Source: Undibacterium pigrum
GTDB taxonomy: Bacteria > Pseudomonadota > Gammaproteobacteria > Burkholderiales > Burkholderiaceae_D
NCBI RefSeq assembly: GCF_003201815.1
Contig: NZ_QJKB01000001.1
Coordinates: forward strand, 930,001 to 994,000
Direction: 5' to 3'
DNA length: 64,000 nt
Shown here: in pieces, positions 1 to 64,000 of the stretch
Position numbering within the stretch: position 1 is the stretch's first letter
How the letters are laid out: each line of letters starts with the position of its first letter
Notes under the pieces: model-generated
What the model saw: only the letters and a program-made list of their open reading frames with translations
Told to the model about the DNA's origin: nothing
The model's database searches: none
Program-made: the position numbers and the translations under genes

Positions 1-168
1 GAGCTGTCATGACAGGCTGCCGTCAATTCGCAACCCCGCCAGGTATGCGACCTGACAGCAGAAATTGTTAATTAAAAAGTCATATCAATTTCATGCAAGC
101 TTTTGATTTTTCAGAAGAATTTCCTTATCGCCGCGCAAAACCAGCCGCTTTCCGGTACAATTCCGCCA
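1..168. other. Upstream region of ygiQ; small palindromes only
   Basis: No gene is visible here. There is a 12-bp perfect palindrome at 4-15 (CTGTCATGACAG), and GCTGTCA at 3-9 can pair with TGACAGC at 52-58, so a hairpin is possible. An in-frame TTG at 103 would extend ygiQ, but it has no ribosome binding site and the extension does not resemble the family. Confidence 0.3.
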
Positions 169-2508
169 ATGAACGCTCAGCCTAAAAATCTATTCTCTTT
201 TCCTCGCTTCCGCCCTGAAGTCGGTGGAAAAAATACTGCACCCTTCCTCCCCATGTCACGCGCCGAAATGGATGCGCTGGGATGGGACAGTTGCGACGTT
301 ATCCTCGTCACTGGCGATGCCTATATCGACCACCCCAGCTTTGGCATGGCCCTGATAGGTCGCTTGCTGGAACATCATGGCTTTCGTGTTGGCATCATCA
401 GCCAGCCAGACTGGCAGTCTGCCGACGCCTTCCGCGCTTTAGGCAAACCCAATCTGTATTTTGGCGTCACTGCTGGCAATATGGATTCTATGGTGAACCG
501 CTACACCGCTGACCGCAAAATACGCTCTGAAGATGCCTATACGCCAGATGGTGACCGCACCAAGCGCCCTGACCGTGCCTTGGTGGTTTATGCCCAACGC
601 GCCCGCGAAGCTTACCCAGATGCCAATGTCGTCGCCGGCAGCATAGAAGCCAGTTTGCGTCGTATTGCGCATTATGATTATTGGTCTGACAAGGTAAGGC
701 GCTCCGTCCTGCCTGACTCGAAAGCCGACATCCTGTTGTTTGGCAATGCCGAACGCGCCCTCATTGACCTGACGCACCGACTCGCTCAGGGTGAAGCGAT
801 CAAGGACATCCGCGATTTGCGCGGTACTGCCTTCATGACACCAAAAGGCTGGTTGCCAGACGAAGAATGGACAGAAATCAACTCTGTCAAAATTGATACT
901 CCGGGTAAGATAGAAGCGCATACTGACCCGTATGCCATGGTGCCCGAAAAAGAAGCAAAATGCGCCACGGGCGATGCGCCTGCGACTACTGCCGTCTCTG
1001 CGGAAGCCAAGTCTGAAGTCAAAGTCGAAACCAAGGCCGACGTTGTGCAGTTACAAGCCATACGCATCATGAGCCGTGAAGAACGCCAGCTCATGCTACG
1101 AAATAAGCAGCACAAGTCCGTGATACGCCTGCCTTCCTTTGACGAAGTCAAGGAAGATGCTGTCCTGTACGCCCACGCCTCGCGCGTATTCCATCTGGAA
1201 GCCAATCCAGGCAATGCCAAGGCACTGGTGCAAGGCCACGGCGACCGTGATGTCTGGCTGAACCCGCCACCGTTGCCACTGGCTATGGATGAGATGGATG
1301 GCGTGTATGACCGCGCCTATGCACGTGCGCCCCACCCTGCTTATGGCAAGGCACGCATACCAGCCTGGGAAATGATACGTTTCTCGGTGAATATCATGCG
1401 TGGCTGCTTTGGTGGCTGTACTTTCTGCTCCATTACCGAGCATGAAGGCCGCATCATACAGAGTCGCTCCGAACCTTCAATTTTGCGCGAGATAGAAGAA
1501 ATCCGCGACAAGGTCAAAGGCTTTACTGGCACCATCTCTGATCTGGGTGGCCCAACAGCCAACATGTATCGCTTGGCCTGCAAGGACAAGAAGATAGAAG
1601 AATCCTGTCGCCGCCTGTCCTGCGTCTACCCAAGCATCTGCTCAAACCTGGGCACAGACCACAGCAAACTGATTTCGATTTACCGCAAGGCACGTGCCCT
1701 GCCCGGCATCAAGAAGATACTGGTCAGCTCTGGTCTGCGCTATGACCTGGCAGTGCGCTCACCTGAATATGTCAAAGAGCTGGTCACTCATCACGTCGGC
1801 GGCTTATTGAAGATCGCGCCTGAACATACTGAAGCTGATACTTTGTCCAAAATGATGAAGCCCGGCATAGGCAGTTACGATGAGTTCAAGGCCATGTTCC
1901 AGAAGTACTCGAAAGAAGCCGGCAAGGAACAGTACCTGATCCCTTACTTTATCGCCGCCCATCCGGGCTCTACCGATGAAGACATGGTGAATCTGGCTGT
2001 CTGGCTCAAGAAAAATGATTTCAAGCTGGACCAGGTGCAAACCTTCATGCCTACTCCTATGGCGCTGGCAACCACCATGTACCATACGCGCAAGAATCCG
2101 CTGAAGAAAGTGACAGCTGATTCTGAAGTGGTAGAGACTGCACGCTCTGGCAAGATACGCAAACTGCACAAGGCGCTGCTGCGCTATCACGCACCAGAAA
2201 ACTGGGAAATCATTCATGAGGCTCTGGTACGCATGGGCAGACGCGACTTGATAGGTAGCGGGCCCAAACACTTGATCCCACTGCGTCAGCCACATATCCC
2301 GATTACCATCGATGAAAGTGGTGTCGCCAATGGCAAGCGCGTAGCTGCACCAAGGATTGATACCTTTGGCAAAAAATCGTATGCACGTGCTGCTGCAAAT
2401 GCAAAAACAACACCTGGCAAACCTGCAGCTGCCAGTTCTGCACGACCGGCATTGGCCTATAAGTCAGCAAAGCCTAAAGCTGCACCCAGCAAGACAGGCA
2501 GGCGCTAG
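169..2508 (+). CDS. ygiQ: YgiQ family radical SAM protein
   Basis: This is a large cytoplasmic radical-SAM protein of the YgiQ family, whose reaction is not established. The N-terminal part (about residues 30-250, with [20 protein letters not shown]) is the conserved YgiQ N-domain. The [4Fe-4S] ligands lie in a CX3CX2C motif at C413, C417 and C420 ([10 protein letters not shown]). The C-terminus ends in a low-complexity Ala/Lys/Pro tail. I chose the ATG at 169 because the protein then begins [14 protein letters not shown], matching the family N-terminus, and is 779 aa against about 740 in E. coli. An in-frame TTG at 103 would add 22 residues without family support. A rho-independent terminator follows. 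Confidence 0.93.
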
Positions 2509-2542
2509 CAAATTAACAAGCAACAATGTTCTGCAATAAATG

Positions 2543-2582
2543 AAAGCTGTGTTGGCCCGCACCGGACTACACAGCTTTTTTT
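2543..2582 (+). terminator. Rho-independent terminator after ygiQ
   Basis: A 9-bp perfect stem (AAAGCTGTG at 2543-2551 with CACAGCTTT at 2570-2578) closes an 18-nt loop and runs into seven consecutive T. It sits about 35 nt beyond the ygiQ stop codon. Confidence 0.8.
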
Positions 2583-2673
2583 CAAGCTGGCCCTTTTCAT
2601 GTTCTGCCACTGATGTAGAATCAAATCATCACTTGCCACCAAATCCAGGTCATCAACACCACAGGGAGGAAGT

Positions 2674-2964
2674 ATGAAACACATGAAAACAGTATTAATA
2701 CTTGAGCATACTGAAGAGGTTTTCGACAAGCTCACCTGTGATGTCTGTGGTGCAGAATCCAAATGGGATGAAAACTGGGCGGCCAAAGAGCATGAAAAGT
2801 CCATCACCACCCTGCAGCTGGAAGAGGAAGAATCTTTCCCTCATGGTGGCCAATCTACCCAGACGCAATACCATATATGTCCATCCTGCTTCAAAACTCA
2901 CCTGGCAAAGTGGATGGAAAGCCACAGAGAGTCGAAGCCTACCGTCACCAACTCTGTCTGGTAA
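2674..2964 (+). CDS. Small hypothetical protein with two CxxC motifs
   Basis: I do not recognise this 96-aa protein. It has CxxC pairs at residues 22-25 (CDVC) and 69-72 (CPSC), the spacing of a zinc-ribbon-like metal site, separated by an acidic stretch (LEEEESF). It is probably soluble: there is no signal peptide or membrane segment. A strong ribosome binding site (AGGGAGG, 2662-2668) lies just before the ATG, which supports translation. The gene stands alone between the ygiQ terminator and prfB. A metal-binding or nucleic-acid-binding role is only an inference from the cysteines. Confidence 0.7.
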   Translation: MKHMKTVLILEHTEEVFDKLTCDVCGAESKWDENWAAKEHEKSITTLQLEEEESFPHGGQSTQTQYHICPSCFKTHLAKWMESHRESKPTVTNSVW

Positions 2965-3008
2965 CGATAAGCGTGCTGTACTAACGATCACTTTTGGCAA
3001 GTAATCAA

Positions 3009-3036
3009 TAAACCCTGACAAATCTGTCGGGGCTTA
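3009..3036 (+). terminator. Possible weak terminator hairpin upstream of prfB
   Basis: TAAACCCTGACA (3009-3020) can pair with TGTCGGGGCTTA (3025-3036) across a 4-nt loop, with one mismatch and one G-T wobble. No clear T-run follows, only AT-rich sequence, so termination is uncertain. Confidence 0.35.
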
Positions 3037-3142
3037 GTCGGAATTTAATATCATTTAAACATATCCACGTGAGCAAATTACATCAAGCGTCCTGCAGCAA
3101 GGTATAATGCAAGGTTTGATTGCATTAGAAAAGTATAAAATC

Positions 3143-4247
3143 ATGGAAGCTGAACGCCTCAATAGCCTGTCCGCCCTGCTCGCCGACCTGACAGTCCGCG
3201 AAGCCGAACTCCGGAGGTATCTTTGACTTCGATATCAAGTCAGAGAAACTAGAACAAGTCAACGCCGAACTGGAAGACCCTGCCGTCTGGAATGATCCCA
3301 AACGCGCCCAGGAACTAGGCAAAGAAAAAAAATCCCTGGAAAACGTCGTCAATACGCTCGTCAAAGCGGATAGCGGCCTGCGCGACGCCAATGACCTGTT
3401 CGCCATGGCGCGTGAAGAAAATGATGACGACACACTGGAAGCCATAGAAGTCGACGCGCAAGCTTTGCGCGAACTGGTGGAAGGCATGGAATTCCGCCGC
3501 ATGTTCAACAATCCTATGGACCCGAACAACTGCTTTATCGATATCCAGGCTGGTGCTGGTGGTACTGAAGCACAGGATTGGGCATCCATGCTGTTGCGTC
3601 AATATTTGCGTTATTGCGAACGCAAGGGCTTCAAAGTCGAAATCATGGAACAGTCTGACGGCGATATCGCTGGTATCAAGACAGCCACTTTGAAAGTGGA
3701 AGGTGAATATGCCTATGGCTTCCTGCGTACTGAAACCGGCGTACACCGCCTGGTACGCAAGTCACCATTTGATTCCAACAATGGACGCCATACTTCTTTC
3801 TCCAGCCTGTTTGTCTACCCTGAAGTAGATGACTCGTTTGAGATCGATATCAATCCAGCAGATGTGCGTACAGATACTTACCGCGCCTCTGGTGCCGGTG
3901 GTCAGCATATTAATAAAACCGACTCTGCCGTTCGTTTGACGCACGGCCCTTCCGGCATCGTCGTCCAATGTCAGAATGACCGCAGCCAGCACAGGAACCG
4001 TGCAGAAGCATGGGAAATGTTGAAGGCCAAGCTGTTTGAGCTTGAGTTGCGCAAGCGCATGAGTGAAAAGCAGAATCTGGAAGATTCCAAGACCGATGTC
4101 GGCTGGGGTCATCAAATTCGCTCTTATGTACTGGATCAATCCCGCATTAAGGATTTACGCACGAATTTTGAATCAGGCAACACCAAGGCAATTCTGGATG
4201 GTGACCTGGATGAATTCATCGCGGCATCCTTAAAGCAAGGCGTGTAA
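3143..4247 (+). CDS. prfB: Peptide chain release factor 2 (programmed +1 frameshift)
   Basis: RF2 recognises UAA and UGA stop codons on the ribosome and triggers release of the peptide. The gene is split: ATG at 3143 opens a 27-codon frame ending in TGA at 3224-3226, and the main frame resumes at 3225 after one base is skipped, giving 367 aa. The catalytic GGQ is at residues 252-254 (SGAGGQHIN) and the stop-recognition SPF tripeptide is in RKSPFDSNN. The frameshift makes RF2 autoregulatory: low RF2 slows termination at the internal UGA and favours the shift. lysS follows 90 nt downstream, the common prfB-lysS arrangement. An annotation starting at the internal ATG at 3405 would lose the N-terminal domain. 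Confidence 0.97.
3212..3226 (+). other. prfB programmed +1 ribosomal frameshift site
   Basis: The site has all the canonical parts: an internal Shine-Dalgarno-like CGGAGG (3212-3217), a 3-nt spacer TAT, the slippery CTT codon (3221-3223), the in-frame TGA (3224-3226) and a following C. tRNA-Leu slips from CTT to TTT while the UGA waits for RF2. Confidence 0.95.
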
Positions 4248-4260
4248 TTATTTTGTACAG

Positions 4261-4319
4261 TGCGCAGGCGACTGCCTGCGCAGCCTTAAAGAATCAAAAC
4301 CCGCAGGCCAGATGCCTGC
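4261..4319 (+). promoter_or_regulatory. Tandem GC-rich hairpins between prfB and lysS
   Basis: A perfect 9-bp stem with a 4-nt loop (TGCGCAGGC 4261-4269 with GCCTGCGCA 4274-4282) is followed by a 6-bp stem (GCAGGC 4303-4308 with GCCTGC 4314-4319). The arms share the same GCAGGC/GCCTGC core, so the two stems could also pair with each other in an alternative fold. There is no T-run, so these are not classical terminators. They may influence readthrough or mRNA processing into lysS. Confidence 0.4.
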
Positions 4320-4337
4320 CCTCCCTTAGGGAAAATT

Positions 4338-5873
4338 ATGTCTGATATCAATAACACGACAGCAGGTGAATTGCCTGTTGATGAAAACTCCATCATCGCC
4401 GAACGTCGCGCCAAACTTGATGCTATCCGCTCTAAAGGCGTAGCATTTCCCAATGATTTCCGCCCACAACACAAGGCAGCGGAACTGGCAGAGAAATACA
4501 GCGCAATGAGCCGCGAAGAACTGGAAGCACTGAATATTGAAGTCAGTGTCGCTGGCCGTATGATGCTGAAACGTGAAGCTGGCAAAAAAGCCGCCTTCGC
4601 GACATTGCAAGATGCTTCAGGCATCAAGGCTGATGGCCGCATACAGTTGTATGTCACCACGGACAAAACCGGCGAAGCCGAAATGGAAGCCTTCCGTCAC
4701 TATGACCTGGGTGATATCCTGGGCATAGAAGGCGTACTGTTCAAAACAAAAACTGACGAATTGACAGTCAAGGTCACGACCTTGCGCATGCTGACCAAGT
4801 CCCTGCGCCCATTGCCTGACAAATTTCATGGTCTGGCCAATCAGGAAACCAAATACCGTCAGCGCTATGTCGACCTCATCATGAGCGAAGACACGCGCCG
4901 CACCTTCAAGGCGCGCACGGCAGCCATGAACTCTATTCGCACATTCATGAACAGCAATGATTTCATGGAAGTGGAAACGCCAATGCTGCACGTGATACCT
5001 GGCGGCGCTGCTGCCAAGCCTTTCATCACCCATCACAATGCGCTGGACATGCAGATGTATTTGCGTATCGCACCTGAGCTGTATCTGAAGCGCCTGGTAG
5101 TCGGTGGCTTTGACCGCGTGTTTGAAGTGAACCGCAACTTCCGCAACGAAGGTGTATCACCACGCCACAATCCAGAATTCACGATGATGGAATTCTATGC
5201 GGCCTATGTCGATTACAAATGGCTCATGGACTTTACTGAACAAGTCATCCGCAAAGCCGCTGAAGATGCACACGGCACAGCCGTATTGACCTATCAGGGT
5301 CGCGAACTGGATTTGAGTAAGCCTTTCCAGCGTCTGACTATCGTTGGCGCCATCAACAAATACGCACCAGGCTATACCGATGAGCAATTGCATGATGCAG
5401 AATTCATCAAGAAAGAACTGTTGAAATTTGGCGTCAAACCTTTCGCTACAGCCGGTCTGGGTGCATTACAACTGGCCCTGTTTGAAGAAACTGCCGAAGC
5501 ACAATTGTGGGACCCGACTTATATCATTGACTACCCAGTCGAAGTCTCGCCACTGGCACGTGCCTCTGACACAGTTACTGGCATCACCGAGCGCTTTGAG
5601 TTGTTCATGACAGGTCGTGAAATCGCCAATGGCTTCTCGGAATTGAATGACGCAGAAGACCAGGCAGCGCGCTTCCAGGCTCAGGTTGCGGCAAAAGATG
5701 CGGGCGATGAAGAAGCCATGTACTACGACGCAGATTACATCCGTGCTCTGGAATATGGCCTGCCACCGACTGGCGGTTGCGGCATAGGTATAGACCGTTT
5801 GATGATGTTGATTACTGACTCACCTAATATCCGTGACGTGATCCTGTTCCCGCATTTGCGCCGGGAAGATTAA
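4338..5873 (+). CDS. lysS: Lysine--tRNA ligase (class II)
   Basis: This enzyme charges tRNA-Lys with lysine using ATP in the cytoplasm. The 511-aa length fits bacterial LysS (about 505). An N-terminal OB-fold anticodon-binding domain (about residues 60-170, [20 protein letters not shown]) precedes the class II catalytic core with motif 2 ([18 protein letters not shown]) and motif 3 ([12 protein letters not shown]) near the C-terminus. An AGGGAAA Shine-Dalgarno lies just before the ATG. The gene is co-directional with prfB and ends at a strong terminator. Confidence 0.98.
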
Positions 5874-5901
5874 TAATTGACATAGTCAAGCATAAATAAC
5901 G

Positions 5902-5937
5902 AAGGGACTGTAAAATTTGCAGTCCCTTTTGTTTTTT
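5902..5937 (+). terminator. Rho-independent terminator after lysS
   Basis: A perfect 9-bp stem (AAGGGACTG 5902-5910 with CAGTCCCTT 5920-5928), a 9-nt AT-rich loop and a TTGTTTTTT tail make a strong terminator 28 nt past the lysS stop. Confidence 0.88.
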
Positions 5938-5968
5938 GCCATCTTCTGCTATTAAGTAAATCTCTGCC

Positions 5969-7756
5969 ATGCCACCAGTCCACCCGCTTAAAAAACTCCT
6001 GAATTACGCCAAGGCCTATAAGAAAGATTTTCGCCTGGCGACCATTTATTCGATATTAAACAAATTCTTTGATGTCCTGCCAGAGGTTTTGATTGGTGTC
6101 GCAGTCGATATCGTCATCAATGGCGACAAGAGTTTTTTGGCAAAGCGGGTGCTTGGCGGTTTCGGTATTACCGACACCTGGCATCAACTGATGTTCCTTG
6201 GCGCGGTGAATGCACTGATCTGGGCTGGTGAATCCTGGTTTGAATATCTGCTGTCCATCAAATGGCGCAAGCTGGCGCAAAACCTGCAGCATGATCTGCG
6301 CCTCGATACTTACGACCATGTGCAAAAGCTGGAGATGGCTTATTTTGAAAACCAGCGCACTGGCAATCTGATGTCCATCCTCAATGAAGATATCAACCAG
6401 ATGGAACGTTTCCTCAATGGCGGTGCGAACCAGATCATCCAGGTTATCTGCTCTTCCATCATGGTTAGTGCAGTGTTTTTCACCTTACAACCATCTCTCG
6501 CAGTTATCTCCTTATTGCCAGTACCGTTGATATTGATAGGTGCATTCTGGTTTCAAAAACGCCTGGCACCACGCTATTCTGAAGTACGTGAAGCGGCTGG
6601 CGATGTCAGTGCCCGCCTGAATAATAATTTACTAGGCCTGGCAACCATCAAAGCCTTTGCGACGGAGACTTTTGAAAAAAATCATATCGCCGAGGCAAGC
6701 AATACTTATCGCGAGGCAAACAGCAATGCAATTGCCATCAGTGCTGCTATCACACCTGTCATACGCATGGCGATTCTGGCTGGCTTTACCGCAACCCTGG
6801 TCTACGGTGGTTGGCTGACTTTGCAGGGCGACCTGGCTGTCGGCGCTTATTCTGTATTGGTGTACCTGACGCAGCGCCTGCTGTGGCCCATGACAGGCCT
6901 GGCAGAAGTCGCAGACATGTACCAACGTTCAATGTCCGCCATAGACCGCGCCATGGGCTTGCTGGATACCAAAATCAATATCCCCTACGAAGGCAAACAT
7001 GTTGCACCTTCACAGATCAAGGGTGAGCTGCAGTTTGACAAGGTTGATTTTGCTTACGGCGACCAGAAAACCTTGCAGCAAATCAGCTTGCATATTCCAG
7101 CTGGGAAAACGGTTGCCTTTGTCGGTTCCACAGGTTCAGGCAAATCAACATTGGTTAAATTGCTTTTGCGCTTCTATTCTGCACAAGCTGGGAAAATCAC
7201 TCTGGATGGCACGGAGATCAATGATATCAACCTGCAAGACCTGCGTCGCTGCATAGGTTATGTTGCGCAAGACAGTTTCCTGACCGATGGCACGATAGCA
7301 GACAATATCGCCTATGGCATGCAGGATGCTGATGACGCATCCATCAGGGATGCCGCACAAGCAGCCGAAGCCATGGAATTCATTTCAAAGCTGCCACTGG
7401 GTTTTGCCACACGCATAGGTGAACGCGGACAAAAACTGTCTGGCGGCCAGCGCCAGCGCCTGGCACTGGCAAGGGCAATTTTGAAAAATCCTCCTATACT
7501 GATACTGGACGAAGCCACCAGTGCCGTCGATAATGAAACCGAAGCAGCAATACAGCGCAGCCTGGATGTTGTCAGCCGCAACCGCACCACGATCGTCATC
7601 GCCCATCGCTTATCTACAGTACGCCAGGCAGATTGCATACACTTGCTGGAAGCTGGCAATATCATGGAAAGTGGCACACATGACGAATTGCTGGCATTGG
7701 ATGCTGGTTATGCAGCCCTGTGGCGCTTGCAGACTGGTGAACGCGCTCATGTATAA
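5969..7756 (+). CDS. ABC transporter, fused permease and ATPase (half-transporter)
   Basis: This 595-aa protein is a type IV exporter half-transporter that works as a homodimer in the inner membrane. Residues about 15-320 form the six-helix ABC membrane domain. The C-terminal ATPase has Walker A (GSTGSGKST), a Q-loop (YVAQDSFL), the signature LSGGQRQRLALA, Walker B (ILILDEATS) and the H-loop (IVIAHRLST). It resembles the MsbA/MDR-type exporters, but the substrate cannot be told from sequence. It stands alone after the lysS terminator with no linked binding protein, consistent with export. Confidence 0.92.
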   Translation: MPPVHPLKKLLNYAKAYKKDFRLATIYSILNKFFDVLPEVLIGVAVDIVINGDKSFLAKRVLGGFGITDTWHQLMFLGAVNALIWAGESWFEYLLSIKWRKLAQNLQHDLRLDTYDHVQKLEMAYFENQRTGNLMSILNEDINQMERFLNGGANQIIQVICSSIMVSAVFFTLQPSLAVISLLPVPLILIGAFWFQKRLAPRYSEVREAAGDVSARLNNNLLGLATIKAFATETFEKNHIAEASNTYREANSNAIAISAAITPVIRMAILAGFTATLVYGGWLTLQGDLAVGAYSVLVYLTQRLLWPMTGLAEVADMYQRSMSAIDRAMGLLDTKINIPYEGKHVAPSQIKGELQFDKVDFAYGDQKTLQQISLHIPAGKTVAFVGSTGSGKSTLVKLLLRFYSAQAGKITLDGTEINDINLQDLRRCIGYVAQDSFLTDGTIADNIAYGMQDADDASIRDAAQAAEAMEFISKLPLGFATRIGERGQKLSGGQRQRLALARAILKNPPILILDEATSAVDNETEAAIQRSLDVVSRNRTTIVIAHRLSTVRQADCIHLLEAGNIMESGTHDELLALDAGYAALWRLQTGERAHV

Positions 7757-7865
7757 TTTGAGTGGGCACCAAAATTAGAAAATGTAGATAGTTGCCTATT
7801 TAACTTTGTTTTTCATACTGGATTAAAATTCAGTGCTACTCTTACAATATGGGAGAGTATAAAGC

Positions 7866-8339
7866 ATGAAAAAATCACTGACGACAGGCTTGGCTGCCGC
7901 TTTAGTCACCTTGCTGGGGGTTACATCCTACCAGGCTATCGCCTATGTCACACAGGCGCAGCCCCCAAGTACAAGCGCAGTCAATTTGCCAGTAAAACCT
8001 TTTGAAGTTGATCCCTCCTGGATCAAGGAAGGCAAGCCCAATTTCCGTGCGGCAGAGTTTTTCAAATCACACGATGGCGAAACCAGCTCAGGCATTTTTG
8101 AATGCGATGGACCATCTACTTTTGAATGGCATTACCAGCTTGATGAAAGTATCTACGTGCTTGAGGGTGGCGTAGATATTGAATATGAAGGGAAAAAGTT
8201 TTCCCTGAAGCCGGGTGATACCGTGCTCTTCCGCGCTGGCACGACAGCACTCTGGCACGTACCTAAAGGCATACGCAAGAGCTGGACTCTGCATGATGCT
8301 GGCAAACCCGCACGCGGGCTTGCCAGCTTACTTAAATGA
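7866..8339 (+). CDS. Cupin-domain protein with N-terminal signal/anchor
   Basis: The 157-aa protein has an N-terminal hydrophobic segment (residues about 8-28, GLAAALVTLLGVTSYQAIAY) followed by a single cupin barrel of the EutQ / DUF861 type. The cupin hallmarks are WHYQLDESIYVLEGGVDIEYEG and LKPGDTVLFRAGTTALWHVP. Such domains bind a metal or small ligand. The signal-like start suggests it acts in the periplasm, unlike most of this cupin group. A GGGAGAG ribosome binding site lies about 10 nt before the ATG. It converges on the next gene. The substrate is unknown. Confidence 0.8.
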   Translation: MKKSLTTGLAAALVTLLGVTSYQAIAYVTQAQPPSTSAVNLPVKPFEVDPSWIKEGKPNFRAAEFFKSHDGETSSGIFECDGPSTFEWHYQLDESIYVLEGGVDIEYEGKKFSLKPGDTVLFRAGTTALWHVPKGIRKSWTLHDAGKPARGLASLLK

Positions 8340-8383
8340 GTTCATTTAAACCCAAATAAGCACAGCAATAAGCTGACAACCGA

Positions 8384-9376
8384 TCAGGAAATAGCCTTCG
8401 CCAGTGCCAGCGCACTAAGGAAGGCATTTTCCACCTTGCCTGCACCTTCAAGGCCGGCAGCAAACCAGTCGCCGCAAACACCTATGCCCTGCTTGCCATT
8501 CCACAAAAAATCAGAATCCACTGGCTTTACTGCCTCGGCATAGCGCCAGCGATGTACAACAGCATGGATAGGTTGTATCCATGAACCGGTGGCTTCATGG
8601 AAAGCCTTGGTCAGTTTTTCTTTAACCCTTTCATCATCATCTTCCAGATGCTCGATGCTCCATGCCTGGGTAGCATGACAAACCCAGCGTTCGCCAGCCC
8701 TGTGTAAAGGCTTGGCATCATCATGTGCTATCCAGCCAAGGCGGGAATTATTAATCCATGCACCGTCATAAGGTAGATCCAGTGAAGTCTGAAAGCCCAG
8801 CATCAGCGTCCAGCATGGAGCCAAGTGGGCCTGCTTGGCCTGTTTGGCCAGAGCTGGAGCTACGCTCAGCAGGGGTTCTGCCTGGTCGGCTGGAATAGCC
8901 AGTATCACTGCGTCAAACGGCCCGGCAGTTGCCGCGATTGGTACCGTGGCTGAACGGATGGACAGCAGCCATTGCTTGCCATGCGCTTCCAGGGAACTCA
9001 CATGTTGCTCTGCACGCACGTCCAGGCCGTGCGCCAGTTGCTTGCCCAGCGAACTCATGCCAGGCACAGCAATATAACGCGTACCACTGCGCCCTGCTGG
9101 CTTACTGTTGCCAGCTTCTAGCGTTGCCAGCTTGGCCGTCCAGGGAACGACCCAGCCAAATTTTTTCCAATCTGCAATTTCTTTTTTGAAGCGGTCCGAG
9201 CTAGCGGTGAAGTATTGCGCCCCATGATCAAAACCGCCTAACTCTGTGTGCCTGGTACTCATGCGGCCACTGACGCCCATGCTCTTTTCGTACACAGTGA
9301 CATGATGACCCTGCGCCTGCAGCTGACGCGCAACTGTCAACCCTGCTAATCCGGCACCAACAACAGCGATATGCAT
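8384..9376 (-). CDS. NAD(P)/FAD-dependent oxidoreductase (renalase-like amine oxidase fold)
   Basis: The 330-aa flavoprotein begins with a classic FAD-binding motif (MHIAVVGAGLAGLTVARQL), followed by the E-x(5)-GR pattern (YEKSMGVSGRMSTR). The DHGAQYFT motif and C-terminal GICGDW-type motif (GIGVCGDWFAAGLEGA) match the bacterial renalase-like family. The electron donor and substrate are not known. I chose the ATG at 9376, preceded by AAGGA. The longer frame to 9445 would run through a terminator and lies outside the FAD motif. Confidence 0.87.
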   Translation of the reverse strand: MHIAVVGAGLAGLTVARQLQAQGHHVTVYEKSMGVSGRMSTRHTELGGFDHGAQYFTASSDRFKKEIADWKKFGWVVPWTAKLATLEAGNSKPAGRSGTRYIAVPGMSSLGKQLAHGLDVRAEQHVSSLEAHGKQWLLSIRSATVPIAATAGPFDAVILAIPADQAEPLLSVAPALAKQAKQAHLAPCWTLMLGFQTSLDLPYDGAWINNSRLGWIAHDDAKPLHRAGERWVCHATQAWSIEHLEDDDERVKEKLTKAFHEATGSWIQPIHAVVHRWRYAEAVKPVDSDFLWNGKQGIGVCGDWFAAGLEGAGKVENAFLSALALAKAIS

Positions 9377-9410
9377 ATTATTTTCCTTATATAGCGTCCA
9401 AACAGACAAT

Positions 9411-9442
9411 AAAAAACGCCCGCTATACAAGCTTGCGGGCGT
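9411..9442 (-). terminator. Rho-independent terminator (minus strand)
   Basis: An 8-bp perfect GC-rich stem (ACGCCCGC 9416-9423 with GCGGGCGT 9435-9442) is followed on the minus strand by six T. It lies 9 nt beyond the stop of the 65-aa minus-strand ORF and upstream of the FAD oxidoreductase start, so it ends transcription coming from the CBS / small-ORF side. Confidence 0.85.
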
Positions 9443-9450
9443 CAATTGGT

Positions 9451-9648
9451 TTAGTGCATATTGATATCTACTTTAGGAACAGCGTTCTCACGGCCATGCA
9501 GGCTGGCGCGGCGTGCTGTACAGTCAGGGATGCTGCCTCTGACCAGACGCAACACCCTGCAAACCCGGGAATCAAGTTCGCGCGGCATGACTTTCATACG
9601 ACGGGGGCCGTACAAGCCTGGCTTTGCTGTGCAACTGTCTGGCTTCAT
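9451..9648 (-). CDS. Small basic hypothetical protein (65 aa)
   Basis: I do not recognise this product. It is Arg-rich with three cysteines (near residues 6, 30 and 43) and has no signal peptide or membrane segment. Two features support a real gene: an AGGA Shine-Dalgarno about 8 nt before the ATG, and a strong minus-strand terminator 9 nt past the stop codon. It follows the CBS-domain gene in the same direction after 82 nt. Function is unknown; alternatively the terminator simply serves the CBS gene and this frame is chance. Confidence 0.55.
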   Translation of the reverse strand: MKPDSCTAKPGLYGPRRMKVMPRELDSRVCRVLRLVRGSIPDCTARRASLHGRENAVPKVDINMH

Positions 9649-9730
9649 TCGCTATCCTGAAATAGAGATCAAGGTACTGTAATCAATCCATTGCTTCAAT
9701 GACTTCAGTCACTGGTGATGTCAATGATGA

Positions 9731-10180
9731 TTACTGCTCATTTTCTTCAACCGGCCAGTCGCGAATATAGGCTTTCAACATCTTGTTCTCAAAGCTTTGC
9801 GCCTCCAGTACAGCCCTGGCTACGTCATAGAACGAGATCACGCCCAGCAGGGTTTTGGCATCCATGACAGGCAGGTAACGTGAGTGCTTCTCCAGCATCA
9901 TGCGGCGCACTTCATTGACTTCAGTTTCTGGAGTCACGGTGAGCGGATGATCATCCATGTATTTGCGTACCGTACCAGTGCCCAGCGAGCCCTGGTTTTT
10001 ATGAATTGCACGTATGACTTCACGGAAAGTCAGTATGCCAACCAGATCGCCGTACTCCATCACGACCAGAGAACCTATGTCTTTCTCTTCCATGACGCTG
10101 ACGGCTTCGGTGATAGGGATATCAGGTGTGATCGTGAAAAGGATATTACCTTTCACTTGAAGTATCTCTGAAACTTTCAT
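9731..10180 (-). CDS. CBS-pair domain protein
   Basis: The 149-aa cytoplasmic protein consists almost entirely of two CBS domains (about residues 5-65 and 72-130), with repeats such as DIGSLVVMEYGDLVGILTFREVIRAI and RYLPVMDAKTLLGVISFYDVARAV. CBS pairs bind adenosine nucleotides and act as sensors. The ATG at 10180 is preceded by a very strong GAGGAGGGG ribosome binding site; an upstream ATG at 10201 would start before that site and is unlikely. It is divergent from metY. A stand-alone CBS protein has no predictable partner here. Confidence 0.88.
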   Translation of the reverse strand: MKVSEILQVKGNILFTITPDIPITEAVSVMEEKDIGSLVVMEYGDLVGILTFREVIRAIHKNQGSLGTGTVRKYMDDHPLTVTPETEVNEVRRMMLEKHSRYLPVMDAKTLLGVISFYDVARAVLEAQSFENKMLKAYIRDWPVEENEQ

Positions 10181-10346
10181 GATGCCCCTCCTCTTATACA
10201 TTTATGTGGACCTTCATTGCAATGTATCGCAAGCCTTGCAAAAAATCCAGCATGTAAAATATTTTATTCTCGAATTCACCTGCATTTTGCATGCTTGGCA
10301 TCAGCGATGGTAGCATTGCTGCCTCACAATATGGAGACTCTCACCA

Positions 10347-11657
10347 ATGAGCGGCCCTAAATACCACGGCTTTGATACCCTGTCCCTGCATGCAGGCGCT
10401 ACGCCTGATCCAGCCACAGGCGCACGTGCCACCCCTATTTACCTGACATCCTCTTTTGTATTCAAGGATTCAGATCATGCTGCATCGCTTTTCAATATGG
10501 AAAGAGCGGGCCATGTCTATTCACGCATCTCCAATCCCACCAATGCTGTTTTGGAAGAAAGAATTGCAGCACTCGAAGGTGGGGTTGCCGGCATTGCCGT
10601 TGCCAGTGGGCAAGCTGCCATGCACCTGGGCCTGACAACCATAGCCGGTGCAGGTTCTCATGTGGTTGCGTCGCGCGCCTTGTACGGCGGCTCGCAAAAC
10701 CTGCTGGCCTATACGATGAAGCGCTTTGGCATCGAAACGACTTTCGTGGACCCGCGTGATCTGGATGCCTGGCGTGCTGCGATACGCCCGAATACCAAGG
10801 TGCTGTTTGCCGAAACACTGGGTAACCCGGGACTGGACGTGTTGAACATCCCCGCAGTTGCAGAAATTGCGCATGAGCATCATTTGCCGCTGATGCTGGA
10901 CTCGACCTTTACCACACCTTATCTGCTGAAACCATTTGATCACGGTGCTGATCTGGTGTTCCACTCGGCTACCAAGTTCCTGTGCGGCCATGGTACGGCC
11001 ATAGGGGGCTTGCTGGTTGACGGAGGCACGTTTGACTGGCAGGCAGCCTATGAAAAGACAGGGCGCTTCGCTGAACTCTGCGAGCCTTATGATGGCTTCC
11101 ATGGCATGGTATTCAGCGAAGAGTCAACAGTCGCCGCATTTTCACTCAGGGCCAGGCGTGAAGGTTTGCGCGACTTTGGTGCCTGCATGAGCCCGCACAA
11201 TGCCTTCACTATTCTTCAAGGTATAGAAACCCTGGGCATGCGTATGGACAGGCATGTGGCGAATACCCGCAAAGTAGTCGAATTTCTGGTAGCGCATCCG
11301 GCAGTCGATTCAGTTTCCTACCCTGAGCTGGAAAATCACCCTGACTATCAACTGGCAAAGACCTTGTTACCCAAAGGTTGCGGTGCAGTATTTTCATTCA
11401 ATATCAAAGGTAACCGCGCCGCCGGACAGCGCTTTATTGAATCGCTGAATATTTTTTCTCATCTGGCCAATGTCGGCGATGCCAAGTCCCTGGCCATCCA
11501 TCCAGCTTCAACCACGCATTTCCGCGTGCCTGCAGAGCAGTTGCTGGCTTCTGGCATTACCGAGGGAACCATGCGTCTGTCGATAGGACTGGAAAATGTC
11601 GAAGACCTGATTGAAGACCTGTCACGTGCTCTCAAAGCTGCACAGAAAGGAGCCTGA
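10347..11657 (+). CDS. metY: O-acetylhomoserine (thiol)-lyase / sulfhydrylase
   Basis: This PLP enzyme of the Cys/Met-metabolism family makes homocysteine (or methionine) from O-acetylhomoserine and a thiol in the cytoplasm. The PLP lysine is K210 in HSATKFLCGHG, and YSRISNPTN with ASGQAAMHLG fits the family. The 436-aa length and the insertion around residues 225-260 fit the long MetY class rather than MetZ or MetB (about 390-400 aa). A GGAGA site precedes the ATG. The alpha/beta hydrolase follows after one base, indicating one operon. I saw no recognisable SAM riboswitch in the 145-nt leader. Confidence 0.9.
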   Translation: MSGPKYHGFDTLSLHAGATPDPATGARATPIYLTSSFVFKDSDHAASLFNMERAGHVYSRISNPTNAVLEERIAALEGGVAGIAVASGQAAMHLGLTTIAGAGSHVVASRALYGGSQNLLAYTMKRFGIETTFVDPRDLDAWRAAIRPNTKVLFAETLGNPGLDVLNIPAVAEIAHEHHLPLMLDSTFTTPYLLKPFDHGADLVFHSATKFLCGHGTAIGGLLVDGGTFDWQAAYEKTGRFAELCEPYDGFHGMVFSEESTVAAFSLRARREGLRDFGACMSPHNAFTILQGIETLGMRMDRHVANTRKVVEFLVAHPAVDSVSYPELENHPDYQLAKTLLPKGCGAVFSFNIKGNRAAGQRFIESLNIFSHLANVGDAKSLAIHPASTTHFRVPAEQLLASGITEGTMRLSIGLENVEDLIEDLSRALKAAQKGA

Positions 11658-11658
11658 G

Positions 11659-12465
11659 ATGTTATTTAAAGTCAATGGCCAGACAGTCTATTGCTATACC
11701 GGTGGCAAGGCTTACAATCCTGTCCTGCCTACGCTGGTGTTCATCCATGGTGCACAAAACGATCACTCGGTCTGGGGCTTGCAGACCCGCTACCTGGCAC
11801 ATCACGGTTTTAATGTGCTGGCAGTCGACTTACCCGGCCATGGCCGCAGCAAAGGGCAGGCACTGACCAGCGTAGAACAAATGGCAGACTGGCTGCTTGC
11901 TTTGCTGGATGTAGCAGGCATAGCGCAAGCCACGCTGATCGGACACAGCATGGGTTCCCTGATCGCACTGGAGAGCTGCTTTAAAGCGAACTCACGTGTC
12001 AGCAAGCTCATCATGGTTGGTACAGCCTACCCCATGAAAGTATCCGACACTCTGCTTAATGCCGCCCGTGATGAAGAGCAGACCGCAATTGATATGGTGA
12101 ATATCTGGTCGCACACTTCCATTGCACATAAGCCATCCTGCCCTGGCCCAGGGTTTTATGTCATGGGTGTCAGTCAGCGCCTGATGCAGCGTATTTCTGC
12201 CATCAATCCTGACAAGGTTTTTTATACTGATTTTGCTGCGTGTAACGCCTATGCCAATGGCGAAGCAGCCGCGCAATCAGTGAGCTGCCCCAGCCTGTTC
12301 ATACTCGGCAAAAAAGACATGATGACACCAGCAAAGGCCAGCCTGACCTTGAGCAAAGCCATCGCAAACAGCCAGCAAAAGATCATAGACAATTGCGGCC
12401 ATTCATTGATGTCTGAACAGGCAGATCAGGTTTTGACGGCCATTCACGATTTTGTGAAGGCATAA
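11659..12465 (+). CDS. Alpha/beta hydrolase
   Basis: The 268-aa cytoplasmic hydrolase has the oxyanion segment VFIHGAQNDHSVW, the nucleophile elbow GHSMGS (serine about residue 99) and a late catalytic histidine in DNCGHSLM. The acid is probably the aspartate in GKKDMMTP. The substrate cannot be inferred. I chose the ATG at 11659, two bases past the metY stop, with AAAGGAG before it; the ATG at 11611 lies inside metY. Tight coupling to metY suggests co-expression, possibly with a linked acyl-ester step, but that is conjecture. Confidence 0.87.
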   Translation: MLFKVNGQTVYCYTGGKAYNPVLPTLVFIHGAQNDHSVWGLQTRYLAHHGFNVLAVDLPGHGRSKGQALTSVEQMADWLLALLDVAGIAQATLIGHSMGSLIALESCFKANSRVSKLIMVGTAYPMKVSDTLLNAARDEEQTAIDMVNIWSHTSIAHKPSCPGPGFYVMGVSQRLMQRISAINPDKVFYTDFAACNAYANGEAAAQSVSCPSLFILGKKDMMTPAKASLTLSKAIANSQQKIIDNCGHSLMSEQADQVLTAIHDFVKA

Positions 12466-12471
12466 GCGGTG

Positions 12472-13095
12472 ATGGCAATGAATCTGGAAAGCTGGGCCTT
12501 GTTTACAGCCACGGAGGCAGCCTTGTCGCTGTCGCCAGGCCCTGCAGTCATGATGGTGGTTGCCTATGGCATAGCCAGGGGTTGGCGCACATCTCTGTTT
12601 GTCACGTTGGGCATATTGACGGGTAATGCGATTTACTTTGCAGTATCGGCAACAGGCATAGGTTCGCTGATACTGGCTTCGCCACAAGTATTTATGGCGA
12701 TTAAATACCTGGGTGCGGCTTACTTGGTCTATCTTGGTTTATCTGCCATCTTTGGCAAACCGTCGCCATTGACTATATCCAAACTGGATGGTGTAGCACT
12801 CAGTGGCAGGAAGATATTCAGCAGCGCGTTGATGCTGCAATTAATGAACCCTAAAACCCTGTTAATGTTTGTGGCGATATTGCCGCAATTCATAGACCCC
12901 AGGGAACCAGTAGGTGTGCAGATGCTGATACTGGCAGCCTGCTCCATCATCCCTGAATTTTTTATTCTGTTGGGTTATGGCATGCTGGCCAGCAAAGCCA
13001 GTCACTGGGCGACGCAGGAAAGGTATGCAGTGATTACAGAAAGAATAGCCGGCACTCTGGTAGCAGGTGCCGGCATCATGGTTGCACTGGTTTAG
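12472..13095 (+). CDS. LysE/RhtB family amino-acid exporter
   Basis: This is a six-helix inner-membrane translocator of about 207 aa. The N-terminal signature LSPGPAVMMVVAYGIARGWRTS and GILTGN are typical of the RhtB branch, which exports homoserine, threonine or related amino acids. It follows the hydrolase by 6 nt and ends the metY operon, so export of a homoserine-pathway metabolite is plausible. GTG at 12469 and ATG at 12478 are alternative starts. The TAG stop (13093-13095) shares its last two bases with a 114-bp inverted-repeat element. Confidence 0.88.
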   Translation: MAMNLESWALFTATEAALSLSPGPAVMMVVAYGIARGWRTSLFVTLGILTGNAIYFAVSATGIGSLILASPQVFMAIKYLGAAYLVYLGLSAIFGKPSPLTISKLDGVALSGRKIFSSALMLQLMNPKTLLMFVAILPQFIDPREPVGVQMLILAACSIIPEFFILLGYGMLASKASHWATQERYAVITERIAGTLVAGAGIMVALV

Positions 13096-13207
13096 GGGTT
13101 GTTGCGAAATTAACCTGGCGTTGTTGCGCCTCCTGAATGTAAAACCCGGTACTAAAGTACTGTCTGCGTCGGCGACGCCTAGCCATCTTAATTTCGCAAC
13201 AACCCCT
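13094..13207. repeat. 114-bp element with 20-bp terminal inverted repeats (MITE-like)
   Basis: The left end aggggttgttgcgaaattaa (13094-13113) and right end (13188-13207) are perfect reverse complements. The centre holds the palindrome GTACT-AA-AGTAC (13149-13160). The element encodes nothing and fills the gap between two convergent genes, overlapping the exporter stop codon. No clear target-site duplication is visible. It looks like a non-autonomous mobile or extragenic repeat and might also act as a bidirectional transcription barrier. Confidence 0.7.
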
Positions 13208-13220
13208 TCGTTTTTAATTT

Positions 13221-14291
13221 TTATGCATGCACAGGCAGGCGCTGGTTCAGGCTTGCCAGGTAATCTGCCCTGAAGCGGCGCAAGACATAGTCTTTGTAAT
13301 TGTCATGCTTCAAGCTATCCCAGGCTTCTACCCTGCCTTTGCTGGATTTATCTTTTGCTGCCGCAAGCACTTCCGGACTTAACTCCAGATTGGCATCCGT
13401 CATCATTTCATAGCCATACAATTGCATGAATTCTTTGGTCAGGCTTTCTATGACTTCAATTTCCTGCATACTCAGTTGCTGCTTGAACTTGTCCTTGTTG
13501 GCCATGACAGGCGGGAAGCGGTTGGTTGCCCACAATGCCGACATCTGTGATATTTGCTGTGCTTCGCTGGAGTGAGTCACATCCAGCATTTCAGGCAAGA
13601 ATTGTATGTCAAAGAATTGACAGATGGCACGCAGGACCGTTTCCTGGTTACTCAGGAAATCTTCATACCTTATGGTCAGCACTCTATCGGGATGACGCTG
13701 GATAATATCGCGCGATAACTGATGAGCTTCCAGCCATGCAAGCGCATTCAGTGTCGAATCATAGTCATGAATGATGGCCTTGTTCATCGAAGCAACCTGC
13801 GCCCGGGGGTCCCTGACCACATTCAGGAACAACATATTCGGGAACAGTTGCAATAACTCTTCTGCATAGTGCACGCTATCGAGCGACTTATCCATGACGA
13901 TACTGGCATGGTGATGCTCACCTGTGCGCAATAATAATTCCCACAATATTCTGTGTACGCTGCGTTGGTCATTCTTGATAGATTCAAATACATCTACCGG
14001 ATCAAACACCATGCCCTTCCATTTCACCATGCTGGCGGCTTGCAAGCCAACCACATCAACGACCAGCCTGAAATAAGACTCGTCATCACTCAGATCACCA
14101 TAACGCGGTACCAGAGGCATGAAGTCAACGATATGCAGGGGATAAGGCGAATAAAATTCCTTGTTGTTATTCAGACGCAGACGCAAGGCATGGCTGCCAC
14201 AGCGACGCAAGGGTATCATCAGGACAGGAGTCGGGCGTTTTTTAGAAGCAGCCGTTTTTTGTACGCTGCTTGCACTATCTGATTCTGCCAT
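13221..14291 (-). CDS. Sulfotransferase family protein
   Basis: The 356-aa protein fits the PAPS-dependent sulfotransferase fold. The 5'-phosphosulfate-binding loop is at residues 25-38 (MIPLRRCGSHALRL, with R29, G32 and S33). The 3'-phosphate-binding motif is VVRDPRAQVASM (R160 and S168). There is no signal peptide. It is the last gene of a minus-strand group with an APS kinase and a DHH phosphoesterase. The acceptor (glycan, lipid or small molecule) cannot be inferred. A palindromic hairpin in the 77-nt gap upstream may modulate its expression. Confidence 0.85.
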   Translation of the reverse strand: MAESDSASSVQKTAASKKRPTPVLMIPLRRCGSHALRLRLNNNKEFYSPYPLHIVDFMPLVPRYGDLSDDESYFRLVVDVVGLQAASMVKWKGMVFDPVDVFESIKNDQRSVHRILWELLLRTGEHHHASIVMDKSLDSVHYAEELLQLFPNMLFLNVVRDPRAQVASMNKAIIHDYDSTLNALAWLEAHQLSRDIIQRHPDRVLTIRYEDFLSNQETVLRAICQFFDIQFLPEMLDVTHSSEAQQISQMSALWATNRFPPVMANKDKFKQQLSMQEIEVIESLTKEFMQLYGYEMMTDANLELSPEVLAAAKDKSSKGRVEAWDSLKHDNYKDYVLRRFRADYLASLNQRLPVHA

Positions 14292-14332
14292 GATGTTCTC
14301 CTCATACTTGAAGGTAGGAATATGGAAAACCG

Positions 14333-14377
14333 CTCACATCTCATTTAGCTCATTCAGCTTAATTAAGCTCATGTGAG
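14333..14377 (-). other. Nested hairpin between DHH gene and sulfotransferase
   Basis: CTCACAT (14333-14339) pairs with ATGTGAG (14371-14377), and inside lies the perfect 14-bp palindrome AGCTTAATTAAGCT (14356-14369). The structure overlaps the DHH stop codon. It lacks a good T-run on the minus strand, so it may be a processing or attenuation element rather than a full terminator. Confidence 0.45.
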
Positions 14378-15379
14378 GCTGAGTTGAGGCATTCCCATTT
14401 TCTCAAAATAAGCCATAAAAGCTTGCACAAAACTATCCACTTCTGATGCTGCTAAATTGTTGATACCGCCCGCGCCACGCCGTCCACCGCCAGTAGCAAA
14501 CGCAGAACAGAATTGACTGGCGGGACAATTTTCTGCATCACCTGAACGTATGCTGACGACATAACTGCCATCTGGTTTTGCTGTCAGCACCGCGAATGAT
14601 TTTCCAGGTTCTTCCTGTGTCAATTGATTTGCCAGAATGCCAGACACCCGCCTGGCCCAGGCTTGGGCAGGCAGGATATAGATGGATGTCAATTCACCTT
14701 CTCTGTCAGCACGCAAGCCTTGCATGAATGCCATGTCACTGGCATAGGCATTACGCAGCACTGCAAATTGCGCAGCATTATGCAAAAAATCAAAAGGGTT
14801 TGCATAATCATGTACTGCGCTGTATAAAACCGCAGGGTGAAAATGCAAATCATCTACCGACTCGCCATAGGCGTTGTAGTTGAGCAAAATACCCAGCTCC
14901 TGCAATTGATCACATTGAGGCCTGCTCAAGCCGCCTTCATGTGCCAGGGCGGTAGCAACAACTGGCAAGTTATCGCCGTAAGCCGCTACAACGGCCCATT
15001 GCCAATATTGTCCGTCCAGATAACGATTCACCAGTATGCTGCTGCATACATCAGCAGCCATATCGCAATGCAAGTACAGGCGCTCGTGTTCAAATGCCTG
15101 TGCAGCATTGTGATGATCGAAGTAAGTGATTTCTGCACCAGCAGCGAGATGTTTGCGCAATGCTGCAATATTGCTGTCGAGAGAAATATCCAGCACGGTC
15201 ACCCTGTCACCGGGTCTGGCGACAAAACGGCTCAACAAATCAATATCGCGTTTGGCACCTGTGATCAATTCTGCGCTGACTGCTTGTGCCAGCCTTAGCT
15301 GATGCAAAGCGCAAATACCATCGGCGTCACCATTGAACACATCATAGGCTTGCACTGTATTATTAATCTCTGCTGACAT
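14369..15379 (-). CDS. DHH/DHHA1 family phosphoesterase
   Basis: The 336-aa protein carries the DHH superfamily metal motifs: NGDADG at residues 16-21, DHH at 88-90 (YFDHHN), and a DHHA1-type glycine motif near 297-305 (GGGRRGAGG). Relatives include NrnA-type oligoribonucleases / pAp phosphatases and exopolyphosphatases. Its position between an APS kinase and a sulfotransferase suggests hydrolysis of 3',5'-PAP, the by-product of sulfation; this is inference. I chose the ATG at 15379 because the longer frame overlaps cysC. The gap to cysC is 20 nt. Confidence 0.85.
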   Translation of the reverse strand: MSAEINNTVQAYDVFNGDADGICALHQLRLAQAVSAELITGAKRDIDLLSRFVARPGDRVTVLDISLDSNIAALRKHLAAGAEITYFDHHNAAQAFEHERLYLHCDMAADVCSSILVNRYLDGQYWQWAVVAAYGDNLPVVATALAHEGGLSRPQCDQLQELGILLNYNAYGESVDDLHFHPAVLYSAVHDYANPFDFLHNAAQFAVLRNAYASDMAFMQGLRADREGELTSIYILPAQAWARRVSGILANQLTQEEPGKSFAVLTAKPDGSYVVSIRSGDAENCPASQFCSAFATGGGRRGAGGINNLAASEVDSFVQAFMAYFEKMGMPQLSLT

Positions 15380-15399
15380 GAATTTTCCGCTATTTTCCG

Positions 15400-16104
15400 T
15401 TATTTGATATAGCATAATCCTATCAAATGCCTGTAGAGTTTTTCCGCAGCCTCTTCTATGGTGTGTTGTTCGGAATTGATTTCCAGGTCAGGGTCCAGTG
15501 GCGCTTCATAAGGAGCCGAGACACCTGTGAATTCTGGTATTTCTCCCCTGCGTGCCTTGGCATACAGGCCTTTGGGGTCACGCCTCTCACAAACGATGCC
15601 CGGTGTGCTGACATGCACCTCGACAAAACGCTCCAGGCCTATGATTTCTTTCGCCATGGCGCGGTCATCACGAAATGGTGAGATAAATGCGGTGATGGCT
15701 ATCATGCCGGCCTCATTCATGAGATGCGCAACCTCGGCTGCCCTGCGTATGTTTTCGCGCCTGTCATGGGCAGAGAATCCGAGATCACTATTCAAGTGAT
15801 GGCGCAGATTGTCACCATCCACTACGAAACAGCAGTGCCCTCTTTCCAGCAATATCTTTTCCAGTGCATAGGCAAGCGTAGACTTGCCAGCACCGCTCAA
15901 GCCCGTCAGCCATAAAGTCGCAGGGCTCTGCCGCATCAAGCGTTCACGTGCACTGGAATTGACGACACCATAATGCCATTTGATATCCACCCCGCTGTTG
16001 TGCGGAGTCTGCACAAAGCGTCCAAATTGCGTTCTGCGCTCCACCCTTACAGGTGTCTGCTCAGCTTGAGGTTTGTCTTCCAGTATGCTCGTATTCGCTT
16101 GCAT
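15400..16104 (-). CDS. cysC: Adenylyl-sulfate (APS) kinase
   Basis: CysC phosphorylates APS with ATP to give PAPS, the universal sulfate donor. The 234-aa protein has a 60-residue N-terminal extension ending in the CysC-typical IKWHYGVVNSSARER. Then come a P-loop at residues 68-76 (GLSGAGKST), DGDNLRHHLN, and the FISPFRDDR segment that contains the family serine. No ATP sulfurylase (cysD/cysN or sat) lies nearby, so APS must come from elsewhere. It heads a minus-strand group with a DHH phosphoesterase and a sulfotransferase, pointing to sulfation rather than reductive sulfate assimilation. Confidence 0.95.
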   Translation of the reverse strand: MQANTSILEDKPQAEQTPVRVERRTQFGRFVQTPHNSGVDIKWHYGVVNSSARERLMRQSPATLWLTGLSGAGKSTLAYALEKILLERGHCCFVVDGDNLRHHLNSDLGFSAHDRRENIRRAAEVAHLMNEAGMIAITAFISPFRDDRAMAKEIIGLERFVEVHVSTPGIVCERRDPKGLYAKARRGEIPEFTGVSAPYEAPLDPDLEINSEQHTIEEAAEKLYRHLIGLCYIK

Positions 16105-16148
16105 GAATTACTCCTGGCATCCAACAACACAATAAATGAATTAGCTCA

Positions 16149-17888
16149 TTAAAACTCTTCCCAATCAGCATTGCCTGATTGAGGATTACTATTGGCATTC
16201 GCTACACGTTTGATCTGTTTCACCGCCCCCTTGTTTGCGGGTGCGGCTTTTTTGATCAAAGGGACAATTTTTTTATCTGCAACAGCAGGTTCATGCCATG
16301 CAGGCTGGACAATTTTCTCTGTCGTTAACTGGAAGGTACTGACCAGTTGAGATAAATCATCTGCCTGGTTTTGCAAGGCAGTAGCTGCCGCTGCCGCTTC
16401 TTCTACCAGGGCAGCATTTTGCTGGGTGACATCATCCATCTGTACGATGGCTTCATTGATCTGTTCTATACCAGCAGTTTGTTCCTGGCTGGCCAGCATG
16501 ATTTCACTCATGATGCCTGTGACGCGTTTGATACTGACGACTATTTCATCCATGGTCACACCAGCCTGATCTACCAGCTTGGCACCTACTTCCACCTTGG
16601 TGACAGAATCATCGATCAAATGCTTGATCTCGCGGGCAGCTTCGGCTGAGCGTTGCGCCAGGTTTCTGACTTCTGTCGCAACCACGGCAAAACCACGGCC
16701 TTGTTCACCAGCACGGGCAGCCTCTACAGCCGCATTGAGCGCAAGTATATTGGTCTGGAAAGCAATGCCATCTATAACACCAATGATGTCGACAATTTTG
16801 CGCGATGAAGTATTGATGGAACCCATGGTATGAACAACCTCAGACACGACCGTGCCTCCCTTAATTGCGACGTCCGAGGCAGATTGCGCCAGGATATTGG
16901 CTTGCCTTGCGCTATCGGCATTTTGCTTGACGGTAGAGGTAAGCTCTTCCATGGACGATGCTGTTTCTTCCAGAGAACCCGCTTGCGCCTCAGTACGGGA
17001 AGACAAGTCCATATTGCCTGAAGCAATTTGCCGCGATGCGGTAGCAATCGTGTCAGTGCCTGAACGTACCATGCCAACAATGTCAGCCAAACCTTTTTGC
17101 ATTTCATACATCGCATGCATGAGGCTGTGGGTATCTTTATCCGCCAGGCGAATGGGTACAGACAAATCACCTGCGGCAATTCTCTCGGCAATTTGCACGG
17201 CATAGCGTGGCTCGCCTCCCAGTTGTTTCAACAAGCTCTTGACGATGAGCCAGGCTGCCAGCATGCCGACGAATAAGGCAGCTGCGCCAAACATATACAT
17301 GAGTTTTTTTGCATCGTTGTAATCTTGCTGTGCCTGGGCAATGGCTGCAGAATTTTGCTTCTCTTCGTCAGAAATAAAATCATTCAGCAAGTCCCACCAT
17401 TTTTTTTGTACAGGACGAAATTCAAAGCGCAGTAATTTATAAGCTTCTTCACCCTTTTTTTGAACACCGAGATCAGCACCTTTGGCAATAAATGGCTCAG
17501 ACAGCTTTGCCTGATCACGTATTTTTCCTAATAAAGCAAGCTGCTCAGGTGAAGCATTTGGATCAGCCTTCAACATCTGAGTAAGTTTATCTTCAGCTTC
17601 AGTATATTTTTTTGTTTGCGCAGCGATCCTTTTTACTTCGATCTGGATTTCTGCTTCATCTGACAGGAGAATGAGATTACGCAAAGCCAGGGCCCGCTCA
17701 GTCACAGTCAGGTACATGGTGGATGCGAGTTTGGACTGTACATTATTGACGTTGGCGATTTCCTCCAGACGCTGATGCATCTTCGCCATATACGCTATCC
17801 CCAACAGCAGGACAACTAGAAGCAAGCCCAAAACCAAGCCAAAACCAGTGATAAGACGGGTTGAGACTTTCGAATTCTCGATGTTCAT
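16149..17888 (-). CDS. Methyl-accepting chemotaxis protein
   Basis: This 579-aa inner-membrane chemoreceptor has TM1 at about residues 10-33 and a periplasmic four-helix-bundle ligand domain (about 35-190). TM2 lies at about 195-215, then a HAMP domain and the cytoplasmic signalling coiled coil with the hairpin tip [38 protein letters not shown] given here in shortened context at about 375-415. The last residues, DWEEF, resemble the NWETF-type tether for CheR/CheB. The ligand is unknown. It is monocistronic on the minus strand; a 23-bp palindrome lies 60 nt upstream. Confidence 0.95.
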
Positions 17889-18320
17889 GATTCCCCCAAA
17901 ACGTTGTCAGCTAATTTAATTTTTGACTTGTTTGAATAATCAGGGCTTGCATAAGTTTGTTCGACAAACTTATATTGCCACATAGAATTTAATGCCACAA
18001 GGAAATTATTAAAGATTGTGTCTTTTGAATAAAGCTTTTAATATCAAATACTTATGTCATTAAATATAACTATCGCGCGACTAAAGTCAGTAGCAAAAAT
18101 CGTATATAGTTATTTATTAAATGCATATCAACTTGAATAATAGTAGATGTTTTTGCAATGTCAATATTGCAAATTATTATTTACAACAGGGTTTGCGGCT
18201 GCGGCAAACATATTGATAAATCATTTGAATATTTTTTAAGCTCACAGACTACATATGGCCTAATATGGAAAAACAAAACCGTCTGCTCAAAGACAGCAAA
18301 GAAAACAAAAGGACACAATC
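17889..18320. promoter_or_regulatory. AT-rich intergenic region with a 23-bp palindrome
   Basis: This 432-nt divergent gap separates the chemoreceptor and the DUF962 gene. The only strong structure is ATAAGTTTGT-TCG-ACAAACTTAT (17951-17973), a perfect 10-bp inverted repeat about 62 nt upstream of the chemoreceptor start. It could be an operator or a leader hairpin. A 75-codon frame at 18158-18385 has no ribosome binding site and overlaps DUF962; I do not regard it as a gene. Nothing else was recognised. Confidence 0.4.
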
Positions 18321-18653
18321 ATGGCAGAGAAATACAAGGAGTTTTCAGCGTTCTATGTTTTCTACCTGACAGAACACAGCAATAAGACTTGCCGACAATT
18401 GCACTTTCTTGGAAGCAGCCTGGTGATCATGTGTATAGCCATATTTATCATCACGGGTCAGGCTGTTTATTTACTCGCAGCACCCGTCTGCGGTTATGGC
18501 TTTGCCTGGCTAGGCCATTTTGTTTTTGAAAAGAATCGCCCGGCCTCCTTCAAACAGCCTTTGTTTTCTTTCATGGGGGACTGGGTCATGTACTGGCAGT
18601 TGCTGAGCGGGAAAATCGGTTTTTCTCAGCAAGATGATGTGCATAAAGCCTAG
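18321..18653 (+). CDS. DUF962 / Mpo1-like membrane protein
   Basis: The 110-aa protein matches the DUF962 (Mpo1-like) family: an N-terminal FYLTEHSNKTCRQLHFLGSS, two hydrophobic segments (about residues 33-50 and 52-70), and GYGFAWLGHFVFEKNRPASF followed by FMGDWVMYW. In yeast, Mpo1 is a dioxygenase of 2-hydroxy fatty acids that uses conserved histidines; HSN, H and H are present here. Whether the bacterial protein has the same activity is unknown. An AAGGA site precedes the ATG. It converges on the GNAT gene of the lipid cluster. Confidence 0.85.
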   Translation: MAEKYKEFSAFYVFYLTEHSNKTCRQLHFLGSSLVIMCIAIFIITGQAVYLLAAPVCGYGFAWLGHFVFEKNRPASFKQPLFSFMGDWVMYWQLLSGKIGFSQQDDVHKA

Positions 18654-18725
18654 GGTGCCTGGCAAACTTGTACACTTGAACTGAAGGCACAGCCCAGGCA
18701 TAAATCTGGCCGTGCTTGCGATCAA

Positions 18726-19160
18726 TCATGCGAAATGATAGGCCATGCTGACATGGGGAATGCCAGCCTCTTCAAAAATCTCGCCATCGCGGGTATAACC
18801 CTCTTTAAGATAAAAATTCTCTGCTGACTGTTGCGCATTCAAACGCACAACCTGCTCTCCTCTGGCTTGCGCTTCTTTCATCAAGGCACGCAAAATCTTT
18901 GCCCCCACACCCAGACCGCGCGCAGTTGCCAACACGGCCATGCGGCCTATATGTGCATCTGGCAAGAGACGGCCTGTTCCCACTGCCTTGCCTTCAGCAT
19001 CGTAGGCAACCGCATGCAAGCATTGCGCATCTGCGGCATCCCACTCCAGTTCTGCCGGGATTTTTTGCTCGATGACAAACACTTCGTAGCGTATGGCCTG
19101 GGCATCTTTTTGCAGCGTAGCCCAGTCGGCGATAACCAGGCGGAGGTTTTCAGTATTCAT
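18726..19160 (-). CDS. GNAT family N-acetyltransferase (ElaA-like)
   Basis: This 144-aa acetyltransferase resembles the ElaA branch of GNAT proteins: YEVFVIEQKIPAELEWDAAD at the N-terminus, RMAVLATARGLGVGAKIL as the acetyl-CoA pyrophosphate loop (V-x-x-x-x-R-G-x-G-x-G), and NAQQSAENFYLKEGY near the C-terminus. The substrate is unknown. Its ATG overlaps the stop of the preceding thioesterase by 4 nt, so it is translationally coupled. It is the last gene of the long minus-strand lipid cluster. Confidence 0.88.
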   Translation of the reverse strand: MNTENLRLVIADWATLQKDAQAIRYEVFVIEQKIPAELEWDAADAQCLHAVAYDAEGKAVGTGRLLPDAHIGRMAVLATARGLGVGAKILRALMKEAQARGEQVVRLNAQQSAENFYLKEGYTRDGEIFEEAGIPHVSMAYHFA

Positions 19161-19600
19161 GTTCGGGTATCAGCGGGTGCATGCGTTTCAAAGGATGAAA
19201 TTATCGCACGCCATTCCTCAGAGACGGCAACTGCCTTGCGTTTTTCTGTATCGGCATAGACATACACCAGCTCCCCGGATATCAGATGGTTTTCACCAAG
19301 ATAGATTTCGAGGATGAACTGCAGAGAAGACCTGCCTATGCTGGCACAACGCACACCAATATCGAGTTCATCATCAAACCTGGCTGGCGCCATATATTCA
19401 ATAGTAGATTTACGGGCAAACAATTCCTTGCCCTCGCCTGCCTGTGTGATTACGTTCGGTAAACCGGTGGCGCGCCAGTATTCGGTGAAGGCGACATCAA
19501 AATAATTGAGGTAATTGCCATTAAAGACAATGGCTTGCATATCTACCTCAGACCAGCGCACCCGCAATCGATGAAAGAAAGCAAAATCTGCTTTTGCCAT
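19157..19600 (-). CDS. Acyl-CoA thioesterase (4HBT / YbgC type hotdog)
   Basis: The 147-aa hotdog-fold protein has the 4-hydroxybenzoyl-CoA thioesterase signature RVRWSEVDMQAIVFNGNYLNYFDVAFTEY, with the catalytic aspartate in EVDMQAIVF. It should hydrolyse acyl-CoA esters in the cytoplasm. It starts 5 nt after the upstream alpha/beta hydrolase and overlaps the GNAT gene by 4 nt, so all three are one transcript. The chain-length preference is not evident. Confidence 0.88.
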   Translation of the reverse strand: MAKADFAFFHRLRVRWSEVDMQAIVFNGNYLNYFDVAFTEYWRATGLPNVITQAGEGKELFARKSTIEYMAPARFDDELDIGVRCASIGRSSLQFILEIYLGENHLISGELVYVYADTEKRKAVAVSEEWRAIISSFETHAPADTRT

Positions 19601-19605
19601 AATCC

Positions 19606-20502
19606 TTAACTCTGCAAAAATTGACGAATAAGACGGTTAACACGCTCAGGTTGTTCGTGGATGACCCAGTGTGAACCTTCAGGAATGCGCTGTATCTGGA
19701 TATCATCGACAAAATTCTCAATACCGTCGAGCAAGGTCTTGGGTAAAGCCTTATCATTTTCACCCCAGATGATACGAGTTGACACTTTCACCTGAAAATC
19801 AGCCGGGTTCAGATTCAATTGCAAAGGCCCTGGATTTTTCTCTGTAGGCGGGTGTAATGGTGACGCGCGATAATAATTGACACCACCAGTCAGACCACGC
19901 GCCCAGCAAGCATGATAAGCCGCCTGAGTCTCAGCATTAAACCATGCCGCCTCGCCCTGCCCCATGCCATTGAAGAAGCCATCCATGAGCGCAAAATCAT
20001 CTTTGGCAAGAGCTTCTTCTGATCCTGGATTGCGCAACCAGTTCATGTATTCGCTGGAAGCCTTTTGCGCAGGGTCAGTCGCCAACGCCTGCATGAACAG
20101 ATAAGGGTGTGGTGAATTGATAATGATCAGCTTTTCAAACAAAGCAGGCAGCGCAATAGCCATATTCCAGCATACCGCACCACCCCAGTCATGCGCGACG
20201 ACCGTGGCTTGCTGGTAGCCCAGATGGGCGATGAGCAAACGCAGGTCATCAACGATATGCCTGGCCTTGTAGGCAGCAACATCAGCAGGCATATCAGACA
20301 GATTGAAGCCGCGCAGATCCGGAGCCACGGCAAAATAATCCTGTCCAAACTCAGCCAGTTGTGCCGACCATTCATACCAGAACTCTGGAAAGCCATGCAC
20401 GAACAAGATCAATGGCCTGCCGCGCTCACCCGCACTGGCAAAATGCAGACGGGTTCCATTATCCAGTGTGGCAAACTGATTACTTAGTATTTCTGCTGTC
20501 AT
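19606..20502 (-). CDS. Alpha/beta hydrolase, epoxide-hydrolase-like
   Basis: The 298-aa protein has the epoxide hydrolase / haloalkane dehalogenase layout. The oxyanion motif is HGFPEFWYEW, and an aspartate nucleophile sits in the elbow HDWGG (about residue 106). A late acid lies in GENDKALP and the catalytic histidine in GSHWVIHEQPE. HGFPE with an Asp nucleophile favours epoxide hydrolase. A GGGAGAAG site precedes the ATG. Within an acyl-CoA gene cluster it could act on oxidised lipid intermediates, which is inference. Confidence 0.85.
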   Translation of the reverse strand: MTAEILSNQFATLDNGTRLHFASAGERGRPLILFVHGFPEFWYEWSAQLAEFGQDYFAVAPDLRGFNLSDMPADVAAYKARHIVDDLRLLIAHLGYQQATVVAHDWGGAVCWNMAIALPALFEKLIIINSPHPYLFMQALATDPAQKASSEYMNWLRNPGSEEALAKDDFALMDGFFNGMGQGEAAWFNAETQAAYHACWARGLTGGVNYYRASPLHPPTEKNPGPLQLNLNPADFQVKVSTRIIWGENDKALPKTLLDGIENFVDDIQIQRIPEGSHWVIHEQPERVNRLIRQFLQS

Positions 20503-20535
20503 TGATGCTTCTCCCTGATGCCTGTAAAGTGATGA

Positions 20536-21435
20536 TTAAGCCTTCAACTTGGCTCTGAGCATGTCACGGATATGCGGCGCTGCCTTGTAAGGATCACCTG
20601 GGTTGCGCTGCAGGACGATATCTTCCATGCGTTCCTGCACATTACCCAGGGCACCGGGATGAGAGAAGATGTAAAACTTTTCGTCAGCAATTGCCTTGAA
20701 GGTGTTTTCAGCCACTTCTTCTGCCGTTACTTTGCCAGAATTCACGGCCTTGTCTGACATGGCCTGTGCTGCTCTCTGGCTGGCGGTTGGTGCAGAACCT
20801 GGCACATCTTCAGGGCGGTTTCTATGCGATTGTGAAATACCGGTAGGCACAAAATAAGGGCACAACACAGAGGCACCTATCGGTGCTTCTACCAGCTTCA
20901 AATCCTGGTACAGAGATTCGGAAAGAGACACTACCGCATGCTTCGAGACGTTATATACACCCATGGTCGGCGCATTGAGCAAGCCAGCCATGGATGCCGT
21001 GTTAACTATATGCCCTTCAAATTGCGGGTCTTTCTTGGCGCATTCAAGCATGAGGTTGGTGAAGATGCGTACGCCGTGAATGACGCCCCAGAGATTGACA
21101 CCAATCACCCAGTCCCAGTCAGCCTGGGTATTTTCCCAGATCAGGCCACCGGAACCGACACCGGCATTATTGAATACCAGATGCACGGCACCAAATTTTT
21201 CCATGGTGGCGTCAGCCAGCGCTTGAACCTCTTCTGCATGTCGTACATCGCAACGCATGGCCAGTACTTGTGCCCCTTGCGCTTCCAACTCTGCCTTGGT
21301 TTTGTCCAGGGCATCTTGCTGCACATCAGCCAGCACCAGCTTCATGCCCAGGCGTGCGCCGATAATTGCAAATTCACGGCCAAAGCCGCTGGCACCACCG
21401 GTGATTACGGTTACTCTGTCTTTGAATACTTTCAT
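20536..21435 (-). CDS. SDR family NAD(P)-dependent oxidoreductase
   Basis: This 299-aa classical short-chain dehydrogenase has the cofactor motif TGGASGFG (residues 13-20), NNAG at about 91, and the catalytic S...YNVSK (TASMAGLLNAPTMGVYNVSKHA). The sequence resembles SDRs found with GSTs and MDR reductases in lipid or aromatic degradation clusters. A GGAGA site precedes the ATG. It lies 33 nt upstream of the epoxide-hydrolase-like gene. The substrate is unknown. Confidence 0.9.
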   Translation of the reverse strand: MKVFKDRVTVITGGASGFGREFAIIGARLGMKLVLADVQQDALDKTKAELEAQGAQVLAMRCDVRHAEEVQALADATMEKFGAVHLVFNNAGVGSGGLIWENTQADWDWVIGVNLWGVIHGVRIFTNLMLECAKKDPQFEGHIVNTASMAGLLNAPTMGVYNVSKHAVVSLSESLYQDLKLVEAPIGASVLCPYFVPTGISQSHRNRPEDVPGSAPTASQRAAQAMSDKAVNSGKVTAEEVAENTFKAIADEKFYIFSHPGALGNVQERMEDIVLQRNPGDPYKAAPHIRDMLRAKLKA

Positions 21436-21482
21436 GTTGTCTCCTGTATGTGATTTATTAAATTTATTTGTTTTGGATTAAT

Positions 21483-22415
21483 TTATTTTGCGCGTTTCAT
21501 CTGGAAGCCTACACGTGGAAAGTGAACGACCACAGTCCCCGCTCTGTCGTCATCACGACGCACGGCCAGTTCATTTTCACTGGCGATAACCAGTTCACCG
21601 ACTACCGGGTCGAGCGCATAATCAGTCGGCATGATGGCAACCTGCTCGCCCAGCGCTATGCCATGGCTGTCAACAAAATTGCGCTCTGCTGTGTCAAAGT
21701 CTTGCGCGTTCTTGGCGATCGCCAGTGCTTCTGCGCTGCTCAGAGCTTCAGACTGGTGATGGCCGAAGGCAGCAACCCGACCCATCCACTCCAGCAGCTT
21801 TGGATAAGCATCAAAGACAGGATTGATTGCTGGAGCCAGTCGTATCAGCCACAAAGCCTGATAGACAGAAAAGTCAGCAATACTGGCTTGCGCACCCAGC
21901 AAAAATGGCGCATTGCCATTGAGCATATTTTCCAGGCGACTTAAGTATGCTAAAAGTTGCCCTTTGGCTTCACCCATGCTGGTGCGCGGCATATTGCCAC
22001 GCATGGTGGCACGGTCTGCACTGAATGCCTGCAATTCTTCTGCACTGATATTACCGAATATGGAAGGAATAGCTGCAGGCTGGAATGCATAGGGGATTGC
22101 TGTCCAGAACAGCGTAGTATCAGCCCATTGCGCCAGGGTGCGCGCAAGACCATTGACGGCAACCGGATAGAGAGAAGCTGCGGGCGATCGTTTTTCCAGT
22201 ACCTCGGCAATCAAAGAAGTATCGCAATAAATATCCCCGCCAATTTGCAGTATTGGCGTGCGGCGATAACCACCCGTCAATGCCGTTACATCCGGCTTGG
22301 GCATGATGATAGGTACCGTTACAGACTTCCAATTCAATTGTTTGAAACCGAAAATCAGGCGGATTTTTTCTGAAAATGGAGATACTGCAAAATTGTGAAA
22401 AATAAGATCGGACAT
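21483..22415 (-). CDS. Glutathione S-transferase family protein
   Basis: The 310-aa protein starts with a thioredoxin-fold GST N-domain (MSDLIFHNFAVSPFSEKIRLIFGFK; the cis-proline is in RRTPILQIGG, and DTSLIAEVL contacts glutathione). An all-alpha C-domain follows to about residue 215. About 85 extra C-terminal residues (ending DRAGTVVVHFPRVGFQMKRAK) exceed the usual 200-230 aa GST length and form an unassigned domain. The gene is embedded in the lipid cluster; detoxification or isomerisation of an intermediate is possible. Confidence 0.85.
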   Translation of the reverse strand: MSDLIFHNFAVSPFSEKIRLIFGFKQLNWKSVTVPIIMPKPDVTALTGGYRRTPILQIGGDIYCDTSLIAEVLEKRSPAASLYPVAVNGLARTLAQWADTTLFWTAIPYAFQPAAIPSIFGNISAEELQAFSADRATMRGNMPRTSMGEAKGQLLAYLSRLENMLNGNAPFLLGAQASIADFSVYQALWLIRLAPAINPVFDAYPKLLEWMGRVAAFGHHQSEALSSAEALAIAKNAQDFDTAERNFVDSHGIALGEQVAIMPTDYALDPVVGELVIASENELAVRRDDDRAGTVVVHFPRVGFQMKRAK

Positions 22416-22450
22416 GGCTGCTCTGTGCTCTTTAGGTTTATACGTTTAAC

Positions 22451-23461
22451 TCAAATCAGCTTTACCAACTGCTTGCCGAAGTTCTTGCCTTTCAGCAGCC
22501 CAATGAATGCCTCTGGCGCAGCTGCAATGCCTTCAGCAACAGATTCGCGGAACTTCAGCTTGCCCGTAGCAACCAGGCCTCCCAGCTCTTTCAAACCTTG
22601 CGGCCACAAATCCATGTGTTCAGAGACGATAAAGCCACGCATGGTCAAACGCATGGTCAGGAATGCCCGGGCATTCTTGATGCTCAGTTGCTCACCGTTA
22701 TAACCAGCAATCAAACCGCACAGGGCGATACGGCCAAAGGGATTCATGCGTGCCAGGCTGGCGTCAAAGATTTCACCACCAACGTTTTCAAACACGGCAT
22801 CAATGCCATCCGGTGTTGCGGCTGCCAGATCTGCTTCCAGATTACCTGCCTTGTAATCGATACAGGCATCAAAGCCCAGTTCATTGACAACGTAAGCGCA
22901 TTTGTCTGCGCCACCGGCTATGCCAACCACGCGGCAACCGAGTTGTTTTCCCAGTTGACCAACCACACTGCCCACGGCACCGCTGGCAGCAGACACCACG
23001 ATGGTTTCGCCCGCCTTGGGTTGCATGATCTGGGTCAGGCCATACCAGGCTGTCAGGCCAGGCATGCCGACTGAACCCAGATAGGCCGACAGAGGGATAT
23101 GCGTGGTATCGACCTTGCGCAGCAACAAGCCATCAGATACACCCATTTCTGACCAGCCCAGCATGCCTATGACCTTGTCACCGACGCTGAATTTGGCATT
23201 CTTGCTGGCGACCACTTCACCCACGGTGCCGCCTATCATGGTTTCGCCTATGACTTGCGGGGCGGCATAGCTCTTGGCATCTTCCATGCGACCACGCATA
23301 TAAGGATCCAGTGACATGTAGTGATTACGCACCAGTAACTCGCCATCCTTGAGTTCTGGCACAGGCAAGGTCTCAAGCCGGAAATTTTCTGGCACAACCT
23401 GGCCTTTAGGTCGGGAAGCCAGCACGATGCGTTGGTAAGAAGCTGGGGAAGCAGTAGTCAT
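22451..23461 (-). CDS. NADP-dependent zinc-free MDR oxidoreductase (CurA / PTGR-like)
   Basis: The 336-aa medium-chain reductase belongs to the leukotriene-B4 12-hydroxydehydrogenase / CurA branch. It has SLDPYMRGRMEDAKSY near the N-terminus, the nucleotide-binding AASGAVGSVVGQLGKQLGCRVVGIAGG, and ENVGGEIFDASL. It lacks the zinc ligands of alcohol dehydrogenases. These enzymes reduce the double bond of 2-alkenals or enones with NADPH. It starts 7 nt after the serine hydrolase gene, so it is co-transcribed. Confidence 0.9.
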   Translation of the reverse strand: MTTASPASYQRIVLASRPKGQVVPENFRLETLPVPELKDGELLVRNHYMSLDPYMRGRMEDAKSYAAPQVIGETMIGGTVGEVVASKNAKFSVGDKVIGMLGWSEMGVSDGLLLRKVDTTHIPLSAYLGSVGMPGLTAWYGLTQIMQPKAGETIVVSAASGAVGSVVGQLGKQLGCRVVGIAGGADKCAYVVNELGFDACIDYKAGNLEADLAAATPDGIDAVFENVGGEIFDASLARMNPFGRIALCGLIAGYNGEQLSIKNARAFLTMRLTMRGFIVSEHMDLWPQGLKELGGLVATGKLKFRESVAEGIAAAPEAFIGLLKGKNFGKQLVKLI

Positions 23462-23468
23462 GATTTAC

Positions 23469-24773
23469 TCATTTCATCAAGTGATTTGCCAAAGCCTGGA
23501 AGGCGCGGTAAGTGACAGGGTCAGTCGCGCCATTGGCGGCAATGGGATGGGAAGAAAATTTGACGATGACCATCTCGGCCACCGGGTCTATATAAATACG
23601 TTGCCCATGTATGCCACGGGCTTCAAAGGTCTGGTGACTGTTATGCCCTACCCACCACATATTACGGTAGGAATAGCCGGGCAAAGTCACATAGCCAGCC
23701 TTGGCAAATTTGGCGGGATCAGCGCCCTTGCGTATATCTTCTACGGCAGCAACCGGTATGATTTGCTGCCCATTGAATTTGCCATTCAGGCGCATCATTT
23801 CGCCAAAGCGTGCCATATCGCGCAGGGTCAGATTCAAACCACCACCGCCCTGCTCGGTACCTACACTATCCACAGAAAAATAGGCGTCATTCTCAGTGCC
23901 CAGTTTTTGCCAGATACGCTCAGACAAGAGATCAGATAAATTTTGTCCGGTAGCGCGCTTGACTATCCAGGCCAGCACTTCAGCATTCACGGTCTTGTAA
24001 GCAAAGGCTTCATCATGCTTGCCTTCCTTTTTCAATTTCACCAGGAAATCATAAAAAGTTTTAGGCCCGTCATAAGTTGGCGCTGTCGGCAGCAGGCCGC
24101 CTGACCTGGCGTAATCCCAGACTTCAGCTTTGGGGTCTGCATAATTTTCAGAGTACTGCACACCTATGGTCATATCCATGACCTGGCGTACGGTGGCATC
24201 ACCATAGGCAGTGTCTTTGAGTTCAGGAATATATTGCGTAACTGGCGCACTTGGATCAAGCTTGCCTTCCGCAGCCAGAGTCGCAGCCAGCGTACCGACA
24301 AAGGACTTGGTGACCGACATGGCGATATGCGGCACATAGGTTTTGGTAATACCAAGGTAACGCTCGTAGACTATTTTGCCCTTATGCAGCACCAGTATGC
24401 TGTCGGTATAAGTGCGGGCCTGCATATCGGCCCAGCTTATATCGCTGCCTTTTTCATCTGCAAACCGCAATTTATCGAGATCAAGCAAAGCTACCGGCAA
24501 AGCCGAAACAGGCCCTGCACCATGCCAGACATTGCTGGTAGGCCCCAGTTCACGCCCATGAGAAAATGACCAACGGGTACGGGGGAACTGGTAATTGCTG
24601 CCATTGGCAAACTTGATGAGCTTGTCAGGTGCTGGTGGGAAGCCCTGCATCCAGCCCATTTTTTGCGGGTCACTTGCCTCAGCATCAGGCAAGGCAGTTT
24701 GTGCCGAAGACATGCTCATGAAAGGTCCACCGAGTAAAGCTAAGAAAAGAATTGCAAAGCGAGTCTGCTGCAT
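23469..24773 (-). CDS. Exported serine hydrolase (class C beta-lactamase fold)
   Basis: The 434-aa protein has an N-terminal signal peptide (about residues 1-25, ending SMSSAQTA). The class C / esterase nucleophile motif SxxK is SVTKS (MSVTKSFVGTLAATL), and a candidate second-site tyrosine lies in YSENYADP. C-terminal GHNSHQTFEARGIHGQ may correspond to the third motif. Such proteins are usually esterases or peptidases, not true beta-lactamases. I chose the ATG at 24773 because GGAGG lies 5 nt upstream; the ATG at 24785 sits before that site. Confidence 0.88.
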   Translation of the reverse strand: MQQTRFAILFLALLGGPFMSMSSAQTALPDAEASDPQKMGWMQGFPPAPDKLIKFANGSNYQFPRTRWSFSHGRELGPTSNVWHGAGPVSALPVALLDLDKLRFADEKGSDISWADMQARTYTDSILVLHKGKIVYERYLGITKTYVPHIAMSVTKSFVGTLAATLAAEGKLDPSAPVTQYIPELKDTAYGDATVRQVMDMTIGVQYSENYADPKAEVWDYARSGGLLPTAPTYDGPKTFYDFLVKLKKEGKHDEAFAYKTVNAEVLAWIVKRATGQNLSDLLSERIWQKLGTENDAYFSVDSVGTEQGGGGLNLTLRDMARFGEMMRLNGKFNGQQIIPVAAVEDIRKGADPAKFAKAGYVTLPGYSYRNMWWVGHNSHQTFEARGIHGQRIYIDPVAEMVIVKFSSHPIAANGATDPVTYRAFQALANHLMK

Positions 24774-24827
24774 GTTTGCCTCCATTTATTTTTTCTTGGA
24801 CTTGCAGAAACGACGTCAATTTGTTAA

Positions 24828-25295
24828 TCAGTCACTACCATAAAGTTTTTTCATATTTTCGCCAGACTTCAAGCGTCGCAAGTATTTGAAAGTACCCATG
24901 GCTTTGGCAATGAGCTTGTCACCATTCCAGACCTCGCCCTCGCAAAAACACATGGTGGTGGATTGATGGAAAGCCTTGCCACGCGCCTCCATGCGCCCAC
25001 CTGGCACACCTCCTGGCTGCAGAAAAGTGGTTTTCATTTCTACCGTGACGACGCCTTTGAGGTCGCTGCTCATAGATCGGCCAGCCATGGCCATGACCAC
25101 ATCAAGCATGGTCATAATCACGCCGCCGTGGGCAATTTGCCAGCTGTTCATGTGGCGTCCAGTCAAATCCAGCGCAAGACGAGCCTGGCCATTTTCCATT
25201 TCAAGAAATTCGACGCCCAGATCATGCAAAAAAGGATTCAATACCGGTGTTGGTTGCGCAATGGGAAGCGCAGCAGTAAACGTGGCCTCTGTCAT
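24828..25295 (-). CDS. PaaI family acyl-CoA thioesterase
   Basis: The 155-aa hotdog protein contains the PaaI/YdiI core: MNSWQIAHGGVIMTMLDVVMAMAG and VVTVEMKTTFLQPG. It should hydrolyse acyl- or aryl-CoA thioesters. Its ATG overlaps the stop of the upstream SDR by 4 nt (ATGA), so it is translationally coupled. It is the second thioesterase in this cluster, of a different hotdog subgroup from the one at 19157-19600. Confidence 0.88.
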   Translation of the reverse strand: MTEATFTAALPIAQPTPVLNPFLHDLGVEFLEMENGQARLALDLTGRHMNSWQIAHGGVIMTMLDVVMAMAGRSMSSDLKGVVTVEMKTTFLQPGGVPGGRMEARGKAFHQSTTMCFCEGEVWNGDKLIAKAMGTFKYLRRLKSGENMKKLYGSD

Positions 25296-26086
25296 ACAGC
25301 CGATACCCCGCCATCCACTGCCAGAGTCTGGCCAGTAATGTGCTTACCGGCGTCACTGGCAAACAACATGGCTACGCCCTTCAAATCTTCATCATCACCT
25401 ATACGCTGCAAAGGCGCTTCTTTGGCGAGTTTTTCTTCGCCCAGGTTTTCCAGTATGCCCTTGGTCATTTTGGAAGGGAAAAATCCCGGTGCAATCGCAT
25501 TGACGGTAATGCCATGCACACCCCATTCACCGGCCAGAGTGCGGGTGAAGTTGATGACGGCAGCCTTGGAAGTATTGTAAGCAATGGTCTGCATGGTCCC
25601 GGGCGCATTGCCAGCCAGACCAGCGATAGAGGCTATATTGATGATGCGGCCATACTTACGCGGTATCATCGAACGCTTACCAACTGCCTGTGAGATCAAA
25701 AAAATACTGCGAATATTCAGATTCATGACCTTGTCCCAGGCATCAACCGGATAATCTTCTGCCGGAGCGCCCCAGGTAGCGCCTGCGTTATTGATAAGGA
25801 TATCGATATGTCCCAGACGGGCCAGTGCCTCGTCCACGAGTGGTTGCACTGCCGCTTCTTTCGACAAATCAGCCGCAATTGCGCTGGCATCTATGCCGCG
25901 GCTTTTCAGGTGAGCAACGGCTTCATCAAGGTCAGATTGCTTGCGTGAAGACAGTACCACTTTGGCCCCCTGCTCACCCAGTGCTTCTGCCATTTGCAAA
26001 CCCAGGCCACGTGAACCACCGGTAATCAGGGCCGTCTTGCCATGCAAGTCAAATAATTGTTGTACGGTGCGAATTGCTGTAGTCAT
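25292..26086 (-). CDS. SDR family oxidoreductase (3-hydroxyacyl-CoA dehydrogenase-like)
   Basis: The 264-aa short-chain dehydrogenase has the cofactor site TGGSRGLG, NNAG (INNAGATWGAPAEDYP), and a catalytic triad in SIAGLAG...YNTSKAAVINFTR. The C-terminus GKHITGQTLAVDGGVSAV is typical of FabG-like and 3-hydroxyacyl-CoA SDRs. Co-transcription with an acyl-CoA dehydrogenase and thiolase suggests the hydroxyacyl oxidation step; this is inference. The ATG at 26086 follows GGAGA; the frame to 26125 is less likely. Confidence 0.9.
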   Translation of the reverse strand: MTTAIRTVQQLFDLHGKTALITGGSRGLGLQMAEALGEQGAKVVLSSRKQSDLDEAVAHLKSRGIDASAIAADLSKEAAVQPLVDEALARLGHIDILINNAGATWGAPAEDYPVDAWDKVMNLNIRSIFLISQAVGKRSMIPRKYGRIINIASIAGLAGNAPGTMQTIAYNTSKAAVINFTRTLAGEWGVHGITVNAIAPGFFPSKMTKGILENLGEEKLAKEAPLQRIGDDEDLKGVAMLFASDAGKHITGQTLAVDGGVSAV

Positions 26087-26114
26087 TGCTTGTCTCCAGT
26101 ATGTGCGGCTACCA

Positions 26115-26134
26115 CCTGTCTGCACGCAGACAGG
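26115..26134 (-). other. Intercistronic hairpin between acyl-CoA dehydrogenase and SDR
   Basis: CCTGTCTGC (26115-26123) and GCAGACAGG (26126-26134) form a perfect 9-bp inverted repeat with a 2-nt centre. It lies in the 96-nt gap between two co-directional genes. There is no T-run, so full termination is unlikely. Confidence 0.45.
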
Positions 26135-26182
26135 AAGGGTATCGTGTGATTTATGTAGGTTTGATTATGTCAAGACTGTGGT

Positions 26183-28000
26183 TCAGAACCAGGCATCCTG
26201 CATATCGAAAGTCGTCATATCGATATTCGACAGCAAATCCAGTTGCGGATGGACGCGTGGCAATTCCCAGTGGAAGAAGTATTTACAAGCCTGCAGCTTG
26301 CCAGCGTAGAAATCAGCATCGTGGTGATTTTCTTTATTCAGGCATAAGGTAGCCTGTTCCAGCCACATCCAGGCAACCACGGCATGACCAAATACTTCAA
26401 GATAGGTTGAGGCATTTGCCAGGGTTTTGTTGGTATCACCCACCCCATGCAATTGCTGGGTTACGCTGGCCAGTCTTTGCAGAACACGTGCCAGAGATTT
26501 GGTATAGGCCAGCAATTCAGGATGTGCAGCAGCTCTCGCCAGGGTTTTGTGCATGATTTCACCCAAGGCTTCCAGTGCAGCACCTTCTTGCATGACGACC
26601 TTGCGGCCCAGCAGATCCAGCCCCTGTATGCCGTGCGTACCTTCATGAATGGGGTTGAGACGATTGTCGCGGTAAAACTGTTCTACATTGTATTCCCGAG
26701 TATAGCCATAGCCACCATGTACCTGTATCGCCAGGTTATTCGCTTCCAGACACCATTGCGAAGGCCAGGATTTGGCGATGGGTGTCAGTATCTCCAGCAT
26801 CTGAGCAGCATGTGTACGCGCTTCTGGTGATGGCGCAGTACGCTCTTCATCAACCAGGCGGGCGCAAAACAAATTCAATGCCAGGCCACCTTCAACATAG
26901 GCTTTTTGTGCCAGCAACATGCGCTTGACATCGGTATGCTCAATGATGGGCACTTGCGGTGCCGCCGGGTCTTTGTTCAAGGGCGCACGTCCCTGTGGGC
27001 GGTTACGGGCATAATCCAGCGAGTGCAGATAACCAGTATAACCCAGCATGACTGCTCCCAAGCCTACTCCTATGCGCGCCTCGTTCATCATGTGGAACAT
27101 GTTTGCCATGCCGCGATGCAAAGTGCCCACGAGATAGCCTATCGCACCAGCCTTGCCCTGGGGTTTGAATTTACCTTCGCCAAAATTCAGCAGGCAATTG
27201 GTGGTGCCGCGATAACCCATTTTGTGATTCAGGCCAGCCAGCACTACGTCATTGCGCTCCCCCAGGCTGCCATCTTCGTTCACCAGTTTTTTGGGTACGA
27301 TGAAAAGTGAAATGCCTTTGACACCAGGTATCAGCTTGCCATTTGCATCCGGCACTTTGGCCAATACCAGGTGCACGATATTCTCGGCCAGCTCATGTTC
27401 GCCAGCGGATATCCACATCTTGTTACCGGTCAGCCGGTAAGTGCCATCTTCCTGCGGCTCTGCCCTGGTAACAATATCAGACAGGCTGGAACCAGCCTGA
27501 GGCTCAGACAAACACATGGTGCCAAAGAAACGGCCTTCCAGCATGGGTTTGACGAAGGTTTCTATCTGCTCAGGTGTGCCGCATTTGAGCAAAGTATTGG
27601 CATTGCCTATGGTCAGGAAGGGATAAGACGCAGTCCCTACATTCGCCCCTTTGAAGTAGGCAAAACCGGCTTTCTCAACGACGCAGGGCAATTGCATGCC
27701 ACCGACATCAAAGTCTTGCCCTGCAGCCATCAGGCCAGCTTCGCAAAATGCTTTCAGGGCTGTCTTCACTTCAGGAATCATGTGCACTTCTTCACCATCG
27801 AAGTGCGGCTCCTGCTGGTCATTTTTTTTATTATGGGTAGCGAACAGGTCTGTCGCTATCTGTTCGCAGGTATCAAGGGCGGCATTGAAAGTTTCGCGAC
27901 TATGGTCGACAAAACGTGGCCTTTGATTCAGTGATTCTACGTTCAGCCATTCATACAGCATGAATTCGAGATCACGGCGGGAAAGAATTTTAGATTGCAT
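26183..28000 (-). CDS. Acyl-CoA dehydrogenase (large, about 600 aa)
   Basis: This FAD enzyme introduces the alpha-beta double bond into acyl-CoA in beta-oxidation. The 605-aa length matches the long acyl-CoA dehydrogenases with an extra C-terminal domain. Visible motifs are MCLSEPQAGSSLSDI (FAD/substrate segment), KMWISAGEHE, VHGGYGYTREYNVEQFYRDNR, and PIHEGTHGIQGLDL, where the glutamate of HEGT is the probable catalytic base. I chose the ATG at 28000, which begins MQSKILSRRDLEFMLYEW as in the family; the ATG at 28030 lacks support. A hairpin lies between it and the thiolase gene. Confidence 0.93.
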   Translation of the reverse strand: MQSKILSRRDLEFMLYEWLNVESLNQRPRFVDHSRETFNAALDTCEQIATDLFATHNKKNDQQEPHFDGEEVHMIPEVKTALKAFCEAGLMAAGQDFDVGGMQLPCVVEKAGFAYFKGANVGTASYPFLTIGNANTLLKCGTPEQIETFVKPMLEGRFFGTMCLSEPQAGSSLSDIVTRAEPQEDGTYRLTGNKMWISAGEHELAENIVHLVLAKVPDANGKLIPGVKGISLFIVPKKLVNEDGSLGERNDVVLAGLNHKMGYRGTTNCLLNFGEGKFKPQGKAGAIGYLVGTLHRGMANMFHMMNEARIGVGLGAVMLGYTGYLHSLDYARNRPQGRAPLNKDPAAPQVPIIEHTDVKRMLLAQKAYVEGGLALNLFCARLVDEERTAPSPEARTHAAQMLEILTPIAKSWPSQWCLEANNLAIQVHGGYGYTREYNVEQFYRDNRLNPIHEGTHGIQGLDLLGRKVVMQEGAALEALGEIMHKTLARAAAHPELLAYTKSLARVLQRLASVTQQLHGVGDTNKTLANASTYLEVFGHAVVAWMWLEQATLCLNKENHHDADFYAGKLQACKYFFHWELPRVHPQLDLLSNIDMTTFDMQDAWF

Positions 28001-28037
28001 GGCTTTATCAGGATAAAAAAGATGAAACACCCATTTT

Positions 28038-28072
28038 GCTCATACCGCATGGAAACAGCATGCAGTATGAGC
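28038..28072 (-). other. Intercistronic hairpin between thiolase and acyl-CoA dehydrogenase
   Basis: A 14-bp stem with a single mismatch (28038-28051 with 28059-28072, core CTCATAC...GTATGAG) closes a 7-nt loop in the 90-nt gap. On the minus strand it is followed by AAAATGGG rather than a T-run, so it may attenuate or stabilise rather than terminate. Confidence 0.5.
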
Positions 28073-28090
28073 ACCCTACATGCATCCAGC

Positions 28091-29269
28091 TTAAACTACT
28101 TCAAACAAGCCTGCAGCGCCCTGGCCACCACCAATACACATGGTGACCACAACATATTTAGCACCACGGCGCTTGCCTTCGATCAGTGCATGGCCTGTCA
28201 GGCGTGCACCTGATACGCCATAAGGATGGCCCACGGCAATCGCACCACCATTGACGTTTAATCTATCCATAGGGATGCCGAGTTTATCTGCGCAATACAA
28301 GACTTGCACGGCAAACGCTTCGTTCAATTCCCATAAACCGATATCCTCAACTTTGAGGCCAGCTTTTTTCAACAATTTTGGAATGGCAAAAACCGGGCCT
28401 ATACCCATTTCATCTGGCTCGCATCCTGCAATTGCAAAACCACGGAAAATACCCAATGGTTGCAAGCCCTTTGCCTCAGCCAGTTTGCTGTTCATCAAAA
28501 TGGCAACGGAGGCACCGTCAGAGAACTGGCTGGCGTTACCAGCAGTAATCACACCACCCGGTACTGCGGTACGGATTTTGGAAACGCCTTCGAGCGTGGT
28601 ATCTGCACGTATGCCTTCATCTGCAGAAATGGTGACTTCTTTGGTAATCAGCATGCCAGTTGCTTTGTCAGCGACGCCCATGACCGTCGTCATCGGCACG
28701 ATTTCGGCATCAAACAAACCCGCAGCCTGGGCAGCGGCAGCACGCAACTGGCTTTGTACACCGTATTCATCCTGACGTTCACGCGGAATGCCATAGCGCT
28801 TGGCGACGGTTTCTGCTGTTTGCAGCATAGGCCAGTAAACTTCCGGCTTATGTTGCTTCAACCAGGTTTCAACGATCATGTGGCTATTGGCTTCGTTTTG
28901 TACGCACGAAATAGACTCGACACCGCCTGCCGCATAGACATCACCTTCACCAGCAATAATTCTTTGTGCTGCCAGGGCGATAGTCTGCAAGCCAGAGGAG
29001 CAAAAACGATTAACCGTCATGCCAGCAGTAGTTACCGGGCAACCTGCACGCAAAGCGATCTGACGGGCGATATTGCTGCCAGTTGCACCTTCTGGTGTGG
29101 CACACCCCATGATGACATCTTCCACCTCGCCCGCTTCAATCTTTGCACGGGTAATGGCTGCATTCAATACATGGCCACCCATCGTGGCACCATGCGTCAT
29201 ATTGAAAGCACCTTTCCAGGATTTTGCAAGGCCAGTGCGGGCGGTAGATACGATAACTGCGTCAGACAT
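28091..29269 (-). CDS. Acetyl-CoA C-acyltransferase (thiolase)
   Basis: The 392-aa thiolase cleaves 3-ketoacyl-CoA with CoA, or runs in reverse for condensation. The nucleophilic cysteine is C90 in [11 protein letters not shown]; the GHP motif is [11 protein letters not shown]; and the second cysteine is in [11 protein letters not shown]. All catalytic residues are present. I chose the ATG at 29269 ([13 protein letters not shown]) with GGAGA upstream; the frame to 29326 has no ribosome binding site. It heads the eleven-gene minus-strand lipid cluster. Confidence 0.95.
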
Positions 29270-29454
29270 GTAGATCTCCTGATTAATATAAGTATGTGTA
29301 CAGGCTGGGACTGCTGATACCATCATAAGTAGTAATTTGCTCTTTGCAAATCAACATGCAGGAACAAACTTCCATAGCCCTGTCTTGCCTGAACCGAATT
29401 GCCTGAATTAAAAGCATATAGATCAAGCTCAAAAACTAGAATATCACATTTTAG

Positions 29455-29468
29455 TACGACCGTTCGTA
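29455..29468. promoter_or_regulatory. TetR-type operator candidate
   Basis: TACGA-CCGT-TCGTA is a perfect 5-bp inverted repeat with a 4-nt spacer inside an AT-rich context, the usual look of a TetR/AcrR-family operator. It is about 186 nt upstream of the thiolase start. No TetR-family gene is present in the window, so the regulator would be encoded elsewhere. Confidence 0.5.
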
Positions 29469-29532
29469 AATTTATTTCATCTGATTCCAGTCTTGGATAT
29501 TGCGCTTCTTTACATATTCAAGATAGCTCTTT

Positions 29533-29574
29533 TGTAAGTTTCTGTAAGTTTCGAGCAAGCAAGCCGTAAGTTTC
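29533..29574. repeat. Three phased TGTAAGTTTC direct repeats
   Basis: TGTAAGTTTC occurs at 29533-29542 and 29543-29552, and CGTAAGTTTC at 29565-29574. Spacings are 10 and 22 bp, so all three face the same side of the helix. They lie 57 bp or more upstream of the transporter -35 box, where an activator could bind. Confidence 0.5.
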
Positions 29575-29630
29575 GGCTTGCACACTTTGCTTGCAATAAA
29601 AATTATGTCGGAAATGTGATTGTGCATTTT

Positions 29631-29658
29631 TTGACCATTTTTTTAGCACACTTAAAAT
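29631..29658 (+). promoter_or_regulatory. Sigma70 promoter of the MHS transporter
   Basis: A -35 box TTGACC (29631-29636), a 16-nt spacer and a -10 box TAAAAT (29653-29658) each differ from consensus by one base. Transcription would start near 29665, just ahead of the AGGAGA ribosome binding site (29671-29676) and the ATG at 29682. Confidence 0.7.
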
Positions 29659-29681
29659 ATACTTAAAAACAGGAGACAAGC

Positions 29682-31346
29682 ATGGCGACAGCACCTATCG
29701 CAACGTCAGGCGGCATGACGGCAGAAGAACGCAAGGTTATTTTTGCTTCTTCGCTGGGAACCGTCTTTGAATGGTACGACTTTTATCTATACGGCTCACT
29801 CGCATCCATTATCGCCAAACAGTTCTTCGCTGGCACAGACCCTAATACCGCCTTCATTTTTGCATTGCTGGCGTTTGCAGCAGGCTTTATCGTACGTCCC
29901 TTCGGCGCACTGGTTTTCGGTCGCCTTGGTGACATGATAGGTCGCAAGTACACATTCCTGGTCACCATCCTGATCATGGGTGCATCTACCTTCTGCGTGG
30001 GCCTGCTACCTAATTATGCAACTATCGGTATCGCGGCACCGATCATCCTGATCACTTTGCGCATTTTGCAAGGCTTGGCACTGGGTGGTGAATATGGTGG
30101 TGCAGCGACCTACGTGGCCGAACACGCCCCACATGGCAAGCGCGGTGCTTTTACTGCATGGATACAAACCACTGCCACTTTGGGCCTGTTCCTGTCACTG
30201 ATGGTGATTCTTGGCACACGCATGGCAATTGGTGAGGACGAATTTGCCAGCTGGGGCTGGCGCATCCCTTTCCTGGTTTCTGTTTTCCTGCTGGCTATTT
30301 CTGTATGGATACGTCTGTCCATGAATGAATCTCCAGCCTTTGCGAAAATGAAAGCCGAAGGCAAAACTTCCAAAGCGCCTTTGACTGAATCATTTGGTCA
30401 ATGGAAAAACCTGAAGATTGTTATCCTTGCCTTACTGGGTTTGACAGCTGGCCAGGCCGTGGTCTGGTACACGGGTCAATTCTATGCTCTGTTCTTCCTG
30501 CAGCAAACGCTGAAAGTAGACGGCCCGACTGCCAACGTGCTGATCGCAGCATCCCTGGTGATTGGTACACCATTCTTTATCGTGTTTGGCGCATTGTCTG
30601 ACAAAATTGGTCGCAAACCTATTATTTTGGCTGGCTGCTTAATTGCAGCACTGACCTACTTCCCTATCTTCAGTGCACTGACACACTATGCCAACCCTGC
30701 ACTGGAAACTGCATTGAAAAATGCACCTGTCGTGGTAACTGCAGACCCAGACGATTGCCAGTTCCAGTTCAACCCTACAGGTACGAAGAAATTCACCTCT
30801 TCATGCGATATCGTCAAGGCTAAACTGGCTGCAGCTTCAGTCAACTACTCTAATGAAATTGCTGCCGCAGGCACAATCGCCTCTGTTAAAGTTGGTGACA
30901 AAGTCATCGCCTCTTACAACGCCAAAGGTTTGCCAAAAGACGAAGCAACTGCAAAAGACAAGGCTTTCTCCAAAGACCTGGCTGAAGCAATCAAAGCTGC
31001 TGGCTACCCTGCCAAGGCTGACCCTGCTCAAATCAACAAGCCTATGGTTCTGGTTTTGCTGATTATCCTGGTTCTGTATGTGACCATGGTCTACGGTCCT
31101 ATCGCTGCCATGCTGGTAGAAATGTTCCCAACCCGTATACGCTACACCTCCATGTCCCTGCCTTACCATATCGGTAACGGCTGGTTCGGTGGCTTGCTGC
31201 CTACCACGGCATTTGCCCTGGTCGCCTTCAAGGGTGATATTTACTACGGCTTGTGGTATCCAATCATCATCGCACTGGCAACGTTTGTTATTGGTCTCTT
31301 GTTCATCAAAGAAACCAAGGACAATGATATCTATGCGGCTGACTGA
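29682..31346 (+). CDS. MFS transporter, MHS (metabolite:H+ symporter) family
   Basis: The 554-aa inner-membrane symporter has the MHS hallmarks: GTVFEWYDFYLYG at residue 26 onwards, the RPFGALVFGRLGDMIGRK loop 2-3 motif, and GLALGGEYGGAATYVAEHAP. Helices follow the usual 12-TM plan. An insertion of about 115 residues (337-456) rich in Ala/Lys/Asp, with cysteines C359 and C375, interrupts the C-terminal half between two helices and is probably periplasmic; standard MHS proteins are about 430-450 aa. The substrate is probably an organic acid or osmolyte. A strong promoter and terminator make it monocistronic. Confidence 0.92.
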   Translation: MATAPIATSGGMTAEERKVIFASSLGTVFEWYDFYLYGSLASIIAKQFFAGTDPNTAFIFALLAFAAGFIVRPFGALVFGRLGDMIGRKYTFLVTILIMGASTFCVGLLPNYATIGIAAPIILITLRILQGLALGGEYGGAATYVAEHAPHGKRGAFTAWIQTTATLGLFLSLMVILGTRMAIGEDEFASWGWRIPFLVSVFLLAISVWIRLSMNESPAFAKMKAEGKTSKAPLTESFGQWKNLKIVILALLGLTAGQAVVWYTGQFYALFFLQQTLKVDGPTANVLIAASLVIGTPFFIVFGALSDKIGRKPIILAGCLIAALTYFPIFSALTHYANPALETALKNAPVVVTADPDDCQFQFNPTGTKKFTSSCDIVKAKLAAASVNYSNEIAAAGTIASVKVGDKVIASYNAKGLPKDEATAKDKAFSKDLAEAIKAAGYPAKADPAQINKPMVLVLLIILVLYVTMVYGPIAAMLVEMFPTRIRYTSMSLPYHIGNGWFGGLLPTTAFALVAFKGDIYYGLWYPIIIALATFVIGLLFIKETKDNDIYAAD

Positions 31347-31382
31347 TAGTAATCACGATTAGTACGTATAAGTAAGAAGCAC

Positions 31383-31418
31383 AAAAGCCCGCCCGTCAAA
31401 ATGACGGGCGGGCTTTTT
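31383..31418. terminator. Bidirectional rho-independent terminator
   Basis: A perfect 12-bp GC-rich stem (GCCCGCCCGTCA 31387-31398 with TGACGGGCGGGC 31402-31413) has an AAA loop, with AAAA before and TTTTT after. It serves both the transporter (+) and the convergent queE-ldcA operon (-). Confidence 0.93.
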
Positions 31419-31439
31419 CAGTATGGTGATTTACAAAGT

Positions 31440-32345
31440 TTACAAAGAATAATGCATAGTCAAACCAGCCTGCCCCGCCGCCACTTTCAATTGTGCATCA
31501 CTACCCACTACCAGGCTGGCGCGGGTTGAGACATGACCGAATGGCAGACCAGTAATTACTGGCACATCAATCAGGCTGCGGATATAGGTGAGCATGGCAT
31601 CGAAGTCATAGCCATTGTCATGCACGGCCAGTTTGTAGGCAGAAAAATTGCCGAGTATGATGGCTTTTTGCTTGTTCAACACACCAGCAAAATGCAGCTG
31701 CAGCAGCATACGTTCTATACGGTATGGGTGCTCGCCTATGTCTTCCAGGAACAATATGCCATCTTCAACTTCTGTCCAATATGGTGTGCCGACTGCATGC
31801 GTCAGCATGGCAAGATTGCCGCCCCATAATTTACCCTGCACATGTAAGTCTTGAGTCGCATCAGTTTCAAATTCAACAAAATGCGTGGTGTTGCTGACGC
31901 AAGTCTTGAATTGTTGCAGCGTATATTCAACCGGTTGCTCACGTATGTAATCGTCACATAGCATGGGGCCAGCGATACTGATGCGGCCACGCGCCAGCAT
32001 TGCCAGGTGTACCAGAGTGAAATCACTATAGCCTACGAAGCATTTGCCACTATTTGCCAGCAAATCAAAGTCGATAAGCGGCATCAGTCTTGACATGCCA
32101 TAGCTGCCACGCAGTGCCATGACTATCTGCACGTCCGGATTCTGCGCTGCTTCATGAATTTGCCTGACGCGCTCCACATCGCTCGCACCAAAGCGCTGGA
32201 ACCTGGCATCAGGCTGATAATAACTATGCACCTTAAAACCTTGCCCGGCCAGACGCTGTAAACCACGTTCAATCAAACTGTCGTCCAGAGGTGCTCCGCT
32301 GGGGGCAATAATGGCGACTCCGGTTTGCGTGTTTTGTTCTGACAT
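31440..32345 (-). CDS. ldcA: LD-carboxypeptidase (muramoyltetrapeptide carboxypeptidase)
   Basis: LdcA removes the terminal D-Ala from murein tetrapeptides in the cytoplasm during peptidoglycan recycling. The 301-aa protein has the S66 peptidase triad: serine in VGYSDFT, glutamate in LEDIGEHPYRIERM, and histidine in PFGHVSTR. The N-terminal IIAPSGAP and ALRGSYGMSRLMPLID fit the family. It begins 14 nt after tadA and is last in the queE-queD-tadA-ldcA group. Confidence 0.93.
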   Translation of the reverse strand: MSEQNTQTGVAIIAPSGAPLDDSLIERGLQRLAGQGFKVHSYYQPDARFQRFGASDVERVRQIHEAAQNPDVQIVMALRGSYGMSRLMPLIDFDLLANSGKCFVGYSDFTLVHLAMLARGRISIAGPMLCDDYIREQPVEYTLQQFKTCVSNTTHFVEFETDATQDLHVQGKLWGGNLAMLTHAVGTPYWTEVEDGILFLEDIGEHPYRIERMLLQLHFAGVLNKQKAIILGNFSAYKLAVHDNGYDFDAMLTYIRSLIDVPVITGLPFGHVSTRASLVVGSDAQLKVAAGQAGLTMHYSL

Positions 32346-32359
32346 ATTGTGCTTCAGTC

Positions 32360-33351
<992 letters not shown>

Positions 33352-33357
33352 GAAAAC

Positions 33358-33993
33358 TCAAGGAATCTGTAATAGTTTATGGGTTTGCAAACTCAGCTTC
33401 CATTGTGGATGCTGCTTGCAGAATTCAATTGCGAGACGCAAATTATCGTCTCTTAAAGGGCCATCCATGGCTTGTACAAAGTAATGTTCAAAATCAAGAT
33501 TTGCATATGCCGCCATATCCTGACCAAATTGCGGAATCACCACTTTGAGCTCACTACCCTTGCGCACGACCAGCTCGGAACCCATTTTAGGGCTGACGCA
33601 AATCCAGTCCACACCTTCAGGCACAGGCAATGTGCCATTGGTTTCTATGGCAATTTCAAAGCCCACTGCATGCATGGCTTCAATCAGCGCAGCATCAAGT
33701 TGCAACAAAGGCTCACCGCCGGTAAATACCACGTACTTACTGGCAGTATAGGATACTGGCCACAAAGCGTTGATAGTCGCAGCCAGGGCTTCGGCCTGCT
33801 TGAACTTGCCACCACCCTCGCCATTGGTACCAACGAAATCGGTATCACAAAACTGGCAAACCGCAGTTGCCCTGTCCTCTTCGCGCCCTGACCACAAATT
33901 GCAGCCAGAAAAACGACAAAACACCGCCGGGCGCCCGGCATGATTGCCCTCGCCCTGTAGAGTATAAAAAATTTCTTTGACGCTATAAGTCAC
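33358..33993 (-). CDS. queE: 7-carboxy-7-deazaguanine synthase
   Basis: QueE is a radical-SAM enzyme that contracts 6-carboxy-tetrahydropterin to 7-carboxy-7-deazaguanine for queuosine. The cluster ligands are C31, C46 and C49: C31-x14-C46-x2-C49, the expanded motif known in proteobacterial QueE. GGEPLLQ and IETNGT are further SAM-fold motifs. The start is GTG at 33993 with GGGAA about 7 nt upstream. It heads the queE-queD-tadA-ldcA operon. Confidence 0.95.
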   Translation of the reverse strand: MTYSVKEIFYTLQGEGNHAGRPAVFCRFSGCNLWSGREEDRATAVCQFCDTDFVGTNGEGGGKFKQAEALAATINALWPVSYTASKYVVFTGGEPLLQLDAALIEAMHAVGFEIAIETNGTLPVPEGVDWICVSPKMGSELVVRKGSELKVVIPQFGQDMAAYANLDFEHYFVQAMDGPLRDDNLRLAIEFCKQHPQWKLSLQTHKLLQIP

Positions 33994-34044
33994 GTCTTAT
34001 TCCCGCATGATTGTCAGCAGCGACTTTGAAGGCTGCACAGGCAA

Positions 34045-34091
34045 GGCTTTTGACAAAGCCGCTCTCTTTTACACTGCATGAAAAATGCAGT
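34045..34091 (-). promoter_or_regulatory. Two leader hairpins upstream of queE
   Basis: Read on the minus strand, ACTGCAT-TTTTC-ATGCAGT (34091-34073) is followed by GGCTTT-GTCA-AAAGCC (34060-34045), both perfect stems, ending about 50 nt before the queE GTG. They do not match the preQ1-I riboswitch pattern that I know. They may be a leader or the end of an upstream transcript. Confidence 0.3.
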
Positions 34092-34282
34092 ATATGAAAT
34101 TTAGTGCGTTTTTGGAACGCAAAAGGGAAACATGATACCACGGAGTGGCATATTGGCCTTCTTACTTCAGTGAAACTCAGATGTAATCCAGCCAGTCTTC
34201 TTAAAAAATTATCAAAAAAATATAATTTTTACTAAATGACCCACGATTTGCCCAAAAACCCATGAGAAAACGCGAAGTCGAC

Positions 34283-35059
34283 TTACCTGGACTTACGCTC
34301 TGAAACTAAAATGCTTGCAAGCTCATTTGCAGTGTATTGCTTTGTACTGACAATTGCTGCTCCAGCATTATTTCGCAAATCGAGCCGCGCACCTCCGTCT
34401 CCAGAGCGGGAAATCGTAATGTTTGAACCATCCTTTGCAGTTACTACGTGAGGCACATCAAGGCCTTGCCGATCGACATCAGTTAATTCAAGATTAAATT
34501 CAGTGGTAACGATTTTGACAGGGTCTGGAGATTGAGCTGAACCGCGAGAATAGGTATTTGCTACCCCATTTACTAAATAGGAATATGAAAAAGTATTTGG
34601 ATTACGATATCCACTGAGGTAGCCGCCATTTAATTCCTGATCCTGAGTATCATCAGCCATGCGGTATTTCAGTTTTTGAAAAGTTAAACTCTGCTGGAAG
34701 AAAATCCCAATAATGTTACTGTCGAGTATGCCAGAAAAAATAACCCCCTTCGGAGTCGCACATTGATCAAACTCAAAACGGATAGAACCAAAATTCTTGA
34801 TTGTGCCGCCGTTAGGGCAAGCGATAGTCGCCGACGCTGACCAGTCTGCAAGTGAGCGAAAATCAAGAAGTAGCTGCATTTCCTTCACAGTGCGGTACTG
34901 CTCCAGCAAATAAGTTGCAAACACCCGATCAATATTACTGACATTTAGCTCCTTCACGATCACCGGCTCAACGGGCGCATTACCTTGGCTACCACCGCCG
35001 CAAGAAGCAAGCGCGCAGCAGATGAGAGCTGACAGACTGAATTTGTGGAGTATGGCCAT
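34283..35059 (-). CDS. Putative lipoprotein of unknown function
   Basis: I do not recognise this 258-aa protein. It has a lipoprotein signal (residues 1-19) with lipobox LASC and the modified cysteine at C20 followed by GGGS, so it should be attached to the outer or inner membrane facing the periplasm. The mature part is polar with two further cysteines (TIACPNGG, FDQCATPKG), possibly a disulfide. I chose the ATG at 35059 because it gives a clean signal peptide; the frame to 35116 does not. It stands alone, and its DNA is more AT-rich than its neighbours, with many A/T-ending codons. Confidence 0.75.
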   Translation of the reverse strand: MAILHKFSLSALICCALASCGGGSQGNAPVEPVIVKELNVSNIDRVFATYLLEQYRTVKEMQLLLDFRSLADWSASATIACPNGGTIKNFGSIRFEFDQCATPKGVIFSGILDSNIIGIFFQQSLTFQKLKYRMADDTQDQELNGGYLSGYRNPNTFSYSYLVNGVANTYSRGSAQSPDPVKIVTTEFNLELTDVDRQGLDVPHVVTAKDGSNITISRSGDGGARLDLRNNAGAAIVSTKQYTANELASILVSERKSR

Positions 35060-35288
35060 AGAATTAGTGTAGTGATCAAAAACGTATGAATTTAAGGCCC
35101 GGCCAGATCTGCACAAAACTGCTCTAACATTGTTGCGCCACCTAGTCGCAGATATGTGCTGCCTGCAGTAATGCGCTCGAATACAGCTTTTACGCGCAAT
35201 TTCGAATAGTATAAATTATATCAAAATACTATCACATATAGATAGATTGACCACTTTTTTGATACTGGATATTGCCAGACCAAAATGG

Positions 35289-35312
35289 CAAAAGCCCGCA
35301 TGACGCGGGCTT
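35289..35312 (-). terminator. Rho-independent terminator after guaA
   Basis: On the minus strand an 8-bp stem AAGCCCGC / GCGGGCTT (35312-35305 with 35299-35292) with a 5-nt loop runs into TTTTG. It lies 48 nt past the guaA stop codon. Confidence 0.75.
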
Positions 35313-35359
35313 CCGGGGTGTTTCGTGCTTTCAGTTGCCTGACGTTGCCAGACCTAAGA

Positions 35360-36952
35360 TCATTCCCACTCTATCGTCGCAGGCGGCTTGCCTGAGATGT
35401 CATAGACTACGCGATTGATACCACGCACCTCATTGATGATGCGGTTTGACACTTTACCCAGCAGCTCATGCGGCAAATGTGCCCAATGTGCTGTCATGAA
35501 GTCCTGGGTTTGTACGGCGCGTAAAGCAACCACGTATTCGTAAGTGCGGCCATCACCCATGACGCCGACGGATTTGACTGGCAAGAATACAGCAAATGCC
35601 TGGCTGGTAGCGTCATACCAGCTTTGCAGTTTTTCTGCATTCGGGTCAACCATTGTATTACGCAGCTCTTCGATGAAGATTGCATCAGCGCGGCGCAGCA
35701 GGTCGGCAAATTCTTTTTTCACTTCGCCAAGGATACGCACACCCAGGCCAGGACCTGGGAAAGGATGACGATAAATCATGCTATGCGGCAGGCCGAGTGC
35801 AACGCCCAGCTTGCGCACTTCATCCTTGAACAATTCGCGCAATGGTTCGAGCAACTTCAGGTTCAAGGTGTCTGGCAAGCCGCCGACATTGTGGTGACTC
35901 TTGATGGTGTGCGAGCCTTTTTTGCCTTTGCCAGCGCTTTCAATGACGTCAGGATAGATGGTGCCCTGCGCCAGCCATTTGGCATTACTCAACTTGCCGG
36001 ATTCAACCTGGAAGACTTCAACAAATTCGCGGCCTATGATCTTGCGCTTGGCTTCCGGATCAGAAACACCGGCAAGGTGCCCCATGAACTGTGCAGTTGC
36101 ATCAACATGGATGACTTTAACACCCAGGTTGTTGGCGAACATTTCCATGACCATCTTGCCTTCATCAAGACGCAGTAAACCATGGTCTACAAATACGCAA
36201 GTCAGCTTGTCGCCGATGGCGCGATGTATGAGAGCTGCAGCAACGCTGCTGTCAACACCTCCAGACAAGCCGAGGATAACTTCATCATCACCAACCTGGG
36301 CACGGATGGAAGCAACTGCTTCCGAGATGTAGTCAGGCATGTTCCAGTCAGATTGACAACCGCAGATTTCATGCACGAATCGACTGAGGATTGCTTCACC
36401 CTGCAGTGTATGTGTGACTTCTGGATGGAATTGCACGGCGTAAAAACGACGCTCTTCATCTGCCATGGCGGCGATCGGGCAATTATCTGTGGAAGCCATC
36501 AGTTTAAAACCTGGTGGCATTTCATTGACCTTGTCGCCATGGCTCATCCACACCTTGAGCATGCCGTGACCTTCAGAGGTAACAAAGTCATTGATCTCTT
36601 TGAACAAGGCTGTATGGCCGCGGGCGCGTACTTCGGCATAACCAAATTCACGTACCAAGCCATTTTCAACCTTGCCACCGAGTTGTTCGGCCATGGTTTG
36701 CATGCCGTAGCAAATACCCAGCACAGGTACGCCTGCTTCATACACAGCCATAGGTGCGCGAGGCGTGTCGCCTTCTGTCACACTGCTTGGGCCACCCGAC
36801 AAAATAATGCCAGCTGCGCCGTAATTTTTGATGAATTCATCGCTGACATCATAAGGATGAACTTCAGAAAAAACACCTGCATCACGCACGCGGCGAGCGA
36901 TCAACTGCGTGACTTGGGAACCAAAATCAAGGATAAGAATTTTTGAGTGCAT
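35360..36952 (-). CDS. guaA: GMP synthase (glutamine-hydrolysing)
   Basis: GuaA aminates XMP to GMP using glutamine and ATP. The 530-aa protein has the class I glutamine amidotransferase domain with nucleophile C81 (GICYGMQTM) and the HxE dyad (QFHPEVTHT, about residue 172). The ATP pyrophosphatase domain has PP-loop LSGGVDSS (about residue 228), then the dimerisation domain. It starts 3 nt after a GAF/GGDEF-like gene and follows guaB, so the last two steps of GMP synthesis are co-expressed. Confidence 0.98.
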
Positions 36953-36955
36953 AAA

Positions 36956-38005
36956 TCAAATTATCATGTCAGGTTGCGCAGGCGTGGCCTGGACAACACA
37001 ATTGTTTCCTGCATTTCTGGCGGAAAGCAGGGCTTTTTCTGCAAGGCTAACTAAGGCTTCCGGCTCTACATCCGGAAAAATATCTGTCGATGCAGTACCG
37101 GCACTGATGGTTAAGGCTGTATCCACGGAATCGATACTTTCCGGGTGCATGAGGACTGAAGCACGAATACGCTCACCCACTGCAGTGGCCACCAGATGTG
37201 AAGCACCCGGCAAAACCACCAGCAACAGATCAGTGCCAAAGCGCCCCAGCGCATCGAATGGACGTACGCAAGAGCGGATGCGACTGACGGTTTTTACCAA
37301 AATCATGTCAGTCGCGGCAACCCCGTGCACCTCACGCAAATGCTCCATCTGATCAACACTGGCAATCAGCAATGCCAGTGGCTTCATGGCTTTGGCGCAG
37401 CGCTCCATCTCCAGCTTAAGGGAGCGTACGATGGCGGATTTATTCCATGTCCCTAACAACGGGTCTATCAGTGAATCGCGCTTCAGATTGCGGTTTTGTT
37501 TAATGACTTCGAGCTGGCTTTGATACAAGGCACCAAAAGCCATCTCACGCTCAGCCATGGAAGCTAGATCAGACAGCGATTGCCGCTCTTCATCACCCAG
37601 ATCACGAGGTTGGTAATCAATCAGGATAACGCTACCTATGAGCTGATTGGTGTGATCGAAAATGGGATTAGATGCAAAAAAACGTATTTGAGGCTCACCC
37701 GCTACCAGCGGGTGCTTGCCCAGATGCTCATGCAAACGCAAATCAGGTATGACCAGAATTTCGTCTGCAGGTGGTATGGAGTCACTAAATGCGGCCTCCA
37801 TATTGGTGATGGAATGTACCAGATGCTCAAATCGCGGGACAAGCTGCCCAAGACTGATGAAACAGTTGGCCACATTGAACAACTTGATACCAAGTCGCTC
37901 AAAGCGGCCCAGGCGCAATTCCATCCGCTCTGAAACCATGCGTTCAAAACCCGAACTGACCGGGGTCGTCGTAGTTGGACTGGAACGATCTAGGTTCGTT
38001 GACAT
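36956..38005 (-). CDS. GAF domain protein with degenerate GGDEF domain
   Basis: The 349-aa cytoplasmic protein has an N-terminal GAF-like sensor (about residues 25-155) and a C-terminal GGDEF fold (about 175-345, starting SLIDPLLGTWNKSA). The signature is broken: GGDEF reads GTDLL at 257-261, so the catalytic glutamate is leucine. The first metal aspartate of the D-x-D motif is serine (ASVDQ, S217). It therefore should not make c-di-GMP. It lies between guaB (41-nt gap) and guaA (3-nt gap). A nucleotide-sensing role linked to GTP level is a reasonable but untested inference. Confidence 0.85.
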   Translation of the reverse strand: MSTNLDRSSPTTTTPVSSGFERMVSERMELRLGRFERLGIKLFNVANCFISLGQLVPRFEHLVHSITNMEAAFSDSIPPADEILVIPDLRLHEHLGKHPLVAGEPQIRFFASNPIFDHTNQLIGSVILIDYQPRDLGDEERQSLSDLASMAEREMAFGALYQSQLEVIKQNRNLKRDSLIDPLLGTWNKSAIVRSLKLEMERCAKAMKPLALLIASVDQMEHLREVHGVAATDMILVKTVSRIRSCVRPFDALGRFGTDLLLVVLPGASHLVATAVGERIRASVLMHPESIDSVDTALTISAGTASTDIFPDVEPEALVSLAEKALLSARNAGNNCVVQATPAQPDMII

Positions 38006-38046
38006 ACCAATCTCCGGGCATCCTCAATTCGGGTCATGCATCCCTC

Positions 38047-39534
<1,488 letters not shown>

Positions 39535-39610
39535 TTATACAGAAAACTTGCGAAGTCGTCTTGCTCCGTGTAAAACTCTCAAATAATTACATGTTTCTTG
39601 AAAGCACATT

Positions 39611-40114
39611 ATGTCTATTTCACGCCTTGCCTGCTCCATTTTGTTGACGACTATGTTCTGCGCCAGCGCTCAGGCGCAATATGTCTGGCTCGATGAAAAA
39701 GGTAGTAAGCAGTATTCGGATATGCCGCCACCGAAATCTGTCCCGAAGAACAAGATACTGAAAGCACCTGGTGGAGTACCAAAACCAGTGGCAACTGCCT
39801 CAGAAGAAAAACCTGCATCCTCTGCCAGTGAAGCATCTGCCAAACTTGAGAAACCAGTAACTACAGCAAGCAAAAACGAAGATTTCAACAAGCGCAAAGC
39901 TGAACAGGCAGAAAAAGATAAAAAAGCGGAAGAGGAAAAGACAGCCGCCGCAGACAAGGCAAAAAATTGCGAAAGAGCGCGCGGCTACCAACAAACTCTG
40001 AATTCCGGGGCGCGCATCAGTCGCACTGACAAAAACGGTGAAAAAAGTTATTTGACAGATGCCCAGCGCGAACAAGAAGCCGCTGATGTGAAAAAAGCCT
40101 TGGCCGGCTGCTAA
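39611..40114 (+). CDS. DUF4124 domain secreted protein
   Basis: The 167-aa protein has a signal peptide (residues 1-22, ending ASAQA) and an N-terminal DUF4124 segment (QYVWLDEKGSKQYSDMPPP). A Lys/Glu/Ala-rich helical linker follows (about 85-120), then a C-terminal part with C119 and a final C167 that could pair. DUF4124 proteins are common in Betaproteobacteria as periplasmic or envelope proteins of unknown function. It is divergent from guaB and converges on rnfH. Confidence 0.85.
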   Translation: MSISRLACSILLTTMFCASAQAQYVWLDEKGSKQYSDMPPPKSVPKNKILKAPGGVPKPVATASEEKPASSASEASAKLEKPVTTASKNEDFNKRKAEQAEKDKKAEEEKTAAADKAKNCERARGYQQTLNSGARISRTDKNGEKSYLTDAQREQEAADVKKALAGC

Positions 40115-40122
40115 TAAAACAT

Positions 40123-40160
40123 GCTCAGAGTAAGCGTTATTAGTTCTGAGCCTGCTTTTT
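40123..40160 (+). terminator. Possible terminator for the DUF4124 gene
   Basis: GCTCAGA (40123-40129) pairs with TCTGAGC (40145-40151) over a 15-nt loop, followed by CTGCTTTTT. The right arm overlaps the last codons of the convergent rnfH, so the assignment is tentative. Confidence 0.4.
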
Positions 40161-40436
40161 AGCTCTGCGCCTGCGCGCCTCCATCGGATCAGCGATCAGG
40201 GGGCGATAGATTTCCACTCTATCCGCTGCGTGTATAGTTGTATCCAGAGCCTTGAGTTTGCCGAAAATGCCCACCTTAAGGATGGAGACATCAATTTCTG
40301 GATGCATCTGTACGATGCCGCTTTGCTGTATTACTTGTAGTATGCTTGCATCAGCGGCAACTTGCAGATCCAGCAGACTGGTTTTATGAAGTCCGGCATA
40401 ACAGACTTGAACCTGTATTCTGGCATGCTCAGCCAT
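40140..40436 (-). CDS. rnfH: RnfH family ubiquitin-like protein
   Basis: The 98-aa protein is an RnfH-type beta-grasp (ubiquitin-like) protein: RIQVQVCYAGLHKTSLLDLQV, VGIFGKLKALDTTIHAADRVEIYRPLIADP, then a basic C-terminus RRRRAKKQ. The function is not settled. It pairs with ratA, as commonly seen; its ATG overlaps the ratA 3' end by 8 nt. The frame to 40472 lies deeper inside ratA and is unlikely to be the start. Confidence 0.9.
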   Translation of the reverse strand: MAEHARIQVQVCYAGLHKTSLLDLQVAADASILQVIQQSGIVQMHPEIDVSILKVGIFGKLKALDTTIHAADRVEIYRPLIADPMEARRRRAKKQAQN

Positions 40437-40860
40437 ATAAAGCCTCGGCACGAGCGCAGAATGAATCAACAAAGCTATTGGCGATCTTGGAAAAAACCGG
40501 ACCGATCAAGTGCTCAAGCAGTTTACTGGAAAATTCATAATTCAGCTCAAATTCAATCTTACAGGCATCAGCTCTTAACTCGGTGAATTTCCAGCCGCCG
40601 GACAATTGTTTGAAAGGCCCGTCAACCAGATTCATCGCTATTGAATGAGGCCGTTGATTTTTATTGCGAGTTGTAAAATGCTGTTTTAAACCATGATAAT
40701 TAATAGAAATAGTAGCAACCAATTCGTCATCAATGCGCTCGGCCACTTTTACTCCACCACACCACGGTAGAAACTGAGGGTAATTTTCAACTTGATCAAC
40801 CAAAGCAAACATTTGCTCTGTGCTGTAAGCTACGAAAACTGTTTTATGTACAACTGCCAT
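40429..40860 (-). CDS. ratA: RatA-type SRPBCC (START-like) protein
   Basis: The 143-aa protein has the START/SRPBCC fold of the RatA / coenzyme Q-binding (COQ10-like) family: VFVAYSTEQMFALVDQVENYPQFLPWCGG and VDGPFKQLSGGWKF. In E. coli RatA was reported to interfere with ribosome subunit joining, while the eukaryotic relatives bind ubiquinone, so the role is open. I chose the ATG at 40860; the frame to 40929 extends toward the smpB promoter region. It is coupled to rnfH and divergent from smpB. Confidence 0.9.
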   Translation of the reverse strand: MAVVHKTVFVAYSTEQMFALVDQVENYPQFLPWCGGVKVAERIDDELVATISINYHGLKQHFTTRNKNQRPHSIAMNLVDGPFKQLSGGWKFTELRADACKIEFELNYEFSSKLLEHLIGPVFSKIANSFVDSFCARAEALYG

Positions 40861-40921
40861 CAAGAAGAACCATTTGGTAGAATCACAGGTTCGCATTTTA
40901 ACCGAGTCGCAGTCAGTACCA

Positions 40922-40939
40922 AAATGCATTCATGCATTT
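40922..40939. promoter_or_regulatory. Inverted repeat in the ratA-smpB intergenic region
   Basis: AAATGCAT-TC-ATGCATTT is a perfect 8-bp inverted repeat with a 2-nt spacer in the 111-nt divergent gap, 33 nt before the smpB ATG. It could be an operator; no regulator is implied by the sequence. Confidence 0.35.
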
Positions 40940-40971
40940 CCACACTCTAAATTGATCAATTTTCATCCTAC

Positions 40972-41421
40972 ATGAGCATCGCTGATAATAAAAAAGCATT
41001 CCACGATTACTTTATCGAGGAACAATACGAAGCTGGCATCGTCCTGCAAGGCTGGGAAGTCAAAGCCATACGCGCTGGTCGTGCGCAGTTGAAAGAGGCC
41101 TATGTCATTGTCAAGAATGGCGAAATCTTCTTGTTCGGAGCCCATATTGGCGCCCTGCCGACTGCCTCCACTCACATTCACCCCGACTCTGTACGCACAC
41201 GTAAATTATTGTTAAATGCAGCAGAAATCAGCAAACTGATAGGCAAAGTCGAGCGATCAGGCTACACCATGGTGCCACTGAATTTGCACTTTACCAAGGG
41301 GCGTATTAAATGCCAGATAGGTCTTGCCAAAGGTAAAAAGCAACATGACAAGCGTGATACAGAGAAAGAAAAAGACTGGCAACGTGAGCAACAAAAAATT
41401 ATGAAGCAGAACCGACGTTGA
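40972..41421 (+). CDS. smpB: SsrA-binding protein (trans-translation)
   Basis: SmpB binds tmRNA and brings it to stalled ribosomes for trans-translation. The 149-aa protein has the family motifs [31 protein letters not shown], the LNAAEI segment, and the basic C-terminal tail [20 protein letters not shown] that inserts in the decoding centre. The tmRNA gene itself is not in the window. It is divergent from ratA-rnfH, a frequent arrangement. Confidence 0.97.
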
Positions 41422-41444
41422 TTTTGCAGAGGAAAAAGAAGGGG

Positions 41445-41810
41445 TTAACGAGCAGGCTTATATAACTCATGGCCAACATCCTGGATCTGGCGACGCAAGG
41501 CGCGTCGCTCTTCTGGAGTCAGGCGATTGGATTTCTGGGTTTCATCCGCTGCGCCACAAGCACGTTCACCTGCGTGACGCAGATCACTACAGCGTTCAAG
41601 TAAACTGTTTTTTTCGCCCCGCTTACTGAGCTGCCTCTCACGCGTCTTGTCGACCTTGCGAGCATTCTCATCTTTATGCTGTACGTTAGCACCGTTGAAA
41701 CGCCCCCAGAGACTTGTACCTCCGTTACTGCGATTACCGTCTGCCATTGCGCTACCAGCCATCACCAGCGACAACATCAGGACAGAAATTTTTTTGTACG
41801 GTATATTCAT
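41445..41810 (-). CDS. Small secreted hypothetical protein
   Basis: I do not recognise this 121-aa protein. It has a clear signal peptide (residues 1-23, ending AGSAMA). The mature part is very polar and basic, with two cysteines (ERCSDLRHAGERACGAADE) that may form a disulfide and a helical C-terminus (LTPEERRALRRQIQDVG). It converges on smpB and is divergent from the OmpR-type gene. It is probably periplasmic. Confidence 0.72.
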   Translation of the reverse strand: MNIPYKKISVLMLSLVMAGSAMADGNRSNGGTSLWGRFNGANVQHKDENARKVDKTRERQLSKRGEKNSLLERCSDLRHAGERACGAADETQKSNRLTPEERRALRRQIQDVGHELYKPAR

Positions 41811-42054
41811 CGACTTGAAAAAGAATGCTCTTGCAGCAGAAAAAGCAGATGATGCAAGCTAAGGATACAAACGCACTAAGGCGGACTGCAATTCTATGCG
41901 CAAAGCTATTGCCTTGCTAGCCTCATCTGCATTGAATTTAGTTTACGATAGCGGCATTAAATACGAAGACCCTTTCAGTAAAGTATGTAACAGTTTGTAA
42001 TCAAGATTATTAAATTTGTTTGCAAGCCCTGTCGATGCCAGTAATATTAAGCCC

Positions 42055-42822
42055 ATGAACACTACACCCCCTACAACAGACTCCACAAACACCAGCTCCA
42101 GCAGCCCAAAGGCTAAAATCCTGGTTGTCGATGACGACCTTCGCTTGCGCGATTTACTGCGCCGCTATCTGACCGAGCAGGGATTTCAGGTCGTCAGCGC
42201 CGAAAACGCTCAGGCCATGAATAAACTCTGGATACGCGAACGCTACGATATGCTTGTGCTTGACCTCATGCTTCCTGGTGAAGATGGCCTCGCAATATGC
42301 CGCCGCCTGCGTGGAGCTGGCGATAAAACGCCCATCATCATGCTGACGGCCAAAGGTGAGGAAGTTGACCGTATTATCGGTTTGGAAATGGGTGCCGACG
42401 ATTACTTGCCTAAACCTTTTAGTCCTCGTGAGCTGGTAGCCCGCATCAATGCGGTACTCCGTCGTAAAGCTCCGGATGAATTGCCAGGGGCACCTTCTGA
42501 TGGCCCACAGACCTTTGCCTTCGGTGACTTTGTGCTCGATCTTGGTACACGCACGCTAAAAAAACACAATGAAAACATCTCACTGACGACAGGTGAATTT
42601 TCTGTCTTGAAAGTTTTTGCCCGCCATGCCCGTCAGCCATTGTCCAGAGAAAAACTCATGGAACTGGCACGCGGCCGTGAATATGAAGTATTTGACCGCA
42701 GCCTGGACGTACAAATTTCACGCCTGCGCAAACTGATAGAGCCTGATCCAAGCAATCCACTTTACATACAAACAGTATGGGGACTGGGCTATGTGTTCAT
42801 CCCTGATGGTCAGTCGCATTAA
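42055..42822 (+). CDS. ompR: OmpR-family response regulator
   Basis: The 255-aa regulator has a receiver domain (about residues 20-138) with the acidic pocket DDD at 26-28, phospho-acceptor D70 (LVLDLMLPGEDG) and K in LPKPFSPRE. A C-terminal winged-helix DNA-binding domain follows (about 155-250, RNA polymerase contact region RLRKLIEPDPSNPLYIQTVWGLGYVF). It is very similar to OmpR. I chose the ATG at 42055; a TTG at 42016 would add 13 residues. The partner kinase follows 46 nt downstream. Confidence 0.93.
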   Translation: MNTTPPTTDSTNTSSSSPKAKILVVDDDLRLRDLLRRYLTEQGFQVVSAENAQAMNKLWIRERYDMLVLDLMLPGEDGLAICRRLRGAGDKTPIIMLTAKGEEVDRIIGLEMGADDYLPKPFSPRELVARINAVLRRKAPDELPGAPSDGPQTFAFGDFVLDLGTRTLKKHNENISLTTGEFSVLKVFARHARQPLSREKLMELARGREYEVFDRSLDVQISRLRKLIEPDPSNPLYIQTVWGLGYVFIPDGQSH

Positions 42823-42868
42823 TATTTTTTGTTTACTTCTTATTTATTGTTTTTCTGATCAATCTTGA

Positions 42869-44230
42869 ATGCGTGACTATCTGAACGGTCTGGAATGGCT
42901 AAAAAGCGGACTGTTCTGGCGCACTTTTTTCATGCTGGCTGCACTGGTAACAGCCAGTATGATTGCCTGGATGTCGAATTTCCGCACCCTGGAAACCACT
43001 CCCAGGGCACAGCAACTGGCAGCGCAGATAGTCTCCATAGTCACCATTACGCGCGCCGCCCTCGCCCACTCAGCACCGGAAAAACGCCAGGAACTCTTGC
43101 GTGACCTGGCGACGAAAGAGGGCGTGCAAATTTACCTGCTGGAAGACAGCGACCGCGTCGAAGAACCTGAACTCACGCCGTTTTTTCTGGAATCCAGCCC
43201 TTTGATGAAGAAGGGCCTGGGCAACAACACTCGCTTCGCCAGCCAGATCAATGGTATCAGTGGCTTCTGGATCAGTTTTGATATAGAAGATGATCATTAT
43301 TGGTTGAGGCTGGAACAAAGCCGGCTCGATCCGCCCATAGGCCAGCAATTGTTGAGCTGGGCTGTACTGACCCTGTTTTTAACTTTACTGGGCGCGGCAA
43401 TTATCTCCAAATTGATTAATGATCCTTTATCCCGCTTGAGCAATGCAGCTCGTGCGGTTGCAAAAGGCAAGCAGCCACCGCCGCTACCGCAAAAAGGCCC
43501 TAAAGAAATTCGCGAAACCAATTTGAGTTTCAACAGCATGATGGAAGATCTGGTCAGGATAGAATCAGACCGCTCCATCATTCTGGCAGGTATCTCGCAT
43601 GACTTACGCACCCCGCTTGCGCGCATGCAGCTTGAAGTGGAAATGGCAAACTTGAGCGATGACGCCAGAACTGGTATGCAATCTGACCTTCAGCAAATGG
43701 ATGACATCATCAGTCAGTTCCTCGACTATGCCAAACCGCTGGACAAGGTAGAGTTCGAACGCATCAACATCAGCGAAGTCATGCAACAAGTGATTGATGA
43801 AGCTTTCCGCTTCCAAAATCTGCGTCTGCGCACTGCCATTACGCCAGATATCCATGTCAACGGTAACCTCACCGAACTCAAGCGCTTGTTCAATAACATC
43901 GTAGAGAATGCCTGTCGCTATGGCAAAACCTCTGGCTCCCCCGTCATTACTCTCGATGTCCAATGCTCACGCAAAAACAAAGACCGCAAACTGGGAATAC
44001 AAATCAGTTTTCGCGATCACGGTTTAGGTGTACCAGAACAAGACCTGGTCAGGCTATTACGCCCATTTACTCGTGGCGACGCCTCTCGCAGCCAGGCTAA
44101 TGGTTCCGGCCTTGGTCTGGCAATCGTCGATCGCATCATTAAAAGCCATGGCGGCAAATTGCGCATCTACAACCATGCTGAAGGTGGTTTCGTGATTGTG
44201 ATCGCGCTGCAAGAATCAAAGGAAGCTTGA
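42869..44230 (+). CDS. envZ: EnvZ-like sensor histidine kinase
   Basis: The 453-aa inner-membrane kinase has TM1 at about residues 18-36, a periplasmic sensor of about 120 residues, TM2 at about 160-180 and a HAMP domain. The HisKA domain carries phospho-acceptor H244 (GISHDLRTPLARMQLEVEMA), and the ATPase domain has N (NNIVENACRYG), DHGLGVP and GSGLGLAIVDRI boxes. The layout and the H-box match EnvZ. It is the partner of the adjacent OmpR-like regulator. What it senses cannot be read from sequence. Confidence 0.92.
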   Translation: MRDYLNGLEWLKSGLFWRTFFMLAALVTASMIAWMSNFRTLETTPRAQQLAAQIVSIVTITRAALAHSAPEKRQELLRDLATKEGVQIYLLEDSDRVEEPELTPFFLESSPLMKKGLGNNTRFASQINGISGFWISFDIEDDHYWLRLEQSRLDPPIGQQLLSWAVLTLFLTLLGAAIISKLINDPLSRLSNAARAVAKGKQPPPLPQKGPKEIRETNLSFNSMMEDLVRIESDRSIILAGISHDLRTPLARMQLEVEMANLSDDARTGMQSDLQQMDDIISQFLDYAKPLDKVEFERINISEVMQQVIDEAFRFQNLRLRTAITPDIHVNGNLTELKRLFNNIVENACRYGKTSGSPVITLDVQCSRKNKDRKLGIQISFRDHGLGVPEQDLVRLLRPFTRGDASRSQANGSGLGLAIVDRIIKSHGGKLRIYNHAEGGFVIVIALQESKEA

Positions 44231-44438
44231 GTCCTTACACGTAGACGCACTTAGTCAAAAATTCCAACACACGTATAAGGTGGCAAAGCCGCACGTCAAC
44301 ATGCAGACCGCTGATGGCAGAAATGTACCAGGAATCCATATCGCCATTCAATATGGTGTCATCCAAGGATGCAAAGGCTAGAATTTTCGAGCCTGATTGA
44401 CGCTAGCTGCCAGCGTTTTTCATAAAATTTTTACCCAT

Positions 44439-44466
44439 AAAAAATGCCGCGCAATTGCGCGGCATT
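44439..44466 (-). terminator. Rho-independent terminator after the giant coiled-coil gene
   Basis: AATGCCGCGCAATTGCGCGGCATT is avoided in full here: the stem is AATGCCGCGC (44443-44452) with its perfect complement (44457-44466). On the minus strand it is followed by six T. It lies 21 nt past the stop of the 1906-codon gene. Confidence 0.88.
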
Positions 44467-44487
44467 CTGGTTCAGAACAGCTTAAGC

Positions 44488-47400
44488 TTAACGATTACCT
44501 GCCAAAGCCAGTTGTGTAGCAGCAGTTTTACTACCCTCTTCCGCCTGAGCTGGAGTAGTGTCAGCAGGAACAGCCAACTCGTAACTCATGTGTAAGCCAG
44601 TATCCACTTTTTGCACTGGTGCCACTTGTTCTAGCGTAGCAGTTTTTTGAGTGACTGCACGCGAAGCTGCCGTACCGTTTACAGCAAAATTACTGAAACC
44701 GGCAAAGCCTGCAAAACCAGCACACAATAACAAGCCAGCAATGACCGATGGGCGCAGGCGGAAGCGTTTTTGCACTTCACCTTGCTGAACAGTAGCATCA
44801 TAAGCCACGGCGATTGGTGCTGCTGCCAGCATTTGCTCAACCTGTTGACGCCATTCTTCCGATGTTTGTCTATTGCTCAGCAGTTTGCTGATCAATGCCT
44901 GGGCCAGTTGTTCAGCTTCCTGATGTTCAGCTTCCAGCGTTTGTTTTGCCATTTCTGCCTCAGCTTGCAATTCTTCTTGCTGTTGCTGTATTTGCAGTCT
45001 GTTTTGCTCTTGCCATTCTCTGGCCGATGCCAGCGCTTGCTCAATAAAAGCCTGGGCTGCAGCTTGTTGCTCCGCACGTTGTTGCAACATGGCTTGCAGT
45101 TCTGCTTCGTCGGCTGCCTGTTTTTCCAAATGCGCTTGCAAGGCTTTTTCGTCTGCGATGCGTTTTGCTGCAGCATCTGCCAGTGCCTGTTGTTTTTGCT
45201 GGGTTTGTGATTCAACCGCTATCAATTGCTGTTGCAGTTCTTCTTGCAATGTTACTTCCAATGACAATTGTTCTTCGAGTTTGGCTTGCAAGGCACTTTG
45301 CTCTTCCATACGTTTGGCGATAGCTGTATTAAGCGCGTGTTCTTTCTCCAGCCTTTGTGCTTCAGCCGCTTCCAGTTTGGATGCCAGTTCAGCCTGCAAT
45401 ACTGTTTCTACTGCCAAGGCCTGCTCAGCTTGCTTGAGCAAGTCATTCTCTTTCTCTGCACGTGCAGCGAAGCTTGCGGCCAAAGCTTGCTCTTTTTCCA
45501 GTCGCTGCATTTCGGCGACTTGCAGTTTTGAAGCAAGTTCAGCTTTCAATTCTGCCTCTGCTACCAAGGCTTGCTCGGCGTGGGCCAGCAGTGTGTTTTC
45601 TTCTTCAACAAGTGCGGCGATAGCTGCGGCCAAGGCTTGTTCTTTTTCCAGTCTCTGGGCTTCCAGAGTTTCAAGCTGGCTTTCTTCCAGTAATTTGGCA
45701 CGCAATTCTGGCAACGCTTGTTCGTCAGCAGCGATTTGCAGGGCTGTGGCCTCTGCGATCTCACGTTCCAGCGCCAGCTTTTCCTGTTCCAGCGCATTGG
45801 CGATCAGCAGTTGTTCCGCGCGTTGTTTACTTTGTTCTGCCAGCTCTGATTCCAAACGTACGCGTTCTTCTGTCGCATTAATGACCAGACGCTCGGCTTC
45901 CATTTTTTCTTCAATGAGGCGCAAGGCATCCTGTGTCATTTGCAAGCTATCCATCTCCATCTGTTTTTGCTGCTGGATGGTGATGATTTCGCGCTGTGCC
46001 AGTTCTGCACGTTGTTGCTCTGCTTGTTGCAGGATGAATAATTCTTCCGCGCGAGTCTGTGCTGCTTCAGTGGCTTGCTGCTCGGATATTGCCAGTGCAT
46101 TTGCCAACTCAGTTGCTTCTTTTTCGCTTTGCAACCTGGCCTGAATGGCGACATTGGCATCTTGCTCAGCATTGGCGCGAATTTCGCACAGACTCAGATA
46201 TTCTTGCTCAGCCAGTTTGCGTTGTTCTGCTTCTCGCGCTGCTTTTTGTTCTGCAGCCAGTTTTTGCTGTACCAGGCTCAATGCTTCAAGCTCACTGGAA
46301 GCGCGCTGGTTTTCAGTCATGGTCAGCGCCTCTGCTTCGCGCAATCTGGTTTCTGTCGCTTCTGCTGCCAGACGCTGCGCTTCAGCATGTTCAGCGGAAC
46401 GTGCCAGCAAGGCCTGCTCAGCATTTGCCAGGCGCAAGGTAGCTTCCAGAGCTTCTTGCTCTTTATAAGCACGTTCGCTTGCAGCTTCTGCAAATTCACG
46501 TTCTATTGCCAATTTGGCTTGCAGTGTGATTTCTGCTGATTCTTCCTGTTCCAGCTTGGTTTTCAGTTCAGCGCTGATTTGCTGTTCAACAGCGATTTTT
46601 TCCTGACTGGCACGGCTCAACTCCAGCAGCAAGGCGGTTTTTTCTTCGAGTGCGACAGCTGCCTGACGCTTGATCAGTGCTTCCTGAGCCGCTTGTGCCA
46701 GCCATTGTTTTTCGGTTTCATTGAATTTTTCTGCCAGTTCGCGCGCCTGTGCTTCAGCAGCCTGACGCTCAGTGATCAATTTGTATTGCGCTTGTTCTGC
46801 CACCAGGCGCGCTTCTGCTTCTGCAGTAGCTGCCAGCTCTGCCTGTTGCTTGGCTGTCAGGCTATCCAGTACGGCTTGCTCCGCAGCGATACGTTGCTGT
46901 TGTGCAGCCAACAATTCCTGCTCTTGTTGCAAGCGTTGTGCCAGCAGTTCAGCCATCAGGCTTTGCGCGTCAGCATGAGCAGCCAATTCCTGGAACAGGG
47001 CTTTTTCTGATGCCAGGGTTGCTTCAGTTGCGGCACGAATGATTTTTTCTGCACGGGCTCGGGCTTCAGCAAATTGCTGTGCTTCGGTTTCACTGGACAA
47101 GCGGCTTTGTACGTCTTCATGCGCTTCTTGTTCTGCCTGCAATCTGGCCGTTGTGGTATTTACCAAAGCCTGATCATCTGCCAGACGCTGTTGCAAGACA
47201 GCGTCAAGTTCAGCAACTTTTTTATTCTTTTCAATGACCAGTTCGTGGGCTTTATGCTGGCTGGCAGCATAGGCTTGCGCCTGGATTTGCAATGCCTGCT
47301 CAGCTTGCAATTTGGCCGCTGTCAATTCATTGGCTTCTTGCTCTGCCCTGGCCCTAACGGCTGCAGCCTGTGCATGTTGCTGCTCTGCTTTTGCTCTGGC

Positions 47401-50208
47401 AGTGGCGGCTTCTGTGGCAATTTTTTCTGCTGCCAGTTTTTCTGCCGCTGCTTTTGCTTCCAGTTCAGCTGCTTCAGCTTTTTGTTTTTCCAGCCTGGCT
47501 TGCTCTTCCAGCGCCAGGGCAGCCTGTTGTTGAGACTTTGCTTTTCCTTGCTCAAGCTGCGCCAACTGGGTTGCAGCTTTTACCCGTGCTGCTGCAGCAG
47601 TGGCTGCTTGTTGTTCAGCTTTGGCTTGCTGATTGTTTTGTTCCAGCAGTTTTTTCTCTTCTGCTACTTTGCTTTCCATGGCAGCACGCAAAGCTTGTTC
47701 AGATTGCAGACGGGCCAGATGCTGGTCACGTTGTTCCTGCTCTACTGCTGCCTTGGCTTGCAATTCTGCTGTCAGGCGTTTTTCTGCTTCCAGTTTTTGC
47801 TGAACGAGGTTCAGGGCTTTTTGCTCTGACTCTGCACGCAAGCGCAGAGTCTTGCCCAGCTCTTCGGCTTCAACAGCCTTGGTTTGTGCCAGGACCGCAG
47901 ATTGTTTTTGCAGATCTGCATGTTCCTGCATTTTTTGCAGGCGTACTTGTTCTGCTGCGATCATGGCTTGACGCGCTGCACGAGCTTCTGCTTCTTGTTG
48001 CTGGCGCGCATTCAATACGCTGGTATGCTCACGATCAGCATGGGCACGGGCGATGACTTGCTCTGCTGCTGCTTTTTCAGCTTCCAGTTTTTCCTGAGCT
48101 GCTCTTGCCGCCTGCTTTTCTGCTTCCAGATGCATTTGCTCTGCGCGCGCCATTTCTGTGGCTTGATGGCTAATCAGCAAAGCGACCTTGGCTGCCTTAC
48201 ATTGGGCATCTTTTTGCAGCGCTGTTTGTTCCAGAGTGTTTTTTTCTGCATCAAGAGTGGCTTCCAGCGCCAGTCTTTCTTCGCGCTCGGCTTGCTCCCT
48301 GGCAGCGGCAATTGCCTTGGATTCTTCTTCTGCACGCAGCCTGGCTTCAGCCTCTTGCTGGGCGGCCTGTTCAAGTTGCAGTTTTTCCTGGGTTGCCTTC
48401 AGCACTTGTTGCACTGCGTTGGCACGGCGACGCTCTGCCTGTAGTTTTTCTTCCTGAAGTTCCATCGCTTTCACCTCATCATTAGTGCGTTGCTGTTGGA
48501 CGCGCAGAAGTTCGCTGGCATCTTGATTTTTCCTGGCAGCGGCTGCGGCCATTTTTTGCTGCAATTCCACCTGCTCCATGGTTTTTTCCAGACTCAGTTT
48601 TTCTGCTACACATTCTGATTCCTGAGCTATACGACGGGCATGCTCTGCCTGTTCTTGCATACGCAAAATTTCTGCATGTGATTGTTCTGCTTCAGCCAAG
48701 GCTTCTGCTTCTTCTATCATTTTGCGTTCAGCAAGCAATTTCTCTTGCAATGCGGCGGCGGCTTTTTGCTCTGCTTCAGCGCGCATTTTTTCAGCCATCA
48801 TCAATTCCTGGGCTTTTTTGGCTTTATCTGCGGCTGCCAGGTTGGCGCGTTTCAGCAATTCAGCCTGGAATGCAGTAGCACTCAGAGCTTGTTGTTCAGA
48901 ATCGGCTTTTTCACGGGCATCTTGCACAGCCTGTTTTTCAATCTCCATGCGCTCTTTAGCCAGATTGGCGGCACGGTGCTCTTCGGCGACACGTTGACGG
49001 GCATTGTCGGCAGCTTCCTGCTCAGCCAGGCGGCGTTGACGGGCTTCTTCTGCCAGTACTGCTTCTGCATTCTGTCTTGCACGGGCTTGCAGGTCGGCTT
49101 GCTGTTCGTTTTCTATACGCGTCATGGCAGTTGATTGCAATTCGCGCTCTGCGCGTATGCGTGACTCAGTCACCATGCGGATTTTGTCTTCTGCTTCACG
49201 ACGGGCCTGTGCAGTCGCAGCGGCAATTTTCTCTGCCTGTTCGCGCTTGTTAGCAGCAATACGCAAGTCTTCTTCCGACTGCATGCGTAACTGTATCGCT
49301 TCTGCTGCCTTTCTTTCAGACTCCATTCTGGCCTGTGCGATTGCCTCTTGACCTTGCTCCAAGGCAACGCGAGCCAATGCATCTTCACGGGCACGCAACT
49401 CTACCGGTGCGCGATTGATCGCATATTCCAGCGCCATGGCTTCTGCCTGGTCACGCTCTTTACTGATTTGCAGAGATTCGCTGCGGACTTTGGCCAGCAT
49501 TTCTGCTGTTTCACGAGCTTCACGGTCGCGTTTTTCACGTTCGCGTGCCAGTTCTGTGATACGGGCATCAGCGCGGGCGCGTTCTTCTGCCTGTTGGCGT
49601 GCAGATTGTGATGCGGCAAAGCGTTCTGCAGCCCAGTTGCGAGCATTGGCAGTTTGCGTTGCCAGTTTTTCTGCTTCTGCATGGGCCTGGGAAGCTAGTT
49701 CTGATTCGGCCTTGAACTGGTGCTCGGCTTTTTCTATGGCTTGTTGTTCGAGTTTGGCGCGTTGTTCTGATTGTTCACGGGCCCGTGACTCTATCAGCGT
49801 ACGTTCTTGCAGATTCCTGGTTTCTTCGGCGGTGGCCGCGATCCTGGCTTCGCTGGCCGCGCGCGACTGGCGTTCTGCCATCAGTTTTGCCTGTGCGCCG
49901 GCGATAGCTTCTTGTTCCAGTGCCAGTTTGCGTTGGGCCAGTTCGGCGGCTTCTGCCTCGGCCTGCGCCCTGGTTTCTGCCAGTGCCCTGGCTTGGGATT
50001 CTGCTTTCAGCCTGGTCTCAGCGGCTACGGTGGCTCTGGCCTCCGCCTCCACCCTGGCGATGGCTTCACGAATACCTTTCACATCGATGCGGGTATTGGA
50101 CTCAATTGCCTCTTCTGGTGGCAAATAATCGTCCTTGCGATCGCCATGGCGATCGAGGGAGTAGTCTCCCAGAGATAATTTATTTAACAACGCCTGATTG
50201 CTGTCCAT
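44488..50208 (-). CDS. Giant Ala/Glu/Gln-rich coiled-coil protein with C-terminal membrane anchor (1906 aa)
   Basis: I do not recognise a family. After a 60-residue head, residues about 65-1790 form an almost unbroken charged helix with a 14-residue period (two heptads), e.g. TRLKAESQARALAE (65-78), TRAQAEAEAAELAQ (79-92), RKLALEQEAIAGAQ (93-106). Pro and Gly are very rare. Near residues 1515-1714 four longer 50-residue repeats occur. A basic KRFRLR segment precedes one membrane helix (1821-1843, SVIAGLLLCAGFAGF) and a 63-residue tail. By positive-inside logic the coil is cytoplasmic and the tail periplasmic. AGGAG lies 7 nt before the ATG, and a strong terminator follows. A structural or scaffold role is inference. 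Confidence 0.88.
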   Translation of the reverse strand: MDSNQALLNKLSLGDYSLDRHGDRKDDYLPPEEAIESNTRIDVKGIREAIARVEAEARATVAAETRLKAESQARALAETRAQAEAEAAELAQRKLALEQEAIAGAQAKLMAERQSRAASEARIAATAEETRNLQERTLIESRAREQSEQRAKLEQQAIEKAEHQFKAESELASQAHAEAEKLATQTANARNWAAERFAASQSARQQAEERARADARITELAREREKRDREARETAEMLAKVRSESLQISKERDQAEAMALEYAINRAPVELRAREDALARVALEQGQEAIAQARMESERKAAEAIQLRMQSEEDLRIAANKREQAEKIAAATAQARREAEDKIRMVTESRIRAERELQSTAMTRIENEQQADLQARARQNAEAVLAEEARQRRLAEQEAADNARQRVAEEHRAANLAKERMEIEKQAVQDAREKADSEQQALSATAFQAELLKRANLAAADKAKKAQELMMAEKMRAEAEQKAAAALQEKLLAERKMIEEAEALAEAEQSHAEILRMQEQAEHARRIAQESECVAEKLSLEKTMEQVELQQKMAAAAARKNQDASELLRVQQQRTNDEVKAMELQEEKLQAERRRANAVQQVLKATQEKLQLEQAAQQEAEARLRAEEESKAIAAAREQAEREERLALEATLDAEKNTLEQTALQKDAQCKAAKVALLISHQATEMARAEQMHLEAEKQAARAAQEKLEAEKAAAEQVIARAHADREHTSVLNARQQQEAEARAARQAMIAAEQVRLQKMQEHADLQKQSAVLAQTKAVEAEELGKTLRLRAESEQKALNLVQQKLEAEKRLTAELQAKAAVEQEQRDQHLARLQSEQALRAAMESKVAEEKKLLEQNNQQAKAEQQAATAAAARVKAATQLAQLEQGKAKSQQQAALALEEQARLEKQKAEAAELEAKAAAEKLAAEKIATEAATARAKAEQQHAQAAAVRARAEQEANELTAAKLQAEQALQIQAQAYAASQHKAHELVIEKNKKVAELDAVLQQRLADDQALVNTTTARLQAEQEAHEDVQSRLSSETEAQQFAEARARAEKIIRAATEATLASEKALFQELAAHADAQSLMAELLAQRLQQEQELLAAQQQRIAAEQAVLDSLTAKQQAELAATAEAEARLVAEQAQYKLITERQAAEAQARELAEKFNETEKQWLAQAAQEALIKRQAAVALEEKTALLLELSRASQEKIAVEQQISAELKTKLEQEESAEITLQAKLAIEREFAEAASERAYKEQEALEATLRLANAEQALLARSAEHAEAQRLAAEATETRLREAEALTMTENQRASSELEALSLVQQKLAAEQKAAREAEQRKLAEQEYLSLCEIRANAEQDANVAIQARLQSEKEATELANALAISEQQATEAAQTRAEELFILQQAEQQRAELAQREIITIQQQKQMEMDSLQMTQDALRLIEEKMEAERLVINATEERVRLESELAEQSKQRAEQLLIANALEQEKLALEREIAEATALQIAADEQALPELRAKLLEESQLETLEAQRLEKEQALAAAIAALVEEENTLLAHAEQALVAEAELKAELASKLQVAEMQRLEKEQALAASFAARAEKENDLLKQAEQALAVETVLQAELASKLEAAEAQRLEKEHALNTAIAKRMEEQSALQAKLEEQLSLEVTLQEELQQQLIAVESQTQQKQQALADAAAKRIADEKALQAHLEKQAADEAELQAMLQQRAEQQAAAQAFIEQALASAREWQEQNRLQIQQQQEELQAEAEMAKQTLEAEHQEAEQLAQALISKLLSNRQTSEEWRQQVEQMLAAAPIAVAYDATVQQGEVQKRFRLRPSVIAGLLLCAGFAGFAGFSNFAVNGTAASRAVTQKTATLEQVAPVQKVDTGLHMSYELAVPADTTPAQAEEGSKTAATQLALAGNR
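45060..45660 (-). repeat. 150-bp tandem repeats inside the coiled-coil gene
   Basis: The sequence around the RLEKE(Q/H)AL motif recurs every 150 bp (landmarks at 45351, 45501 and 45651), giving three clear 50-residue copies and a fourth more diverged one. Fifty is not a multiple of seven, so each copy shifts the heptad phase by one residue. Confidence 0.8.
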
Positions 50209-50413
50209 TTATGCACTCCTGATCTGATAGTCGTTCACCGTCATCGCGGGCCCTGCCATGCCGGAACTTCTTATACTGGATTATCAATCAAGAAAAATTT
50301 GACGATGGCTGGAGCAGAAGTGGAAAAACACCTCAATTCCTGATTTATCCGTTTCCCTTAATGCTTGCTGGGACGTAAAATAGCGGTCAACTCAACATTG
50401 CCGGAGAATTACC

Positions 50414-51046
50414 TTGAACGAACTCGTTACCGAAATCAGACACCCATTGGTGCAACACAAGCTGACACTGATGCGCAGCAAAGACACGCCGACCGATAAT
50501 TTCCGCCGCCTCTTGCGTGAAATCAGCCAGATGCTGGCCTATGAAGTCACCCGTGACCTGCCGATTGAACTGGTCAAGATCGAGACTCCGATCACAACCA
50601 TTGATGCACCAACCATCAGCGGCAAGAAGCTGTGCGTGATCTCGGTCTTGCGCGCTGGCAATGGTATTTTGGATGGCATGCTGGATTTGCTGCCAAATGC
50701 CCGCGTAGGCCATATTGGTCTGTACCGCGACCCGGAAACACTGGAGCCAGTCGAGTATTACTTCAAAGTGCCAGAAGATATCGCAGAACGCCTGGTGATC
50801 GTGGTTGACCCTATGCTGGCAACTGGCAACTCAGCCGCTGCAGCAATCACCCGCCTGAAGCTGCGTGGCGCCACGACAATCAAATTCGTTTGCCTGCTGG
50901 CCGCGCCTGAAGGCATCAAGGTAATGAACGCTGCCCATCCTGATGTGCCTGTCATTACAGCCTCTATTGATGACCATCTGAATGAACACGGCTACATCGT
51001 ACCTGGCCTGGGCGATGCTGGTGACCGTTTGTTTGGTACTAAATAA
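50414..51046 (+). CDS. upp: Uracil phosphoribosyltransferase
   Basis: Upp salvages uracil with PRPP to UMP. The 210-aa protein aligns along its length with bacterial Upp ([12 protein letters not shown] at the N-terminus, PRPP loop [16 protein letters not shown], and the uracil-binding C-terminus [19 protein letters not shown]). The start is TTG at 50414, supported by GGAG 7 nt upstream. It is divergent from the giant coiled-coil gene; a 205-nt gap between them holds both promoters. Confidence 0.97.
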
Positions 51047-51100
51047 TCATTTTATATTAATCGCTTTGTATTAATTAATAGTTTTTGAAGAACTTCACTG

Positions 51101-52267
51101 ATGACGACCACTGCCCGCTTCGTACCTGAGTCTAAATTGCCCGAAGTGGGCACCACCATTTTTTCAGTGATGTCTGCCCTGGCAGCAGAGAAAAAAGCGG
51201 TCAATCTTGGTCAGGGCTTCCCTGACTTTAGCTGCGACCCTGCTCTGCCTGCCCTGGTGGCGCAAGCAATGACGGATAATTACAATCAATATCCGCCTAT
51301 GCCAGGCATGCCGCAGTTGCGTGAGCAGATAGCCGCCAAGATCAAAAACATCTATGGCCATGCTTATGATGTGAATACTGAAATCACCGTCACAGCTGGT
51401 GCAACCCAGGGTATTTTGACGATATTGCTGGCCTGCGTGCATGCTGGCGATGAAGTCATTGTGATTGAGCCAGCGTATGACAGCTATGTATCCAGCATCA
51501 AGCTGGCAGGTGGTGTGCCGGTATTCGTCAGCATGGAACTGGGTGCAGATGGCTACGCTATTCCCTGGGACAAGGTAAAAGCCAGTATCACGGACAAGAC
51601 TCGTTTGCTGATGCTGAACTCACCGCACAACCCTACCGGATCGGTATTAAGTGTAGATGACATTACCACTTTGAGCGATATCGTGCGCGACACCAGGGTC
51701 TTGATCGCATCCGATGAAGTGTATGAGCACATGGTGTTTGATGGTCAGCGCCACGAATCGCTGTCGCGTTACCCTGAACTGGCGGAGCGCAGCTTCATCA
51801 TTTCTAGCTTTGGCAAGACTTATCATGTGACAGGCTGGAAAGTCGGCTATGTGACGGCACCGGCAGCACTGATGGCAGAGTTCCGCAAAGTTCATCAATA
51901 CAATGTCTTTACCGTCAATACGCCTATGCAGGTGGGACTGGCGCAGTATATGAGCAAGCCTGCTCCGTATCTGGAGTTACCAGACTTTTATCAAAAGAAA
52001 CGCGATTTGTTCAGGGCTGGTCTGGCCAATTCTCGCTTGCGTCTGTTGCCATGTGCTGGCACTTATTTCCAGTCGGTAGATTATTCAGCAGTTTCCGACA
52101 TGACAGAGCTGGACTTTGCGCGCTGGCTGACTACCGAGATTGGTGTGGCAGCGATTCCCGTATCCGCGTTTTACCAGCAGGGTAAGGAATCTGGCATCGT
52201 GCGCTTTTGCTTTGCAAAGCAGGACACTACCCTGCAAGACGCCTTGCAGCGCCTGCAAAGCATTTAA
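51101..52267 (+). CDS. PLP aminotransferase class I/II (methionine aminotransferase, YbdL-like)
   Basis: The 388-aa fold-type I aminotransferase has the motifs GQGFPDFSCD, SPHNPTGSVLS, SDEVYEH and the PLP lysine K239 in SSFGKTYHVTGWKVGY. Length and N-terminus match E. coli YbdL, a methionine-preferring transaminase, and kynurenine aminotransferase relatives. It follows upp by 54 nt and may be co-transcribed. Substrate preference is inferred only from family resemblance. Confidence 0.88.
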   Translation: MTTTARFVPESKLPEVGTTIFSVMSALAAEKKAVNLGQGFPDFSCDPALPALVAQAMTDNYNQYPPMPGMPQLREQIAAKIKNIYGHAYDVNTEITVTAGATQGILTILLACVHAGDEVIVIEPAYDSYVSSIKLAGGVPVFVSMELGADGYAIPWDKVKASITDKTRLLMLNSPHNPTGSVLSVDDITTLSDIVRDTRVLIASDEVYEHMVFDGQRHESLSRYPELAERSFIISSFGKTYHVTGWKVGYVTAPAALMAEFRKVHQYNVFTVNTPMQVGLAQYMSKPAPYLELPDFYQKKRDLFRAGLANSRLRLLPCAGTYFQSVDYSAVSDMTELDFARWLTTEIGVAAIPVSAFYQQGKESGIVRFCFAKQDTTLQDALQRLQSI

Positions 52268-52276
52268 TTCCCTTCA

Positions 52277-52402
52277 AAAGACCTGAAACATTAAGAACGT
52301 GTTTGCGATCTGTAGCGAGCGAGCGTCAGCGGGAGTGAAGAGCAGCGCATGAGCCCCGATCACGCTTGCGCAGTAAGATCGCAAACAGGTTCTCAGGTCT
52401 TT
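52277..52402. repeat. 126-bp hairpin element with imperfect inverted ends
   Basis: Inner arms GAACGTGTTTGCGATCT (52295-52311) and its complement (52376-52392) match at 16 of 17 positions. Outer arms AAAGACCTGA (52277-52286) and TCAGGTCTTT (52393-52402) match perfectly, with 8 extra bases on the left. The element fills the gap between convergent genes and overlaps the DUF3999 stop codon. It encodes nothing. It could be an extragenic repeat or a bidirectional terminator. Confidence 0.65.
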
Positions 52403-53877
52403 GCCTTATCTTCCGATATACTCTTCAGCAGGGACCATACCATCCCGCCCAATAATAATAAACCAACACCCAATGCAGCCCATAACCAGGGTTTATGCTC
52501 TTTGGCAGGCGTCTTATCAACGGCTGGTTTGATCGCAGCCTGAGGTGCGACATAGTCGGCAATTTCTACACTGGCGATATCGGCCTGCACTGGCCTGGTC
52601 AAATCCATTTTTGGGATCAGCGTTGTCAAAGGTATTGCAGCGCCCTCTTTGTTCTCCATTCCCCATTCCAGCTGGTAAGGCGGTTTGCCACGCGCCAGAA
52701 AAACCAGCCTGCGCGGTAAACTAGCGATCTGTATCTCCGGCAAAGTTTTACCCAGCTTGCTATATGGATTATCTGTTTGCAAGCGCAAGGTTTTATAACT
52801 AGCTCCATCCATGAGCAAATCACGTGATTTGACTTCGCCATTGGGCAGGTTTATTTTATAAACCAGACTGTCATTCAACCAGACCTGTTGATCCACCTGC
52901 ACTTCGGTATTGCGCTTTTGATGCCTTAGCACATGCAAAGGGTATAGCGGGCTATGCCTGTGATGATACGAGGATACTGGTGTAGTTGTGGTCGTCACCT
53001 GTGCCAGTACCGTGATATGCAGCAGGGTATTGGGTTCGCTCACCAGTAAACGCAGGCTGTCTATAGGCGTATTATCGGGAATGCTGTACTCGCAGTAATT
53101 TGCAGCGCAAGTCTTCACAGGAATAGGCTTACTCCATTGCAAAACTGGTGGCGTGTAGACTTCTTGCTGACTGTCTATGCTGACATTGTCCAGCCAGGGT
53201 GCATCTGCAGGATTATTCCAGCGCAGGCGCAAATACTGCGCGCTGACATGATGAAGCCTGATACCGAGATTCTGCAACACTGAACCTTGATGACGCAGCT
53301 GCACCAATTGTTCGCTGCCCAGCGATTGCCAGTTTTTCAGATCATTGCTGCTTTCCAGCGTGAAGCCGAACATGCCATCTACCTGTTCGCTAATGCTGAA
53401 CCTGGCTTGCAATAACTTACCCTTGATCTTGCTGACATCAATAATCCAGGCAGGCACAGGATTTTGCCTGGTAATTTTCACTTGAGACAAGGCAGTCAGT
53501 GAGCCATCTGCATTTTGCCGGAAGCTGCTGAAACTGTTGCTTTGTATATCTTTCAAAGGAAAGGCACTGACAGTTTTACTCTCCAGCTTGGCGCTGGAGG
53601 TTTCCATATCAGCCCAGGCAAATGACAAGAGATCACCATCTGCATTGCGCACACGTACATCATGCAGATCAGGATGCAGGCTACCAGGATAAATATTGGT
53701 TGGTATATCCAGTTGAAAATACGGGCCAGCCGCGGTGCTTGAAATGACCGCATGCTTTGTCTGCGGAGCAAGCGCCTGCGCTACACCAGCATTGGAAGTA
53801 ATCGCACAAGCAGCCAGCAATAACAGCTTTAATTGCGATTTCAGGGTCAGCTTGTTGATACGCCTGTTGATACTCAT
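52393..53877 (-). CDS. DUF3999 family periplasmic/membrane protein
   Basis: The 494-aa protein has a signal peptide (about residues 1-36, ending AGVAQA). Beta-rich periplasmic modules include a galactose-binding-like segment (LRLRWNNPADAPWLDNVSID). A single C-terminal membrane helix (about 465-486, WLWAALGVGLLLLGGMVWSLL) is followed by a short cytoplasmic end. It matches DUF3999, whose genes typically accompany DUF2339. Its ATG overlaps the DUF2339 stop by 4 nt. An envelope function, perhaps glycan-related, is possible but unknown. Confidence 0.87.
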   Translation of the reverse strand: MSINRRINKLTLKSQLKLLLLAACAITSNAGVAQALAPQTKHAVISSTAAGPYFQLDIPTNIYPGSLHPDLHDVRVRNADGDLLSFAWADMETSSAKLESKTVSAFPLKDIQSNSFSSFRQNADGSLTALSQVKITRQNPVPAWIIDVSKIKGKLLQARFSISEQVDGMFGFTLESSNDLKNWQSLGSEQLVQLRHQGSVLQNLGIRLHHVSAQYLRLRWNNPADAPWLDNVSIDSQQEVYTPPVLQWSKPIPVKTCAANYCEYSIPDNTPIDSLRLLVSEPNTLLHITVLAQVTTTTTPVSSYHHRHSPLYPLHVLRHQKRNTEVQVDQQVWLNDSLVYKINLPNGEVKSRDLLMDGASYKTLRLQTDNPYSKLGKTLPEIQIASLPRRLVFLARGKPPYQLEWGMENKEGAAIPLTTLIPKMDLTRPVQADIASVEIADYVAPQAAIKPAVDKTPAKEHKPWLWAALGVGLLLLGGMVWSLLKSISEDKAKT

Positions 53878-56800
53878 AATGCCTTCCCTTGATCTGCTGA
53901 TACTTCACTATCCTCTGCCAATGCTGCCTGCGGCTCTTTGGGCTTGACGGGCACAGGCGCAAAATAAGCAACCACCAGCACCAAGATACCAACACCAATG
54001 AAAGAGACGATACGGTAAACGTCGCCACGGTCTGCCAGTTCTATCAGGAACAGTTTCACTACCACGACACCCAGGAGGGCAGCACCGGCGATCCAGGTAC
54101 TGCGTGACATGCGGCGATTGCCAAACAACATGACAGCCACACTACAAATTGCCCAAGTGATGGAAACTGCAGCTTGACTCAGGCGCGAAGCAAACAAGGC
54201 ATCTGCATCCCACGGCACGCCAGCAAAATGGTGGCAACTGCGCAAGACCATGCCAGTTAACAGAGCCAGCGCAGTGGAGGCGACTACGGCCACGGCAACT
54301 TGCCTGAGATTAGTTTTTGCGATACTGGCAGGCAAAGCGCGCCACCAATGCAACAGGGACGCCAGCACCAGCCATTGCCCCAATTCCAGTGGATTCAACA
54401 AAGGCAGATAAGGCAAGGGGCTGGCATCACCTGCACTGAAGGCATTGGTCAGCCAGCACCATGCCAGCAAGTACAAGGCGACAGGTGCACATGCCTGCTC
54501 GATATAAGTCTTGCGATAAGTATTCAAGGGCCAGCGACCTGCCAGGGGCTTGGCACCAATGAACCAGAATACAACGGCAGGAACCAGCACCCAGCCCAGC
54601 AATGGCCAGCTCGACCAGGTATCAGCCATAGGTGCGAGACGTGCCTGACCTTCGCGTGCTGCCAATAACAGGAAGAACCAAAAACCGGCAATATGAATAA
54701 GACTCAAGAGACGTGGCCATGCAGTCATCCAGTTTTGCTGCTTTTTCAATATCAGCAAATGCCAGGCCAGTGCCGCAGGCCAGGCAAGCCAGCCCAGGTT
54801 TGCCGATGGCAGATAAAGGCCGTCTGCACTCGCCGCACCTATCAAGCCAGCAAATACCAGGAGAGGCAAAGTGACGATGGTCGCGATACCCATTTGCGAC
54901 CATCGTCGCCAGCCTGCCAATACTGCCATCAGGGCAGAACTGGCAAGAGCAATTACGATAGCGACTGTTGAAGAATATTCACGATGATCTGTGCGTACCA
55001 GAGTTTCCAGGCTTTCCGGGAACCAGGCACTTAACCACCATGCCAGACCCCAGACCACAGACAAGCCCAAAGCAAGCTTGCTGCTGCACCATGGGTTAAG
55101 CCAGACGGATGGAAGTTTTTGTTCAGCCCCGTCTGCATTTGCAGTATTGCCAAATCCACTCAGGTCCAGCAGCACAGCACGCATCCTGGCAGCCTCGGCC
55201 CGTATGAAATCTGCGCTGAACCAGGCTGAAACAGCCAGCGACAAGGGCACAAAAAAGCCCAGATGTGCGAAAGCTGTGCCCTGATATTTGCCAGGTTCCA
55301 GTAAACACAAAACCGCCGCAATGATTTGCACTGCTCCGGCAAAACCTGCCAAAGCGCCGTGCGACATGCGCAAACCTACCCATAACAACATGCAGGAAGT
55401 TATAGGCCAGATCAACGATGCCTGCGTCAGGTTGATGGCAAACAGCATGGCCAGATGCAGCAATGCACTACCACTGATAATGGCCAGCTGGTTCCAGATT
55501 GACCAGGCCGGTGGCAAGGATTGTTCTTGTGCTGCGCGCTTGGTCGCTACCATGGAACGACCGGCACTGAACAAGATGCTGCCAGCAATAATCAGGGCTG
55601 CCAGGCCGCCTTTCCAGCCATCTTCCAGCGCCGCATTGCCACTGGCAGCAACATGCAGCGTCAACAAGAAAGACGCCAGTGCAGTTGCCTGCAAAGTGGC
55701 AGAGATATGCCCAAAAGCCGTCAGGACATAACGACGGGCAATCGCCGATACCAGCAAAGCCATGACAGCCATCGCTGCTGCCGCGAATTGCGGGTCCAGC
55801 AACATCCACGGCAATAAGGTCAGCGAAGCGACACCCAGCCAGGGCAAGGCTGCATTTGGCATGGCTTCCCAGCTGGAAATACTCTCAGCTTTGGCTTTCC
55901 CGTGCAAATTCCAGACTACAAAGCAGCTTACTGCCAGCAAGACGGGCCCCAGCAAGCCGCCCTGCAACAGCGGGCCGGTGGCCTCGGGATTGATGTAGAT
56001 ACCATGCAAAAGTTTGTAGGCTGCACCGACCATGACCAGATATGCAAAACCACGTGCATAAGGACGTTGCTGACGTATACCCAGCCAGTACATACCTGCG
56101 CCCTCTATGGCCCAGGCTGCACCTGTCCATGCACCTTCCAGCCCCAGCGGTATCGCCAGCGTGGCAAAGATGGCGGCAACAATGACATAGGCCTCGGCCA
56201 ACAGAGCCAGGCCCTGTTTAGCTTTGGAAAATACTATTTTTGCCAATACCAGATAAAAGAAACCGACGGCCAGCGCAGAAAAGGCAGCACCAAATTCGGT
56301 GTGTTTGACCAGCATGTATTGCATGCCAAAGGCGGTGATGGGGTTACCAAAAACCAGGGCACTATCGACCCGCCCTACCCGCTTCAGCGTAGCCAGAGGC
56401 CCCTCTTCAACTTCTGCTTCTTTCAGAGTGCGACGGGCAAAAAGCAGGCCTATCAAAGCAAACAGGACAAAGAAGAAAATTAGGAAAGGCTGGACAATGC
56501 CATACTGACTATCGGTATAGCTTCGCTCTGCCCAGCCCAGTGCCAGCGTAAAAGTGCCGACAAAGCCGATCAGGTTCAGTACACGCCAGGCATTGAACCA
56601 GGCAACCACGAAGATACCTATATCCAGCACAGCCATATAGGTGAACAAACCCAGGGGACGGTTTTCACCTGTGGAAATCAATACCGGCGTTGCAAAACCT
56701 TCAATTGCCGCAACAATCGCGAGGACAGGCGCATTTTGCAAGACAGCCAGGATGGCGCTCAGCACCGATACCATGAACAAGAATGCAAAGCCAACTTCAG

Positions 56801-57773
56801 GTGTGATCAAGGCATGCAATTTCATCGCCGATAGTGTGGTCAGATAAAACACACCTATGGCCATGCCCTGCAAGATCAATGCATAGTCTCTGCGTTTGCT
56901 GCGCAAGAACCAACCCAGGGCCAGTAATACAACGCCAGACAGAGCCACGCCTGCATAGCGCAATTCCACGGGTACGGTGACTCGCTCTGCGGTATAACGT
57001 AACAAGAAAGCCAGACCCAGGAACAAGATCAATACGCCGACTTTGACCAGTGCATTCCCGCCGAAAATAAGCTTCGCCAAAGGCGCAGGCAAGCGCTCCT
57101 GCAAAGACCTGGGTGGCGCTGGTGGTGGCGGGCGCTTTACTGGCTCAGGCTTCGCAGCTACCTGATTGACTGGCTCTTCAGTTTTGATAACAACAACTGG
57201 TGGAATGGAGTCGGCTTGCTCCATCGCTACGGCAGAGCTATTTTGTGAGGTAGCAATTTCATCGAGAGAAGTGAGTTGCAAATCCAGTGCTTCCAGGCCT
57301 GGCAACTCTTTTGCTACTAGCTGAGGCTGATGTTGAGATTCAACTGGATCTGGCTGCGCACCAAACTCTATTGTCGGCGGCACAGGCAGGCTCAAACTAG
57401 CATCATTGATTTTTGCGGCAGCGGCAGACTGTATGATTTTTTCTTCAGCAGGCGCCTCTTGAGGCCTTGCTTCAGCAATTTCTGCACTTTTAATGACGAC
57501 GTTACCGGCTTTAAGCTCGGCCATTTCGCGTTCCAGCGTTTGCAGGCGATGCTCAAGCTTGAAGATTTTCTGGTGCAATTCAACCAAACCATCATTGCCG
57601 CCGGTTTTTGGACTTGCTTGTGGTGATGGCTGCTGAACTGCAGCATCAACTTTGCGCGAACGCCCAATCTGATGACCGACAAAACCGCCGATCAAAGCGA
57701 AAAAGAACATGGCCGCACCCGAATCGGTCGCCACGCCCAACACGAAGCCTATGATTGCGCCAACAAACCACAT
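53874..57773 (-). CDS. DUF2339 polytopic membrane protein
   Basis: The 1299-aa protein starts with a glycine-rich hydrophobic helix pair (residues 1-40), then a short coiled coil (about 63-92, LHQKIFKLEHRLQTLEREMAELKAG). A Pro/Ala/Glu-rich linker to about 225 leads into a very hydrophobic region with some 30 membrane helices. This matches DUF2339. The function is unknown. It forms a coupled pair with DUF3999, so the two probably make one envelope complex. No other gene joins the operon. Confidence 0.9.
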   Translation of the reverse strand: MWFVGAIIGFVLGVATDSGAAMFFFALIGGFVGHQIGRSRKVDAAVQQPSPQASPKTGGNDGLVELHQKIFKLEHRLQTLEREMAELKAGNVVIKSAEIAEARPQEAPAEEKIIQSAAAAKINDASLSLPVPPTIEFGAQPDPVESQHQPQLVAKELPGLEALDLQLTSLDEIATSQNSSAVAMEQADSIPPVVVIKTEEPVNQVAAKPEPVKRPPPPAPPRSLQERLPAPLAKLIFGGNALVKVGVLILFLGLAFLLRYTAERVTVPVELRYAGVALSGVVLLALGWFLRSKRRDYALILQGMAIGVFYLTTLSAMKLHALITPEVGFAFLFMVSVLSAILAVLQNAPVLAIVAAIEGFATPVLISTGENRPLGLFTYMAVLDIGIFVVAWFNAWRVLNLIGFVGTFTLALGWAERSYTDSQYGIVQPFLIFFFVLFALIGLLFARRTLKEAEVEEGPLATLKRVGRVDSALVFGNPITAFGMQYMLVKHTEFGAAFSALAVGFFYLVLAKIVFSKAKQGLALLAEAYVIVAAIFATLAIPLGLEGAWTGAAWAIEGAGMYWLGIRQQRPYARGFAYLVMVGAAYKLLHGIYINPEATGPLLQGGLLGPVLLAVSCFVVWNLHGKAKAESISSWEAMPNAALPWLGVASLTLLPWMLLDPQFAAAAMAVMALLVSAIARRYVLTAFGHISATLQATALASFLLTLHVAASGNAALEDGWKGGLAALIIAGSILFSAGRSMVATKRAAQEQSLPPAWSIWNQLAIISGSALLHLAMLFAINLTQASLIWPITSCMLLWVGLRMSHGALAGFAGAVQIIAAVLCLLEPGKYQGTAFAHLGFFVPLSLAVSAWFSADFIRAEAARMRAVLLDLSGFGNTANADGAEQKLPSVWLNPWCSSKLALGLSVVWGLAWWLSAWFPESLETLVRTDHREYSSTVAIVIALASSALMAVLAGWRRWSQMGIATIVTLPLLVFAGLIGAASADGLYLPSANLGWLAWPAALAWHLLILKKQQNWMTAWPRLLSLIHIAGFWFFLLLAAREGQARLAPMADTWSSWPLLGWVLVPAVVFWFIGAKPLAGRWPLNTYRKTYIEQACAPVALYLLAWCWLTNAFSAGDASPLPYLPLLNPLELGQWLVLASLLHWWRALPASIAKTNLRQVAVAVVASTALALLTGMVLRSCHHFAGVPWDADALFASRLSQAAVSITWAICSVAVMLFGNRRMSRSTWIAGAALLGVVVVKLFLIELADRGDVYRIVSFIGVGILVLVVAYFAPVPVKPKEPQAALAEDSEVSADQGKAL

Positions 57774-58025
57774 AGATTATTTCCTTGATTACAGTGCCAA
57801 TGAGGCTAACGACAGACTGTAAGGAAATTTCCAGTGACTTGCAATACTTATATCGCCGCCGATCTAAGGGAGTTGCTACTAAAATTAATGCCCAGCCCAA
57901 GTGGAGCAGCTAGAAAACTGGACCAGACACATGCAGGTAGCAGGGAAAAGACTGTGACTTGATTTGATCAATAGCGGATAGTCGAGCTTACCGCAAGTTA
58001 CAAATTCATGAATAAAAACGGCTGA

Positions 58026-58430
58026 CTATGGCTTGGCCTGACGTTGTTCCAACTCTTTGTCGAGTTGATCGATACGCAGTTTGCGCTGCAATGCTTTCGC
58101 TTCGAGTGCGATTCTTTGAAGGGAAACAATATACTGACGGCGCTGCTGTTTGACATCATTAAGGCAGTCATTGACAAAAAAGGTCTGGTGGCAAGCTCTG
58201 TCTGCCTGCTCATACCAGCTTTGCAAACGCAATTGCGCTGCATTGCTTTCTTTCAAAGCAATCTCGGCCTGCTCCGCAGTGCTAATGCTGCCCGCAACAT
58301 ATTTTTGATCCAGGCTGGCAGTCAGGTTTGCAATTTGTGTCAGCTCATTGCTGCCAGGGATAGCCAGCGCATACGCAGAAATAAAAAATTGCATCAACAA
58401 TGCGAGACCGCCAAACAATAAACGATTCAT
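58026..58430 (-). CDS. Small secreted hypothetical protein coupled to zapE
   Basis: The 134-aa protein has a signal peptide (residues 1-23, ending AYALA) and a helical, Gln/Arg-rich mature part with two cysteines (ADRACHQTFFVNDCLND) likely paired in the periplasm, ending in a basic coiled segment. I do not recognise a named family. Its ATG overlaps the zapE stop by one base (TGATG), so it is translated from the same mRNA although its product is exported. Confidence 0.8.
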   Translation of the reverse strand: MNRLLFGGLALLMQFFISAYALAIPGSNELTQIANLTASLDQKYVAGSISTAEQAEIALKESNAAQLRLQSWYEQADRACHQTFFVNDCLNDVKQQRRQYIVSLQRIALEAKALQRKLRIDQLDKELEQRQAKP

Positions 58431-59527
58431 CAGGCTATATTCTCCGCAAGTTGGCGTTGATCTGTATCCATATATTCTTTTGATTGCATTTCTATGATGC
58501 GTGACACTGTACGGTGAAATTCATTAGACAAGGTACCATTGGTATAAAGTTCCTCAGGTGGCACTTCTGCCGACATGATCAATTTTACCTTATTGTCATA
58601 AAATACATCGATCAGCCAGGTAAAGCGCCTTGCCTCGGAAGACATGGCCGCAGACATGCGTGGAACAGAAGACAAAATAACTGTATGAAAACGACTGGCG
58701 ATTTCCAGATAATCATTCTGTGAACGCGGACCGCCACACAGAGTGGCGAAGTCAAACCAGATAGCACTACCAGCACGGCGCAAAGATTTGAGCTTGCGCC
58801 CCTCAATATCCACATGCGGATCTTCATCACTGGTTTCTGCGACACGTGCAAAACTGTCTCGCAAGGCCTTGTCAGTAGCAGCATTGAGTGGCGTCATATA
58901 AGCCTGGACCTGCTCCAGTGCACGCTTGCGATAGTCATTGCCTGAATCCACATTCAGGATATCAAGCTTTTCCTTCAGCAAGGCGATGGTGGGCAACATG
59001 CGGTCACGGTGCAAGCCATCCGGATACAAAGTATCAGGCTGATAATTGGATGTCATGACGAAAGACACGCCATTTTCAAACAGGGCATTGAGCAAGTTAT
59101 ACAATAGCATCGCGTCTGCCACGTCTGAGACATGAAATTCATCGAAACAAATCAGACGGTATTTCTTGGCGATTCTGCGTGCCACTTCATCGAGGGGATC
59201 TGCCACGCCTTTAAGCTCATCCAGCTGCCTGTGTACGGCACGCATGAACTCATGGAAATGCAGGCGAGCCTTCCGGACGACGGGCACGACGGAAAAAAAA
59301 CTATCCATCAAAAAAGACTTGCCACGCCCCACCCCACCCCACATGTAAACGCCACGAGGCACTTCAGGGCGGGTAATCAGGCGGGTAAATTTATTAGCGC
59401 GCTTGCTCTTATACTCCACCCATTCTTCATAGGCCGTCTGTAAGCGGTCAACCGCACGTTTTTGTGCCTCATCGGCCTGAAAACCACGCTGACTCAAGGC
59501 ATCCTGATAATACTCTATGACATTCAT
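58430..59527 (-). CDS. zapE: Cell division protein ZapE (AFG1-like ATPase)
   Basis: ZapE is a cytoplasmic AAA-type ATPase that acts on the Z-ring in E. coli. The 365-aa protein has Walker A GGVGRGKS (residues 64-71), Walker B LICFDEFHVSD, and sensor-like MTSNYQPDTLYPDGLHR. The N-terminal RPEVPRGVYMWGG fits the AFG1 family. It follows the odh operon after 180 nt and is coupled to a small secreted protein. Confidence 0.94.
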   Translation of the reverse strand: MNVIEYYQDALSQRGFQADEAQKRAVDRLQTAYEEWVEYKSKRANKFTRLITRPEVPRGVYMWGGVGRGKSFLMDSFFSVVPVVRKARLHFHEFMRAVHRQLDELKGVADPLDEVARRIAKKYRLICFDEFHVSDVADAMLLYNLLNALFENGVSFVMTSNYQPDTLYPDGLHRDRMLPTIALLKEKLDILNVDSGNDYRKRALEQVQAYMTPLNAATDKALRDSFARVAETSDEDPHVDIEGRKLKSLRRAGSAIWFDFATLCGGPRSQNDYLEIASRFHTVILSSVPRMSAAMSSEARRFTWLIDVFYDNKVKLIMSAEVPPEELYTNGTLSNEFHRTVSRIIEMQSKEYMDTDQRQLAENIA

Positions 59528-59551
59528 GGGCGAGGGATACTATCTTTGCTG

Positions 59552-59572
59552 GCTTGCCTGTGAATGGCAAGC
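59552..59572 (-). other. Hairpin between lpdA and zapE
   Basis: GCTTGCC (59552-59558) and GGCAAGC (59566-59572) form a perfect 7-bp stem just upstream of zapE. No T-run follows on the minus strand. It may be a leader structure; evidence for termination of the odh operon here is weak. Confidence 0.3.
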
Positions 59573-59707
59573 GGGTAAAAAAGCGACGCACCCTACCCCA
59601 ATCAAAGCGAGGACAGAGTGCGCTGCCAATGCGGGCCCGAAGTGCGCCCGAAGTTCAAACAACCGCTTGAGTATCTATCAAACAAGCGATCAGACAGTCG
59701 TCCTGAA

Positions 59708-61135
59708 TCAGAAATTCAGCGAACGTTTGTCAACTGCCAAAGCTGCTTCTTTTGTTGCTTCAGACAGAGATGGATGTGCATGGCAAATACGGGCGATGTC
59801 TTCTGCCGATGCCTTGAATTCCATCGCCACTACGGCTTCGGAAATCAATTCAGATGCCATAGGGCCAACGATGTGCACGCCCAGGATTTCATCTGTCGTT
59901 GCATCTGCCAGGAACTTGACCATGCCTGAAGTATCACCCAGCGCACGGGCACGACCATTCGCCATGAATGGGAAAGTACCTGCTTTGTATGCCACACCGT
60001 CCGTCTTCAATTGCTGCTCGGTACGGCCTACCCATGCGATTTCCGGAGATGTGTAGATCACCCATGGAATAGTATTGAAGTTCACATGGCCATGCTGACC
60101 AGCGATACGTTCAGCCACGGCAACACCCTCTTCTTCTGCCTTGTGTGCCAGCATAGGGCCACGTACCACGTCGCCCACGGCCCAGACATTCGCCAGATTG
60201 GTTTTGCAATCACCGTCAACAGCAATGAAACCACGTTCATCGAGTTGCAGGCCAACAGCCTCAGCATTCAAACCATTGGTGTTAGGTGTACGGCCAATGG
60301 AAATAATCAGCTTGTCGAACACAGCTTTGTGCTCAGTGCCCTTGTCGTCAGTGTAGTTGACAGTCACATCGCTGCCGCCATTGACGATTTCGCCTATCTT
60401 GACGCCCAGATTGATGGACAGGCCTTGTTTGACAAACAGCTTGTGTGCTTCTTTAGCAATTTGCTCATCCACAGCGCCAAGGAATGTTGGCAATGCTTCC
60501 AGCACTGTCACTTCAGCACCCAGACGACGCCATACGCTACCCATTTCCAGACCAATCACACCAGCGCCGATAACGCCGAGTTTTTTCGGTACTTCTGCAA
60601 TCGTCAAAGCACCATCATTTGACAGGATAGTCGCTTCATCAAACGCTGCACCTGGCAATGCACGTGCATTGGAACCAGTCGCCACGATGATGTGTTTGCC
60701 AGTGATGGTTTCTTCTGTCTTGCCAGCTACCTTGATTTCATAACCAGCAGCATCGCCTTTAACAAACGAACCATGACCATGGAAAAAAGTGACTTTATTC
60801 TTTTTGAACAGGTACAAGATACCGTCATTGTTTTGTTTGACGATGGTGTTCTTGCGACCCAGCATCTTGGCAACATCCAGACCCAGACCCTGCACATTGA
60901 TACCATGGTCAGCGAAAGCATGGCCAGCGTGTTCATAATGTTCGGAAGACTGCAACAGCGCCTTGGATGGAATGCAACCTACGTTGGTGCAAGTACCACC
61001 TGGAGCCGGGCCACCTTTTTCATTGGTCCATGCGTCGATACAGGCAGTAGAAAATCCCAGTTGGGCAGCGCGGATTGCGGCGATGTAGCCGCCAGGGCCA
61101 CCACCGATAACGACGACGTCAAATTGTTTGCTCAT
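59708..61135 (-). CDS. lpdA: Dihydrolipoyl dehydrogenase (E3)
   Basis: E3 reoxidises the dihydrolipoyl groups of 2-oxoacid dehydrogenase complexes, passing electrons via FAD to NAD+. The 475-aa protein has FAD motif [15 protein letters not shown], redox-active cysteines C49 and C54 ([16 protein letters not shown]), NAD motif [10 protein letters not shown] and the C-terminal HAHPSLSEA with the catalytic histidine. I chose the ATG at 61135; the frame to 61276 runs into the upstream PspC gene. It serves the 2-oxoglutarate dehydrogenase genes upstream. Confidence 0.97.
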
Positions 61136-61196
61136 GAAAATATCCTGATTTTGTATAGATGATTTAGCCGTGAAAGACAGGTTTCGCCTGACAGTG

Positions 61197-61529
61197 TCAG
61201 CTTTCTTCAGGGATGAATATCCAGGCCAATAAATAAGCCACGACACCCGCACCAAAGTAAAGACTGAAGAAGACAAACATCAAACGCCAGATCCAGGAAT
61301 CCAGACCGGTAAATTGCGCCAGACCACCACAGATACCTCCCAGCCACTGGTCTTTTTTTGACCGGCGGAACTGGTTCAGATGATTGATACCCTGGTGCTG
61401 TTGCTGACCGGATGTGGATGGATCGCCAGTTGCCAGCAGCCTGGCTTTGGCTTGCGCAAATTCTGCATCAGACAGTGCTCCTGTCTGATGCAGTTCATGC
61501 AGACGTTTGATTTCGTCAGCGATATTCAC
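61197..61529 (-). CDS. SHOCT-PspC domain protein
   Basis: The 110-aa protein has an N-terminal SHOCT-like segment (residues 1-32, [26 protein letters not shown]) and a C-terminal PspC domain (about 55-110). That domain has the motif [25 protein letters not shown] and one long hydrophobic stretch ending FIPEES. PspC proteins sense or respond to membrane stress. It lies between odhB (33-nt gap) and lpdA (61-nt gap) in the same direction, an unusual insertion in a 2-oxoglutarate dehydrogenase operon. Confidence 0.87.
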
Positions 61530-61562
61530 GGAATGATTCTCGCTTTGCGCTCAGAACCTGAA

Positions 61563-62819
61563 TTACAGATCAAGCAACAGGCGGGCTGGATCTTCCAGCG
61601 CGTCTTTCATTGCCACCAGACCCAGAACTGCTTCACGACCGTCAATGATACGATGGTCATAAGACATAGCCAGGTAGTTCATAGGACGGATCACGATCTG
61701 ACCATTTTCAACTACAGCACGGTCCTTGGTCGCATGCACGCCCAAAATTGCGGATTGTGGTGGGTTGATGATAGGCGTAGATAACATGGAACCGAAAGTA
61801 CCGCCATTCGAGATGGAGAAAGTACCGCCAGACAAATCATCCAGTGTCAGTTTGCCGTCTTTTGCCTTGGCACCGAATTCGCCGATTTTCTTCTCGATTT
61901 CAGCAATCGTCATTTGGTCCGCATTGCGCAGGATAGGTACTACCAGGCCGCGTGGAGAACCAACAGCGATACCGATGTCGAAATAACCGTGGTAGACGAT
62001 GTCGTTACCGTCAACAGAAGCGTTGATGATAGGATATTTTTTCAATGCAGCAACGGCAGCTTTAACGAAGAAGGACATGAAACCCAGTTTCACGCCATGT
62101 TCCTTTTCAAACTTGTCTTTGTACTTGTTACGCAAGTCCATGACGGGTGCCATGTTGACTTCGTTGAAAGTTGTCAGAATTGCGTTAGTCGATTGAGATT
62201 GCACCAGACGTTCAGCGATACGGGCACGCAAACGGCTCATCGGTACGCGCTCTTCTGGACGGTCACCCAGGCTGGCGATCGTTGGAGCAGCGACTTGTTG
62301 CAGTGCTGGCTTGCCAGCTGCAGGAGCAGCCAGAGGAGCAACTACTGGTGCTGCAGCAGGTTTGGCGGCTACTGCTGCCAGTGCATCACCTTTGGTAACA
62401 CGGCCATCTTTGCCGGAACCGTCAACTTGTGCTGCAGTCAGGCTGTTTTCTGACAGGATTTTTGCTGCTGCTGGCATCGCTACGCCAGCAGAAGACTTTG
62501 CATCAGCAGGTGCAGATGTGGCAGCGGCAACTGCTACTGGAGCAGCAGATACTTCCATCGGGCTTACTTTTGCAGATGCATCAGTATCGATAATCGCGAT
62601 GACTTCGCCAGCAACGACCGTACTGCCATCGCCCTTGATGATTTGTGTGATCACGCCAGCGTCAGGTGCTGGCAGTTCCAGTACGACCTTGTCTGTTTCT
62701 ACGTCGATCAGGTTTTCGTCGCGGCCGACTTCCTGGCCAACTTTTTTATGCCAGGACAACAGGGTTGCTTCTGCGACGGACTCAGATAACTGAGGAACTT
62801 TTACTTCGATAATTGCCAT
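61563..62819 (-). CDS. odhB: 2-oxoglutarate dehydrogenase E2 (dihydrolipoamide succinyltransferase)
   Basis: E2 transfers the succinyl group from lipoate to CoA in the TCA cycle. The 418-aa protein has an N-terminal lipoyl domain with K44 ([11 protein letters not shown]), an Ala/Pro linker, a peripheral subunit-binding domain at about residues 113-150, a second Ala/Pro linker and the catalytic domain with H389 in [10 protein letters not shown]. It follows odhA after 61 nt, a gap filled by a 12-bp perfect hairpin. Confidence 0.97.
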
Positions 62820-62846
62820 TTTTTACTCTCCGATTCGGGTAGCCAA

Positions 62847-62873
62847 ATGCGACATCAGCTTCTGATGTCGCAT
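62847..62873 (-). other. Intercistronic hairpin between odhA and odhB
   Basis: A perfect 12-bp stem (ATGCGACATCAG 62847-62858 with CTGATGTCGCAT 62862-62873) with a 3-nt loop sits 8 nt after the odhA stop. On the minus strand it is followed by TTTGG, too few T for strong termination. It may set the E1:E2 ratio by partial termination or mRNA protection. Confidence 0.6.
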
Positions 62874-62880
62874 CGCGTCA

Positions 62881-64000
62881 TTATTTGGTCAGGACAAAGC
62901 CTTTGAGTTTGGAAAATGCCGTTTCCAGCAATGCTTTTTGTTGTGCATAGTGCTTGTCATAGTAACCGACAGCTGGCGATGCACTGGCTGGACGACCTGC
63001 ATAAGCAAGTTTTTGACCTTCTTCCAGGCTTTCAAAAATATTGTGCTGGATCTGGAACCATGGTCCCTGATTTTGCGGCTCATCTTGTGCCCAGACCAAT
63101 TCCGTCATGTTCGGGAATTTTTTCAGTTCAGCAACAAAACTCTTATGCGGGAAAGGATACAGTTGTTCAACACGGACAATTGCCGTATCTGACTGACCGC
63201 GCTCTTTACGGGCATTGACCAGGTCGTAGTACACTTTGCCTGAGCAAGCGATAACGCGCTTGACCTTCTTGGCATCAATCTTCTCGTCAACTTCACCAAT
63301 CACTGTCTGGAAGCTGCCTTTGGCCAGATCGGACAAAGGTGAACCTGCATCCTTGTTACGCAGCAAGGACTTCGGTGTCATGATGACCAGAGGCTTGCGG
63401 AACATGCGTATCATCTGACGACGCAACAGATGGAAAATCTGGGACGCAGAAGTAGGCTGAACCACTTGCATATTATTGTCAGCACACAGTTGCAGGAAAC
63501 GTTCTGGGCGAGCAGATGAATGCTCCGGACCCTGACCTTCATAACCATGCGGCAGCATCATGACCAGACCAGATGCGCGGCCCCATTTCACTTCACCAGA
63601 GCTGATGAACTGATCAATAACAACCTGAGCACCATTGGCGAAATCGCCGAATTGCGCTTCCCAGATAGTCAGTGTATTTGGTTCAGCGGTGGAGTAACCG
63701 TATTCAAAGCCCAGTACCGCTTCTTCAGACAAAACAGAATCGATAACAGTAAATGGTGCCTGCTTGTCAGAAATGTTTTGCAGAGGGATATAAGTACCAG
63801 CATCCCAGCGTTCACGGTTTTGATCATGCAAAACAGCGTGACGGTGAACGAAAGTACCGCGACCTGCATCCTGACCTGTCAAACGGATAGCATAACCTGA
63901 AGAAACCAGAGATGCGTATGCCAGATGCTCGCCCATGCCCCAGTCCAGGTTCATGTCGCCACGACCCATGGCTGCACGGTCGCCCAGTACTTTTTCGACC
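62881..64000 (-). CDS. odhA: 2-oxoglutarate dehydrogenase E1 component (C-terminal part; cut by window end)
   Basis: Only the last 373 codons are inside the window; the reading frame stays open to the edge (VEKVLGDRAAM before the first internal ATG at 63969). E1 decarboxylates 2-oxoglutarate with thiamine diphosphate and loads the E2 lipoyl group. The visible part includes NLDWGMGEHLAYASLVSSGYAIRLTGQD, FGYSTAEPNTLTIWEAQFGDFANGAQVVIDQF and LRNKDAGSPLSDLAKGSF, typical of SucA/OdhA. It is followed by odhB, a SHOCT-PspC gene and lpdA. Confidence 0.97.
   Translation of the reverse strand, partial: VEKVLGDRAAMGRGDMNLDWGMGEHLAYASLVSSGYAIRLTGQDAGRGTFVHRHAVLHDQNRERWDAGTYIPLQNISDKQAPFTVIDSVLSEEAVLGFEYGYSTAEPNTLTIWEAQFGDFANGAQVVIDQFISSGEVKWGRASGLVMMLPHGYEGQGPEHSSARPERFLQLCADNNMQVVQPTSASQIFHLLRRQMIRMFRKPLVIMTPKSLLRNKDAGSPLSDLAKGSFQTVIGEVDEKIDAKKVKRVIACSGKVYYDLVNARKERGQSDTAIVRVEQLYPFPHKSFVAELKKFPNMTELVWAQDEPQNQGPWFQIQHNIFESLEEGQKLAYAGRPASASPAVGYYDKHYAQQKALLETAFSKLKGFVLTK

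Follow-up and report, generated by a model that had tools for sequence, protein, structure and literature searches.

A coiled-coil rod of 1906 residues in Undibacterium pigrum appears to belong to an uncatalogued protein family with possible links to cell shape and flagella

The window that we analysed, a stretch of 64,000 nucleotides of the Undibacterium pigrum genome, carries a gene that opens with ATG and encodes a rod-like protein of 1906 amino acids. Judged by its sequence and those of its relatives, this protein is a member of an undescribed, uncatalogued family of a known kind, the long coiled-coil scaffold, and is unusual in its size, topology and conservation. The predicted architecture is well supported; the function is what we infer, and the neighbours of the gene in related bacteria give a hint of cell shape and flagella. 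Tentatively, and somewhat short of calling it probable, we propose for the rod a mechanical role, as scaffold or tether, in a module that would set cell shape and support flagellar motility.

The sequence-only reading of this DNA had assigned the 5.7-kb gene its own Shine-Dalgarno sequence and terminator, and both can be read directly (Table 1). The terminator hairpin folds at -22.0 kcal/mol in a 45-nt piece; a consensus signal scanner did not report the hairpin at 44439-44466 as a terminator, and for the minus strand of 44230-50420 it listed no promoter of the sigma-70 type. A genome search gave a single match for the protein in its own genome. Among named records, four matched the rod locus, namely Undibacterium umbellatum and a groundwater Burkholderiales MAG with 94% best-segment identity, and Undibacterium sp. 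TS12 and U. hunanense with 79%. Against these four relatives dN/dS was 0.049, 0.043, 0.073 and 0.098, and by this measure (dN/dS 0.04-0.10) the frame is under strong purifying selection. Because the substitutions concentrate at third codon positions and dN/dS lies within 0.043-0.098, we conclude that the frame is translated, so that the initial reservation that it might not be was answered the other way.

Ala, Glu, Gln, Leu, Arg and Lys make up 23%, 16%, 12%, 11%, 8% and 6% of the protein, and residues 51-1790 contain only 2 Pro and 4 Gly. Self-identity of the window rod was strongest at lag 14, reaching 0.214, whereas the adjacent lags 13 and 15 gave about 0.11; the next highest peaks stood at lags 28, 42 and 56, followed by lesser ones at 50 and 22. 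A free 14-state phase model scored 490.7 versus 86.0 for a shuffled copy, and it was the best of the periods tried, outscoring 7, 11, 15, 18, 21 and 28; 116 of its 127 units are exactly 14 residues long, and 7 of the 9 phase jumps measure 6-8 residues. The pattern is a two-heptad repeat, whose fitted unit reads roughly AEQEAAEAAQARAE, with Arg/Lys at position 11 and Glu at position 1 (65% each). Calculated at 3.5 residues per turn, Ala and Leu would share a single broad helix face that also contains the Arg/Lys of position 11 and the Glu of position 1. No tandem repeats were found at the DNA level in the rod gene. Lag 14 ranked first in 37 of 86 rod proteins and third or better in 80; when another lag led, it was 28 or 42, the sole exception among the listed cases being L096 (22). 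An alpha-helical coiled coil rises about 0.15 nm per residue, so that the 1740 residues of the rod would extend over about 260 nm if fully stretched.

AlphaFold2 models of both ends of the protein consist essentially of long helices. In the head model helices run from residue 47 to 255 and from 267 to 452, with a low-confidence gap at about 250-266, just before P268. Of the continuous helix with a 14-residue period that had been described earlier, the period and the scarcity of Pro and Gly thus stand, while the continuity appears to be interrupted at this gap. Aligned across 35 proteins, the head forms about 400 almost gapless columns with a mean column identity of 57%, a piece near the start being missing in L055. 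Searched by profile against the PDB, the head returned one weak and uninformative match, the coiled-coil entry 9tls (E 7.7e-4). The N-terminal signature has the consensus xxDLKAIREAIARVEAEAKATVAAENRAxAEARARxLAExRA. A relaxed pattern detected its core in the window protein and at all but one of the 64 loci fetched from the same bacterial family (63 of 64; the exception, L063, is cut by a contig end); a stricter pattern missed 12 of 65 loci, L063 included, and L054, L055 and L065 keep only about the first 15 signature residues.

The best hydrophobic segment of the protein spans residues 1821-1839, and in the AlphaFold2 model of the C-terminus a helix that ends at residue 1796 is joined by a linker to a second one at 1820-1838, after which the tail is disordered. 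Among 44 aligned C-termini the Trp of the pre-membrane cap is invariant and LxMSYxL is the majority sequence in the tail. Because basic residues precede the membrane helix and the N-terminus is without a signal, the positive-inside rule would place the rod in the cytoplasm and the tail in the periplasm, and the protein is predicted to be a bitopic inner-membrane protein with N-in/C-out topology. The membrane-tethered cytoplasmic rod of the sequence-only reading therefore looks probable. Its single membrane helix after KRFRLR was also borne out; the helix had been put at 1821-1843 with a 63-residue tail and called tail-anchored, a term that is too loose, since about 66 residues follow the helix, and 'bitopic, N-in/C-out' fits better.

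Table 1. Features of the rod gene and protein in the window (residues refer to the 1906-residue protein)
Feature	Position in window	Strand	Basis
Rod gene, 1906 codons + stop	44488..50208	-	ORF reading, own-genome match, dN/dS
Shine-Dalgarno AGGAG, 7 nt 5' of ATG	50216..50220	-	direct reading
Hydrophilic N-terminus, residues 1-45, signal-like hydrophobic segment not found	50074..50208	-	composition/hydropathy
46-aa N-terminal signature, residues 40-85	49954..50091	-	alignments, position-specific scan
Conserved, nearly gapless head, residues 46-420	48949..50073	-	alignment
Head-helix interruption at conserved INRAPVE region, residues 251-268	49405..49458	-	alignment, AlphaFold2
14-residue repeat, residues 51-1790, ~124 repeat lengths	44839..50058	-	self-identity lags, phase model
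Pre-membrane cap with Trp, residues 1786-1800	44809..44853	-	C-terminal alignment
Basic stretch KRFRLR before membrane helix, residues 1814-1819	44752..44769	-	direct reading
Single membrane helix, ~residues 1820-1840	44689..44751	-	hydropathy, AlphaFold2
Tail, periplasmic by inference, residues 1841-1906	44491..44688	-	hydropathy, AlphaFold2
Conserved tail motif LxMSYxL, here LHMSYEL, residues 1872-1878	44575..44595	-	hydropathy scan, C-terminal alignment
Intrinsic terminator 3' of rod stop: 10-bp GC-rich stem, AATT loop, T-run	44439..44466	-	direct reading

Relatives of the rod are widespread in the bacterial family of U. pigrum (hereafter the home family), where an N-terminal query matched 112 of 195 genomes and 25 of 44 genera at E<=0.1, and a head profile matched 109 of 190 genomes and 24 of 44 sampled genera at E<=1e-5. 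Diverged relatives occur in seven other families of the same order. In the order sample a signature profile matched 30 of 300 genomes; two of these, G447 and G476, matched through other proteins (L144, L145) that are without the signature and were excluded from the order counts, and G308 (L146) was retained on synteny and layout though the signature window is not its best. In a phylum sample the search, of limited sensitivity, matched 3 of 398 genomes at E<=1e-6; the window genome is one of them, and all three belong to this order. When the signature was scanned in the other families against rod composition as background, the N-terminal window was best in 18 of 22 proteins and second in two proteins of family f15; in L146 it was not top, and in L137 the N-terminal part lies in another frame, while in L136, of the same family as L137, it was top. 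The parts common to the rod family are the 46-aa signature, a head of about 400 residues, a rod of variable length, the Trp cap, the membrane helix and an LxMSYxL-type tail.

Side observations from these searches concern proteins at the edge of the rod family. L144 and L145 (f46) are about 1130-1160 aa long, have an unrelated N-terminal domain and a coil-like stretch, presumably end in an AsmA-like C-terminus, and fall outside the rod family. The rod frame of L143, near position 1, leaves the contig end within a run of SMNEQ pentapeptides. Two Undibacterium genomes hold second coil-bearing frames of 929 and 944 aa (G227:C1:914826-915197 and G033:C83:191316-191600), which match the head profile weakly and may be a paralogue.

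Counted from the first ATG, rods are near-constant in length within Undibacterium, with 1701-1996 aa in 24 loci, and measure 739-1730 aa in 40 loci of other genera of the home family; L063 is truncated in this count, and L046 and L015 apparently lie on the same contig. In 16 nearest-neighbour comparisons within Undibacterium, all gaps, apart from one 243-residue difference, lay within the first 160 or so residues or beyond residue 1510 or so. Only 2 of 16 gaps in the rod had a length divisible by 7 or 14, which gives no support to growth or shrinkage in whole repeat units.

A membrane helix was recognized by hydropathy in 50 of 65 rod proteins of the home family. In a tree of 64 heads Undibacterium forms one clade, and the rods without the helix form one clade of 14 (starred in the tree), plus the long-branched L100. 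The membrane helix and tail thus appear to have been lost in one clade, essentially in one event. At the C-terminus the TM-less rods carry a helical stretch instead, in most of them with a TREVIxRLTQP-like motif; as far as sequence tells, this end replaces the membrane anchor in that lineage. The TM-less clade comprises L086-L090, L092-L096, L098, L099, L101 and L105, of 739-1077 aa.

Profile searches with the window rod and its relatives gave zero matches in Pfam and NCBIfam, the sole sub-threshold hit being L140 with DUF2340 (E 0.05); PHROG did not match the window protein, and PADLOC defence profiles matched none of three rod proteins. A large coiled coil lacking a recognized enzymatic domain, as first described, is thus what these four collections return, and no homologue with an assigned function of the TolA, SMC or filament type emerged from the profile searches. 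In a literature keyword search, titles and abstract openings contained no description of the rod family. The earlier suggestion of an undescribed structural protein holds insofar as no curated family matched, but the protein is not isolated, as its family extends over 24 of 44 sampled genera of the home family and into other families of the order.

Several known groups were considered by their domains in Pfam and NCBIfam. The ATPase head domains of SMC/MukB were not found, nor were the periplasmic LysM and the C-terminal FimV/TPR domain of HubP/FimV; no profile of curated filament families (crescentin/IF-like and others) matched; membership in TolA failed on the C-terminal position of the membrane helix and on the absence of a Pfam match, hence of a TolA domain; and PADLOC gave no sign of an anti-phage defence protein. 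TolA is a long Ala-rich helix with one membrane segment, anchored at its N-terminus and periplasmic; the rod shares the helix and the single segment, but its segment is C-terminal and its helix presumably cytoplasmic. Crescentin, Ccrp and FilP-type proteins are long cytoskeletal coiled coils without a C-terminal membrane helix and tail; the rod resembles them as a long coiled coil with a candidate role in shape, but has both of these parts. The motility-related polarity factors PodJ and TipN combine a coiled coil with a membrane helix in the inner membrane, as the rod does, but their coil is much shorter, and the rod matched no curated family searched. HubP/FimV is described as a single-pass membrane protein with a long cytoplasmic part, a periplasmic part and a link to motility (PMC12918733), and the rod would be similar in all four respects; unlike HubP/FimV, the rod would have reversed topology, and it has a coiled coil instead of an acidic region.

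In the window genome the rod gene lies between a RisS-like sensor kinase gene and upp, 66 kb from flhC and 72 kb from a Csd6-like gene, and because of these distances of 66-72 kb in Undibacterium the cell-shape and flagellar neighbours are invisible from the window. The sequence-only reading had offered a cytoskeletal, spacing or polar scaffold element; what adjoins the rod in relatives is a more specific pointer, to cell shape and flagella, so that this interpretation looks half right. The kinase (42869-44230) carries a RisS periplasmic domain (Pfam RisS_PPD), and relatives of it were present at 17 of 64 fetched loci compared, all Undibacterium; on the other side of the rod gene lie a DUF3999 protein (52393-53877) and an adjoining 1299-aa frame with many hydrophobic segments (53874-57773).

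In other genera of the home family, the rod gene was found directly upstream of a TPR+Cds6_C gene followed by a YkuD+Cds6_C gene, all on the same strand, at 11 of 40 fetched loci (genera g46, g47, g48, g52 and g55; Pfam domains verified on one pair). The YkuD protein of one pair matched PDB 4xzz (4e-24) and 6xj6, Pgp2 (7e-18); the PDB row for 4xzz reads 'conserved hypothetical secreted protein', and we take this entry to be H. pylori Csd6. In five genera the adjacent downstream genes thus include one for a protein of the Csd6/Pgp2 kind, which is a neighbour and not a homologue of the rod. Csd6 is described as an L,D-carboxypeptidase that determines cell shape and has a link to motility (PMC4599014), and disruption of a related gene in Aeromonas caviae reportedly gave shorter cells and more swimming (PMC4398505). 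At 3 of the 40 loci (g27, g50 and g34) the rod gene diverges from flhDC, which is followed by mot genes and, at one of these loci, by cheY-cheA in the fetched stretch; at 3 further loci flhD comes after the Csd6-like pair at a distance of 2.3-2.4 kb. In all five Undibacterium genomes fetched at that region, the Csd6-like pair lies 4-5 kb from flhD. Because flhDC and the Csd6-like genes lie near each other, these two contexts are not independent. In the distant family f15 the rod gene comes directly after fliR on the same strand at 6 of 7 loci. Other settings were thiG and trmB at four loci of f23, f18 and f46, and guaA or glnD at 6 of 7 loci of f24; the 14 TM-less loci have assorted neighbours unrelated to the shape and flagellar loci.

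Co-occurrence was counted without correction for ancestry throughout. FlhC was present in 105 of 109 rod-bearing versus 57 of 81 other genomes of the home family, the four rod-bearing genomes without it being drafts of at most 89% completeness; among genomes at least 90% complete and with at most 5% contamination the counts were 97 of 97 versus 56 of 73. In the order sample FliM was present in 26 of 28 rod-bearing versus 173 of 272 other genomes (25 of 27 rod-bearing genomes when G308, which carries L146, is left out); the two rod-bearing genomes without FliM, G364 and the draft G369, belong one to f18 and one to f23, and their rods L139 and L137 look frame-broken. A Csd6-like gene was found in 55 of 58 genomes of genera with a membrane-anchored rod versus 4 of 48 genomes of TM-less genera, an association that rests on about one loss event, because the TM-less rods form essentially one clade. 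For this count anchor status was assigned by genus, with g32 and g68 (cut copies) assumed to be anchored; it excludes G088, the lone TM-less copy with a Csd6-like gene, and G004 and G238, which apparently lay outside that sample, G004 having a Csd6-like gene by another search. Four genomes of g64 keep a Csd6-like gene although their rod is TM-less. Since 57 of 81 rod-less genomes have FlhC and 37 rod-less genomes of the home family have a Csd6-like gene, neither flagella nor the Csd6-like gene needs the rod.

In the scaffold or tether that we propose, the coiled-coil rod would stand in the cytoplasm with its short C-terminal tail in the periplasm. Chains would associate through the Ala/Leu-rich face, and the regularly spaced Arg/Lys and Glu would set the register between them. 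Far from the membrane, the conserved head may bind a partner in the cytoplasm, most likely the flagellar/chemotaxis apparatus, and the tail motif a periplasmic one, for which the Csd6-like peptidoglycan-trimming pair is the likeliest candidate. A bolder form of the proposal, which we regard as decidedly unlikely, is that of a transenvelope ruler: the head would hold or report on flagellar/chemotaxis machinery up to about 250 nm from the anchor while the tail positions Csd6-like trimming, which would couple the shaping of the wall mechanically to the siting of flagella; rod length, alike within Undibacterium but not across genera, would set the spacing.

Part of the same evidence can be read in other ways. 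The very regular 14-residue pattern with its conserved charge spacing, and the 16 Undibacterium pairs that, bar the one large difference, are free of gaps between about residues 160 and 1510, would suit a cytoskeletal element that assembles into filaments or bundles and by itself confers mechanical strength or curvature, its neighbours being incidental; we consider this unlikely, as a free filament would not need a conserved membrane helix and tail, and lengths range from 739 to 1996 aa between genera. Neighbours that vary between genera and families, including the thiG-trmB, guaA and glnD contexts without a motility gene, would be expected if the rod were a neutral spacer or a general tether from the membrane to, for example, nucleoid or ribosomes, with the flagellar and Csd6-like adjacency due to chance or inherited gene order. 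This explanation too we consider unlikely, since two separate lineages have the rod at flagellar operons and head and rod are under strong purifying selection.

The flagellar and chemotaxis neighbours in relatives, together with a membrane anchor, a long cytoplasmic part and a short periplasmic part, also recall a polar landmark like HubP/FimV that brings the flagellar and chemotaxis machinery to the cell pole, but the predicted topology is the reverse and the LysM and TPR/FimV domains are missing, which makes this reading quite improbable. Least credible, to the point where we give it hardly any weight, is a TolA-like or exported periplasmic rod: the Ala-rich helix and single membrane segment are reminiscent of TolA, but the C-terminal membrane helix, the basic residues before it, the N-terminus without a signal-like segment and the lack of a Pfam match all speak against it.

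Many genera of one order thus share a conserved protein that can reach about 2000 residues and lies outside every curated family searched. If the rod does link wall trimming to motility, it would represent a new kind of envelope scaffold; even otherwise, its regular 14-residue pattern and near-constant length per genus make length control and coiled-coil assembly in bacteria directly testable.
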